Virus record (IMG/VR): IMGVR_UViG_3300027721_000033
Coordinates: 1-39,658 of that record
Source of the DNA: a virus
Reading direction: 5' to 3' (one strand)
DNA length: 39,658 nucleotides
The stretch's first letter is position 1, and every line of letters begins with the position of its first letter. Positions 1 to 39,658 of this stretch are shown here, piece by piece. Below the pieces are notes generated by a model that searched no databases, was not told the origin of the DNA, and worked only from the letters and a program-made list of their open reading frames with translations. A program made the position numbers and the translations under genes.

Positions 1-84
1 CCCGACATTGCAGGAGCCCCGCATCGGCACTACTGATCTCTCCCCGACACTAGCGGAGAGCGTACGAGCCCGACATTGCGGCTC
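1..84. repeat. Row of look-alike hairpins at left window edge
   Basis: Three copies of a CCGACAYT-type loop sit in different stems. Copy 3 has arms GAGCC (66-70) and GGCTC (80-84) with loop 71-79. Copy 2 has arms CTCTCC (38-43) and GGAGAG (55-60) with loop 44-54. Copy 1 is cut by the edge: bases 1-2 and GGAGCC (13-18) would pair if the preceding bases are GGCT. Arms differ but keep pairing while loops stay alike. The row begins at the stop codon of the leftward gene at 83-1138, so it could terminate or stabilise that transcript. No T-run follows, so a classical intrinsic terminator is not shown. Confidence 0.55.
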
Positions 85-1138
85 AGACGTCCTTGGAGTA
101 GTCCGGCGCAGCCTCGGTGTCGCCCTTGAGGAACGCCTTCTCGTCGAACGGTACGGCTGCCGCGCCCGTTGCGGCGGCGCCGCCAGCTTCTGCGCTGTTC
201 TTCAGCCTGTCGTGCACACCAGCGAGCGCCGGGTAGTAGATGTCGGCGTCGATGACCTTCGACAGGGACGTGAACAGCGGGTGGAACTTCGCGTCGGTGT
301 TCGCCTTCGCAGCGTCAGCCACCGGGCTGGCCTGCAGGACGTAGTACTTCTTGGTCCCGTCGACGCGCTCCTTGGCCTCGAAGGTGAACCACCGGTCCCA
401 CAGCGTGTTCGACTTCTTGAGGATGCCCATCATCGCCTTGCCAGCGCCTTCGCTGGTCTTGGCGAACTTCAAGACGTAGATGGACGTCATGTCCTGGTCC
501 AGCAGGTAGGCGGTGATCTCCCGCATGCAGCCGCCCTGGGTGTACGGACGGAGCTCCGGGGCGAGAGGGCAGGAAGCGCAGGAGCCGTACTTGCTCCCGG
601 TCCTCCGGTCCATCGAGACGCAGAGAGGCGCCTTGCTCTCGTTGCTTCCCGGCGTCTGCGGCGGCCAGAGGATCTGGCCCTCGTAGATGGCGAGGGGGAC
701 CGCGTTGAACTTCTCCCCGAGAACGCGGGAGTCCTTCGAGTAGAACTGCCCCGGCAGGCACTGACGCGGCCTGGTGGGGTCATTGCCGACGCCGTGGAAC
801 ACCTTGAGTTCCGTAGGTTCGAATCCGCTGGTGGACGAGTGCAGGCCCTGCTTCTCCGGGTTGGTCTTGGAAACCAGCGTCATCATTGCTTCTTGGCTGG
901 CCTCCGGGAGCGCCATGACGATGTCCATGAGCTCCATGGGAGTGGGGCGCTTGAGCATCATCGCCTTCGCTCGGACTTCGGGAGGGAGCCGGTTCGCCAG
1001 GGCCTTGCGCGCCGCGAACTCCGGAGAGACACTCTCGGCGGTAGCGAGAGCGGTGGTTTCAGCGGGAGCGGCAGTGGGAGCAGCTTCCGGTGCTGCGGGT
1101 GCTTCAGTGGCAGGGGTTGCGTCGGGCTTCTTGGCCAT
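83..1138 (-). CDS. Cys-rich phage protein, possible ssDNA-binding protein
   Basis: 351 aa. The first ~40 residues are a low-complexity Ala/Pro/Thr tail, followed by a folded core. A cysteine group (C173, C187, C190, C204, perhaps C127) looks like a zinc site, with a CASCP motif at 187-191. The C-terminus is Ala/Gly-rich and ends in acidic residues (DYSKDV), as many phage ssDNA-binding proteins have acidic tails. The start is supported by GGAG about 9 nt upstream. The gene is transcribed alone, divergent from the sigma gene, and lies near recombination-type genes. The ssDNA-binding reading rests on overall layout (core, zinc-type cysteines, acidic tail) and context, not on a decisive motif; an unknown zinc-binding early protein is the alternative. 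Confidence 0.35.
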   Translation of the reverse strand: MAKKPDATPATEAPAAPEAAPTAAPAETTALATAESVSPEFAARKALANRLPPEVRAKAMMLKRPTPMELMDIVMALPEASQEAMMTLVSKTNPEKQGLHSSTSGFEPTELKVFHGVGNDPTRPRQCLPGQFYSKDSRVLGEKFNAVPLAIYEGQILWPPQTPGSNESKAPLCVSMDRRTGSKYGSCASCPLAPELRPYTQGGCMREITAYLLDQDMTSIYVLKFAKTSEGAGKAMMGILKKSNTLWDRWFTFEAKERVDGTKKYYVLQASPVADAAKANTDAKFHPLFTSLSKVIDADIYYPALAGVHDRLKNSAEAGGAAATGAAAVPFDEKAFLKGDTEAAPDYSKDV

Positions 1139-1260
1139 TGCTGTACTCCATTGTTTTTGCGGGTTTGTAGGTTTTGTGCTTAAGAGATGTTGTTTTTGGC
1201 GCGGCGACCCTACCGCTTCGTAGGGCGTGTTTCAAGTGCAAAAGCGAGGATCATTAGGGA
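1139..1260. promoter_or_regulatory. Divergent control region between Cys-rich gene and sigma gene
   Basis: This 122-bp gap separates two divergent genes and must hold promoters in both directions. A perfect 6-bp hairpin is present: CCCTAC (1208-1213) and GTAGGG (1220-1225) with loop CGCTTC. Toward the sigma gene there is GCGAGG about 11 nt before ATG and AGGGA directly next to it, an unusually close purine run. The centre is T/G-rich. I cannot assign -10/-35 boxes with confidence. The hairpin could be an operator or a 5'-leader structure of the sigma mRNA. Confidence 0.45.
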
Positions 1261-2094
1261 ATGAGCTCGACCGATAACGACCGTGTCATCGCGGCCTACT
1301 TCACCGATTTACGCGGTAACGTGTTCATTCCCCAGAAGGAAGAGCAGGAACTCGTCAAGAGCTACCGTACCTGCCCCTCGTGCCGTGCGTCATACGCCCT
1401 TGGGTCTTCAGCCACGCATTGCGCCAAGTGCAAGGCTCCTCGCAACTTTAAGGCCCGTGACCGTCTCATCTCCGGCGCTCTTCGTTTCGTCGTGAAGGTC
1501 GCCAAAGAGTACGCCTACCGTACGAAGGGGCCCAACTTCGACAACGACGTTCTTACTACTCTCATCTCCGCCGGTAACATCGGACTGCTTGTCGCCGCGG
1601 ATCGTTTTGACTCCTCCCGAAACACCAAGTTTTTGACGTACGCCGCTTGGTGGGTCCGAGAGAAGATTCTGGAAGAGCTCGACAGTCAGGGGATCATTCG
1701 TGTCCCAGCGCACAAGCAGAAGGCCCTGCGCGCTCAGCGAAAGCACGGTAGTGGGACGGACGTTGAAGCTCCTCATGTGACGCTGGACACCGTGGAGTCC
1801 ATCGACGCGGCTGGGCACAGCGACGATGTCCTTGAGCGGGACTTCGTGAACACATACGGCTTTACACTTCTGCGGCAGGCCCTGGATGAGCTCGCCCTAC
1901 GGGAGCGAGACAAGTACATCGTGCTGGCGTACTTCGGAGCACGGGAGGATCCTAAGAACCTCCGACAAATTTCGAACCGCTTGGACCTATCCTCTGAGCG
2001 GGTACGGCAGATCAAGAAAAATACGATGGCGCAGTTGAAAATGTACCTGGTGGCCAATCACGTATCAGCCACCAGGGACGTTTTCGCGGAGTAG
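1261..2094 (+). CDS. Phage sigma-70-family factor with zinc-ribbon insert
   Basis: 277 aa. Expected role: directs RNA polymerase to phage promoters. Region 2 is clear: ARDRLISGALRFVVKVAKEY near 65-84, then GNIGLLVAADRFD and KFLTYAAWWVREKI (the usual sigma region 2.3-2.4 pattern with the WW pair). A region-3-like IRVPAHKQ follows. Region 4 ends with ISNRLDLSSERVRQIKK, a standard -35-reading helix-turn-helix. The odd part is a CxxC-x12-CxxC zinc ribbon (C38, C41, C54, C57) placed between the region 1.2-like segment and region 2. Cellular group 1-3 sigma factors normally lack this. The same genome encodes RNAP beta/beta-prime genes, so this is the natural partner of that enzyme, although it could instead redirect host RNAP. 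It is the only rightward gene in the early block and converges on the ParB-like gene with no gap. Confidence 0.9.
   Translation: MSSTDNDRVIAAYFTDLRGNVFIPQKEEQELVKSYRTCPSCRASYALGSSATHCAKCKAPRNFKARDRLISGALRFVVKVAKEYAYRTKGPNFDNDVLTTLISAGNIGLLVAADRFDSSRNTKFLTYAAWWVREKILEELDSQGIIRVPAHKQKALRAQRKHGSGTDVEAPHVTLDTVESIDAAGHSDDVLERDFVNTYGFTLLRQALDELALRERDKYIVLAYFGAREDPKNLRQISNRLDLSSERVRQIKKNTMAQLKMYLVANHVSATRDVFAE
2046..2080 (+). terminator. Hairpin inside 3' end of the sigma gene
   Basis: A perfect 9-bp inverted repeat lies in the last codons of the sigma gene: CCTGGTGGC (2046-2054) and GCCACCAGG (2068-2076), with a 13-nt loop. GACGTTTTC follows. The sigma and ParB-like genes converge with abutting stop codons (2092-2094 and 2095-2097), leaving no intergenic space, so a terminator has to sit within coding sequence. 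The short T-run makes it a weak intrinsic terminator; it might act in both directions. Confidence 0.5.
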
Positions 2095-3051
2095 CTACTT
2101 CAGCCGCAGGTCAGCCGCGAGGGTGATCCCCTTGAGGATCAGCCGGTACTCCTCCCGCTTCTTCGCGGTGTCGGCGTTGACCTCTTTTCGCTTGTAGCTG
2201 ACCATCAGCTCGCGGATGTCATCCTTCTTGAGAGGGTGGAATTCGGCGTCGACGTAGTACTCGATGGCCTTCTCCGACGGAGCGGGTTTCGCCGCCTTCT
2301 TCTTCTTGGGCTTGGCCTCCCCGTCCTCCTCTTCCTCTTCTTCCTCCGCCGCGGCCTCGGTGGTTCCGAGGATGTGGGCGATCTTTGCCTCCATCGCCGC
2401 GACCGTCAGATCGCTCGCTTCGAACACCAGGTCGTCGATGGCCTTGGTGTTGGGCAGGAGGCGGCACAGCGCCCGTGCCTGCGTGAACGACAGCTCTCCG
2501 TCGCGCAGGGCGCTGAGAGCGGACTCCGGCAGTTCCAGCAGAGCGAGGTACTGCGAGACGTAGCCCGGCGCCATGCCGATGGCCTCCGCCACCTGCTGCT
2601 GCTCGAGCCCGGTGTTCTTGATGAGCTTCGCGAACGCCTTGGCCTTGTCCAACGGGGCCATGTCCTTGCGCTGGATGTTCTCGATGAGCGCCAGCTTGAT
2701 GCGACGGTTCACGTCAGCGTCGACGATCATCGCGGGGATGGTCGCCAACTCCAAGCTGCGTACCGCGGTGAGGCGTCGGTGTCCGGCGACGACGGTGTAC
2801 TTCCCCGGCGTCTCTGACATGGTGACGACGATGGGCTCCACGAGCCCTTCAGCCTTGATGCTCTTGGCGAGCTCTTCGATTTCCGGAAGCTCCCCGCTGC
2901 GGATGTTGTCGCCCGCCTTGGTGACGATGTCCTTGACGGGCAGCTCCACGAAGCGATTGGTGGCCAGCGGGGAAGCCGCCTTCGGTGCTACGGCGGCGAT
3001 GACGGCTTCGGGGGTCTCTTCAGATGACACGGGTGTCTCGGCGGTAGCCAT
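2095..3051 (-). CDS. ParB/Srx-domain DNA-binding protein with KorB-type HTH
   Basis: 318 aa. The N-terminal ~30 residues are low-complexity. The ParB/Srx fold covers about 33-130 and shows the box II motif GHRR (90-93) and the ENIQR motif (124-128), which in ParB proteins form the CTP/partner-binding patches. A helix-turn-helix follows (about 148-170, QQVAEAIGMAPGYVSQYLAL). The C-terminal third has a long acidic run (EEEEEEED), a lysine-rich run and a final domain of unknown type. The start is fixed by a strong GGAGGAG about 8 nt upstream. It is last in a leftward operon. No ParA is visible, so the role may be transcription control, replication or nuclease-type function rather than plasmid-like partition. 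Confidence 0.85.
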   Translation of the reverse strand: MATAETPVSSEETPEAVIAAVAPKAASPLATNRFVELPVKDIVTKAGDNIRSGELPEIEELAKSIKAEGLVEPIVVTMSETPGKYTVVAGHRRLTAVRSLELATIPAMIVDADVNRRIKLALIENIQRKDMAPLDKAKAFAKLIKNTGLEQQQVAEAIGMAPGYVSQYLALLELPESALSALRDGELSFTQARALCRLLPNTKAIDDLVFEASDLTVAAMEAKIAHILGTTEAAAEEEEEEEDGEAKPKKKKAAKPAPSEKAIEYYVDAEFHPLKKDDIRELMVSYKRKEVNADTAKKREEYRLILKGITLAADLRLK

Positions 3052-3091
3052 TCGGCTCCTCCAGGTGAGGGGGTGAACTGTTGGGGATGCG

Positions 3092-3349
3092 TTACCCGTC
3101 GTGGAATTCGCGCAGGAACGCTTCTTTGCTGATGTTCGTCATGTGCAACTTCTCAACGGCGGTACCTTCTACGATCTCGCCGATGAGGAAGAGGAATTCT
3201 CGTTCCATCTTCTCTACCGCTTGTGGTGTGTTGTGGGCGGTGACCCACAAAGCTCGCACGGCTTTGAGCTTGTAAACGAGATGCTCTTGCGCCGCCAGGT
3301 GGCGTTGAACTCGCGCCGTGTTCTTGTTAACGGGGCTTCGGCTTGTCAT
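3092..3349 (-). CDS. Small unknown protein in the early operon
   Basis: 85 aa when started at the ATG of MTSRSPVNK, which overlaps the end of the upstream zinc-ribbon gene by 23 nt and has GGGAG about 13 nt before it. A longer frame opens at 3442, but its first 31 codons would overlap the zinc-ribbon gene heavily, so the shorter form is preferred. The product is mostly helical, basic at the N-terminus and charged throughout; no known motif is seen. It lies between the ParB-like gene and the zinc-ribbon gene in the same leftward operon. Confidence 0.6.
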   Translation of the reverse strand: MTSRSPVNKNTARVQRHLAAQEHLVYKLKAVRALWVTAHNTPQAVEKMEREFLFLIGEIVEGTAVEKLHMTNISKEAFLREFHDG

Positions 3350-3545
3350 GGAGAGACTGAGCTCCCGCTTCGAATGGTTGTGAGCCACACTTCGTGCACA
3401 AAAGGACCCCTGTCTCATCCGGGGGACGAAGGGCATGGCCACAGGCGGGGCACTTCAACTTCCCGTCTGCTGCGGTCTTCACCTCTTCGCCGGTCTCTTC
3501 TACGCCGTACTTTTCCATGTCTGGCACAGGGGTCCCCTTGTTCAT
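3327..3545 (-). CDS. Small zinc-ribbon protein
   Basis: 72 aa. A classical two-knuckle zinc ribbon is present: CPACGH and, 14 residues on, CTKCGS. The flanks are acidic before the ribbon and basic after it (HDKPKPR tail). Such single-ribbon proteins usually bind nucleic acid or a protein partner; no specific function can be given. It follows the upstream gene by 3 nt with AAGGCG as ribosome site, and its end overlaps the next gene, so the operon is translated as a coupled unit. Confidence 0.7.
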   Translation of the reverse strand: MNKGTPVPDMEKYGVEETGEEVKTAADGKLKCPACGHALRPPDETGVLLCTKCGSQPFEAGAQSLHDKPKPR

Positions 3546-3548
3546 TCG

Positions 3549-3893
3549 TTACGCCTTTTCGGCGGCTTCGGTCTTGTCCTTCTTCGTCCGCGGCTTCCGC
3601 TCGCCGAGCTCGCTCACACCCTCGAGCAAGTCTCCGACGCGCTTGGCGCAGGAGCGCTTCGCCTCGGCGGGGTCGCACAGGTAGGTGTGCACAAGCTTCT
3701 TGTCCCCGAGCACCGCGAGAAAGTCAGGCAGCTCGTCAGCGGGGAGGGTCGCGATGAACGCCTCCAGCTTTGCCAGGGTGGCGACCTTACGCTTCTGCAG
3801 CGCTTCGAAGGCCTGCGCCGTAGCGAGGTCTTCGATCTCGTGGATGTCTTCCCGGTGGCACCGGGTGCACGTCATGCTCATCTTGATGGCCAT
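3549..3893 (-). CDS. Small Cys-containing unknown protein
   Basis: 114 aa. It begins with a CxxC knuckle (MTCTRCH) near residue 9. Two further cysteines lie near 73 (YLCDP) and 82 (SCAKR), which might complete a zinc site. The middle is an amphipathic helix pair and the C-terminus is Lys/Glu-rich. A good AAGGAG lies 8 nt upstream of the ATG. It sits in the leftward operon between the nuclease gene and the zinc-ribbon gene. No family is recognised; the Cys layout invites comparison with the other zinc-type proteins in this block. Confidence 0.65.
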   Translation of the reverse strand: MAIKMSMTCTRCHREDIHEIEDLATAQAFEALQKRKVATLAKLEAFIATLPADELPDFLAVLGDKKLVHTYLCDPAEAKRSCAKRVGDLLEGVSELGERKPRTKKDKTEAAEKA

Positions 3894-3911
3894 CTTGGTC
3901 TCCTTGGGGGG

Positions 3912-4814
3912 TTACTTCTTACCGCGGCACAAGTGATAGAACGAGCAGTGGTCCTTGTTGCAGGCCCAGTTGTCGATCTCCGTCTTAGGGAATACACCCT
4001 TCCGGACGTACTCCGCAACTTCGTTCACGTGGTCGATGAGGATTTCTGCGTCTCGCGGGGTCCGCGCGCTCTCCGCCTGCAGGAAGGTGGGTGCCTTCTT
4101 GTGAGCGATGAGCTGGTCGATGCGTACATCAGGCGTCCCCTCCACGTGTGAGTAGAGGGTCAGCTGCGGGTCCAGCGCGACTTCTTTGTCACTCCACTTC
4201 GCCTTCCCCGTCTTCAGATCCGCTGTAACGAGCCGCTTCGGCGCGAGGGCAGCGTCTTCGGGGCGCATCCCAGCCGTGTTGATGCTGGGCTGTTCGTCGA
4301 TGAGGTCGATCCACCCAATCATGGGGACGTCCCCAACCTTCTTGGCGAACCCCTTCTCGATTGCGACGGGGTTGATCTTGGGCAGGGCGTACGTGGCGTA
4401 CGTCTTGAACAAGTTCAGTGCCAGGTCCTTCGTCTTTCCAGGGTCTTCCTCGCCCCAGTCGAGAACACCCTTCGCCTTTTCGTCGAAGGTGCGGCTCACT
4501 ACTTCGCGCCCTTCTTCGACGCTGGGTACCTTCCCTTCCAGCTTCGCCTTGAGGACGTGCTCGACCCCGGCGTGAACTGCGTTCCCACGGCTCGTCGATG
4601 CATAGTCCGGGGTGGAGATCTGCTGCACGTACTTGAACTCGTACGCCTTACCGCAGATGAGCCAGCTGTTGTACTGCGAGTTCGAGAAGAAGCCCTTGGG
4701 GAGCTTCGGGTCGAGGAAGTCGGAGGTGATGTTCAGCTTACGGAGCAGTGCGTCTGTCCGGGATTCTTTCATGGTGACAGCCTCGGGGTGTTCGATGACG
4801 TTGCCTTTGGTCAT
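3912..4814 (-). CDS. Cas4/RecB-like PD-(D/E)XK nuclease with Fe-S-type cysteines
   Basis: 300 aa from the ATG at 4814, whose ATGA overlaps the stop of the preceding gene; a frame open to 4856 is rejected because the overlap start is typical here. The PD-(D/E)XK pattern is complete: SNSQYNSWLICGKAYEFKYV near the N-terminus, RGNAVHAGVE with H81, GWIDLID with D170, TADLKTGK with D199-x-K201, and PQLTLYS with Q217. One early cysteine (C54) and three late ones (C285, C290, C296) match the split 4Fe-4S arrangement of Cas4 and AddB. Expected activity is end-resecting or 5'-directed DNA cleavage in recombination or replication. No cas1/cas2 or repeat array is nearby, so this is a phage recombination-type exonuclease rather than a CRISPR adaptation gene. 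Confidence 0.85.
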   Translation of the reverse strand: MTKGNVIEHPEAVTMKESRTDALLRKLNITSDFLDPKLPKGFFSNSQYNSWLICGKAYEFKYVQQISTPDYASTSRGNAVHAGVEHVLKAKLEGKVPSVEEGREVVSRTFDEKAKGVLDWGEEDPGKTKDLALNLFKTYATYALPKINPVAIEKGFAKKVGDVPMIGWIDLIDEQPSINTAGMRPEDAALAPKRLVTADLKTGKAKWSDKEVALDPQLTLYSHVEGTPDVRIDQLIAHKKAPTFLQAESARTPRDAEILIDHVNEVAEYVRKGVFPKTEIDNWACNKDHCSFYHLCRGKK

Positions 4815-5251
4815 GGGATCTCGTCGTTGAAGTCTTTCGGCGCGATAGCGGACCACTTGCCAGCGCGTCGCTTCAGTTGGGGGTTTTCACGGTCAAGCTC
4901 GTTCTCGAGCGCTTTGGATGCCGCCAAGACAGCCGCGGGGTGAACGTCGGCGTTCCCCTCACCTTCTGTTCCGTCTTTCCCCGGCGGCGGAGGTTCGGTC
5001 GTTGCGTCAGGGTCGTCTCGAAGTACGGCGACCTTCTCTTCCTCATCGCGCGCCTGGCTCTGTCGCCGGGCTGTCGTGTTGAGGGACACGACGTTTGTTT
5101 CCTCCTTGGTCGGGGCATCGGACATCGGGATGCCGCTTACCTCGATTTCGAGAGGATCCGTCCGGATGATGACTCTCTCCGGGTCGAGGGCCACGTCGAA
5201 GTGTTTGCCCAGGATGGTTACGATCTCGTCCTTTTCCAGAATCAACCTCAT
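4811..5251 (-). CDS. Unknown protein between SNF2 ATPase and nuclease
   Basis: 146 aa. The first ~40 residues form a compact hydrophobic/charged segment (MRLILEKDEIVTILGKHF), followed by a long charged linker rich in Glu, Asp and Pro, and a short basic C-terminal piece (LKRRAGKWSAIAP). No motif is recognised. Both ends overlap neighbours by ATGA (start inside the SNF2 stop, stop over the nuclease start), so the three genes are translationally coupled. It may be an adaptor that works with the ATPase and nuclease, which is inference from position only. Confidence 0.7.
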   Translation of the reverse strand: MRLILEKDEIVTILGKHFDVALDPERVIIRTDPLEIEVSGIPMSDAPTKEETNVVSLNTTARRQSQARDEEEKVAVLRDDPDATTEPPPPGKDGTEGEGNADVHPAAVLAASKALENELDRENPQLKRRAGKWSAIAPKDFNDEIP

Positions 5252-7305
5252 GTCAGTACCCTCGCTTTTGCTACGGTGCGTTTGACGCTTCTTGGGTGAA
5301 TGCAGTCCGGGTCAAAGACCGCCACGTCTTCACGCAGACAGCGCTCTTGCCGGTGGCAGGTAGCGCACGCGATCTTGTTCGTCAACAGCGCGCTCAGGTC
5401 CTTCTTCTCAGAGAGCGCCGTTGCTTTGAAGAAGTCGACCGTCCCCGCGGCGATGAGGCGGTACACGAACGTCTTCATCTTCTGCCCGGCTCTAAAATTT
5501 CTGTCGATGGCCTGGAGGTAGTGCCCCAAGGACCACGGAAGAGCGTAGAAGATCATGTAGGCAGCCGAGTTCAGCGTGATGCCGACTCCCGTCGCAACGT
5601 GACTCAGATACACGCGACACTTCGGATCCAGGTTGAACGTGTCAATGCGTTTCTGAATGTTGCCTTCGCCACCACGGACGAACTCGAGCTTCTTCTTCTG
5701 GAGCAGCGCCTCGATGGCGTCGAGCTCCGCGTGGTACTGCCCCCAGACGATGACCTTGGTGGTCTCGTTCTCCAGGATCTCGTCGAGGAGCCCTTCGAGG
5801 ACATCGAGCTTCGGGTTCTCCTTCAGGACGTTCAGAAGTCCAGGGGGTGGCTTCTGCACCACCTGACACCGTGCGGTGTAGGGCTGCACGTTGCCGTCAA
5901 CGCACTTCACCAGATGTTCGCAACTGTCACAGATGCCCGCTTTACGCTGGCTGTCGATGATGAAGCCCGAGGTCACCTGCGCCAACTTGTTCAGCAGCAC
6001 GGCTGCGTTCTGTACGGCGAGCGTCGACTCCGAGCTGAAGTACTCCTGCAGGTCGGCCGACATGTCTTCGACCAGCTTGTTGTAGAGCTTCTTCTGTTCC
6101 CCGGACAGCTCTACTGGGACGTCGATGATCGTCCGCTCAGGAAGGTCGAGACACTCCTCTTTTGTCTTTCGAATTGCGACGCGGTTCACGCGTTCGTTCA
6201 GGATGTTGATGTTCTTGAACCCTGTGACGATTCTCTTGTTGTACGGGTTCCGCGTTAGGAACATGTCAGAGAACTTGAGCCAGTCCTCCGGGATGATCGC
6301 AGGCGAAAGAAATTTCATTTGCGGGTAGAGGTGTCGCGGGTCCCCAAGCGTCGGGGTTCCTGACATCAGGTATCGCCGAGTAGCTTGCTTTGCCAAGGCC
6401 AGCGCCGCCTTCGTTTGATCAGCGCTCATGTTGTTGAGGTTCTGGCTCTCGTCCGCGGCGATGATCTTGAAGTCGATGTCTTTCAACCACTGCGGGCTCT
6501 GCTCTGACTCTTGTTCAGCCCAGCGAGCGACGTGCGCGATGGGAGCTCCGAGCGCCCAAGCCAAGGCCAGGTCGAGCTGCCTATCGGGATCCGAAAGAAA
6601 ACGTATACCCCGGACGAGCGACGCCAGGCCGCTCTCACTCAGGGGAACCCCTGCTTCCTTCGCCACCTTCAGGGCTGACAACGTCGATGGATATAGCCTC
6701 GGGTGCCCAAGGTTTCTCGCCGTGCCGTAGGAAGCTACGATTACGTCGTACTCCTTGTACCTCCGTATGATATCCCTTTTCTGCTCCGGGGACCCTATGA
6801 GCGCCACCGCTTTGAGCTCACCGCCAGAGTGCAGTGTCGCTTCTCGCACCCATCCAGGCACGGTGACCTTTGGCGTCAGGACGAGCATTCTTTGTCCGGG
6901 GAAATTCCGTTTCAGATCGACCATTACCTTGGTCTTCCCTGTTCCGGGGTCCCAATACAGGGCGAACCTGGGGTAGTTCAGAAGATGCGTGAGCCCGTCG
7001 ATTTGATGGTCGAACGGTTTCGTAGCGAACTGGAACCCCGCGGGAAGGGTGCGTTCTTTCAGGCGCTGTGGTACGGACTGGAGGACCGCAATCTGCTGCT
7101 CTGCCTCTGGGGTGAAGCTGGTGTCCTTCTGTACCTTCCTGAGATCGTTGGCGGCAAGCAACCCAAAAGGAGGGTACGCAGGGAACATCCAACGCTTCTT
7201 CTCTACGTCCAGCATCCCCGCGTGTACCCGCTCGAAACCGGGAACCATCCCGGATGAGACGAAGACCGGGGTACCGTTTATGGTCTCCAGTGAAATCAGA
7301 GGCAT
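5248..7305 (-). CDS. SNF2-family DNA translocase/helicase-like ATPase
   Basis: 685 aa, two RecA-like lobes. Motif I is DPGTGKT (119-125), motif II is DESQ (285-288, replacing the usual DEAH), motif III is SGTP (315-318), motif V is GVGITLNSA near 573-581 and motif VI is QAIDRNFRAGQ (598-608), the SNF2 signature. Extra Cys pairs interrupt lobe 2 (CDSCEHLVKC, 459-468, plus C480) and close the protein (CATCHRQERC), suggesting zinc or cluster sites. Enzymes of this type remodel or translocate on dsDNA, and phage versions usually act in replication or recombination. It is the first gene of the leftward operon and overlaps the next by ATGA. GGGAG lies upstream of its ATG. Confidence 0.9.
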   Translation of the reverse strand: MPLISLETINGTPVFVSSGMVPGFERVHAGMLDVEKKRWMFPAYPPFGLLAANDLRKVQKDTSFTPEAEQQIAVLQSVPQRLKERTLPAGFQFATKPFDHQIDGLTHLLNYPRFALYWDPGTGKTKVMVDLKRNFPGQRMLVLTPKVTVPGWVREATLHSGGELKAVALIGSPEQKRDIIRRYKEYDVIVASYGTARNLGHPRLYPSTLSALKVAKEAGVPLSESGLASLVRGIRFLSDPDRQLDLALAWALGAPIAHVARWAEQESEQSPQWLKDIDFKIIAADESQNLNNMSADQTKAALALAKQATRRYLMSGTPTLGDPRHLYPQMKFLSPAIIPEDWLKFSDMFLTRNPYNKRIVTGFKNINILNERVNRVAIRKTKEECLDLPERTIIDVPVELSGEQKKLYNKLVEDMSADLQEYFSSESTLAVQNAAVLLNKLAQVTSGFIIDSQRKAGICDSCEHLVKCVDGNVQPYTARCQVVQKPPPGLLNVLKENPKLDVLEGLLDEILENETTKVIVWGQYHAELDAIEALLQKKKLEFVRGGEGNIQKRIDTFNLDPKCRVYLSHVATGVGITLNSAAYMIFYALPWSLGHYLQAIDRNFRAGQKMKTFVYRLIAAGTVDFFKATALSEKKDLSALLTNKIACATCHRQERCLREDVAVFDPDCIHPRSVKRTVAKARVLT

Positions 7306-7407
7306 GGTACTTTTCTCCCTTGCGATACTACACTAAGTAGGTTTATCCCGCCAACGTCTCTTTGCGTAGTAGAATCGCCTAGATTCGCGGTATGACGAGG
7401 AACTCGA
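7306..7407. promoter_or_regulatory. Divergent control region: early operon and portal gene
   Basis: This 102-bp gap separates the leftward SNF2 operon from the rightward portal gene. CCTAGATTC at 7378-7386 matches the recurring CCTAnACTT motif; taking TAGATT (7380-7385) as the -10 box puts the start of RNA near 7392 and gives a short leader ending in GAGG before the ATG at 7408. The motif lies in a small inverted repeat, GAATC (7372-7376) and GATTC (7382-7386). A second related stretch, CTACACTAAG, is at 7328-7337. The leftward promoter for the SNF2 operon must also be here but I cannot place it. Confidence 0.5.
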
Positions 7408-9138
7408 ATGTCTGACTCAGTCCCCAACGTTGATGCGATGTCGGCCTTTGATAGGGCCGCGTCGCATCCGAACCCGGCGTTCGACTTCCTCACGGGATTC
7501 GTTCCCCGCAAGCTCAAAGATCTCTTCAAATGGTGCGAATATTTACTCTACAACAGCGCGCACGTCTACGCGGCGCTTCGGAAGTTTGGTGAGCTGGTCG
7601 TCACCGACATTGAGTACAGCACCTCGAATGAAGCGCTCCGTCGTAACTACCGACGGCTCTTTGAGAAGACGCTAAAGATCAAAGGTGCGCTGTTGATGGC
7701 GTCTCTCGACAAGCACGTCTATGGGAACCATTTCACTTCCATCTACAAGCCCTTCGTGCGCAGCCTCAAGTGCCCTGGGTGTCAGCAGCTTACGTCGATC
7801 AATCACGTCGACTACAAGTTCGACCTGAAGAAGCTGTCGTTCACGTACTACTGTCTCAAGTGCCGCAAGCACGTCCAGGGTGCGGTTGTTGACCGAAAGA
7901 TCCTGGCGGCCAGTAAGGTCCACATCATCCGCTGGGACCCGAAGCTGATGGACATCGACTACAACCCGATCACGGGGCAGTCGGTGTACTACTACAACAT
8001 CCCGCAGGACATCAAAGACCAGGTGAAGTCGGGGTCGAAGCATCTCATCAACTCCATGCCGATGGAGTTCCTCGAGAACATCCGCGACAACAAGACGTTC
8101 CGCTTTGAGAAGGACGCCCTCTTCCACATCAAGGTCGCGAGCCCGTCGGGCATCGACCAGCAGTGGGGCTTCCCTCCTCTCGCCTCGACCATCAAGCTGT
8201 TCCTCTACACCTTGGTGCTCCGCAAGGCGAACGAGGCCATCGCGCTCGAGCACGTTGTGCCTATGCGCATCCTGCACCCGGCTCAGAACGGCCAGCAGGA
8301 CTTCACGCAGATGATTTCTCTCGCCCGCTGGCAGGACGAGATGAAGCAGAACATCCGGCGTTGGCGCCGCGATCCGCTGCACATCATGATGGCGCCTGTT
8401 GCCTTGGGCGTCTCCAACCTGGGCGGCGACGGCCGTGCGATGCTCACCATCGGCGAGCTCCAAGAGGCTGAGAAGAGCATCATGGCGGCGCTCGGCATTC
8501 CGCAGGAGTTCCTGTACGGCGGCCTCACCAAGGCGGGCATGGAAGCCACGCTTCGCCTGATTCAGAACCAGACGCAGGGTCACGCAGATGACATGAACGA
8601 CCTGCTCCAGTGGTACTCCGATCAGATGGCTCGGTTCCTGGGCTGGGAGAAGATCGAAGCGAAGCTCACTCCGCTGAAGATGGTGGACGACACCGAGTCC
8701 AAGCAGATGCTCATCAACATGGCGACGGGGCAGACGGGGCAGCAGTTCGTTTCCATGACGACCGTCTGTGAGCGGCTCGACATCGACCTCGATGAAGAGC
8801 GCGAGAAGCGGCTTCAGGAAACGCTGGACGAAGCCCGCCACCAGCAACGCGTACAGCGCGAGGTACAGGCGCTCCAGAACAACCTGGCGCAGCAGGTCCA
8901 GCAGCAGGCGCAGGCATCGACGGGGCTCAACTACGACCAGCAGGCGGTCATCGCGCAGGCCGACCAGCTCGTGCAGCAGCTCATGGGGCTGGACCCCGGG
9001 TCACGTCGGTCACAGATGCATAGCCTCCAGGCCGAAGACGCGGTCATGTATGCGGTCGTGGTCCAGCGGCTCGAGGATATGCAGAACCAACAGGGCGCTC
9101 AAGCGAAGGCTCAGGCGGGCGCTCAGCCCCCGATGTAA
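7408..9138 (+). CDS. Portal protein with zinc-ribbon insert
   Basis: 576 aa. Forms the dodecameric gate at the capsid vertex through which DNA is packaged and ejected. Portal features: a conserved clip/stem/wing-type core, the late GIPQEFLYGG segment and the helical region rich in Asn/Gln after it, and a Gln-rich C-terminal tail (about 475-576) typical of portal crown regions. The unusual part is a CPGC...CLKC zinc knuckle (C122, C125, C149, C152) inside the N-terminal half. The start has GAGGA about 9 nt upstream and follows a candidate phage promoter. It is the first gene of the rightward morphogenesis region. Family assignment is by pattern; the length fits portals. Confidence 0.75.
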   Translation: MSDSVPNVDAMSAFDRAASHPNPAFDFLTGFVPRKLKDLFKWCEYLLYNSAHVYAALRKFGELVVTDIEYSTSNEALRRNYRRLFEKTLKIKGALLMASLDKHVYGNHFTSIYKPFVRSLKCPGCQQLTSINHVDYKFDLKKLSFTYYCLKCRKHVQGAVVDRKILAASKVHIIRWDPKLMDIDYNPITGQSVYYYNIPQDIKDQVKSGSKHLINSMPMEFLENIRDNKTFRFEKDALFHIKVASPSGIDQQWGFPPLASTIKLFLYTLVLRKANEAIALEHVVPMRILHPAQNGQQDFTQMISLARWQDEMKQNIRRWRRDPLHIMMAPVALGVSNLGGDGRAMLTIGELQEAEKSIMAALGIPQEFLYGGLTKAGMEATLRLIQNQTQGHADDMNDLLQWYSDQMARFLGWEKIEAKLTPLKMVDDTESKQMLINMATGQTGQQFVSMTTVCERLDIDLDEEREKRLQETLDEARHQQRVQREVQALQNNLAQQVQQQAQASTGLNYDQQAVIAQADQLVQQLMGLDPGSRRSQMHSLQAEDAVMYAVVVQRLEDMQNQQGAQAKAQAGAQPPM

Positions 9139-9147
9139 GGAGAGCAC

Positions 9148-9648
9148 ATGCCATTGAAGCAAGAAGCTGGATCTGATTTTGCGTCCATCTTGAACTCCGC
9201 CGGGCGGGTGCCTGAGGCATTCGAGAGCAATGGTAAGGATCTGCCTGATGGTTTTCCTTTCCAGAAGGATCCTACCCACCGGATGGTGGACTCCGAGCAG
9301 GAGGGCATCCCCGGCGTTGCCGCGTTCGACTTCAAGATTCACCGCAAGGTCTTCACCATCTTCCGTCCCTGGGGCGATTGCGCCCGCTGTGGACAGGACA
9401 TCGCTTCCGGTGCGTCAAGCATCCCCGCCACAGGGGACTACGAGTGCCCGCACGTGAGCCTGGAAGATTACGAAGCCACGGTGAACGACATCCTCGCCGG
9501 AAAGCTTCTGTTCGGGTCGGAGCAGGAGATCACGCAGAAGGACGGAAGCGTCCTCGTCTCCCTGCGTTGGTACGAAAAAATTCCGTCGAAGAAAAAGAAA
9601 GCTCCGCAGCCGGGCGTTGATGGCACCGTTCCGGAACCGTCTATCTGA
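9148..9648 (+). CDS. Unknown portal-linked protein with CxxC pair
   Basis: 166 aa. Begins 9 nt after the portal stop with AAGGAGA before the ATG, so it is co-transcribed with the portal. It has a central knuckle (CARCGQ) and a later CPH that could supply zinc ligands, a block of aromatic residues around FRPWGDC, and a Lys/Pro-rich C-terminus. No family is recognised. Position after the portal suggests a head-assembly or connector accessory, which is inference. Confidence 0.65.
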   Translation: MPLKQEAGSDFASILNSAGRVPEAFESNGKDLPDGFPFQKDPTHRMVDSEQEGIPGVAAFDFKIHRKVFTIFRPWGDCARCGQDIASGASSIPATGDYECPHVSLEDYEATVNDILAGKLLFGSEQEITQKDGSVLVSLRWYEKIPSKKKKAPQPGVDGTVPEPSI

Positions 9649-9753
9649 GTCTTCCGCGCCCGAACTCCCCCGCGGGAAATAATCCCCGCGGGAGAGCCGA
9701 TCTGGCTTAACGCCCGAACCGAACGAGCGAAATCCAGATCACGTAACGGATGT
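9649..9753. terminator. Paired hairpins between converging genes
   Basis: The gap between the portal-linked gene and the leftward Cys-rich gene holds two stems. The first (9665-9694) pairs CTCCC with GGGAG and GCGGG (9672-9676) with CCCGC (9685-9689), with a 2-nt bulge and loop AAATAATC. The second pairs GATCTGG (9699-9705) with CCAGATC (9734-9740) across a 28-nt loop. No T-run follows either. They are well placed to stop converging transcripts, probably with factor help. Confidence 0.55.
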
Positions 9754-10536
9754 TCAAGCAGGTGTCTCAGGCGCTTTCTCGAGCGCGGTCAAAGGTTGAA
9801 GGCTACCCTCTGGGATGATCACGGCCCCCTGCCGCGGTCCCTGGTGCCCCTTCTTGCGGTTCCTCTTGAACTTGCCACCGGGCCCGTCCTGAGGAACAGC
9901 GATGAGTTCCGACACGGGCGCACGCAACGGCGCATTGGGGCGGACCTTCGCCCGCATGTGTTTCAAGTGGCACCGATCACATTGCCTCTTTCGCGCGTGC
10001 GCTCCGAACTTCAGTACGCTCTGTGCGATCAGTCCCGCGTTAACAACGACAGGGCCTTCTCCGCAGTGGCATACGATTTGGTAGACCGGCGCCACTGGAA
10101 GCAGCTCGCCGGTTTCCACTTGACTGAGAATTTGCTTCAGCTTCTCAGGATGACTCCACCCCGGGATGTACTCGTACGGGCGCTTGCGAAGAACCATCAA
10201 GCACTCGCACAACTTGTAGTCGCTGCTGAAATGAAACATCCGCTCCTTGGAGAGCGGTTCCTGCGGCTTGTTGCAGAAGTGGCAACGCGCCTTGGTGTTG
10301 GTCAGCGTGGCTGCGATGCGGGCGATCCTCGGCAACTGGTTCGCCACCATCCCCTCGCTCATCGCATCCCACCGTTTTCGGTCGTCAACTTCACAGACGA
10401 GCGAAGCGCGGAGGATTTTGTCCGGTGGAATCTCTCGGACGTCGATGAGGAACGATGCCTCCTCCTTGTGGATCGGAGGCGCCGCTCGTTTTACGACCTT
10501 CTTTTTCTTCGTCTTCCCCGCTACTTTGTTGGCCAT
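9754..10536 (-). CDS. Cys-rich protein divergent from RNAP gene
   Basis: 260 aa. Basic N-terminus (KTKKKKVVKR), then several Cys pairs: CHFC, CEC, CHCGEG and CDRCHLKH, enough for two zinc sites. The C-terminal ~60 residues are basic and Gly/Pro-rich. The gene is the only leftward one in the morphogenesis block and shares an 84-bp control region with the RNAP gene. GAGGGGA precedes the ATG. A zinc-dependent nucleic-acid-binding or regulatory role is plausible from composition and position, but no family is recognised. Confidence 0.65.
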   Translation of the reverse strand: MANKVAGKTKKKKVVKRAAPPIHKEEASFLIDVREIPPDKILRASLVCEVDDRKRWDAMSEGMVANQLPRIARIAATLTNTKARCHFCNKPQEPLSKERMFHFSSDYKLCECLMVLRKRPYEYIPGWSHPEKLKQILSQVETGELLPVAPVYQIVCHCGEGPVVVNAGLIAQSVLKFGAHARKRQCDRCHLKHMRAKVRPNAPLRAPVSELIAVPQDGPGGKFKRNRKKGHQGPRQGAVIIPEGSLQPLTALEKAPETPA

Positions 10537-10620
10537 TTGTTCCCCTCGCGTGGTACTGCGTCAAAGCCCCGTCAGTGGGGCTCAACTACTAATACCAATT
10601 TCAGGGCTATACTTACGGAC
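10537..10620. promoter_or_regulatory. Control region of the RNAP gene
   Basis: CTATACTT at 10607-10614 matches the recurring phage motif. With TATACT (10608-10613) as -10 box, transcription would begin at about 10620-10621, on or next to the ATG at 10621. A 6-bp hairpin, AGCCCC (10565-10570) and GGGGCT (10577-10582), lies in the middle and could act as operator or leader structure. For the leftward gene, TTGACG is present on the minus strand near 10559-10564 but its -10 partner is unclear. Confidence 0.5.
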
Positions 10621-13600
10621 ATGCAGCTCACGCCTGTGATGACCGACCCCGAGTCGCGGCGGATTCAAATCCGCTCGAAAGCGCTTGATGCGCTGCGTAC
10701 AGCTTTTCCCCTTCCACTTCGGGACAAGAAAATCGAGGTCGTTGATCTCAAGGTGCACGAGAGGGACTTCGGTCCGCACGATCAGAAGAGCGCTTTGCTC
10801 AGCGGTGGGTCTCTTTTTGAGCCTGTGAAGGGGACGGTCATCCTCCGGGGGGCCGACGGGAAGGAGCTCGAGCGGGTAAAGAACTTCACTCTGCTTAACC
10901 TGCCCTACTTCACGGGGCGGCACACCTTCATCTTGGACGGCAACGAGTACAACGTCTCTAACCAACTCCGTCTGAAGCCGGGCGTATACACCCGTCGCCG
11001 CGGCAACGAAGATCTGGAGGCCGCCTTCAACTTGTCGAAGGGGTCCAACTTCCGGCTGTCGATGGATCCGACGCAGGGGCATCCGTACATCGAGTACGGC
11101 ACGACGTCCATTCCACTTTACTCAGTACTCCGGAAGCTGGGAGTACCACACACGGACATTTCTTCGCACTGGGGCTCCGACGTTGCGAAGCAGAATGAGT
11201 CTGCGTTTGAAGGGAAGCACGACAAGAATCTGTCGAAGCTCTACGAGAAGCTGGTGCACCCTTCGAAGCGGATGGCAAAGGACCCGGAGTCGCAGCTCGC
11301 TGCCATCAGGACAGCCTACGCCGCTACGGCGATGGACCCTGAGGTTACCAAGGAGACACTGGGCCACGAGTTCTCCAGCGTCACTCCGCAGTCTCTCTTG
11401 GTGGCGTCGAAGCGCCTCCTCAGCGTCTACAAGAACAACGAGGACACTGACGACCGAGACGCTCTACGGTTCAAGACGTACCACTCGGTCGACGACTTCA
11501 TCAAAGAGCGCATCACCCTGGATGCTCGGGCGCTCGCCAGTAAGGTGAAGGGGAGGGCCACGCACAAGACGGAACTCCGGACCATTCTTCCGCCTTCTCC
11601 TTTTTCCGCGGGCATTCGAAGCTTCCTCACAGGATCGCAGCTGAGCTCGATCCCAACGCACATCAACCCGATGGAGGCCATTGACCACGCGGTGCGGGTG
11701 ACCTCCTTGGGCGAGGGTGGCATCGCCAACGAGCGTGCAATCCCTGGCGAGGCTCGGGCGATTCACTCGAGCCACCTTGGTATCCTTGATCCTGTGCGAA
11801 CGTCCGAGACGTTCCGCGCCGGTATCGACATCCGTACTTCGATGTTCGCGCACCGGGACCCCAAGGGGAACCTGTACTCCATGGTGCGGGACGTCAAGAC
11901 CGGTAAGTCGGAGCTTCTGTCCGCAGCGCGGATGAGTCGGGCAGTCGTCGCCTTCCCGAGGCAGAAGCACTTTGGGGTCGTCGCGGTCATGAAGTACGGG
12001 AAGATGGAGCGCGTTCCATGGTCGGAGGTTACGCACGAGATCAGTGATGCTTCAGACTTGTACTCTCCCGCCACGAACCTCGTTCCCTTTTTGGAGTCCG
12101 TGCAGGGGAACCGCGGCATCATGGGAGGCAAGTCGATGACGCAGGCGCTCCCGCTCGTGCACCGAGAAGCACCCCTAGTGCAGTCGGGTGTCGCTGATGC
12201 GACGGGCAAGGTCTTCTCGAGTTGGGAGAAGGCACTCGCGATGCTGGAGCTCCCGTCGTCTCCCGTCGCAGGCAAGGTTGTGAAGGTCGACGGGCAGTAC
12301 ATCTACATCGACCCTACTGGGAAGAAGCACGCAGAAGACTTTGGGATTGAGAAGAATTCGTTCGAGAAGCGTGGCGGCGCCGTCAAACGACAGAAGACCA
12401 TCAACGGCCTGCTCATGAAGATCGAGCTCGAGCCTGGTGATGTACGCACGGGGACGAACGACAAGGGCGAAAAGTGGGAGAAGAAGATGTACGTGGCGTA
12501 CGGCCACATCCCCAAGACCGTTGGCGATGATGGCGAAACCGTCGACATCTACCTGAAGGAAGAGGGCACGTTCGACAACGTCTACATCGTGCATCAGCGG
12601 AAGAAGGACGGCTCGCACGACGAAGACAAGTGCATGGTGGGCTTCGACTCCAAGGACGCCGCGAAGGACGCCTACGAGAAGCACGGTCCACCCTGGGGCT
12701 ACGGTTCGTTGACCGAGTACACCTGGGACGAGTTCAAGGACGACTACCTCTCAGAGCGCGGTCGAGAGAAGGCGGCGGCGGAGAAGGACCTCCTCCGCAT
12801 CCCGTACGAGGACAACTTCCCCTTCGCTTCGAAGACATACCTTCACCACGACCTACTCGTGAAGCCTGGCGACCACGTTGACGCGAACCAGCGCCTAGCT
12901 GATTCGAACTTCACTCGTGACGGTGCCTTTGCTCTGGGGCGGAACATGACCATCGGGTACGTGCCCTACTACGGCATGAACTCGAACGACGCCGTCGTCA
13001 TCTCGGAAGGGGCCGCGGACAAGCTCACCTCCGAGCACATGTACAAGGAGGTCCTCGAGGTTGAGCGCGATGCAACTCTGGGGCGCGAGATTCATCGGCA
13101 GTACTACGGGCCCAAGTACATGGCGGACCAGTATCGCAAGCTCGACACCAACGGCGTAGTTCGCAAGGGCACGAAGGTGATGCCTCACGACCTGCTCATC
13201 GCGGGCGTGACGCGTGGAAAACTCTCCGCGTCCGACATGCTTTTGTCGAATCTGAAGAAGACACTGGTTCACCCCTATCGCGAGCTCGTTCGGACCTGGG
13301 ACCATGACTTCGAGGGTGAGGTCATGGACGTCCACGTGACCGACAGGCGCGTCGTCGTCACTGTCAGGACCAAGGAACCGATGCGCGTCGGGGACAAGCT
13401 CACGGGGCGTCACGGGAATAAGGGCGTCGTGTCCCTGATCGTACCGAACCACAAGATGCTCCAGGACGAAGCGGGGAAGCCGCTCGACGTTCTCTATACC
13501 TCGGCGGGCGTCGTCTCTCGTATCAACCCCGCGCAGATCCTTGAGACCTGCGTCGCCAAGGTCGCTAAGAAGATGGGGAAGCCCATCGCCGTTGCCAACT

Positions 13601-15432
13601 TCTCCGGTCGCGACAACGTACAGTGGACCAAGGACCTGATGAAGGAGCACGGAGTCAAGGACAAGGAGACGTTGTTCGACCCGGTGTCGGGGAAGAAGAT
13701 TCCCAACATCCTCGTCGGACCGCAGTACGTGCTGCGCTTGTTCAAGACGACAGAGACCAACTTCGCTGCTCGTGGGACCGGGGCCTACGACGTCAACCAG
13801 CAGCCCATCAAAGGCGGGGACGAAGGCGCCAAGGCCGTCGGCAAGATGGAGTTCAACGCGCTGGTGGCGCATAACGCTCGCAACGTGTTGAAAGAGACAG
13901 CGTCGATCAAGAGCCAGAAGAATGATGAGTTCTGGAAGGCCGTACAGCTGGGCTTGCCTCTCCCGCCTTTGAAGGCGTCGTTCGCCTACGACAAGTTCAT
14001 TGGCATGCTTCACGGCGCTGGGGTGAAGGTGGACACTCGAGGAAGCCTCAGCACGCTCATGCCGCTGACGGACAACGACATCACGCGAATGTCCGCCGGC
14101 GCCGTGCAGAATGAGAAACTGGTCCGTGCGAAGGACCTGGCTCCGGAACGCGGGGGCTTGTTCGACCCCGCTGTTACCGGTGGTCCCGACGGGACGCGGT
14201 GGAGCCACATTGAGCTCGCGGAGCCGATGGTGAATCCCATTTTCGCTGAACCAGCTCGTCGTCTGCTTGGTATGGCATCAAAGGACTTTGATGCTTACCG
14301 ATTCCAGTCAGGAGGGTCAGCGCTGAAGCAGCGTCTCAACGGGATCGACGTAAAGGCCCGCTTGAAAGAGGTTCGGGCGTCCATCAAGAGTCTGAACGGG
14401 GTGAAGCTCGATGACGCCGTGAAGCAGCTCAAGTTCCTCGAGGCCCTCGACAAGCAGAACCTCCGACCTGGTGATGCCTACGTGTTGTCGAAGATGCCTG
14501 TTCTCCCGCCCATCATGCGGCCCATACTCGCGGGGAAGAGTGGTTCAGAGCTCGTGGTCGGAGACTCCAACTACCTCTATCAGAGCCTCATGCTGCACAA
14601 TCGGTCCCTCCAGACACAGGTCGACAAGCCGGTGCTCCCGCCTGATGAGCATTCCAAGTTGCGCCAGAACTTGTTCCTCGCCGTCGGTGCTGCGGTCGGC
14701 ACGCACGAGTCCGACAACCCCAAGCTCCAGAAGCGAAATGTGAAGGGCCTGCTCGAGCACCTCACCGGCAAGACGACGCCCAAGAGCAGCTTTTTCCAGA
14801 AAAAGATCATGAAGCGTCAGCAGGACATCTCTGGCCGCGGAACCATCGCCCCCGACGGTTCGCTGGGCATGGACGAAATCGGTCTCCCCGAAGACATGCT
14901 CTGGGGCATGTACGGGAAGTTCATCATCGGGCGCTTGATCCGTCGAGGCTTCAACGCTGTTCGCGCCAAGGAGATGCTGGACGAGAAGCACCCGGCAGCT
15001 CGAGACGCCATGATGGCGGAGCTCAAAGAACGTCCAGTGATGGTGAACCGCGCGCCGACGCTCCACCGTTACGGCTTCGTCGGAGCCAACCCTGTCCCCG
15101 TCGCAGGCAAAACCATCCGTGTGAATCCGTTCATCGAACAGGGCATGAACGCGGACTACGACGGTGACACGTTCCAGATCCACGTCCCTATTCTTCCCGC
15201 CGCCGTCGCGGAGGTGAAGGGAATGACCCTCTCCAACCTGCTCTTTTCGGACCGCGAGCAAAACAGCCTGATGGTCGCTCCCCGCATGGAAGCTATGCTA
15301 GGCGTGCACCTGGCTACGAAAGCCGAAGGGTCCGTAAACGGGCAGACGCACAAGTTCAAAACCAAAGCCGATGCCATGGCCGCGTACAAGCGCGGCGAAA
15401 TCGGGCTGCATACCAAAGTTGAGGTGGGCTGA
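10621..15432 (+). CDS. RNA polymerase beta fused to N-terminal half of beta-prime, with inserted pyrophosphatase-like domain
   Basis: 1603 aa from ATG 10621; the frame stays open upstream to 9796, but that part is antisense to the Cys-rich gene. Beta landmarks: REAPLVQSG near 513-521, LGRNMTIGYVPYYGMNSNDA near 776-795, and GDKLTGRHGNKG (924-935) followed by GVVSRINPAQILET. Beta ends near 1165 and beta-prime begins: ERGGLFDP, WSHIELAEP, PVLPPIMRP, NRAPTLHRYGF, then the catalytic NADYDGD (1510-1516) whose three aspartates hold Mg2+. The product stops at a point matching about residue 550 of E. coli beta-prime; the rest is the gene at 17033. The N-terminal beta-prime zinc site (four Cys in E. 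coli) is absent: FDP runs almost directly into the HIEL segment. Residues about 595-700 form an insert with YGHIPKTVGDDGETVDIYL and DEDKCMVGFDS, resembling phage inorganic-pyrophosphatase domains. Role: phage transcription. Confidence 0.93.
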   Translation: MQLTPVMTDPESRRIQIRSKALDALRTAFPLPLRDKKIEVVDLKVHERDFGPHDQKSALLSGGSLFEPVKGTVILRGADGKELERVKNFTLLNLPYFTGRHTFILDGNEYNVSNQLRLKPGVYTRRRGNEDLEAAFNLSKGSNFRLSMDPTQGHPYIEYGTTSIPLYSVLRKLGVPHTDISSHWGSDVAKQNESAFEGKHDKNLSKLYEKLVHPSKRMAKDPESQLAAIRTAYAATAMDPEVTKETLGHEFSSVTPQSLLVASKRLLSVYKNNEDTDDRDALRFKTYHSVDDFIKERITLDARALASKVKGRATHKTELRTILPPSPFSAGIRSFLTGSQLSSIPTHINPMEAIDHAVRVTSLGEGGIANERAIPGEARAIHSSHLGILDPVRTSETFRAGIDIRTSMFAHRDPKGNLYSMVRDVKTGKSELLSAARMSRAVVAFPRQKHFGVVAVMKYGKMERVPWSEVTHEISDASDLYSPATNLVPFLESVQGNRGIMGGKSMTQALPLVHREAPLVQSGVADATGKVFSSWEKALAMLELPSSPVAGKVVKVDGQYIYIDPTGKKHAEDFGIEKNSFEKRGGAVKRQKTINGLLMKIELEPGDVRTGTNDKGEKWEKKMYVAYGHIPKTVGDDGETVDIYLKEEGTFDNVYIVHQRKKDGSHDEDKCMVGFDSKDAAKDAYEKHGPPWGYGSLTEYTWDEFKDDYLSERGREKAAAEKDLLRIPYEDNFPFASKTYLHHDLLVKPGDHVDANQRLADSNFTRDGAFALGRNMTIGYVPYYGMNSNDAVVISEGAADKLTSEHMYKEVLEVERDATLGREIHRQYYGPKYMADQYRKLDTNGVVRKGTKVMPHDLLIAGVTRGKLSASDMLLSNLKKTLVHPYRELVRTWDHDFEGEVMDVHVTDRRVVVTVRTKEPMRVGDKLTGRHGNKGVVSLIVPNHKMLQDEAGKPLDVLYTSAGVVSRINPAQILETCVAKVAKKMGKPIAVANFSGRDNVQWTKDLMKEHGVKDKETLFDPVSGKKIPNILVGPQYVLRLFKTTETNFAARGTGAYDVNQQPIKGGDEGAKAVGKMEFNALVAHNARNVLKETASIKSQKNDEFWKAVQLGLPLPPLKASFAYDKFIGMLHGAGVKVDTRGSLSTLMPLTDNDITRMSAGAVQNEKLVRAKDLAPERGGLFDPAVTGGPDGTRWSHIELAEPMVNPIFAEPARRLLGMASKDFDAYRFQSGGSALKQRLNGIDVKARLKEVRASIKSLNGVKLDDAVKQLKFLEALDKQNLRPGDAYVLSKMPVLPPIMRPILAGKSGSELVVGDSNYLYQSLMLHNRSLQTQVDKPVLPPDEHSKLRQNLFLAVGAAVGTHESDNPKLQKRNVKGLLEHLTGKTTPKSSFFQKKIMKRQQDISGRGTIAPDGSLGMDEIGLPEDMLWGMYGKFIIGRLIRRGFNAVRAKEMLDEKHPAARDAMMAELKERPVMVNRAPTLHRYGFVGANPVPVAGKTIRVNPFIEQGMNADYDGDTFQIHVPILPAAVAEVKGMTLSNLLFSDREQNSLMVAPRMEAMLGVHLATKAEGSVNGQTHKFKTKADAMAAYKRGEIGLHTKVEVG

Positions 15433-16040
15433 TGTCTCGTTACAAGATCGCAGTTGACGGCATCGAGGTGCCTCCAGAGCAGGTGCAGTCCCCTGACGCC
15501 CAAGCCACCGAAGCCGCTGGCGCTGTTGTTCCTCTCCCCCAGCCAACCGCTTCGGAGGGCGTTCACCCGCTGGCGGTGTCTCCCGAGGAGGGGCTGTTCG
15601 CAGTTCCTCAGGAGAAGGTCGTCGGCCAGTGCGTGAAGCTGCTCAAGCTCAAGTACACGATGATGATGATGTACATCAACTACGGTGACCGGATCCGGGC
15701 GCACTTCCGGGATGTCATCTACGACCACTTCAAAGAGCACGCCGACGAAGAGCGTCAGGACGCCTACCACCTGACGATGAAGATCACGGCGTTGGGCGGT
15801 GAGCCCACTCCGAAGGTGAGCACCATCCCCGACATCAACGACTTGCACCAGATGTTCATGGTCCTGCTCCAGGCGGAGAAGCAGATCATCCAGGAGCTGC
15901 GAAACCTCTCCCTCATGGCGGGGGAGAATCTGTCGCTCAAGGTCATGCTCGAACAGATGGTCTTCACCGACCAGCAGCATGCAGACGATCTGCGTCGCAT
16001 GATGTTCTGCGAAGGAGGCGGCGGTGGAGCAATTCCTTAA
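15432..16040 (+). CDS. Ferritin-like four-helix protein
   Basis: 202 aa. The first ~65 residues are a low-complexity Pro/Ala/Gln linker. The rest is helical and carries the ferritin-like pattern HFKEHADEERQDAYHL, then LGGEP, then a second helix pair with QAEKQIIQELRNLS and FTDQQHADDLRRM; the E/H residues could bind a di-metal centre as in bacterioferritin or Dps-type folds. The start ATG overlaps the RNAP stop (ATGA), so it is translationally coupled to the polymerase. Whether it stores iron, acts as a peroxidase or only uses the fold structurally is unknown. Finding it between two RNAP pieces is unusual. Confidence 0.7.
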   Translation: MSRYKIAVDGIEVPPEQVQSPDAQATEAAGAVVPLPQPTASEGVHPLAVSPEEGLFAVPQEKVVGQCVKLLKLKYTMMMMYINYGDRIRAHFRDVIYDHFKEHADEERQDAYHLTMKITALGGEPTPKVSTIPDINDLHQMFMVLLQAEKQIIQELRNLSLMAGENLSLKVMLEQMVFTDQQHADDLRRMMFCEGGGGGAIP

Positions 16041-16200
16041 GCAGGCGTTCGAAGAAGGACAGCAGCTGGCCGCGGAAGAACTTGCGCAGAAGTTGAAGGA
16101 CGCTGTGAAACGACGCGAGGCGCTGGTGGGCTGGAAAGAGCAGTCGAAGGCCCCTGCTCGGTTGTCCAACGCTGCCAAGTCACCTACGCTCCCACGATGA
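16024..16200 (+). CDS. 58-residue protein, GTG start
   Basis: A very strong AGGAGG (16013-16018) lies 5 nt before GTG 16024, and the frame runs to TGA at 16198-16200. The product opens with EQFLKQAFEEGQQLAAEELA and is helical and charged, with a basic C-terminus. It overlaps the ferritin-like gene by 17 nt and the next gene by ATGA. The opening motif (Ala-Phe-Glu-Glu-Gly) resembles the openings of the next two small proteins. No function is recognised. Confidence 0.7.
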   Translation: MEQFLKQAFEEGQQLAAEELAQKLKDAVKRREALVGWKEQSKAPARLSNAAKSPTLPR

Positions 16201-16487
16201 TGAATCTCGCCTACGAGGAAGGGAAGGCCCGTGCGGAAGAGGACTTCGGTCTTCGTACCGCAGGTGATGCCTTTCAACGCGCTCTTCCTCACGGCGACAT
16301 GAACGTGTCGGCGGAGCGTCTCGCTAAGACCCTTTCGAATCTGGACAGCCAGGTCGTCCCGTCGAAGGATGAGGGACACAAGCGGTTCGGCAACCCAACG
16401 CGCTGGGGCAACCCGACGTCTCCTTGGGGCGTCGGCGCTTCTTCGCACGATTACTCCGGCATTGGCCGCGATGGAGCCGCAATATGA
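16197..16487 (+). CDS. Small unknown protein with AYEEG opening
   Basis: 96 aa (or 95 from the second ATG). It opens with MMNLAYEEGKARAEEDFGL, then a charged middle and a Gly/Pro/Trp-rich tail (RFGNPTRWGNPTSPWGVG) that looks unstructured. Start and stop both overlap neighbours by ATGA. The opening shares the A-x-x-E-G pattern with the genes on either side, so the three may carry a common docking or localisation helix. No family is recognised. Confidence 0.65.
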   Translation: MMNLAYEEGKARAEEDFGLRTAGDAFQRALPHGDMNVSAERLAKTLSNLDSQVVPSKDEGHKRFGNPTRWGNPTSPWGVGASSHDYSGIGRDGAAI

Positions 16488-17026
16488 TCAAGGAAGCTGC
16501 GTACAATGAGGGGTATCGCGCTGCGTGGGGTGTCTTCTTCAAAGGGGCAGCGCCAATGCCCACGCAGGTGTTCCGCGGTCCGCGGGTCGCAGCCCAGACG
16601 AACTCTGCGCCGGTTATGGGCGCCGCCGCTCCGGTCAAGGGGCCGTCGAACTCCGCCGCTCCCGGTCCCATGCTTCCGCAGCAGGTGGGTCCCGGCGTGA
16701 CTAAGAAGCCGCAGCCTACGGCGCCTGTCGCTGCTCCCGCTGCTGGCGCCGGTGCTCCTGCTGCTGGCGCTCCTGCTGCTGGCGCTCCTGCTGCTGGTGG
16801 AAAGCCCGCTGGCGCTCCTGCTGCTGGCGCTCCTGCTGCTGGTGGAAAGCCCGCTGGCTTCTTCCAGAACTTCATGGGGGGTGTGAAGGGCGAAGAAGGG
16901 AAAACGTTCGGCCACTCATTGGGGCAGGCGGCGATGCAGCAGGCGCCGATGCTCGCCATGTCGGCAGGTCTCCCCCTGATGATGAATGCCTTCTCCAGTT
17001 CTGGCAACCAGAACAATCAGTACTGA
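16484..17026 (+). CDS. Small protein with Ala/Gly/Pro repeat linker
   Basis: 180 aa from the ATG that overlaps the preceding stop; an in-frame start at 16424 would lie within the previous gene and is rejected. It opens with MIKEAAYNEGYRAAWGVFF, followed by ~90 residues of Ala/Pro/Gly with GAPAA units and two GGKPA breaks, then a C-terminal helix-forming part (KTFGHSLGQAAMQQAPMLAM) with a short hydrophobic end (AGLPLMMNAF). Probably a virion or assembly factor with a flexible linker. The repeat is a 45-bp duplication (separate entry). Confidence 0.65.
   Translation: MIKEAAYNEGYRAAWGVFFKGAAPMPTQVFRGPRVAAQTNSAPVMGAAAPVKGPSNSAAPGPMLPQQVGPGVTKKPQPTAPVAAPAAGAGAPAAGAPAAGAPAAGGKPAGAPAAGAPAAGGKPAGFFQNFMGGVKGEEGKTFGHSLGQAAMQQAPMLAMSAGLPLMMNAFSSSGNQNNQY
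16745..16858 (+). repeat. 45-bp in-gene duplication built from 15-bp GAPAA units
   Basis: Units of the type GGCGCTCCTGCTGCT (15 bp, Gly-Ala-Pro-Ala-Ala) recur, and a 45-bp block beginning at 16770 is repeated at 16815. The two blocks look identical over their shared length. The repeat encodes the flexible linker of the gene at 16484 and can expand or contract in frame. Confidence 0.85.
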
Positions 17027-17032
17027 GGCTCC

Positions 17033-18832
17033 ATGGCGCAGACGCTTGGGAAATACCTGGTCAACGACCTGCTGCCCAAGCATCTCCACACGACGGGGGC
17101 GCTGGGGAAGAAAGAGCTCACGCAGAAGCTGCTGGACCTCGCTCGAGAGGACCCTTCTGCCTACGTTGAGATCGTCAGCAGCCTGAAGCGTCTCGGGGAT
17201 GACATCTCCACGCTCGAAGGGGTCTCCGTCGGCATCGATGACATCACGCCGCAGTACAAAGAGCGTAATGCGCTCATCACGGCGACGACCGCGGCTCTGA
17301 AAAGTGCCACTACTTCAGCGGCAAAGGAGAAGGTTCTTCTCGACGCAAAAGTGAAGATGCTGGCGCAGACCAAGCTGCACCCAGGCACGATGACCGCGAT
17401 GGCGATGTCAGGAGCTCGCGGCAACATGGAGCAGCTGGCCAAGACCGTATCCTCTCCGGTCACAGTGACGTCTAGCCAAGGGCGGGCGATGCCCTGGATA
17501 GTTGACCGCTCCTATTCAGAGGGGCTCCACTCCGCGGACTACTGGGCCGCTGGAAACGATGTGCGGCACAACACCGTGCAGGCGGCCATCTCTATCTCTG
17601 AGCCTGGCGACATGCTCAAGATCATGACAAACTCGATGTATCCAATGGTCGTTACCGCCGACGACTGTGGAACACCGAACGGTATAGCGCTCGCCAGCAC
17701 TGATGGGAACATCATTGATAGGTACCTCTCCAGAGATCAGGCGGGTTACCGCCGGAACGACTTGGTGACGAAGGCAGTTGCGTCGGGCCTCCGCAACAAA
17801 GTGAAGACGGTCTATGTCCGCTCGCCGATGACGTGTAAGGCCACGCCAGGCCTCTGCCGCAAGTGTCAAGGTCTTGATGAGCGAGGACGTCCGCACGCAA
17901 TCGGCATCAATGTCGGTGTCCGTGCCGCGCAGTCGATCTCTGAGCCTTTGACCCAGATGGCGTTGAGCGCCAAGCACGGCGGGAAGAGCATCAAGGGGTC
18001 TTCTTCTCAGCTCACTGGAATGCCGGGGGTTCGGCAGCTTCTCGAGGTGCCGCAGAACTTCATCAATAAGGCGGCGCTGGCAGAGCGTACCGGGGTCGTT
18101 ACGAAGATCGTACCCGCGCCCCATGGCGGTACGCATATCTACGTCAATGAGGTACAGCACTACGTTGGGCCGAATTTGAAGCCGCTTGTGCGTGTCCATC
18201 AGAAAGTGGAAGCTGGTGATGTACTCTCAGAAGGAATCCCCAAACCAGATGAGCTCATCCACCACAAAGGTTTTGGCGTTGGACGACAGTACCTCGTGGA
18301 CGCACTTCATGACATCTATGGGCGGGAAGGCGTCAACGTCGACAAGCGGCACTTTGAATTGGTCGCCCGCGCAGACCTCAACCACGTCAAAGTTCTCGAG
18401 CACACAGATGAGCATCCGGAGCTCCTCAAAGGAGAAGTAGTCCCCTACGAGGCGTATCGGAACGCCGCGGAGAAGGGCAGTCGGGATACGCTACTCGCTC
18501 ACGCCGTGGGCGGCGTACTGGGTAAAGAGGTCCTCCACTACACCGCGGGTACGCCTCTTACTCCTTCGATCCTCAACACCCTCAAGACCCACGGGGTCAC
18601 CAGTGTTGGTGTGGCCTCTTCACTTCCGCGCGTCGAGTTCATGATGCGGCCGATGGCGCGAAACCCGCTGCTCCACCCGGACTGGATGGCCCGTCTGGCT
18701 CATCGCTTCTTGAAGGACAGTCTTCTTCAGGGAGCTCGTACCGGCGCAGTGTCAGATCGCCATAGCACTCACCCGGTACCGGCCTACGCTTACGGTTCTG
18801 AATTCGGGATGGGACCGGAAGGCAAATACTAA
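17033..18832 (+). CDS. RNA polymerase beta-prime, C-terminal half
   Basis: 599 aa. It picks up where the fusion protein stops. Landmarks: VSVGIDDIT near 64-72 (E. coli ASVGIDDM), SGARGN near the F-loop, a diverged bridge-helix region around 150-195, and the second beta-prime zinc site C212 (DDCGT), C268, C275, C278 (CKATPGLCRKC). The trigger-loop start SEPLTQMALSAKHGG keeps E304, P305, T307, Q308 and H315 (the active-site His) but is one residue shorter than the E. coli loop and lacks the Met-Arg pair next to it. GRQYLVDALHDIYGREGVNVDKRHFELVAR fragments match the C-terminal clamp (near E. coli [26 protein letters not shown]). It should complete the catalytic core with the beta/beta-prime-N fusion. 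The stop overlaps the next ATG (TAATG). Confidence 0.92.
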   Translation: MAQTLGKYLVNDLLPKHLHTTGALGKKELTQKLLDLAREDPSAYVEIVSSLKRLGDDISTLEGVSVGIDDITPQYKERNALITATTAALKSATTSAAKEKVLLDAKVKMLAQTKLHPGTMTAMAMSGARGNMEQLAKTVSSPVTVTSSQGRAMPWIVDRSYSEGLHSADYWAAGNDVRHNTVQAAISISEPGDMLKIMTNSMYPMVVTADDCGTPNGIALASTDGNIIDRYLSRDQAGYRRNDLVTKAVASGLRNKVKTVYVRSPMTCKATPGLCRKCQGLDERGRPHAIGINVGVRAAQSISEPLTQMALSAKHGGKSIKGSSSQLTGMPGVRQLLEVPQNFINKAALAERTGVVTKIVPAPHGGTHIYVNEVQHYVGPNLKPLVRVHQKVEAGDVLSEGIPKPDELIHHKGFGVGRQYLVDALHDIYGREGVNVDKRHFELVARADLNHVKVLEHTDEHPELLKGEVVPYEAYRNAAEKGSRDTLLAHAVGGVLGKEVLHYTAGTPLTPSILNTLKTHGVTSVGVASSLPRVEFMMRPMARNPLLHPDWMARLAHRFLKDSLLQGARTGAVSDRHSTHPVPAYAYGSEFGMGPEGKY

Positions 18833-19281
18833 TGCGGGGTCTGTCACAAACTGCGGGTGCCCGTGCCGCTCTCTCCGCCTTTGGGGTGAAGGTCGCTGGA
18901 AGTTGGGATGACTACCTCGAAGAGGTCAAGCGCCAGGGGATCGGGCAGCCAGAGAAAGCTTGGCAGCAGTTTCAGAAGGGACAGCTCTTTCATCCGCGCA
19001 AAGGACTTCTAGGACAGGTTCTCCCGAAGTCACCGGGGCAGCTCGCGGCTACCTTGGCGTGGCCCCTGATGGGGGCACTCTTGGCGTCTCGAGCGAATCC
19101 GGACATTGGGGCCGGCGAGCTCACGGGAGATTTCCTTGGGCGCACGACTGGAGCTTTGCTAGGAACTCCGCTAGGAGCCTTCGGACAAATCGGAGGCGGT
19201 ATGTTCTTGGCGCCAGTAGGACACGCCGTTGGAAAGGCGTTTGATTCTCCACGTAGTTCTGATGTTGTGCATGATGGCTGA
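18832..19281 (+). CDS. Glycine-zipper-type unknown protein after RNAP
   Basis: 149 aa, start overlapping the RNAP stop. The N-terminal half is mixed and charged (DDYLEEVKRQG). The C-terminal half is hydrophobic with regularly spaced small residues (LAWPLMGALLASR, then GRTTGALLGTPLGAFGQIGGG), which suggests membrane insertion or a tightly packed helical hairpin. It could be an internal virion or ejection protein that accompanies the polymerase; this is inference from hydrophobicity and position. No family is recognised. Confidence 0.6.
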   Translation: MRGLSQTAGARAALSAFGVKVAGSWDDYLEEVKRQGIGQPEKAWQQFQKGQLFHPRKGLLGQVLPKSPGQLAATLAWPLMGALLASRANPDIGAGELTGDFLGRTTGALLGTPLGAFGQIGGGMFLAPVGHAVGKAFDSPRSSDVVHDG

Positions 19282-19382
19282 CTTTTCCTATGTTGGGGGT
19301 ACCGGCGCTGGCCGACATTCTCAATTGTAAAACCACAACCCCTGGCCTACACTCCGGCCAACGTAAGAAGGAGCAAACTTTC
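19282..19382 (+). promoter_or_regulatory. Candidate phage promoter before 19383
   Basis: CCTACACTC at 19346-19354 matches the recurring motif; TACACT (19348-19353) as -10 has TTGTAA 17 nt upstream, a usable -35. The motif is flanked by GGCC arms (19344-19347 and 19355-19358). Transcription would begin near 19360, giving a short leader with AAGGAG (19368-19373) before ATG 19383. Confidence 0.5.
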
Positions 19383-20648
19383 ATGGGCCTTTTCAAGCGC
19401 GCCGCAGCACGTGGAGTAGCACACGAACTCGTTCGCCGGGGTGTTGTCGCGTTCCCGACCAAGGAAGCGATGGACGAAGCGGCTGACGCAGTCGCCGATT
19501 CTCCCGCGGCCGGAGGAATGCCGGAGATGTCGCCCGAGGGCGGCCACTCCCCTGAGGAGCTCGCCGCCGTGGCGAACAAGCTCATGGAGATCGCGCACGC
19601 TCTGATGGAGCAGGCAGGCGCATCCGCTCCCGGCGCTGGTGGAATGCCGCCGGGCATGGAACACGAGGGCGCGGCTCCCGAGGGTCCGCCCCCGTCGCCC
19701 GAGGCGGCCAAGGCTGCCATGGATCTGACCAAGACCGCCGCCGAGGCGGACTACGAGTCGCTGGCACAGGCCATCGCGGTCGAGTGCATGGAGAAAGCGG
19801 CCTACGAGGTGAAGGCCGCTGCAGGCGGCGCGCTGATTCAGGGCGGCGACAAGGGCAACGACGCGTCGCAGGCTGCGACGCACGGCGAGGTCGCCGCGCT
19901 CGACAAGAAGCAGCGCCCCGAGGGTGCGTACCACCACGGTGTCGGCAAGACTGAGCTCGAGACCATGAAGGGTCACCTGGGTGACCTGAGCAATCACCCC
20001 AGCGGTCCCGCGAACTCTCCGTCGGGCACTAATTCGGTGAGCAGCGATGCGTCCAAAGCCGCGGGCCTGGATGAGCAACTGAAGAAGATCGCCAACAAGC
20101 TGGTCGGCCTGCACGACGGCACGGACAAGAACAAGCTCACCGACGCTGCGAAGGTCGACACCCTCGCGCAGCTGGACAACAAGAACCGTCCTCAGGGGAA
20201 GTACCTGGTCGGCATGGGCAACGCGAACTTCTCTGAGCCGCAGACCCACCGCATCGGCCACGAGGAGCCGCATCCCAACGGGCCGAAGAACAGCCCCTCG
20301 GGCACCAACTCGGTTATCCAGGCGTCGAAGACCTCTGAAGAGGATGCCTTTCTGGTTCTTTTCAAGAAGACCGCGGAAGACGTGGGGCCGTATCTTCCCA
20401 AGATGAGCGACGACGAGAAGGTCGCACACATCACCCGGATGATCGGCTTCGATCACGACGGGCGCCAGGAGTACTTGACGGGCCTGCACAAGACCGCGGG
20501 CGCGGATGAGTCGAAGGCCTCGAAGCACGACAAGTACAAGAAGGATCCGGAGCACAAGGACGAAGTTGGAGGCGAGCAGAAGAAGGAGAGTGCTCTCCTC
20601 GGCCGGATCCGTGAAATCGCCGCGTCGTCTTCAGCCTCGGCGAGCTAA
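19383..20648 (+). CDS. Structural-type protein with duplicated PSGTNSV blocks
   Basis: 421 aa from ATG 19383 (AAGGAG upstream); an in-frame start at 19290 would skip the ribosome site and promoter. An N-terminal Ala/Gly/Pro-rich part (about 35-110) is followed by helices ending in KTA motifs (LTKTAAEADY). Two related blocks then appear: DKKQRPEGAY...NSPSGTNSV and DNKNRPQGKY...NSPSGTNSV (the latter motifs at nt 20013-20039 and 20289-20315). The C-terminus carries FKKTAEDVG and GLHKTAGADES and ends basic. No enzymatic motif is seen. Likely a virion or assembly protein; the role is unknown. Confidence 0.65.
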   Translation: MGLFKRAAARGVAHELVRRGVVAFPTKEAMDEAADAVADSPAAGGMPEMSPEGGHSPEELAAVANKLMEIAHALMEQAGASAPGAGGMPPGMEHEGAAPEGPPPSPEAAKAAMDLTKTAAEADYESLAQAIAVECMEKAAYEVKAAAGGALIQGGDKGNDASQAATHGEVAALDKKQRPEGAYHHGVGKTELETMKGHLGDLSNHPSGPANSPSGTNSVSSDASKAAGLDEQLKKIANKLVGLHDGTDKNKLTDAAKVDTLAQLDNKNRPQGKYLVGMGNANFSEPQTHRIGHEEPHPNGPKNSPSGTNSVIQASKTSEEDAFLVLFKKTAEDVGPYLPKMSDDEKVAHITRMIGFDHDGRQEYLTGLHKTAGADESKASKHDKYKKDPEHKDEVGGEQKKESALLGRIREIAASSSASAS

Positions 20649-20756
20649 GGCCTCGGCTCCCCAACGAGAGGGCCCAAAAACGGCCGTTGGGTCCTATACT
20701 TGGACCTGACGGCCGTTTCGCTTTACGTGGTATACCGCACGCGGTAGGAGAATTAC
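20649..20756 (+). promoter_or_regulatory. Terminator-like inverted repeat followed by candidate promoter
   Basis: CCCAACG (20660-20666) pairs with CGTTGGG (20685-20691) around an A-rich loop and could end the upstream transcript. CCTATACTT follows at 20693-20701, inside a second inverted repeat GGTCC (20690-20694) and GGACC (20702-20706). ACGGCCGTT occurs twice (20680-20688 and 20709-20717). A further GGTATACC palindrome is near 20730, then GGTAGGAG before ATG 20757. The gap looks like a terminator-promoter junction between two structural operons. Confidence 0.5.
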
Positions 20757-23411
20757 ATGCCCGCAATTTCGCCTCGGACGCAAGCGATGGGACAGATGGG
20801 TGGGACCAGCGATCAGGCGAAAGCCATGTTCGACCAGGGCCTCTCGCAGATGGCCTACAATGTTCTGCTGAGCAAGCTGCCCAACGTGGCGCCGGACGTC
20901 GTCACCTTCAAGGTTCTGGAGACAGACCACGAAGAGGGTTCTGGTGTTGGCGCCTTCGTCATCATCCGACGCGGACAGACGCTCTACGTCCCGGTCGTGA
21001 TGGCGGACAACCAAATCAAGCCGCTCGACATTCTCTACTTCAAGGATCTGAACGCCTTCATGCCCTTGAGCAAGGAGTGGCTCGAGGAGCTCGACAAGCA
21101 GTCTCTCGGAGAAATGGGGAAAGGCGTCACGCCGCCCAAGACCATGCCGACGGACGTCGACATTCGAAACACGGTCGTGCCGCCCACCACGGGCCGGTAC
21201 AGCTACGCTTCAGACACGTCGAGCGCCGTTAAGCAGGCCGGACGCGTCTTCGACGAAGCGCGCAGCCAAACGGAGCCCAAGCTCGCGTTCCTCGACTTTC
21301 TCTCGAAGGCTCCGAACCGTATCAAGAAGGCAGCGGCGAAGATGCTGGAGACACGCCCCACCATGCTGAAGCAGGCGGTGTGGTTCTACGGCGAGAAGCC
21401 GCTCGTCGACGCGCTGAAGCTCGCCGACTACGGCGGAGGCATCAAGAACCACGGTGGCGCGCTTTACGTCGCCGACGACAAGACTACCTCGACGGAGTTC
21501 AAGGACATCTTCGGCTCGCAGTCTCCCGCGGCGTTCCAGGGCGTGAAGGTGAAGGGCTACTACGCCAAGGACGACCGTAAAAAGGTCAACCGTGCCCTGG
21601 CGGTTCAGCCGTACCTGGACCTGAAGGAGCCCAAGAACGCCGGGGCCTACAAGCTCTGGAAGAAGGATGGCAAGCCCGTCGTGGCGCTGGTCATCGCAAA
21701 TCCGATCAACATGTTTGGCGATCCCTCCGGTAAGCGGATCCCGGCGCGGAACATCCGATTCATCAATCAGTCGGCGGGTCCCGCTAACGAGTTGGACGGG
21801 TACAACCAGCGTTACCGCGTGCCTGGTGAAACCGGTCGCCGAGATGAGTTTCACATCGACCGCTACGTCGGCGTCACCGAGGACGGGGACCTGATCGACT
21901 CAACTGACCTCTTGGGTACAGAGGTGGCGATGAGCCAACTCGAAGGGTCCGAGGTCTTCAAGAAGACCGTTGGCGAGGCGTCGGCTGCTGGCCCTCGCAA
22001 AGGCCAGAGGGGTATCTTCGTTCAGCGCCGCGGCGCTTCTTTCATCGCGACAGCGCCTGTCACCATCGAATCGATCACCTCTGATTTCGAAGGGGGTCGA
22101 CGTATTGAGGTGGTGGGCGCCTGGGGCAAGAAGACCTTGGTAACGGATGCGCAGCATCCCGGCAGCAAGCTGATGGTTCCGTCGAACAGCGACGTAGTCT
22201 ACATGCCGAGCAACTTCGTATGGTTCCCGGCCAAGAACGAGCTCACCAAGAAGGACTTCCTGACCACTCCGAAGGACATCTTCAACTGGACCACCGACGC
22301 CATGTTGTCTGAGGGCGCCGAGAAGGTGAAGGTGTCGAAGTACACCGGGGAGAACGGCTTCAACGTCGGCGGCGAGTACACGCCGAACTTCGTTTCGGCT
22401 CTGCGCAAGCTGGCCACCGAAGCCGTCATCACCATCGAGGACGCAGAGTTCGCGCTGAAGACGGCTGCGGAGCAGGGGGCCTACTCCTTCTGGATCATCG
22501 AGCCCGCAGGGCTTGAGAAGGTGGCGGCGCGGCTTAGTGTCGCCGCCGAGAAACAGCCCGAGCAGCCGGATCCCGCCGAGCAGGCGATGATGCAAATGCA
22601 GCAGGCGCAGATGCAGCAGCCGCAAGGTCCGTCGCCCGTCGACATGGCGGTCGCCGAGCAGATGCAGAGCATCCAGAGCCAGATGCAGGCGCTGACGCAG
22701 ATGCAGCAGATGGTGCAGACCATCCAGCAGCGGGCAAGCATGATCGCCAGTGGCGGCGGAGCCGGCGCTGCTCCGGCTGCCGCGGCTGCCGCAATGGGCG
22801 GTCCCATGGACCCGTCGATGATGGGGGCGGGTGCTCCGGTGCAAGGGATGGGCGGCCAGCCGCAGCCGGGCATGGATCCCAACGCCCAGATGGCGCAGGG
22901 GCAGCCGCAGCCGGGCATGGATCCCAACGCCCAGATGCAGCAAGCGCAGCCGGGAATGGACCCGAACGCCGCCGCTCAGCAGGGGCAGGACCCCAACGCT
23001 CAGGCGCAGCAGCAACCGCCTCAGGCAATGATGGCGTCGGACGACGGGTCCGTTGACACCATGCAGCAGCAGGTGAACCCGCAGTTCATCGAGCAGGCGG
23101 GACAGCTTAACGACGCAGGCACTTTCGACGCGGCGGCGCTGTCGTCGATGGCGCAGACGCCATCACTCAAGGAGATGGTCGCGGGTTATCTGCCGAACCT
23201 CGAGAAGTCACTCGATAACCTTGGCCGCGTGCTGCTCACCCTCTGGATGGACGAGGTTCGCATCAAGGGTGACATCGGTGATGATGCGTACATTTCGCTC
23301 GAGGACAACCTTCGCTCGACCTTCCGTGGTATGGGTGACCTGATTCTGAAGATCAACCAAAACACTCTGATCCTCCGGGACCAGAATGACACGAGCGCCT
23401 ACCAAGGGTAG
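20757..23411 (+). CDS. Large virion-type protein with PGMDPNAQ repeats
   Basis: 884 aa. About 1-610 is a folded, mixed alpha/beta part with no motif I can name; it includes short repeats of aromatic/basic strand-like segments and a helix with FALKTAAEQ. About 610-770 is Gln/Met/Pro-rich low complexity, including near-identical QPQPGMDPNAQM units. The last ~110 residues (from about 775) are helical and acidic. Size, Gln-rich linker and position within the head block suggest a structural or internal virion protein. Whether it is processed by the protease at 26374 is open. RBS GGTAGGAG. Co-transcribed with the next genes. Confidence 0.6.
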   Translation: MPAISPRTQAMGQMGGTSDQAKAMFDQGLSQMAYNVLLSKLPNVAPDVVTFKVLETDHEEGSGVGAFVIIRRGQTLYVPVVMADNQIKPLDILYFKDLNAFMPLSKEWLEELDKQSLGEMGKGVTPPKTMPTDVDIRNTVVPPTTGRYSYASDTSSAVKQAGRVFDEARSQTEPKLAFLDFLSKAPNRIKKAAAKMLETRPTMLKQAVWFYGEKPLVDALKLADYGGGIKNHGGALYVADDKTTSTEFKDIFGSQSPAAFQGVKVKGYYAKDDRKKVNRALAVQPYLDLKEPKNAGAYKLWKKDGKPVVALVIANPINMFGDPSGKRIPARNIRFINQSAGPANELDGYNQRYRVPGETGRRDEFHIDRYVGVTEDGDLIDSTDLLGTEVAMSQLEGSEVFKKTVGEASAAGPRKGQRGIFVQRRGASFIATAPVTIESITSDFEGGRRIEVVGAWGKKTLVTDAQHPGSKLMVPSNSDVVYMPSNFVWFPAKNELTKKDFLTTPKDIFNWTTDAMLSEGAEKVKVSKYTGENGFNVGGEYTPNFVSALRKLATEAVITIEDAEFALKTAAEQGAYSFWIIEPAGLEKVAARLSVAAEKQPEQPDPAEQAMMQMQQAQMQQPQGPSPVDMAVAEQMQSIQSQMQALTQMQQMVQTIQQRASMIASGGGAGAAPAAAAAAMGGPMDPSMMGAGAPVQGMGGQPQPGMDPNAQMAQGQPQPGMDPNAQMQQAQPGMDPNAAAQQGQDPNAQAQQQPPQAMMASDDGSVDTMQQQVNPQFIEQAGQLNDAGTFDAAALSSMAQTPSLKEMVAGYLPNLEKSLDNLGRVLLTLWMDEVRIKGDIGDDAYISLEDNLRSTFRGMGDLILKINQNTLILRDQNDTSAYQG
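22857..22970 (+). repeat. 45-bp period repeat, 36 identical bases twice
   Basis: The 36 bp at 22857-22892 recur at 22902-22937 without a mismatch that I can see; a third, diverged copy lies at 22944-22970. They encode QPQPGMDPNAQM-type units. The 45-bp spacing equals that of the repeat in the gene at 16484, although the sequences differ. Confidence 0.85.
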
Positions 23412-23413
23412 TG

Positions 23414-24106
23414 ATGAAATCCGTTTCGCCACGGCACCGGTTCGAGGCTGTTCTCGCGACCGTCAAGACGTCTGCTCCGCCTCCCCCGGAGGAGTTGGAG
23501 TTGGCGTTGCACGGGCTCATCACACGTACCGGCCAGCCCAACGCTGGCGTGTCCTACGCCTACGACCTCTATCTGGATCTCCAGCACCGGGCCGTACTGG
23601 ATGCTTTCATCTTGGCCGGGGCTGAACGCGCTACGGTGGCAAAGGTTCTCGATATCCCGGAGTCCGTTCTGCTGATGTACGAGTACTTCTTCTTCGACAC
23701 TTCCACGTTCCGGAATCGCTTGGAGAAGATCTCCTACGCCTCGAATTACGATGGTGACGCCTACGCAGCGGAACTGCTAAAGACCGGCGTCATGGTGGGC
23801 GCGGACTACTTGCTTTGGACCTACGGCGGGAAGGACTCCGTTGATACGCGTGCCATTGTACGCCACACCATGATCGACTCGTTTTTCCGGGGCATGTCGC
23901 ACAAAGGCAACAGCCTTACGAGTGGTGTGGCCAAGGAAGCTCAGAAGTGGTGGGCGACGGCTATCCGTAATGCTGAGATCCTGGAGAAGATGGACCCTCA
24001 GGCTACGAAGCAGGCCTATGAAGAACTTCGCATCGCGCTTGAGGGCGTCGATGAGACAACCCCGGTGGAGAAATCTCCGGTGCCACTCGCAGACATTCTT
24101 CACTAG
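23414..24106 (+). CDS. Unknown protein with HTH-like segment
   Basis: 230 aa from ATG 23414 (AAGGG about 8 nt upstream; a GTG directly before it, at 23411, is the alternative). The segment GAERATVAKVLDIPESVLLMYEYFFF has the spacing of a helix-turn-helix followed by a hydrophobic helix. It resembles the DNA-binding part of some small terminase and phage regulator proteins. The C-terminal half is helical and ends acidic. A small-terminase or packaging-linked role is possible from context, but TerL is not in the window. Confidence 0.5.
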   Translation: MKSVSPRHRFEAVLATVKTSAPPPPEELELALHGLITRTGQPNAGVSYAYDLYLDLQHRAVLDAFILAGAERATVAKVLDIPESVLLMYEYFFFDTSTFRNRLEKISYASNYDGDAYAAELLKTGVMVGADYLLWTYGGKDSVDTRAIVRHTMIDSFFRGMSHKGNSLTSGVAKEAQKWWATAIRNAEILEKMDPQATKQAYEELRIALEGVDETTPVEKSPVPLADILH

Positions 24107-24115
24107 GATATAGCC

Positions 24116-24928
24116 ATGGCACGTTGGAACGAGAGTGAGTACATCAAGTACGCCCAAGAGCTTGCGGAGCAGCACCTCGTAAGCAAGAAGAGCTTGAATG
24201 AGCTCTCAGAGAAGTTTGCCACGGAGAACAAGCTCAACCCGGAGGAAATCCGGACCCTCGTGCGCCTGGCGAATGTGGCGACGTTCCAGGAACTGTTCAA
24301 GAAGAAGGACGGTGGAGACAAGATGATTGAATTCGACACCGGCGACCCTGAGGCGGTCATCCGAAACATGGTGTCCTCTGCCAGCGAACCGCCGCAGACG
24401 GCGAACATCAACAACGACAAGCTCGCCGGGGAAGTTCCCGACATGATGCGGGAGAAGCGTCTGGGGAAGAAGTTCGACCCCGTCCCCGAGGCGGAGAAGG
24501 TCGCCGAATACTCCGAGAAGCCCGCCCGTGAGGACATCGTCGTGATGAACCTCCGCAAGCTGGCGTCGGAGTTCACCATCGCCAAGATTTCCGCAGGCGC
24601 TCAGTGGGAAGAGAAGCTGGCTTCCCTTGCCAAGGTGTTCAAGCGTGCGCCGGGCTACGGACCCAAATTCGTGGACTTCGAGAAGTGCGCCTGGGCCGAG
24701 CTCGGCGCTGATGCGTCACCTGAGATGGCTTTCCTCTACGAGGAGCTCCGGGTCAAGCATACCCGTCCCGCTCTCGAGAAGGTGGCCTTCCTGCAGGAGC
24801 GCCTGGTGGTTGAGGAGACCCCTGAGCTCAAGCTGCTGAAGGAAGCACACGACGCTCGGCAGACCTACGAGAAGATGACTGGCGCCCTCGCCTGGGTCGA
24901 CAAGAACATGCCTGCTCTGGGGCGGTAA
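24116..24928 (+). CDS. Unknown helical protein of the head block
   Basis: 270 aa. Mostly helical and charged; repeated L-x-K-L/V-A turns (VMNLRKLASEF, LEKVAFLQ) recur as in neighbouring proteins. No motif or family is recognised. RBS AGGA precedes the ATG, and the gap from the preceding gene is 9 nt, so the two are co-transcribed. The next gene begins 2 nt after its stop. Probably an assembly or internal virion protein by position. Confidence 0.6.
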   Translation: MARWNESEYIKYAQELAEQHLVSKKSLNELSEKFATENKLNPEEIRTLVRLANVATFQELFKKKDGGDKMIEFDTGDPEAVIRNMVSSASEPPQTANINNDKLAGEVPDMMREKRLGKKFDPVPEAEKVAEYSEKPAREDIVVMNLRKLASEFTIAKISAGAQWEEKLASLAKVFKRAPGYGPKFVDFEKCAWAELGADASPEMAFLYEELRVKHTRPALEKVAFLQERLVVEETPELKLLKEAHDARQTYEKMTGALAWVDKNMPALGR

Positions 24929-24929
24929 C

Positions 24930-25781
24930 GTGAAGAACCCCGTGTTCAAAGCGCAGGTGGAGGCACTGTTCGAGAAGACCTCGTTCGGGCAGGACCCCTA
25001 CGCTGTTGCGGATGCGAATCCCGATCTGAAGGGACCAATCCGCCGGGGTCTCGCTCTGGAGCGTGGAGCGCACGCAGCCGCAGCAGGGGGCGAGAAGATT
25101 CTTCGCGGGGGTGCCAATGTCGCGGAGAAGCTTCTCTCTGGCGGTAGCGCCCTAGGTGGCCGTGCTCTTGGCGGCATCAGCAACCTCGTAATGGAGCATC
25201 CGCGGGCGGCCATTGGTACAGCTCTGCTGGCGCCTATACTTTCGAAGGCGTTTGGGCAGTCACAGCACCGCTACCAGGATGAACTCATGAACGCATACCG
25301 CGACCCGACTCGGGTCATCACAGCGAGCCTGGACACCTTCCTTGAGAAGAAAGCGGCCGCTGCGGGCAGCGCACCAATTTCATTTGGCCAGGAGATGCTG
25401 AAGGGTCTTGCCACCGGAGCGGCGGGAAGCCTTGTCGCTCTCTTGGCGGGAACTGTTGGCGGTTCTTTGAGCAACCTCAAGAACATCCTGTCCAGCGACC
25501 CCAAGCGCCGGGCTCTTCTCGAGAACCTGTTCAAGACGGACCCTGTCATCAAGGACGCTCTCACACGGCATCCTGAGAGCAAGAACATGCTGCTCGAGTC
25601 GTACGGCACGATGACCAAGTTCGCTCCGACTCTGTCGCTGGACATCAACGCCACACGGTCGTTCCTTCGTGAAGCTGTGATGGGCGGATCCGGGGTAAAC
25701 TACGCCACGATCAAGAATCTGGTGGATACCGAGAAATCCATCTCAGAGTCCAAGCCGACGTTTGGCGGAGGGAAACGCTAA
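24930..25781 (+). CDS. Gly/Ala-rich hydrophobic unknown protein, GTG start
   Basis: 283 aa from GTG 24930. Opens with KNPVFKAQVEALFEKTSFG. About 45-90 is Gly/Ala-rich (GGISNLV, AIGTALLAPILS), and a second hydrophobic stretch near 155-175 reads LATGAAGSLVALLAGTVGG with glycine-zipper spacing. These may insert in membrane or pack as helical hairpins. The C-terminal 90 residues are helical (DPVIKDALTRHPESKNMLLE). It resembles an internal head/ejection-type protein in overall make-up. Its stop overlaps the next ATG (TAATG). Confidence 0.6.
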   Translation: MKNPVFKAQVEALFEKTSFGQDPYAVADANPDLKGPIRRGLALERGAHAAAAGGEKILRGGANVAEKLLSGGSALGGRALGGISNLVMEHPRAAIGTALLAPILSKAFGQSQHRYQDELMNAYRDPTRVITASLDTFLEKKAAAAGSAPISFGQEMLKGLATGAAGSLVALLAGTVGGSLSNLKNILSSDPKRRALLENLFKTDPVIKDALTRHPESKNMLLESYGTMTKFAPTLSLDINATRSFLREAVMGGSGVNYATIKNLVDTEKSISESKPTFGGGKR

Positions 25782-25990
25782 TGAACGACATCGACAAGCT
25801 CATCTCGCCTGAGCTCCGTGCCGCGGTACAGCGCTTTGGTTTCAACAAGGTCGCTGCCGCGATGTTCGGGGTGGAAGAGATCAACGGGAAGACTGCTTCC
25901 GAAATCATCGGCGGAAAGCTGATGACCCGCTTGGCTGAGTGGAAGGCCATCGACTCCGGGCTGGCGGCGTTGAAAGACCTCGAGGGCTGA
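25781..25990 (+). CDS. Small helical unknown protein
   Basis: 69 aa. TAATG overlap with the previous gene. Mostly helical, with FGFNKVAAAMFGVEEI resembling the h-K-V/T-A turns of neighbours. No motif is recognised. The next gene starts just after its stop with GAGGG as ribosome site. Confidence 0.6.
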   Translation: MNDIDKLISPELRAAVQRFGFNKVAAAMFGVEEINGKTASEIIGGKLMTRLAEWKAIDSGLAALKDLEG

Positions 25991-25991
25991 C

Positions 25992-26381
25992 ATGCACTAC
26001 CCGACTTTCTGGTTCAAACTCCAGGCATTGGAGCGCCTCGAAAAGCTGGCGAGCTCGGACGATCTGTCGGTGTCCGTTGACGCGCAGCAAGCGCTCGCTC
26101 TGGCGTGCGACGACATGTACTCTTCGGTGAAGAAGGCCGGTGCGGTGCTCTCTGCGATCTTCAAGATGCGAGACAGCCACCGCATCACTGGGGAGAAGCT
26201 CGCAGCTTCCCCTGAGGTCACGGCGGACTTTGTTCAAAAGCTCGCCACCGCTGAGTACGTTGATGGCGTTCTCTCCGCGCAGCTTGAGAAATTGTCCGGG
26301 GAAGAGTACGACGCCGCTCGCAAGGTCCAGCTTCTGGGACGAGAGTATGCAGTAAATCTGATGCGAGGTCTCTTTGCGTAA
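25992..26381 (+). CDS. Unknown helical protein before the protease candidate
   Basis: 129 aa, start at ATG 25992 with GAGGG 8 nt upstream. It is nearly all helical (LEKLASSDDL, VKKAGAVLSAIFK, LEKLSGEEYD). No motif is recognised. The stop lies 8 nt inside the next gene, so the pair is translationally coupled, a common link for capsid proteases and their chaperones or assembly partners; that role is inference. Confidence 0.6.
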   Translation: MHYPTFWFKLQALERLEKLASSDDLSVSVDAQQALALACDDMYSSVKKAGAVLSAIFKMRDSHRITGEKLAASPEVTADFVQKLATAEYVDGVLSAQLEKLSGEEYDAARKVQLLGREYAVNLMRGLFA

Positions 26382-28338
26382 GGTCTATGAGCTCGACACG
26401 CACTTCGCCACGGGCGAAGCGACGGTTCAGCCCGTGCTCCTCTGGGGCGCGAATGGTCGACCCTTGCGTGAACGGTTCACCAAGACTGCCAGTGAAGCCT
26501 CGGACTACATCAAAGCCGTTGAGCCGAAGCCTGGGATGAGCGTTGTTCTCGTTCTCGCCCTGGGGGCGTACGAGACGTACGACCTCAACCGGAACGGCGA
26601 TGGATTCAACGAGTTCCCCTTCAAGACCGGGTTCAAACCAACCTGCGGCTGCTGTCAGACCGATGGTGCGTGGGTGACGCAGTCTGAGATCCTTCCGAAC
26701 CACTACAAGTCTTTCGAAGAGCACGGCAAGATTTACCGTCACCACCAGAACAAAGACCCGCTGAAGGCTTGCGGCGACGTGCTCAAGTCGTTCTGGAATC
26801 CGCAGATGCATCGGGTTGAGTTGCTCCTGGGACTCAGGAATGAGCTCGCCCCTGATCTGGCGGAACGGATTGCTTCCGGTGAGTACCCCGCTGTTTCGAT
26901 GGGGTGCCGCATCAAGTACGACGTCTGCACCATCTGCGGACACAAAGCTCCGACGCGGAAGCAGTACTGCGACCATCTGAAATTTGGGATGCGGCAAGTG
27001 ACGCCGAGTGGCTTGCGCGCCGGAGCCCTGAATCCATCTCCCAAGTTCTTCGACATTTCCTTCGTCGTGAAGCCCGCGGATCTCACAGGGTACATGATGA
27101 AGAAGGTCGCGGACGATGGTGCGTACGTCGTACGAACTTCGTCTGAGCTCGGGGAGTACCTCGACGCTATGGAAGAGAAGCGGGCGGCGATCCGGAAGCT
27201 CGCGGACATCGACAAGATTGTTCGGGGCACTCCGGTAGACCACAAGACTTCTCCGATTTCAGAGCAAGAGGCCCGCGGGATCCAACAGTACCGGGACATG
27301 GTGATGCCGGCTGTTCGTGGGATGCCCGACCTGGACGACGGGACCATCAAGCGCCTTGCGAAGTTCCCTGTAGCGCAGGTCCTCTCGACGCTGTCCGCCG
27401 CCGGGGTCATTTTGACCACGCCGGAGTTTGTGAAGATGATCGTCGAGCGTCTGGCCCCCGGAACAAAGGTCCCTGAGTACGCGCTCGATGGCGTCGTAGC
27501 GATGCAGGGGCACATCTTTGATTTGTTCGCGCGACACCCCCAGCTCCTTGACCAGCTGGGTGGTACGGGGATGTTCGACCGCACGACGAAGAACGTGAAC
27601 CCGGAGATTGGGGTCGTAGCGGAGAAGTACCTCGAGAAGCGGTCGACCATTTCAGACTACCTCTCCCGGCAGCTGATCCCGCCAATGTTCCGAGCGGAGG
27701 AGCCGCCTTGGACGGACATGCTTCACGTTCGGGACCCGGCTACCGGGGAGTCATACGAAACGACTCGCGGAGCAGCGCGAGAAGCCCATGATGCAATCGC
27801 CAAGACTGAGCTTGCCCGCCTCATCGGGACGGGGGCTCTCTTGGCGGGCGGAGCTCGCATGGCCGCCGGAGCTTTGCCCTCTGGCCTTCAGCCTCTGGCG
27901 TATGGTGGAGCAGCTTACGCTGGCAACAAGATGCTGCGTCCCGACTACGGACCTCAGTACCTCACAGACGAAGGTTTCCCCATTCCGACGTTGACGGAGA
28001 TGCGGAAAGAGGGGAACGACGCTGCGCTGCCTCTCTTGGGGTCCGCGGCTCTCGTGACGGCGCTGGGGCACGATTACGACTCTCGCCTGCGCCGAGGGCA
28101 CGACGTACATTCTCCCCACGCTCCGCTGCATCGTCGCGTGCTGGATCGTCTCGGGGAGTACGCCTCGGAGAATCCTATGCTAGGAGTCCTGGGAGCTTTG
28201 GGTGTGTACGGCGGGATGAAGAAGTTTTCAGAGTACGCAGAGGACCTCGGGTCGAGGGCAGCGACCGACAGCGTGACATCCCCGGATATCGACATCGACG
28301 AGGTCGTTGAAAAAATCGGCAGCGCGGTACTACGGTAG
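26374..28338 (+). CDS. Candidate prohead (capsid maturation) protease
   Basis: 654 aa from a TTG start at 26374 supported by GAGG 5 nt upstream and by the overlap with the previous gene; the first in-frame ATG is over 50 codons downstream. The first ~240 residues fit a phage head-protease core: KIYRHHQNKDPLKACGDVL (H123/H124 candidate catalytic His) and GEYPAVSMGC (S175 candidate nucleophile). A Cys cluster CGCC and CTICGH...YC (185-199) adds a probable zinc site. The C-terminal 400 residues have no motif; they may be an internal scaffold-like or structural part. Position directly before the scaffold candidate and capsid genes fits. Fold is inferred from spacing of His and Ser; not proven. 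Confidence 0.6.
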   Translation: MRKVYELDTHFATGEATVQPVLLWGANGRPLRERFTKTASEASDYIKAVEPKPGMSVVLVLALGAYETYDLNRNGDGFNEFPFKTGFKPTCGCCQTDGAWVTQSEILPNHYKSFEEHGKIYRHHQNKDPLKACGDVLKSFWNPQMHRVELLLGLRNELAPDLAERIASGEYPAVSMGCRIKYDVCTICGHKAPTRKQYCDHLKFGMRQVTPSGLRAGALNPSPKFFDISFVVKPADLTGYMMKKVADDGAYVVRTSSELGEYLDAMEEKRAAIRKLADIDKIVRGTPVDHKTSPISEQEARGIQQYRDMVMPAVRGMPDLDDGTIKRLAKFPVAQVLSTLSAAGVILTTPEFVKMIVERLAPGTKVPEYALDGVVAMQGHIFDLFARHPQLLDQLGGTGMFDRTTKNVNPEIGVVAEKYLEKRSTISDYLSRQLIPPMFRAEEPPWTDMLHVRDPATGESYETTRGAAREAHDAIAKTELARLIGTGALLAGGARMAAGALPSGLQPLAYGGAAYAGNKMLRPDYGPQYLTDEGFPIPTLTEMRKEGNDAALPLLGSAALVTALGHDYDSRLRRGHDVHSPHAPLHRRVLDRLGEYASENPMLGVLGALGVYGGMKKFSEYAEDLGSRAATDSVTSPDIDIDEVVEKIGSAVLR

Positions 28339-28393
28339 TTGTTTGTTTTTCCACCAGGGGTCTCCTAGACTTCTAGCAACTGAGGGCTCACAC
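28339..28393 (+). promoter_or_regulatory. Candidate phage promoter before scaffold candidate
   Basis: CCTAGACTT at 28364-28372 matches the recurring motif; TAGACT (28366-28371) as -10 has TTGTTT 17 nt upstream. CTAG arms flank ACTT (28366-28376). Transcription would begin near 28378, with GAGGG before ATG 28394. The T-run at 28341-28350 has no hairpin before it, so it is not called a terminator. Confidence 0.5.
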
Positions 28394-28981
28394 ATGAAGA
28401 TCGACAGAATTCTGCAGGGTATCCGGGAGTCGCAGGCCGCTGAGAAGACGGCGAGTGCCCCCTCTGCCGCCATCGTGGAGAAGACAGCCTCTGCGAATCC
28501 GCTCGTGGCCGCGCTGCACGAGGCGCTTCAGCCCGCGGAGAAGACTGCGTCCGCCGCTCTGGAGAGGTCGCCCGTTGACGACGTGATGAAGGTCGCCCAG
28601 GAGCTCGCTGGCGCGGAGAAGGAAGCAGCTACGAAGGAGGCTCAGCTTCTGGGCACCGCCTTCGCTGATGCCGCTGTTGCTCGTCTGAACGAGTGGAACA
28701 AGACCGCGGCGACGATGGTCGCCGGTTCTCCGGTGGCGCAGGCCATTCCAGGCAACGCCGACTTCGGCAAGTTCGCGGAGCAGAATCCGGAGCTCGTGAA
28801 GCAGGCGGCTCAGCTTGGCTACGAGAAGGCGACCGCCGACCTCGAGAAGCAGGCCGAGGATTCGTACATCCAGGGCTATAACGACACGGTCGAGACGATC
28901 CACAAGACCGCCTCGCTCGAGTTTATGAAGGCCGCTGCGGTCACCGCGCAGATCATCGACGCTTCGCTCTCCAAGCGCTAA
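28394..28981 (+). CDS. Scaffold-type helical protein rich in EKTAS
   Basis: 195 aa from ATG 28394 (GAGGG upstream; an in-frame upstream start at 28307 lies within the protease gene and is rejected). Ala-, Glu- and Lys-rich, almost all helical, few aromatics. Three EKTAS turns are spaced over the first 60 residues, NKTA and HKTAS later. No fold motif. Location between the protease candidate and the capsid genes, with this composition, suggests scaffold or internal head protein; the repeated EKTA may be protease cleavage sites. Inference only. Confidence 0.55.
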   Translation: MKIDRILQGIRESQAAEKTASAPSAAIVEKTASANPLVAALHEALQPAEKTASAALERSPVDDVMKVAQELAGAEKEAATKEAQLLGTAFADAAVARLNEWNKTAATMVAGSPVAQAIPGNADFGKFAEQNPELVKQAAQLGYEKATADLEKQAEDSYIQGYNDTVETIHKTASLEFMKAAAVTAQIIDASLSKR

Positions 28982-28986
28982 CGACC

Positions 28987-29148
28987 ATGTACGACGCCGT
29001 CACTCGCAACACATACGCGGAGCTGTTCAAGTTGGCGGAAGCCAATTTGCCGGCGTCTGTGCGCGCTGAGACTGTCAAGATCGCAAGCGCAAACGGTGAG
29101 GAGCTCCTCGCAGGGGTTCTCACCGGTGCGTGGAGGCCTCCCAAATGA
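28987..29148 (+). CDS. 53-residue unknown protein
   Basis: The frame runs from ATG 28987 to TGA 29146-29148; its TGA overlaps the next ATG. A helical opening (YAELFKLAEANLP) with the L-x-K-L-A turn of neighbours, and a GGVLT-type tail ending RPPK. The ribosome site is weak; support comes from coupling and from the dense packing of the region. No family is recognised. Confidence 0.55.
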   Translation: MYDAVTRNTYAELFKLAEANLPASVRAETVKIASANGEELLAGVLTGAWRPPK

Positions 29149-29360
29149 AGAGTCTGAGTCAGCTGGCGGCGTCCGTCATGCACACGGTTGAGAAGGAGCA
29201 GTTGGTGAAACAGGCTGACGTGGCCTATACCAGTAGTCAACCGATGCAGACGGAAACGGGAAACTTGCTTCAGAAGTTGGCAGCGCAGTTGCGGATCGCA
29301 GGGTCGTCGAAAATCACCTACACTGACTTGGCTCGCTTTCGGAAAGACTATGACGTCTGA
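29145..29360 (+). CDS. Small unknown protein, ATGA-coupled
   Basis: 71 aa from ATG 29145; GGAGG 9 nt upstream lies inside the preceding gene. Opens with MKSLSQLAASVMHTVEKEQL and has a second helix NLLQKLAAQLRIAG. A candidate -10-like CCTATACCA occurs within it (29224-29232) but is unlikely to be functional. No family is recognised. It precedes another small gene with an 11-nt overlap. Confidence 0.6.
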   Translation: MKSLSQLAASVMHTVEKEQLVKQADVAYTSSQPMQTETGNLLQKLAAQLRIAGSSKITYTDLARFRKDYDV

Positions 29361-29502
29361 GAATCTCAAAAAGCTGGCTGTACTCCTTCGGGAGAAGGCT
29401 GCTTCGGTTGAGGCCGAAACGATGCTGCGCTGTGGGCAGACCCTCAAGGCCGCCGCGGCTCTGAATCTCCTCCGGGAAAAGGTGAGCGCCCATGTCCGCT
29501 GA
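29350..29502 (+). CDS. 50-residue unknown protein
   Basis: From ATG 29350 to TGA 29500-29502, overlapping both neighbours by 11 nt. Opens with MTSENLKKLAVLLREKAASV and is helical and Ala-rich. GGAAAG lies before the ATG. No function is recognised. With the preceding and following genes it forms a run of short helical proteins, all with a Lys-Leu/Val-Ala turn. Confidence 0.6.
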   Translation: MTSENLKKLAVLLREKAASVEAETMLRCGQTLKAAAALNLLREKVSAHVR

Positions 29503-29857
29503 GTTTCTTCTGAAAGTTGCTGCTGTTATCGAGGAGACCGCCAAGGTCATCGACGGCCAGGAGTCTGAGAAAGCCGCTGCGGTGAAGACGGCGCATGAGG
29601 CCGCGCTGAAGAGCGTCGCCGACAAGTACACGGAAGCGACTGGCGAAGAGATCCCGTCTGAGGTATTCGACAAGCTCTCTTCTTCCGGGGAAGACGTGCT
29701 GTCCACCGTGAAGCAGCTGTTGGAGAAGACGGCGGGCAGCTCCGGCGTCGAAAGCCTTGGCAGATCCAGCGAGAAGTCAGCGCAGAAACAGCCGACGAAC
29801 AGGAAAGAGGCAGCGGATGCTGCTTGGGAGCGGTTTGGTACCTACATCAATTCCTAA
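29492..29857 (+). CDS. Small helical protein, Lys/Ala-rich
   Basis: 121 aa from ATG 29492. Opens with MSAEFLLKVAAVIEETAKVI, repeats the K-x-A pattern (VKTAHEAALK) and has LLEKTAGSSG near the C-terminus. It overlaps the preceding gene by 11 nt. Mostly helical and acidic. No family is recognised; it may be an assembly or internal head protein by position. Confidence 0.6.
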   Translation: MSAEFLLKVAAVIEETAKVIDGQESEKAAAVKTAHEAALKSVADKYTEATGEEIPSEVFDKLSSSGEDVLSTVKQLLEKTAGSSGVESLGRSSEKSAQKQPTNRKEAADAAWERFGTYINS

Positions 29858-29891
29858 CGCCACCAGGCGATAGAAAGCAGGGAGACACGCA

Positions 29892-30389
29892 ATGAGCATC
29901 CTCAACTCGAAGTTCGACATCGTTTCTGTAGACAACCCGGTAGCGCTGGCGGCCCTGGCGCAAGTTCTCACGGTCCCTGGTGGCATGACGCTGAACTCGG
30001 AGGGCACCCCTGTCGCGGGTTCCATCCCGGCCGGCACCATCGTCGCCATGGATTCAAGCGGCTTCGCGGTTCCCGCGGGAACGCTCGACGTTGTGGCGAA
30101 CCGCCTCAACGCGCAGATGGTCTTCGTGACCATCGACGGCAATAAGGACTTCTCGGGCGCGTTCGTCCAGAAGCTGACCGTGCTGCACGGTGGGTTTACC
30201 ATGCTGACCGATCAGTATGACGTCGCGTCCGGCGCGCTCAATCAGCCGGGCTGGCTCGTGACGTTCAAAGCCGGTAAGGTTCACCGGGCGACCGCGAACG
30301 ACCAGCTCTTCGGCGTTGTTGGTCCGGCTGGTCTCGACGCAGTGAACGGCGTTCTGCAGGTGATTGTGCCGCAGGGCGCGGGACTCTAA
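29892..30389 (+). CDS. Capsid decoration or head-stabilising protein candidate
   Basis: 165 aa with a strong RBS (AGGGAGA). The composition is beta-rich: small residues, repeated Gly/Thr/Val turns, ending in VNGVLQVIVPQGAGL. It lies immediately before the major capsid gene, which is where decoration proteins usually are. No family signature is certain; the call is by position and composition. Confidence 0.5.
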   Translation: MSILNSKFDIVSVDNPVALAALAQVLTVPGGMTLNSEGTPVAGSIPAGTIVAMDSSGFAVPAGTLDVVANRLNAQMVFVTIDGNKDFSGAFVQKLTVLHGGFTMLTDQYDVASGALNQPGWLVTFKAGKVHRATANDQLFGVVGPAGLDAVNGVLQVIVPQGAGL

Positions 30390-30418
30390 GATAGTACCAC
30401 GCAACATTCACGCTGATG

Positions 30419-30433
30419 CCGGGATTCGCCCGG
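30419..30433 (+). promoter_or_regulatory. Leader hairpin before the major capsid gene
   Basis: CCGGG (30419-30423) and CCCGG (30429-30433) form a 5-bp stem with loop ATTCG in the 67-nt gap before the capsid ATG. It stands 9 nt before a strong GGAGGAG (30443-30449) and could stabilise the highly expressed mRNA. No recurring-motif promoter is seen in this gap. Confidence 0.45.
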
Positions 30434-30456
30434 AACATGTTGGAGGAGACTGATAC

Positions 30457-31365
30457 ATGGCTTACAAGACCGAAACGCAGCAAGTCTCCGCCCAGTTCGT
30501 AAACTCGAACTTCGTCAAGAAGATCGAGGATGGGCGGATCAAGGAAGCAGCAGCCGAGGGCTCAGCGTTCATTCGCGAGTTCGTTCGCCAGGAGTCGTAC
30601 GCGCGTGAGATTCTCACGCCCGTCCTGCTCCAGGATGACGAGATCGACCGTGACGAGAACACGGATGAGCCCAAGAAGATCGTGGAGAAGGAGCCCAAGT
30701 CGGTGGCCACCTTCGTGCAGTTCCAGGGAGCAGGTCCTCGGACCTGGTTCAAGGGACCGCGCTACTCGGTCTTCTTCGGCAAGACGGAAAGCCAGCACTT
30801 CACCAAGTCGAAGTTCCAGCTGATGACCTACCAGAACGACATCCGGAAGATGCTTTCGGACAACTCTGTGAAGGACATGGCGGACCAAGAAGACAAGAAG
30901 TGGCAGGAGACCGTCGACGCGCTCATCGCGCTGAACCCCAGCGAGCAGAATGTCGGCGCCACCGGCTTCAACTCGAGCGCCTTCAAGGCGGGCTTCCAGA
31001 AGATGGTCGGCCGTCGTCGCCCCATCGGCAAGATGACCATGACCAAGGGCCTGTACTACGAGGCTCTGGACCTGGTGGCGACCAGCGTCGGTAACGACAT
31101 CGCGTCGCGGCACTACGACGAAGGCGTGGAGAACGAGGAGAAGCTCTGGGGCTTCCCTGTGATCACCACGATCAAGTCGACCATCCACGACCCGAAGAAG
31201 GCGTACATCTACGCGCCCGAGAACTACCTGGGCAACTTCTTCCTGCTCCAGGACGCGACGCTGTACATCAAGCAGGAGGCTGACACCATCACCTTCTGGA
31301 CGTACGCGGCGCCCGGCATCGGCATTGGTAACCGTCTCTCGGTTCAGTCAATCACCTTCCCGTAA
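30457..31365 (+). CDS. Major capsid protein candidate (HK97-like)
   Basis: 302 aa, GGAGGAG upstream. Consists of a helical N-terminal region, a beta-rich core and an ordered C-terminus with ENYLGNFFLLQDATLYIK and WTYAAPGIGIGNRLS strands, as in HK97-fold shell proteins. The absence of low-complexity runs, high codon quality, and a strong terminator right after it fit the most abundant virion protein. It lies next to protease, scaffold and decoration candidates. The exact family cannot be named from here. Confidence 0.7.
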   Translation: MAYKTETQQVSAQFVNSNFVKKIEDGRIKEAAAEGSAFIREFVRQESYAREILTPVLLQDDEIDRDENTDEPKKIVEKEPKSVATFVQFQGAGPRTWFKGPRYSVFFGKTESQHFTKSKFQLMTYQNDIRKMLSDNSVKDMADQEDKKWQETVDALIALNPSEQNVGATGFNSSAFKAGFQKMVGRRRPIGKMTMTKGLYYEALDLVATSVGNDIASRHYDEGVENEEKLWGFPVITTIKSTIHDPKKAYIYAPENYLGNFFLLQDATLYIKQEADTITFWTYAAPGIGIGNRLSVQSITFP

Positions 31366-31384
31366 GGGCGGCTGAGCTATAGTT

Positions 31385-31425
31385 AGAGGGCGTCTGGTCG
31401 GTTGCCAGGCGCCCTCTTTCTATTT
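31385..31425 (+). terminator. Strong intrinsic terminator after the major capsid gene
   Basis: A 13-bp stem with one G-U pair: 31385-31397 pairs with 31405-31417 around loop TCGGTTG, followed by TTTCTATTT. The layout is a classic Rho-independent terminator. It should end the head operon or attenuate reading into the tail block. Confidence 0.9.
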
Positions 31426-31436
31426 GGGGCACGCGA

Positions 31437-31679
31437 ATGATTGTTACTGGCCCGTCCAGAAGTACGGAGGTCTACGGCGAGGTGCCGGGTGGGTTCGTCA
31501 ACGGTGTCAATGCGGCGTTCACCACCGCCAACCCCTACCGGGCGAACTCTGTCCGGCTGTACCTCAACGGCGTTCGGCAGAAACTGACCAACGACTACAT
31601 CCTGGTCCCGCCGGTCACCTGCGTCTTCGTTCTCGCCCCCAGAACCAACGACCATGTTTTGGTGGACTACCTCCGATGA
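31437..31679 (+). CDS. Small tail/adhesin-type domain protein
   Basis: 80 aa. The pattern GVNAAFTTANPY, then SVRLYLNGVRQKLTNDYILV and ending VLVDYLR, matches a beta-sandwich module widely seen in phage tail and receptor-binding proteins (FTT...VYLNG...DY). GGGG lies before the ATG. It is the first gene after the terminator. Its role in the virion is unknown; it may be a separate subunit of the neck or tail. Confidence 0.6.
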   Translation: MIVTGPSRSTEVYGEVPGGFVNGVNAAFTTANPYRANSVRLYLNGVRQKLTNDYILVPPVTCVFVLAPRTNDHVLVDYLR

Positions 31680-31906
31680 CTACCAGCGTCTTCTCCACGG
31701 ACAAGATAGGCCTGGCCTGCTTCCTCATGATCAAGGGGGCGGAGCTCACTGGCATTCAGTCCAAGAGCAAAGGGCGCGCGGTGTTCCTGTTCAAGCTGAC
31801 CCCGCAGGAGGGCCTTTCGCAAGAAACGGCCTATACTACGTCGGACCATTCAAGGTTCTTCGAAGCTTTCAAATACCTAAGAGGACGCGCCCTGCGGGGC
31901 GAGTAA
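31676..31906 (+). CDS. Small unknown protein (DUF5659-like)
   Basis: 76 aa from the ATG in ATGA with the preceding stop; the longer frame from 31424 is a shadow of the previous gene and is rejected. Pattern: FSTDKIGLACFLMIKGAELT, then VFLFKLTPQ and ending FKYLRGRALRG, similar to the small DUF5659 proteins of phages. Function unknown. Confidence 0.55.
   Translation: MTTSVFSTDKIGLACFLMIKGAELTGIQSKSKGRAVFLFKLTPQEGLSQETAYTTSDHSRFFEAFKYLRGRALRGE
31830..31838 (+). promoter_or_regulatory. Motif copy CCTATACTA before the 633-aa structural gene
   Basis: A match to the recurring motif inside the end of the previous gene, 110 nt before ATG 31948. As -10, TATACT spans 31832-31837. No clear -35. It may provide a promoter for the tail block after the strong terminator, but it could be chance. 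Confidence 0.35.
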
Positions 31907-31947
31907 CCCACGACTTTACGCAGTAGCCCAGCGCAGGAGAGCACACC

Positions 31948-33849
31948 ATGGCACGAACGTTCATTCGTCAAGACACGCAAGTACGCAATTCCGATCTCTA
32001 CGACGACACGCTGGCCGTAGGGTCAACGCTGGAGTCCGCGCAGACCACGGTTGAGGGTGACCTCAACGCGCTGCGCTCCCAGTCGAAGCGGTTTCTCTTC
32101 GCGGACAACGCGGGCGACTGGTTCAACGACATCAACGTCCCCGTCACCCTCGACCCCGGCACGAAGCGCGGCATCACCAACCTGAACACCGACCTCCACG
32201 AATTGGAGCGCAAGCGCGTCCTCGTCGAAGTCCACACGATGGGCGATGTCCACGTCGGCACGCAGGCCACGGGGACGCTGACCACGACCGGCGTCTTCGT
32301 CAACAACGAGACGGTCACCGTCGGCGCGCAGACGTACACCCTCACGTCGCCCTTCGTGAACGCGGCCAACAACATCGACGCCTCGGGCACCACGGCCCAG
32401 ACGTTGGAGAACCTGCGTCGCGCCATCAACGGCGACGGCATCGCGGGCACCAACTACGGCACTGGCACTCTGCCCAACACGCTGGCGTTCGCCGCCGACA
32501 CCGCTACCACGCTGGTTGTCACCGCGCATCAGGGCGGAACGGCTGGCAACACCGTCGCGACTACGTCGGTGACCGCCAACGCCTCGTTCGGCGCTGTCAC
32601 TCTGACCGGTGGCGTCGCGACCAACGTCTCTATCCTCACCAGCGCCTCTGAGCTTCCGTCGAACACGACGCTGGCTATCGGGGCGGTGACGACTCGCGGA
32701 ACAGTGGCGGCTACGCACGGCGGGACGTTCGGGGCGCACGCGCTCAGTGCTGTGTCGGGCTCCTCCGCCATCAGCCCGAAGAACCTGTACATGGTGGTGG
32801 ACTCCGTGACGCACGACCCGGTTGTCTCGGGCAGTCGTCGAGTCTACGCCTTGGGCCAGAGCGAGTCTTCGACCGACGGCAGCACTGTCACCATCACGAC
32901 CCCGAACCGGATGCAACTCAGCTACGTGCGCCTGACGTCGTCGGGCATGGCGCTCGAAGCGGTTCCTGCGAGCGACATCTCGGGGATGTTCATCCACTAC
33001 ACGGCCACTGAGCGCAAGGCCCTCGAAGACCTGAACGAGCAGGACTTCCTGCGCGGTTCTGAGTTGGACGTTCCGGCTGGAACCACTGTCACCCGGCAGG
33101 TGGCCTACGACAATCAGGGCACCACCCCGGTTGACCTCGTGACGCACGCCACCCTCGATCTTGAGGGCGCGGGGCTCATCTGGAAGATCCGGGATGACCT
33201 TCAGGCGGACCTCTTCGCCATCACCGAAGGCAGCGCGGGCGGCACCAGCGAAGTCAACATCGCTGCTGCTGTGGACACGTTCAACGTGGACGCGGTCGTC
33301 AACGACTTCGCCGAAGGCATCCGGACGGACACAGCGGGCACCCGCATCGACGTCGGCGTCAACGCAGGCGTCATCGAGACCACCGGAACGGACGACCTCC
33401 GGGTTCTCGGCGCTGGTGAGTTGTTCCTCGACGACGGCAACCAGACCGGCTCGACGTGGGCGCAAACGAACGGCATCAAGCTGTCCGACACCACGGCGGA
33501 GTGGGACGCCTTCGAGGCGAAGTACGGCGAGGTCTCGCTGCTCAACGCCATCGTGCAGGGCGATGAGCGCAACCCCAAGGTGTACGCGAACGTCACCGTC
33601 AACACGAACGAGGACCTGGACGTGAGCCTCGCGGACAGCAACCTCGACACGGCCCTGCCGGACATGAGCCTCGGCAACTACTTGACCGACTACGATGTGT
33701 TCCTCAACGGCAACCTGCTCCGTCCTGGGGCAGATATCTCTGCGAACAACGACTACTACCCGGGCACCAGCATCACCGCCCCGGCTAAAATCAAGTTCGA
33801 GTTCAAGGTCAAGGTTGGCGACGTTCTTTGCGTCATTCCCTACGCCTAA
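31948..33849 (+). CDS. Tail/baseplate-type structural protein
   Basis: 633 aa. RBS GGAGA. A structural core is interrupted by a Gly/Thr/Asn-rich beta module: TVTVGAQTYTL..NNIDASGTTAQTLENLRRAING resembles an Ig-like/structural repeat seen in tail proteins. The C-terminal 200 residues are again ordered and acidic (DLRVLGAGELFLDDG) and end in PYA. No enzymatic motif. It is the longest protein of this block and probably lies at the neck, baseplate or fibre base. Confidence 0.6.
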   Translation: MARTFIRQDTQVRNSDLYDDTLAVGSTLESAQTTVEGDLNALRSQSKRFLFADNAGDWFNDINVPVTLDPGTKRGITNLNTDLHELERKRVLVEVHTMGDVHVGTQATGTLTTTGVFVNNETVTVGAQTYTLTSPFVNAANNIDASGTTAQTLENLRRAINGDGIAGTNYGTGTLPNTLAFAADTATTLVVTAHQGGTAGNTVATTSVTANASFGAVTLTGGVATNVSILTSASELPSNTTLAIGAVTTRGTVAATHGGTFGAHALSAVSGSSAISPKNLYMVVDSVTHDPVVSGSRRVYALGQSESSTDGSTVTITTPNRMQLSYVRLTSSGMALEAVPASDISGMFIHYTATERKALEDLNEQDFLRGSELDVPAGTTVTRQVAYDNQGTTPVDLVTHATLDLEGAGLIWKIRDDLQADLFAITEGSAGGTSEVNIAAAVDTFNVDAVVNDFAEGIRTDTAGTRIDVGVNAGVIETTGTDDLRVLGAGELFLDDGNQTGSTWAQTNGIKLSDTTAEWDAFEAKYGEVSLLNAIVQGDERNPKVYANVTVNTNEDLDVSLADSNLDTALPDMSLGNYLTDYDVFLNGNLLRPGADISANNDYYPGTSITAPAKIKFEFKVKVGDVLCVIPYA

Positions 33850-33871
33850 CTCTTGAGGTAGAAGGTGCCCC

Positions 33872-34453
33872 ATGAGCGTCCTCAAATCCGAGCTGAAGCA
33901 GTTGGTCACCAACGAAGTCGGTGTTCGGGTTGAGGACGCTCTTGAGGCAGCGAAGAAAGAGCTGTCCCTGCTGGAGGGGCGCCAAGCCGGTCTGTCGGAA
34001 GGCGCTAAGATCGTGGAGGCGCTACTCGGCTTCATCGACAAGGACGTAGAGGAGGGGAAGATCGACCTTCCTACCGCCGAAGTCGCGAAGCGTTTCGTTC
34101 TTCGTGGCGTTCACGCGCTGAACAACTCCGCGCAAAACGCCGGGAATCTCAGAATCGCCCAGACGGGAAAAGTGCAGGGGTTCGCACAGACTGTCGAACT
34201 GCTGAAAGACATCGTCGACAAGGAGAGAGCTAAGGTCGAGGCCATACGCCTGGCGGAGAGCTCTCCACCGGCTGAAAACGCGCGAGATCGGGTCTCCGGA
34301 ACAGCCCCAGTAAGCATCAAGGAGCTACGCCTCGCAGAGGATCTTCCACCGCCCGCCCCGGTTACCGCGCAGCCGGAGGTAGCCGTGCCGGAGGTTGACG
34401 AATCTCCGAAACGGCGCGGCGGGAGGAAGCCGCGTGCCGCTCACTCCCGATAG
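33872..34453 (+). CDS. Unknown coiled-coil-type protein
   Basis: 193 aa, AAGGTG before ATG 33872. The N-terminal 130 residues are helical and charged with a likely coiled-coil (RVEDALEAAKKELSLLEGR); the C-terminus is Pro/Ala-rich with a basic end (KRRGGRKPRAAHSR), probably unstructured. No function is recognised. Its end overlaps the next gene by 20 nt. Confidence 0.6.
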   Translation: MSVLKSELKQLVTNEVGVRVEDALEAAKKELSLLEGRQAGLSEGAKIVEALLGFIDKDVEEGKIDLPTAEVAKRFVLRGVHALNNSAQNAGNLRIAQTGKVQGFAQTVELLKDIVDKERAKVEAIRLAESSPPAENARDRVSGTAPVSIKELRLAEDLPPPAPVTAQPEVAVPEVDESPKRRGGRKPRAAHSR

Positions 34454-34901
34454 ATCTCCAGGCGTATCTGATGAAGAGGGGGTCAACCTCGAGTCCGCAG
34501 CCGCTCCTACGGCAAACGGGCAACTCCGTTACGTCGCGGGGATCGGCTTTCGCTTCTTTGAGGAAGGCGTCGAGAAGGGGCTGACCGGTACTGGGCTTTC
34601 AGAAGCCCAGCACAAGACGCTGCTGCAGCTGATTCACTTCATCGATGAGGGGCCCGCGGAGGGGTTCGCGACGGGGGCCACCAAGACAGTGACGGGGTCG
34701 GTGTTCCCGACGCAGGTGCTCTGGAAGCGCGCGGACGCAACCAAGCTGGTGGAGAAGAACACGACCTGGACTGGCGTGAACCCGACTGCCATTGAGTGGA
34801 AGATGTACGCGGCCGACGGCACCACGGTACTTGTCACGGTGACGGACGCCATCTCGTACTCAGGGGTCTTCGAGACTGGTAGAACGAGGTCGATCACATG
34901 A
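34434..34901 (+). CDS. Small unknown structural protein, GTG start
   Basis: 155 aa from GTG 34434, chosen because GGGAGG lies 8 nt upstream; an in-frame TTG at 34395 is the alternative. Contains GIGFRFFEEGVEKGLTGTG and a beta-rich C-terminus (VLVTVTDAISYSGVFETGRT). No family is recognised. The next gene starts in its ATGA. Confidence 0.6.
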   Translation: MPLTPDRSPGVSDEEGVNLESAAAPTANGQLRYVAGIGFRFFEEGVEKGLTGTGLSEAQHKTLLQLIHFIDEGPAEGFATGATKTVTGSVFPTQVLWKRADATKLVEKNTTWTGVNPTAIEWKMYAADGTTVLVTVTDAISYSGVFETGRTRSIT

Positions 34902-36295
34902 GCGACTCGCCGGCAGCCATCCTGCACAACACGAGCAGTGTCGAGGTCGGCACGGCCACGGACCCGTTGCGCGTGGACCCAACCGGGGAGACGGTGCAGC
35001 CCGTCTCAGACAACGGTGGCTCACTGACGGTGGATGGGTCCGTCTCTGTCTCGAACCTCCCGGCAGTCCAGCCAGTGAATGACAACGGCGGAAGCCTGAC
35101 GGTCGACGGAACGGTGACCGCGAATGCGGGGACGGGGCCCTGGCCGATCACTGACAACGGTGGCTCCCTCACGATTGACACGCCTCAGCTCCCGGCCGCG
35201 CTTGTCGGAGGTAGGCTTGACGTGACTGTTGGTGCCCCGCTTCCTGCCGGGACAAACAACATCGGCGACGTGGACGTGCTCTCCGTTCCGGCCCCGCTCT
35301 CGACGACAGGCGGCGGTTCAGAGGCGACGGCACTCCGGGTCACCATCGCCAACGACTCAACTGGTGTCGTCTCGGTGGACGACAACGGCGGCTCGCTGAC
35401 GGTGGATACACCCCAGCTTCCTCCGGCGCTCGTCGGGAGTCGCCTCGACACCAACATTGGCTCGTGGCTCGGAAGTGTCGCACCAACCGTAGGCCAGAAG
35501 TCGAGTACGGCCTCGGTGCCGGTGACTATGGCGTCCGACCAGCCCGCGATGTCGATTACGTTCTCTCCTCCTGTCGGCCGAACGGGAGTGTCTGCGGCAT
35601 ATCTATCCCTCGGCGGCGGCACGGCCGGAGTCCTACAGGTGATGCAGGCCACGCCGTACACAGAGCCAACTGCGGCAGCGCAGAGGTCTTTTGCTTCGTC
35701 ATCCGCCAATGACGCTTCCGCAGGAACAGGTGCCCGCACCGTCAAGGTTACCTACTTCGACTCGACTGGTGCCGGGCCCTTCACTGAGACGGTGACTCTC
35801 AACGGGACGACCCCCGTGAACACCGTGGCTACTAACATTCGATTCATCGAGTCGCTGGAAGTGGTGACCGCAGGCGCTCTGGGCTCGAACGCAGGTACTG
35901 TCACTTTGTACGGAAGCACTGGTGGAGCAGGCGGAACCGTCGGTTCAATCGGGTACGCAACGGTTGTCGCGGGCCGAGGAGACAACCGGACCCTCTGGGC
36001 CCACCACTACGTCGCGGCAGGATGGAAGGCGGCGCTGGCAACGCTTGAGGTGGGCATTCACTCCGGCGGGTCGGCAACCAACTGCCGCGCCTTCATGTCC
36101 GCCGCGTACCCACTTCTTCCGAACTCAGTGGAGGCATTTGTTGGTGATGTTCTTCTTGTCATCGGAACGTTTGAGCGCTCCTTCCAGTACAACCCGGTCG
36201 TCATTGGCTTCGCTCGGGTCACGGCCTACCTCACGCCGGGAGTGAACAACACGACGCTCTCGGCGGCGTTCGACTGGTCGGAGACCCCAGTATGA
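34898..36295 (+). CDS. Fibre/adsorption-type protein with DNGGSLTVDG repeats
   Basis: 465 aa. The N-terminal ~175 residues carry four DNGGSLTVDG/T units and a paired TPQLPxALVG-RLD unit, a beta-rich repeat arrangement found in phage tail or fibre proteins. The rest is a Gly/Ser/Thr-rich domain ending in hydrophobic strands (VIGFARVTAYLTPG). Start in ATGA with the preceding stop; the end overlaps the next ATG. Probably a tail, baseplate or receptor-binding protein. Confidence 0.6.
   Translation: MSDSPAAILHNTSSVEVGTATDPLRVDPTGETVQPVSDNGGSLTVDGSVSVSNLPAVQPVNDNGGSLTVDGTVTANAGTGPWPITDNGGSLTIDTPQLPAALVGGRLDVTVGAPLPAGTNNIGDVDVLSVPAPLSTTGGGSEATALRVTIANDSTGVVSVDDNGGSLTVDTPQLPPALVGSRLDTNIGSWLGSVAPTVGQKSSTASVPVTMASDQPAMSITFSPPVGRTGVSAAYLSLGGGTAGVLQVMQATPYTEPTAAAQRSFASSSANDASAGTGARTVKVTYFDSTGAGPFTETVTLNGTTPVNTVATNIRFIESLEVVTAGALGSNAGTVTLYGSTGGAGGTVGSIGYATVVAGRGDNRTLWAHHYVAAGWKAALATLEVGIHSGGSATNCRAFMSAAYPLLPNSVEAFVGDVLLVIGTFERSFQYNPVVIGFARVTAYLTPGVNNTTLSAAFDWSETPV
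35009..35407 (+). repeat. Four degenerate DNGGSLTVDG coding repeats
   Basis: Copies at about 35009-35034, 35081-35106, 35153-35180 and 35381-35407. The DNA is conserved at GACAACGG(T/C)GG with variable wobble positions, so selection is likely for protein rather than DNA. Confidence 0.8.
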
Positions 36296-37044
36296 TTTCG
36301 TTCGGAGAACTCCCCCAGCGGTCTGGCACTTGGAGCTGGTTCAAGCCCCTCGTGTTCTCGAAGTCGCTCAAGGTTCAGTACGAAGAGGACGCGGAGGTCT
36401 ACGTCATCTACGGGTACGACCACCCGGAGGTGTGCACCTGCACGCTTTGGAAAGGGGTTGTCCCTGCTGCCGTTGTGGCTGGAGGCTACTCTCAGGCGCA
36501 GAACGATGCGGACAAGGCGGACTTCGCAGCCAACTTCGAACCTTACTCCAACCGTTCGATTGACGACGTTCCGTCGCTCATTCTCGCCAACGCCATCAAG
36601 AACGGCGGCAGCGCCAACATGGCGGTAAACGGCAGCGTGACTCCGGTGGTGTTCGAGTACAACCCACCTGCCAACTACGACATCGAGGTGAATGCGCTGT
36701 CCCTGCTGTTTGAGGATGGGACGGCCTTTGCCTTTGGCAACAACTTCGTGCGCAGCGGCCTCGCCACGCTGACGAATGGCCTACTGTTGGAGGTGAAGGC
36801 GGGGGACCAGACGGTGACGTGGCAGAACATGCGACGGACTCGGGACATCGTGGAAATCTGTGACGACTTTGAGATCGTGGCGGGGACGGTTAACTTCTTT
36901 CGAGCCCGCGTTCACTTGCCCACAAGTCTGCGTCTCTTCAGGAGTGGGACGTTCGCCCAGCCTGACTTCTTGCGGCTGACGGTGCGGGACAACCTCACGA
37001 CGTTCGACTTCGCTGAGGCACACTTTCAAGGGGTGAAGATATGA
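36292..37044 (+). CDS. Unknown tail-block protein
   Basis: 250 aa, ATGA start overlap. Mixed beta-rich with aromatic residues (SGTWSWFKPLVF); C-terminal strands near LRLTVRDNLTTFDFAEAHF. No motif is recognised. Position between fibre-like genes suggests a tail or baseplate component. Its stop overlaps the next start. Confidence 0.6.
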   Translation: MISFGELPQRSGTWSWFKPLVFSKSLKVQYEEDAEVYVIYGYDHPEVCTCTLWKGVVPAAVVAGGYSQAQNDADKADFAANFEPYSNRSIDDVPSLILANAIKNGGSANMAVNGSVTPVVFEYNPPANYDIEVNALSLLFEDGTAFAFGNNFVRSGLATLTNGLLLEVKAGDQTVTWQNMRRTRDIVEICDDFEIVAGTVNFFRARVHLPTSLRLFRSGTFAQPDFLRLTVRDNLTTFDFAEAHFQGVKI

Positions 37045-37781
37045 GCATGGTCGGCCACTTGCCGGAGATCGCCGCCCCCATCGCAGCCGATGGCAAGCCC
37101 TTCGTGCTGCCCAACAGCTTCCCCGGTGAGGTACTGCTCAATTTCACGGGTAGCTCTGACCTGCTTTCTCCGCCTACGCGGTTCGGTGGGGCACTGCTCG
37201 CGGTGGAGAAGGCAGGCGTCGGTACTGCGTCCATCGACATGAACTTCCTCGACGGGCTCTTCCTCGCAGGCGGGCACGTTGACTGGGACGGCGGAAGCTG
37301 GGGAAGCAGCGTCAGCATGGAGCTGCACGCGGCTGCGTCCACGGTGAAAGAGCCTGCCTCTCCTGGGACAGGCAACTGCAACGTCGTCCCGACGGGCCTG
37401 GGGTTCAACGTCATCGTTCCCGCGGCGGGCGATGGGGCCAAGGACCTCGACGTCCCGATTCCGATTCCGGCGAACCACGACGAGACGAACGCCACCAACG
37501 GGCAGTGGAACTACTCGGAGCCCTGGATTGGGAAGGGCGTGATGTCGCCCATGCCGGGAGTCGGGAAGTACAACCTGTTCGACATCCCGCTGAAGCTGGC
37601 GACCTTCGCCAAGCTGCACCTGTTTCTGCCAACTGCTCAGCGGGACATGATTGCCCCCGCCATCAAGCCGAAGTGGATTCTTCCGGAGTGGAAGATGCGG
37701 GTGACTATTGACAACGTAGATGCCAACAAGACTCTCCGCCTCGGAGTAGATCTTCTCGTGGCGCGGAGAAAATCTGTATGA
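37041..37781 (+). CDS. Unknown tail-block protein
   Basis: 246 aa, ATGA start overlap. Beta-rich, Gly/Asn/Asp-rich, with a WDGGSWGSSVSMELHAAAS segment and an ordered C-terminus (MRVTIDNVDANKTLRLGVDL). No family is recognised; presumably an adhesin or baseplate-type protein. The end overlaps the next gene. Confidence 0.6.
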   Translation: MSMVGHLPEIAAPIAADGKPFVLPNSFPGEVLLNFTGSSDLLSPPTRFGGALLAVEKAGVGTASIDMNFLDGLFLAGGHVDWDGGSWGSSVSMELHAAASTVKEPASPGTGNCNVVPTGLGFNVIVPAAGDGAKDLDVPIPIPANHDETNATNGQWNYSEPWIGKGVMSPMPGVGKYNLFDIPLKLATFAKLHLFLPTAQRDMIAPAIKPKWILPEWKMRVTIDNVDANKTLRLGVDLLVARRKSV

Positions 37782-38095
37782 GCGACGAAGATGTTCAGAC
37801 AATGGTGACCCACGACGATCTCCAAGACCTGAAACACAAGTTTCAGAGTGACCTCGTAGCGTTGCGAGAGCAGATCAGTATTCTGCAGGCGAGAGCCGCG
37901 GCCTTGGAATCGCAACTAGCGAGGATTGAGCCCATGGTTGAAGCTCGCGCAAGCCGCACCGAGAAGCTGGTGATGGAGCTCCAAGTCGAGATGCACAAGC
38001 TCACCAAGACGCTTGAAGGGAAAGAGTCCAAAGAGAAAGACCACTTCAAGAGCATCGAAGGCATGCTCAAGACTCTTCTTGAGAGATCGGAGTAG
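37778..38095 (+). CDS. Small coiled-coil protein
   Basis: 105 aa, ATGA start overlap. About residues 10-100 form an extended, charged coiled coil (LREQISILQARAAALESQLA). No other motif. Between tail proteins and membrane/lysis genes; might be a chaperone, fibre trimeriser or lysis-linked protein. Confidence 0.6.
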   Translation: MSDEDVQTMVTHDDLQDLKHKFQSDLVALREQISILQARAAALESQLARIEPMVEARASRTEKLVMELQVEMHKLTKTLEGKESKEKDHFKSIEGMLKTLLERSE

Positions 38096-38097
38096 CT

Positions 38098-38409
38098 ATG
38101 GACTGGCTCATCGGCGCGGCGGGATACGCATTCTTCGATTACTGGTTTCTGATGCACCTCAGCTTCTGGCTGGTAACTGGGAGCACCATCGCCGCGGTGA
38201 AGCTCAATCGAGCCATCTTTTCAATGCTCTGTATGAGCACGGCGCTTCTTTGGGAAGTCTTTGAGATCTTCGCCGCCAAGAAGTGGCCAGATGTCTGGCT
38301 GTCCCCTGAAGCGTGGTGGAATGCTTGGGTCTCAGACCCCCTGACCGTCGTCATTGGCCTTGGGGTAGCGTTCTACGGGTTCGATCACTGGAGAGAGGCT
38401 AAGAAATGA
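38098..38409 (+). CDS. Small membrane protein, holin candidate
   Basis: 103 aa with three hydrophobic segments near 1-30, 36-54 and 82-96, each long enough to cross a membrane. GGAG lies before the ATG. It heads a short membrane/lysis group and its stop overlaps the next gene. A holin is plausible from size, hydrophobicity and place; no family match is claimed. Confidence 0.5.
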   Translation: MDWLIGAAGYAFFDYWFLMHLSFWLVTGSTIAAVKLNRAIFSMLCMSTALLWEVFEIFAAKKWPDVWLSPEAWWNAWVSDPLTVVIGLGVAFYGFDHWREAKK

Positions 38410-38762
38410 AACCACAAGTGAAAGTACTTCTCGCTTTCCTCGGCGTCGTTCTTCCGTCTCTCTTCACGTATCTCGCGGCTCGCTCAGACTCCAACGAAGC
38501 GAAGATCCGCGCCGAGGTAGCGTACGTCACCATGCAGGGAGTGGTGAAGGAGCTCCAGGAAGCATCCTACCAGCAGGCGATTCAGCTCGCGAAGATCGAA
38601 GGAAAACTGGACGCGAGTGACCGTGTTCGGGTTGAAGCAACGCTTCCTCCGACTCTTCGCCCGGCTGTTCCTGTGCGCCCCCCAGAGCCCAAGGCACAAG
38701 TGAAGCTCGCCGCGCCTCCTGACTTCAAGAAGGCCGTACAAGACTACAAGGCTAAAAAATGA
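38406..38762 (+). CDS. Single-pass membrane protein, possible spanin or lysis accessory
   Basis: 118 aa. An N-terminal membrane segment (about 6-25: KVLLAFLGVVLPSLFTYLAA) is followed by a helical, charged domain with coiled-coil-like periodicity and a basic tail. This resembles inner-membrane spanins or phage accessory membrane proteins. ATGA overlaps at both ends. Confidence 0.5.
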   Translation: MKPQVKVLLAFLGVVLPSLFTYLAARSDSNEAKIRAEVAYVTMQGVVKELQEASYQQAIQLAKIEGKLDASDRVRVEATLPPTLRPAVPVRPPEPKAQVKLAAPPDFKKAVQDYKAKK

Positions 38763-39271
38763 ACACCCGCATCGGTTTCTCTCGAGCCAAAGGTTTCTGG
38801 GGCCTCATCTCCAGAGTCATCATGGCCGTCACCAAAGCCAAGGCGAGCCACGCCTGGTTGCTCTACTACAGCGCAGAGCTCAAACAGGACATGGTGCTCG
38901 ACGCCCACACCACCGGCTTCCGGGCGGTCGGGTACGATCTCTTCAAGCGGGAAAACCACATCATCGAGGTGTACCAGCCCGCGACGAGCATCGACGGCGC
39001 AGTGCCCATCGCAGCGCAGTGGCTTGGGACTCCGTACGACTACTCTGGCCTTCTGGGGAACATCGTCGTGAAAGTTGGCCAGTGGTTGAAGCACAAATGG
39101 CGCAACCCCGTACACAGCGTCAACATCGTGTACTGCAGTGAGTCGGTCATCCGCTCCTGCGCTGAAGTGTGGTACCCGGGCATGGAAAAGTTGGACCCCG
39201 AAGCCGCTGACCCCTGGGACCTCCGAAATCTCCTTGCCAAAGATGGCAGCAAACTTCTCCCTCCAAGCTAA
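38759..39271 (+). CDS. Permuted NlpC/P60-like (YiiX-type) hydrolase candidate
   Basis: 170 aa. H31 in ASHAWLLYY and C126 in YCSESV are in the His-then-Cys order of the circularly permuted NlpC/P60 group; YDYSGLLGN lies between. Members of this group cleave amide or ester bonds, and phage relatives can act in lysis or entry. No signal peptide or wall-binding domain is seen. It follows the two membrane proteins by ATGA, which fits a lysis cassette, though a tail-associated enzyme is possible. Confidence 0.6.
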   Translation: MNTRIGFSRAKGFWGLISRVIMAVTKAKASHAWLLYYSAELKQDMVLDAHTTGFRAVGYDLFKRENHIIEVYQPATSIDGAVPIAAQWLGTPYDYSGLLGNIVVKVGQWLKHKWRNPVHSVNIVYCSESVIRSCAEVWYPGMEKLDPEAADPWDLRNLLAKDGSKLLPPS

Positions 39272-39282
39272 ACTGATGGTTC

Positions 39283-39658
39283 ATGCTCCTACGAGCGACG
39301 CTCAACGAACCGGTACCGCTCCAAGCTCTCGCCAATGACGGGAACACGGGGTTGTTTGTCCGCGTCACCGTTCTCACTCCGACCCTCACCGTAGCAGCGA
39401 CTCTGTATCCGCTGCACATCATGAAGGGGCTGTACTCGGTAAACTGGACGCCTACGACGGAGGGCTACTACTCCGCGATCTACGAGTTCTTCACTGACCC
39501 GGGCTACATCACGGTGGCCTACGACTATCCGCAGCAAGGTGAGACGGTCGAGGTCAACTCCGACAAGACCAACATCCTGCGCCTGCTGGCCCTCGAGCAT
39601 GAGAACACCGTTCTCGACCAGCAAACGTACGACGGCGCCAAGCGTCTTCTTACGTCGC
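39283..39658 (+). CDS. Tail-type protein, cut by window edge
   Basis: The frame is open from ATG 39283 to the end (first 125 codons). Beta-rich start: LFVRVTVLTPTLTV, then LYSVNWTPTTEGYYSAIYEFF, typical of sandwich modules in phage tail proteins. The helix-forming LRLLALEHENTV follows. The ribosome site is weak, and the frame has no stop before the edge. Incomplete, so no function is assigned. Confidence 0.55.
   Translation, partial: MLLRATLNEPVPLQALANDGNTGLFVRVTVLTPTLTVAATLYPLHIMKGLYSVNWTPTTEGYYSAIYEFFTDPGYITVAYDYPQQGETVEVNSDKTNILRLLALEHENTVLDQQTYDGAKRLLTS

Follow-up and report, generated by a model that had tools for sequence, protein, structure and literature searches.

The main finding of this study is that a stretch of viral DNA (39,658 bases, the whole of the record analysed, hereafter the window) encodes a bacterial-type multisubunit RNA polymerase (RNAP) in two chains. 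Chain A carries a near-complete beta subunit that runs directly into the N-terminal part of beta-prime, while chain B, the product of a separate downstream gene, supplies the C-terminal part; within its beta portion chain A also holds a putative inorganic pyrophosphatase (InPase) domain. The same two-chain layout occurs in cultured phages. Salmonella phage Arash (OQ632216), whose complete genome measures 180.8 kb, and the Vibrio phages D69, D148 and D181 have a chain A that is ~36% identical—in Arash it is gp206, with 36.5% identity over 91%, and gp216 is chain B—and a separate downstream chain B gene is seen in Arash, D69 and D181. Taken by itself, the polymerase belongs to an already known kind. 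We did not find described, in the open-access texts searched, a beta/beta-prime-N chain paired with a beta-prime-C from a gene of its own, the sister form in which the two subunits are fused throughout, or a pyrophosphatase lodged in a beta slot of variable content. As a whole, we read the system as a two-chain, alpha-less, sigma-directed, virion-injected early RNAP with a PPi-clearing InPase, a reading towards which the evidence leans with reasonable, if far from complete, assurance. The features of the window that bear on it are as follows.

1261-2094, + strand: sigma70-family factor, regions 2 and 4 (Sigma70_r2 7.5e-9, Sigma70_r4 2.4e-9; PHROG 351)
7408-9138, + strand: portal protein homologue (30% identity to Arash gp204 portal, 3.4e-85), upstream of the chain A gene
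10621-15432, + strand: RNAP chain A, beta plus N-terminal part of beta-prime, 1603 aa (Pfam, E. coli mapping, AlphaFold2)
10621-14040, + strand: beta portion of chain A, E. coli beta ~25-1340, with the putative InPase inside
12310-12786, + strand: beta insertion slot with predicted InPase domain PF18823, between E. coli ~731 and ~739 (Pfam-matched 12382-12741)
14056-15429, + strand: beta-prime N-terminal portion, reaching E. coli residue 551
15148-15168, + strand: catalytic Mg-binding motif NADYDGD (motif in the translation; Asp conservation in the family)
15432-17026, + strand: genes between chains A and B, namely a ferritin-like ORF (15432-16040) and short ORFs without assigned function
17033-18832, + strand: RNAP chain B, C-terminal part of beta-prime, 599 aa, E. 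coli ~570 onward (Pfam, model)

The architecture of chain A is clear from the translation of the window, in which the frame is uninterrupted for its full length up to a TGA stop at 15430-15432; it is open upstream as far as 9796 (TTG), and homologues begin at about the ATG at 10621. Pfam matches follow one another in the order Rpb2_3, Rpb2_6 (7e-51), Rpb1_1 and Rpb1_2 (5e-18), and alignment to E. coli runs through beta from ~25 to 1340 and then through beta-prime from ~8-34 to 551, across an almost linker-free join. Chain B matches Rpb1_5 (2.6e-20) and, weakly, Rpb1_4, and contains the bridge helix, the trigger-loop helices and the Cys4 site. At the junction between the chains nothing is duplicated or lost relative to E. 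coli except a loop of ~20 residues present in the latter. An initial annotation of this DNA had described beta fused to the front half of beta-prime, a break at about residue 550 and a separate gene for the back half, and had proposed a profile search as a check; that search and the alignment bear out each point, and the motif positions it gave in the protein (GRHGNKG at 929-935, NADYDGD at 1510-1516) are exact. The beta portion is too short for insertions of the E. coli SI1 and SI2 type, and the N-terminal zinc-binding region of beta-prime (E. coli ~65-103) is absent from chain A, while no zinc-site-like cysteine cluster was seen in those fused-form sequences that were checked. Directly after chain A, the ORF at 15432-16040 encodes a ferritin-like domain (PF00210, 9e-11), its ATG overlapping the chain A stop.

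Conservation and modelling are both in keeping with a working core. The three Asp residues of DxDGD are kept in 89/89, 89/89 and 88/89 aligned family members. All 89 also have both active-site lysines of beta and, in beta-prime, the arginine equivalent to E. coli R425; most have the Cys4 site in beta-prime-C and a His in the trigger loop. With each chain modelled alone, AlphaFold2 gave a pLDDT of 87 for residues 404-1603 of chain A and of 88 for chain B; the chain B model shows trigger helices and a bridge helix of 36 residues. The beta part of the chain A model aligns with bacterial beta (Z 36.1, 531 residues), and the chain B model aligns from end to end with beta-prime (Z 34.8, 528 residues). 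The VIA-align matches listed for the chain A model are beta chains that extend over roughly the first 741 residues of the model; the assignment of the beta-prime-N part, like that of the InPase part, rests on sequence together with model confidence. The two halves, well modelled separately, together cover the core, in keeping with the prediction of the initial annotation that one complete beta and a beta-prime split at one point would fit as a core enzyme. The window itself being a fragment, gene content was assessed in 15 related records: all 15 have one RNAP copy per genome by PF00562, with no second copy, and none has a match to alpha (PF01000) in a search whose positive controls were matched. 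In the mechanism that we propose, chain A would bring the DxDGD active site and the InPase, chain B would bring the bridge helix and trigger loop, and the two would come together at the loop that follows the catalytic barrel of beta-prime, giving one ordinary RNAP core.

The pyrophosphatase domain and the beta slot

The match of chain A to PF18823 spans ~120 aa and is far above the curated cut-off (8.9e-32; 110.2 bits vs 26.8). The domain is confidently modelled by AlphaFold2, and its profile matches, in the PDB, a phage portal with the same domain (9b41) as well as soluble inorganic pyrophosphatases. D667 and K670 are invariant in 11 inserts, and YG..P and D637/E639/D642 are conserved as well. 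Pyrophosphatase activity is nevertheless not assured, because the DxDxxD signature reads D637-G-E639-T-V-D642, with Glu in place of the middle Asp. An active domain would hydrolyse the pyrophosphate (PPi) released by each nucleotide addition, favouring RNA synthesis, and a self-clearing RNAP of this kind could serve in vitro RNA synthesis, to which pyrophosphatase is added separately. If the domain is active, we know of no other natural multisubunit RNA polymerase with a built-in PPi sink, and the open-access full texts searched (figures and supplements aside) describe no RNAP-pyrophosphatase fusion in phages. InPase domains do occur in phage polyvalent proteins that are likely packaged, where it has been proposed that they might clear PPi and thereby aid early replication or transcription (PMC5512222); a pyrophosphatase built into the polymerase makes that proposal testable.

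The slot itself is variable. It measures 4-40 residues in most relatives, and no long insert was seen in it in the fused set. InPase occupies it in the clade of the window as well as in L008, L010 (a weak match), L023 and L052, whereas L022 has a GNAT domain there, L031-L033 a domain without a Pfam match, and L009 an extra ParB-like stretch (by eye). Since the slot lacks an InPase in most family members, the domain appears dispensable for transcription as such. Its presence requires at least four changes on the tree presented below, and the L016 insert shares 30% identity with that of the window, against ~65% for the remainder of the protein, which suggests domain replacement. PF18823 was found as a single copy in 8/19 records searched, four times in the RNAP and four times in other proteins. 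The beta of Arash and of D69 has no embedded InPase. Compensation by a standalone pyrophosphatase in Arash was considered and set aside: gp23 is so annotated and is in the virion according to the text of the Arash report, yet the record has no PF18823 or PF00719 match.

How the InPase is to be understood depends on how this pattern is weighed. It could be cargo, the beta loop being the carrier slot of a packaged "polyvalent" protein that delivers enzyme domains to the host, and the mixed slot contents, the repeated changes on the tree, the divergent L016 insert, the relatives with InPase in other proteins and the precedent of such domains in packaged phage proteins (PMC5512222) all speak for this, against which stand the facts that InPase is the commonest identified occupant and that its substrate is the polymerase's own by-product. 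We regard cargo as a credible but doubtful explanation; it concerns the InPase alone and leaves the other parts of the main explanation standing. A related and tentative proposal, to which we would give a little less than an even chance, is that polymerase beta has an interchangeable domain slot in a packaged RNAP, with an active pyrophosphatase serving as PPi sink in the window's clade and other enzyme domains in relatives.

Insertions are also found elsewhere in these chains. In L083, chain A (within 7908-13445) has a 378-aa beta insertion at P0001-equivalent 220 with a weak match to 2H phosphoesterase (PF22547, 1.3e-4), and in the relatives L109 and L110 the matching region is shorter. Intein-like insertions of ~350-510 aa, at P0001-equivalent 396, 927, 1388 and 1516 and inside highly conserved RNAP motifs, occur in L014, L015, L016, L034, L041, L042, L058, L071, L075 and L079, with three of them in the single 2842-aa frame of L015.

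Sigma factor, virion and proposed delivery

The second part of our reading concerns when and how the enzyme acts. The sigma factor encoded in the window is the probable promoter-recognition partner of the RNAP, and Sigma70_r2 was found in 13/15 related records as well as in the window. The window and Arash both have one small gene between the portal gene and the downstream RNAP gene, and a portal homologue is likewise present at this position in D69. The evidence from virions concerns Arash, a relative without the embedded InPase, whose particles were purified on a sucrose gradient; as given in the text of that report, gp206 was detected with 3516 spectra, the most of any virion protein, and 100% coverage, and gp216 with 1210 spectra, and the virions also contain the sigma factor gp10 and the helicase gp217, encoded beside chain B (PMC10585845). 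Because both Arash chains are among the most-detected virion proteins, the RNAP of the window is, by analogy, probably a virion RNAP that is injected with the genome. It would be packaged in the virion, enter the cell together with the DNA and transcribe early genes independently of host RNAP, probably directed by the sigma factor. Where E. coli beta has Q513, D516 and S531, the chain A of the window has S343, T346 and T361, which predicts an enzyme resistant to rifampicin.

The Arash authors themselves point out that purified particles may contain abundant enzymes by carry-over (PMC10585845), and an RNAP made during infection for middle or late genes, like the phiKZ nvRNAP, could reach the particles in this way; with one RNAP per genome in the related records, any stage of infection could be served. 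However, in the text of the same report gp206 spectra exceed those of the major capsid protein, the sigma factor and helicase are detected alongside, and the RNAP gene adjoins the portal gene, so that we consider a middle or late enzyme present by carry-over unlikely. For the injected early RNAP that we favour, the existence of a cultured member makes virion-RNAP biology directly testable in a near-cellular enzyme.

Relatives and the likely order of fusion and split

The layout of the window is widespread. An alignment-based IMG/VR scan gave at least 367 stretches that encode it, the 80 best of which were retained, and both chains of the window recur with 100% identity in a 187,070-base contig (L007). 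The two-gene form is present at 61 loci examined, with chain B downstream on the same strand, 537-5874 bases away; at 11 loci examined chain B is absent or partial in the DNA stretch analysed; and at 17 loci examined beta and beta-prime lie in a single frame of 1800-2159 aa. A scan seeded with the fused form gave 80 loci, partly overlapping the earlier set, 69 of them with a single frame of at least 1950 aa. A large sister phage set thus encodes beta and beta-prime as one unbroken chain of ~2050 aa. Although frameshift, misassembly or decay can leave a subunit divided between two genes, and the initial annotation had raised a frameshift or assembly error between the two genes, such an origin is so improbable here that it can be dismissed, since the split is common to these 61 loci including the 187-kb contig and complete genomes of cultured isolates, hundreds to thousands of bases separate the frames, and the catalytic residues are conserved across the 89 family members.

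Some individual loci deserve mention. In L148, L151 and L159, three loci of the fused set, stops at other positions, beta included, divide the frame into two to five pieces, for which stop-codon recoding, decay or sequencing error are possible. In Vibrio phage D181 (L003, 7525-8474), and in D148 by its annotation, a homing-endonuclease gene that is absent in D69 interrupts the chain A gene, the interruption probably being an intron. Three records deposited as phages (OR844998, CAKLQH020000005 and AFYI01000006) carry ordinary bacterial rpoB/rpoC, which is likely host contamination.

The order of events was approached with a tree of concatenated beta and beta-prime (quick LG+G4 search, rooted with three bacterial sequences, and built from phage and bacterial sequences without archaea, eukaryotes or mReC sequences), in which several rows deviate in amino-acid composition and a long outgroup branch makes the root soft. 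In this tree, of the kind that the initial annotation had proposed as a check, the phage RNAPs separate from the three bacterial outgroups, with support 100. A branch with an SH-aLRT of 95 sets the split members apart on one side, the fused set adjoins the root without clade support, and the fused/split character changes once. The beta to beta-prime join is common to the phage members, and beta-prime is unbroken in the bacterial outgroups. The simplest history on these sequences would be a single fusion, after which the clade of the window acquired a single split at the 551/570 loop.

In phiKZ-type RNAPs, virion and non-virion alike, beta-prime is split behind the catalytic barrel, at a point that coincides with the cyanobacterial split (PMC7598289). 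The break described here lies in that neighbourhood, which does not imply identity of site: a structure alignment places chain B residues 15-17 opposite residues 1-6 of cyanobacterial rpoC2 chains, and cyanobacterial gamma runs ~69 residues beyond the position of the chain A end. These nearby but unequal positions do not decide for or against inheritance of the break from cyanobacteria; that the sister phage set has an unbroken beta-prime argues for a split within phages. A homing endonuclease or intein as the cause of the split was considered and rejected, there being no general sign of one among loci whose genes between the chains vary; a LAGLIDADG-like ORF lies there only in L042 among the loci looked at by eye. 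The genes between the chains include, also by eye, LigD-type end-joining ligase-like genes in L023 (13552-14922), L028 (12357-13943), L039 (13935-15839) and L072 (12286-12813).

Comparison with known systems

The closest known systems are Arash and the three Vibrio phages, which share the composition of chain A with the window; Arash also has the portal gene upstream of the RNAP gene and encodes sigma factors. In these phages the chains are annotated as "beta" and "beta-prime" or as hypothetical, and the fusion is unmentioned in the text of the Arash report (PMC10585845). The initial annotation had held that the arrangement matched neither of the known types; this is not supported, given a break near the phiKZ-type and cyanobacterial site (PMC7598289) and cultured phages of the same layout already in GenBank, and a phage group with the same fusion and break, when looked for, was found in Arash, D69 and D181.

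The mReC phages are metagenomic tailed phages whose RNAP was found with COG0085/COG0086 (Weinheimer and Aylward 2020, PMC7481178). Like them, the window has the marks of a tailed phage, a portal homologue, and an RNAP recognisable by cellular beta/beta-prime profiles (here Pfam). As far as the main text goes, mReC RNAPs form a clade apart from cells, and it makes no mention of a fusion or beta-prime break; for the lineage of the window, the separation seen is from three bacterial outgroups. IMG/VR is a common source of both analyses, and one mReC source metagenome, 3300017989, recurs in the fused locus L176. Judging from that text, the lineage of the window probably lies within or next to the mReC phages. 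The proposal of a distinct phage RNAP lineage therefore stands as regards separation from the bacterial outgroups used, but not as regards novelty, in view of the probable overlap with these published phages (PMC7481178).

Like the phiKZ-type virion RNAP, the enzyme described here is multisubunit, comes without an alpha encoded in the related records and has beta-prime divided behind the catalytic barrel; the phiKZ-type enzyme is packaged and injected, as ours would be (PMC7598289). In phiKZ-type phages, however, beta is also split (five or four pieces in all), no sigma is recognisable and the sequences are far more diverged (PMC7598289), whereas a single frame encodes beta in the window and in the aligned loci of both the split and the fused form, and sigma is recognisable in the window and most of the related records. 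Thermus phage P23-45 likewise has a two-barrel virion RNAP fused to an extra protein, with proposed delivery at infection, but its similarity to cellular RNAPs is very low and its partner is the tape measure protein, with no inserted enzyme domain (PMC10770324). A fusion of beta with beta-prime-N in phages is not described in the open-access full texts searched (figures and supplements aside).

Unlike phiKZ or crAss RNAPs, the enzyme of the window is conserved enough for alignment with cellular RNAP. Fused rpoB-rpoC genes are known in bacteria such as Helicobacter and Wolbachia, in which the beta C-terminus is joined to the beta-prime N-terminus, as in the window; in those bacteria beta-prime is unbroken, as it is in the sister phage set (17 loci), whereas the clade of the window has it in two pieces. 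From separate subunits in cells, by way of one fused chain, to a chain fused and then split runs a natural series, in which an RNAP without an encoded alpha has been repackaged.

Follow-up and report, generated by a model that had tools for sequence, protein, structure and literature searches.

We find that a phage RNA polymerase (RNAP) holds an inorganic pyrophosphatase-type domain (InPase) within its beta subunit. The polymerase is encoded by IMGVR_UViG_3300027721_000033, a virus record of 39,658 bases, the whole of which is called the window here. The InPase domain is known and this kind of RNAP is known; their combination is new. The original prediction had placed a pyrophosphatase-like domain in the middle of beta and had held that no RNAP with such a domain was known. 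Both points stand: the Pfam check matched PF18823 at E 7.3e-32 with beta sequence aligning on both sides, and an exact-pattern scan of a cellular-genome collection turned up no InPase-bearing cellular RNAP. The further idea that such a tethered domain would favor forward synthesis is conjectural. As for function, we think that the domain most likely hydrolyzes pyrophosphate (PPi), that it is a mobile module captured several times, and that the RNAP is possibly packaged, a combined reading to which we give about an even chance.

A multi-subunit RNAP encoded beside head genes

The window's polymerase is a multi-subunit (two-barrel) RNAP, with core domains, motifs, and fold all present. The beta/N-terminal beta' fusion (Table 1) was matched in Pfam by Rpb2_3, Rpb2_6, Rpb1_1, and Rpb1_2 and in NCBIfam by models of beta/beta' fusions (E 4e-100). 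Both the beta GDKLTGRHGNKG motif, starting at residue 924 of the fusion, and the catalytic NADYDGD of beta', starting at residue 1510, are intact. Residues 404-1602, modeled with AlphaFold at a pLDDT of 85, match PDB structures of bacterial beta (E 3e-42). An extension of the reading frame in the 5' direction to TTG 9796 was set aside in favor of ATG 10621, as it overlaps an antisense ORF (9754-10536) and falls outside the RNAP match. IMG/VR contig 3300009169_000014 (187 kb, L003) encodes a product identical to the fused RNAP. In the window's clade, C-terminal beta' has a gene of its own. Outgroup RNAP frames (L013, L078-L096) are mostly ~2020-2190 codons long, and the L013 frame bears beta and beta' domains, including Rpb1_5.

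The sigma70-like factor is probably the promoter-recognition partner of this RNAP, and sigma70 region 2 was matched in 12 of 12 related records searched. The factor's gene adjoins a ParB gene (2095-3051, minus strand) with ParB_N and HTH_ParB domains. Phage RNAPs usually have no alpha subunit, and the RNA_pol_L domain was found in 0 of 8 phage records of the group, with controls positive in 13 of 14 genomes.

Table 1. Coordinates of the RNAP genes, the inserted domain, and associated features (window positions unless another record is named)
Feature	Coordinates	Strand	Basis and remarks
Sigma70-like factor	1261..2094	+	Pfam Sigma70_r2 and r4; PHROG sigma factor E 1e-30
Portal-protein homolog	7408..9138	+	30% identity to annotated Arash portal over ~550 aa, E 1e-94; weak PHROG portal match
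Fused RNAP beta and N-terminal beta' gene	10621..15432	+	1603 aa, ATG 10621; alternative start ATG 10639
N-terminal linker, EKxxG motif	12361..12381	+	F581-E582-K583-R-G-G; pLDDT low at ~564-583
InPase domain	12382..12741	+	residues 588-707; PF18823 E 7.3e-32
Predicted active-site residues Y627, D637, E639, D642, D667, E668, K670	12499..12630	+	conservation; partial PPase alignments
C-terminal linker, EKxxA motif	12763..12786	+	R715-E716-K-A-A-A; pLDDT low at ~714-723
Ferritin-like gene	15432-16040	+	PF00210 E 9e-11; lies between both RNAP genes; L012 has one too
beta' C-terminal part, separate gene	17033..18832	+	599 aa; Rpb1_5 E 2.6e-20; NCBIfam rpoC E 2.9e-53
Head-maturation-protease-like gene	26374..28338	+	phrog_18299 E 1.5e-9; 38.5% identity to the 707-aa G040 protein, E 5e-45
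InPase-bearing head-maturation-protease homolog	L146 / G040 117257-119377	-	homology to the window's protease-like gene

A pyrophosphatase-type domain inserted at a beta hairpin

Bacterial beta subunits align with the window's RNAP up to about residue 526 and again from about residue 738. The E. coli counterpart of the intervening site is a 13-residue loop (737-749) at the tip of a hairpin, and relatives free of the insert have only ~5-35 residues at this hairpin. Thus, since beta aligns on both sides and is short there in E. coli and in the insert-free relatives, the segment is a real insertion. Residues 588-707 score 110.5 bits with PF18823 against a cut-off of 26.8 and are also matched by ten PHROG families whose phage members bear InPase. 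Counted from ATG 10621, positions 12403-12720 correspond exactly to residues 595-700, the extent originally proposed; the location was right, and the domain is slightly larger, with a folded core at residues ~583-712 (window 12367-12756). The three sequence stretches by which the domain had been recognized, VYIVHQ and DEDKCMVGFDS among them, do occur in the insert, and D637, D642, D667, and E668 lie where they had been placed.

The insert is predicted to adopt the family-I pyrophosphatase fold. In the AlphaFold model of the isolated InPase, the core has a pLDDT of ~87-97, and the top 50 PDB matches returned by Foldseek are all inorganic pyrophosphatases (PPases), with a best E of 8e-4, probability 1.00, and TM 0.42; the Mycobacterium tuberculosis PPase is matched at a probability of 1.00, though at a TM of only 0.42. 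Structure matches to viral InPases reach a TM of 0.76 with an rmsd of 1.7. The first hit of a profile built from 48 InPases is the C-terminal region of a phage portal chain (9b41, 4e-33), and cellular pyrophosphatases come next. Among these 48 domains, which come from many contexts, Y627, D637, D642, D667, E668, and K670 are invariant, and 47 of the domains have E or D at position 639. The predicted catalytic acids are thus kept. From sequence alignment, we take the E. coli PPase equivalents of these residues to be Y55, D65, and D70 and probably D97, D102, and K104, the pairing of D667/E668 being uncertain. Two comparisons count against PPi hydrolysis: the E. coli PPase segment with Y141/K142 has no clear equivalent in InPase, and the match of InPase to PF00719 is weak (E 0.009; 16.3 bits, under the cut-off of 23.5; TM 0.42). 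Purifying selection acts on the insert as it does on the polymerase, with dN/dS of ~0.02-0.13, like flanking beta, in a comparison in which many synonymous differences are near saturation.

Repeated capture at one site

Relatives were gathered by an RNAP-alignment scan, from which the best 80 of 418 candidates were kept, and 81 nonredundant RNAPs were compared. Within this set of the best 80 of 418 relatives, InPase lies at the same hairpin in 16 of 81 RNAPs, and every hairpin insert of >100 aa contains an InPase. The other 65 RNAPs are insert-free, which counts against our main reading. Salmonella phage Arash and Vibrio phages D69, D148, and D181 belong to the wider group; the RNAPs of Arash and D69 were aligned and carry no insert.

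A tree uniting all RNAP-borne InPases in one clade was rejected (AU p 5.8e-5). On the RNAP tree, a quick tree of phage relatives only that has some long branches, the presence and absence of InPase require at least five changes, among which parsimony cannot separate gain from loss. In keeping with separate origins, relative L012 has a divergent InPase, yet its RNAP nests among RNAPs with the window type. InPase has entered the same RNAP hairpin repeatedly, in several lineages, and such independent insertion at one spot suggests usefulness there. Some inserts hold more than InPase: L005 has ~100 residues matching phrog_17560 (E 5e-7) ahead of it, L058 carries a further module behind it, and the ~550-aa insert of L074 has three parts, InPase being joined by an N-terminal module and a P-loop kinase-like domain (AAA_18, E 3e-6, just short of the cut-off).

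RNAP genes of the relatives contain other additions as well. By eye, the extra module of L005 looks ParB/Srx-like (DGRHRLAKL). Inteins with LAGLIDADG and intein-splicing domains occur in the RNAP genes of L011 and L010; the L011 gene has three large extra segments in a single reading frame of 2842 codons, and L012 has a further large segment near residue 400 in window numbering. In Vibrio phage D181 (L017, 5980-11494), a homing endonuclease gene splits the RNAP gene, and N-terminal beta is a separate CDS.

The same domain in head genes

Outside RNAPs, the InPase nearest to the window's sits in a 707-residue homolog of the head-maturation protease in the 191-kb relative G040. In the InPase tree, this domain is sister to nine RNAP InPases of the window type (support 99/98), and the similarity between the two contexts already starts in the linker, where the protease reads EKTAGKAVKRQ and the RNAP EKRGGAVKRQ. 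The RNAP of the same phage is one long beta-beta' frame of 2135 codons in which the profile match skips the insert columns. A second InPase of G040 (127500-129773) lies in what by eye is a peptidase-like/ART-like/InPase polyvalent protein. Further genes of the same phage group also bear InPases, showing that attachment to RNAP is not required, a point against our main reading, and portal proteins of other phages carry the domain too. In several phages InPase is either in the RNAP or in another gene, but a rule of one InPase per genome was dropped, with two copies in G023 and G040 and none in many genomes. An exact-pattern, nonexhaustive scan of a cellular-genome collection found six InPase loci, 0 of 6 within an RNAP gene, and PF00719 pyrophosphatases were found in 0 of 9 phage records tested. 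Because it also occurs in the head-maturation protease and other phage genes, InPase is a mobile virion-type module and no RNAP-specific invention.

The linkers that flank the insert share a short motif, EKx[AG], with head genes. The 187-kb relative has 26 copies of EKx[AG] in its RNAP/head region versus 6.2 in shuffles (maximum 14 in 200 shuffles), compared with 32 versus 25.3 expected in the remainder. The enriched stretches are 38-63.5 kb of G001 and, in two further genomes, the bins with RNAP or head genes at 0-40 kb of G010 (24 versus 9.4) and 100-120 kb of G040 (18 versus 4.4). The related pattern K-x-[AG]-[AG] reaches 13.7 per 1000 residues at the hairpin of 57 window-clade RNAPs versus 1.55 elsewhere and is found at the hairpin in 0 of 18 outgroup RNAPs. 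We spotted EKx[AG] in the data, and its test used that genome plus two others; noticed and tested partly on the same data, it furnishes a hypothesis and not a demonstration. Immediately upstream of the RNAP, a portal homolog is present in the window, L007, L012, G010, Arash, and D69. Because its linkers carry the motif enriched in head genes, the RNAP is perhaps a packaged virion enzyme processed by the head-maturation protease. Judging from neighborhood and a short motif, the EKx[AG] linkers may be candidate sites for this protease and the RNAP a candidate virion protein.

What the inserted domain may do

The polymerase reaction can run backward, and clearing PPi is normally the job of a separate enzyme. 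In the mechanism that we favor, a family-I-type domain held on two flexible linkers at the tip of the beta hairpin would hydrolyze PPi released by the polymerase, or PPi in the surroundings. With PPi removed, pyrophosphorolysis and product inhibition would be held back while the phage is transcribed. InPase moves among virion-associated genes of this phage group, the RNAP hairpin having captured it several times, and the RNAP may be packaged in the virion and cut at the linkers by the head-maturation protease. Catalysis, the benefit to transcription, packaging, and cleavage are all steps that we infer. That every large hairpin insert contains InPase favors the link to transcription. Hosts normally possess a pyrophosphatase of their own, which speaks against this mechanism, and a literature search for assays of any PF18823 domain returned none, which counts against PPi hydrolysis. 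InPases have been proposed to clear PPi for early replication or transcription, or to attack signaling nucleotides (PMC5512222). A more specific version, in which a packaged RNAP with a built-in pyrophosphatase makes the earliest transcription in a newly infected cell effectively irreversible and has its linkers processed by the head-maturation protease, we put forward only tentatively.

The head-protease and polyvalent contexts favor a different account, in which InPase is cargo: a polyvalent counter-defense domain directed against a host nucleotide or PPi-containing molecule, with the RNAP and the head protease serving as capsid vehicles from which it is freed at EKx[AG] and injected. InPase has already been described as a polyvalent domain that is probably injected (PMC5512222). 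Its occurrence in the head protease, in the peptidase/ADP-ribosyltransferase-like polyvalent protein recognized by eye, and in the portals of other phages fits such delivery, as do the kinase-like module added to the L074 insert and the enrichment of EKx[AG] in head regions and at the hairpin. However, a plain cargo site should hold other polyvalent domains alone, whereas every large hairpin insert has InPase, and cleavage at EKx[AG] is itself putative. We consider delivery of this kind possible but doubtful.

Loss of catalysis seems to us distinctly improbable. The pyrophosphatase fold would then be retained as a structural or binding module, much like the lineage-specific inserts of bacterial beta and beta', which are widespread and for which no enzymatic role is known (PMC11515920, PMC2939025); the absence of the segment that bears two canonical PPase residues would agree with this. 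Yet the active-site acids and lysine are invariant in 48 InPases from many contexts, and even the divergent RNAP inserts of L004, L006, and L012 largely retain the acid pattern, the exception being the D667 position, which the L006/L058/L074 type has lost. Least credible, and in our view very unlikely, is a neutral mobile insertion in a permissive loop with no selected RNAP function, since its patchy presence and the entry of inteins into the RNAP gene of relatives are outweighed by a dN/dS far under 1 and by a single domain type having been captured repeatedly at the same site.

A multi-subunit polymerase with a built-in pyrophosphatase, acquired repeatedly at one site, would offer a natural test of how important local PPi removal is for transcription and, for RNA-synthesis work, a model from nature for tethering a pyrophosphatase. 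The linker motif provides a testable route into virion transcription and head maturation in a widespread phage group.

Comparison with known systems

No report of a pyrophosphatase domain within an RNAP was found in the literature searched, a scope outside which most subscription papers and preprints lay. The window's phage group probably belongs to the mReC phages, Caudovirales with a deep-branching multi-subunit RNAP that are widespread in metagenomes (Weinheimer and Aylward 2020; PMC7481178). As in mReC phages, beta and beta' resemble cellular RNAP closely enough to be recognized by ordinary profiles, but the window's beta is fused to N-terminal beta'; the text of that study mentions neither insertions nor pyrophosphatase. 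The Gp23-type capsid family PF07068 had no match in 9 records, in a search that was positive nowhere and from which absence cannot be inferred.

The domain itself shares its sequence family, predicted fold, and acidic residues with the InPase of polyvalent proteins (PF18823; PMC5512222). That domain is known from polyvalent, virion, and portal proteins, whereas the window's lies inside RNAP beta. With cellular family-I PPases (PF00719), it shares the predicted fold and the active-site stretch YG...DG(D/E)xxD; it differs in being shorter, as seen in partial alignments, and in having no C-terminal segment. For the polyvalent-protein InPase, absence of the strand 1-2 hairpin of cellular PPases has been reported (Iyer et al. 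2017; PMC5512222).

Among RNAP insertions, the closest parallels are the lineage-specific inserts of bacteria, such as BEAN/HABAS (PMC11515920) and E. coli beta-i4, beta-i9, and beta-i11 (PMC2939025). They too are independent domains in beta that were acquired repeatedly, but they are BEAN, HABAS/SBHM, or similar domains, whereas the window's insert belongs to an enzyme family; phages and pyrophosphatase are both unmentioned in the recent survey of RNAP inserts (PMC11515920). Finally, the virion RNAP of Thermus phage P23-45 (PMC10770324) is likewise homologous to cellular RNAPs and part of an unusual fusion. There, the partner is the tape measure protein, whereas the window's RNAP holds an enzyme domain inserted within it.
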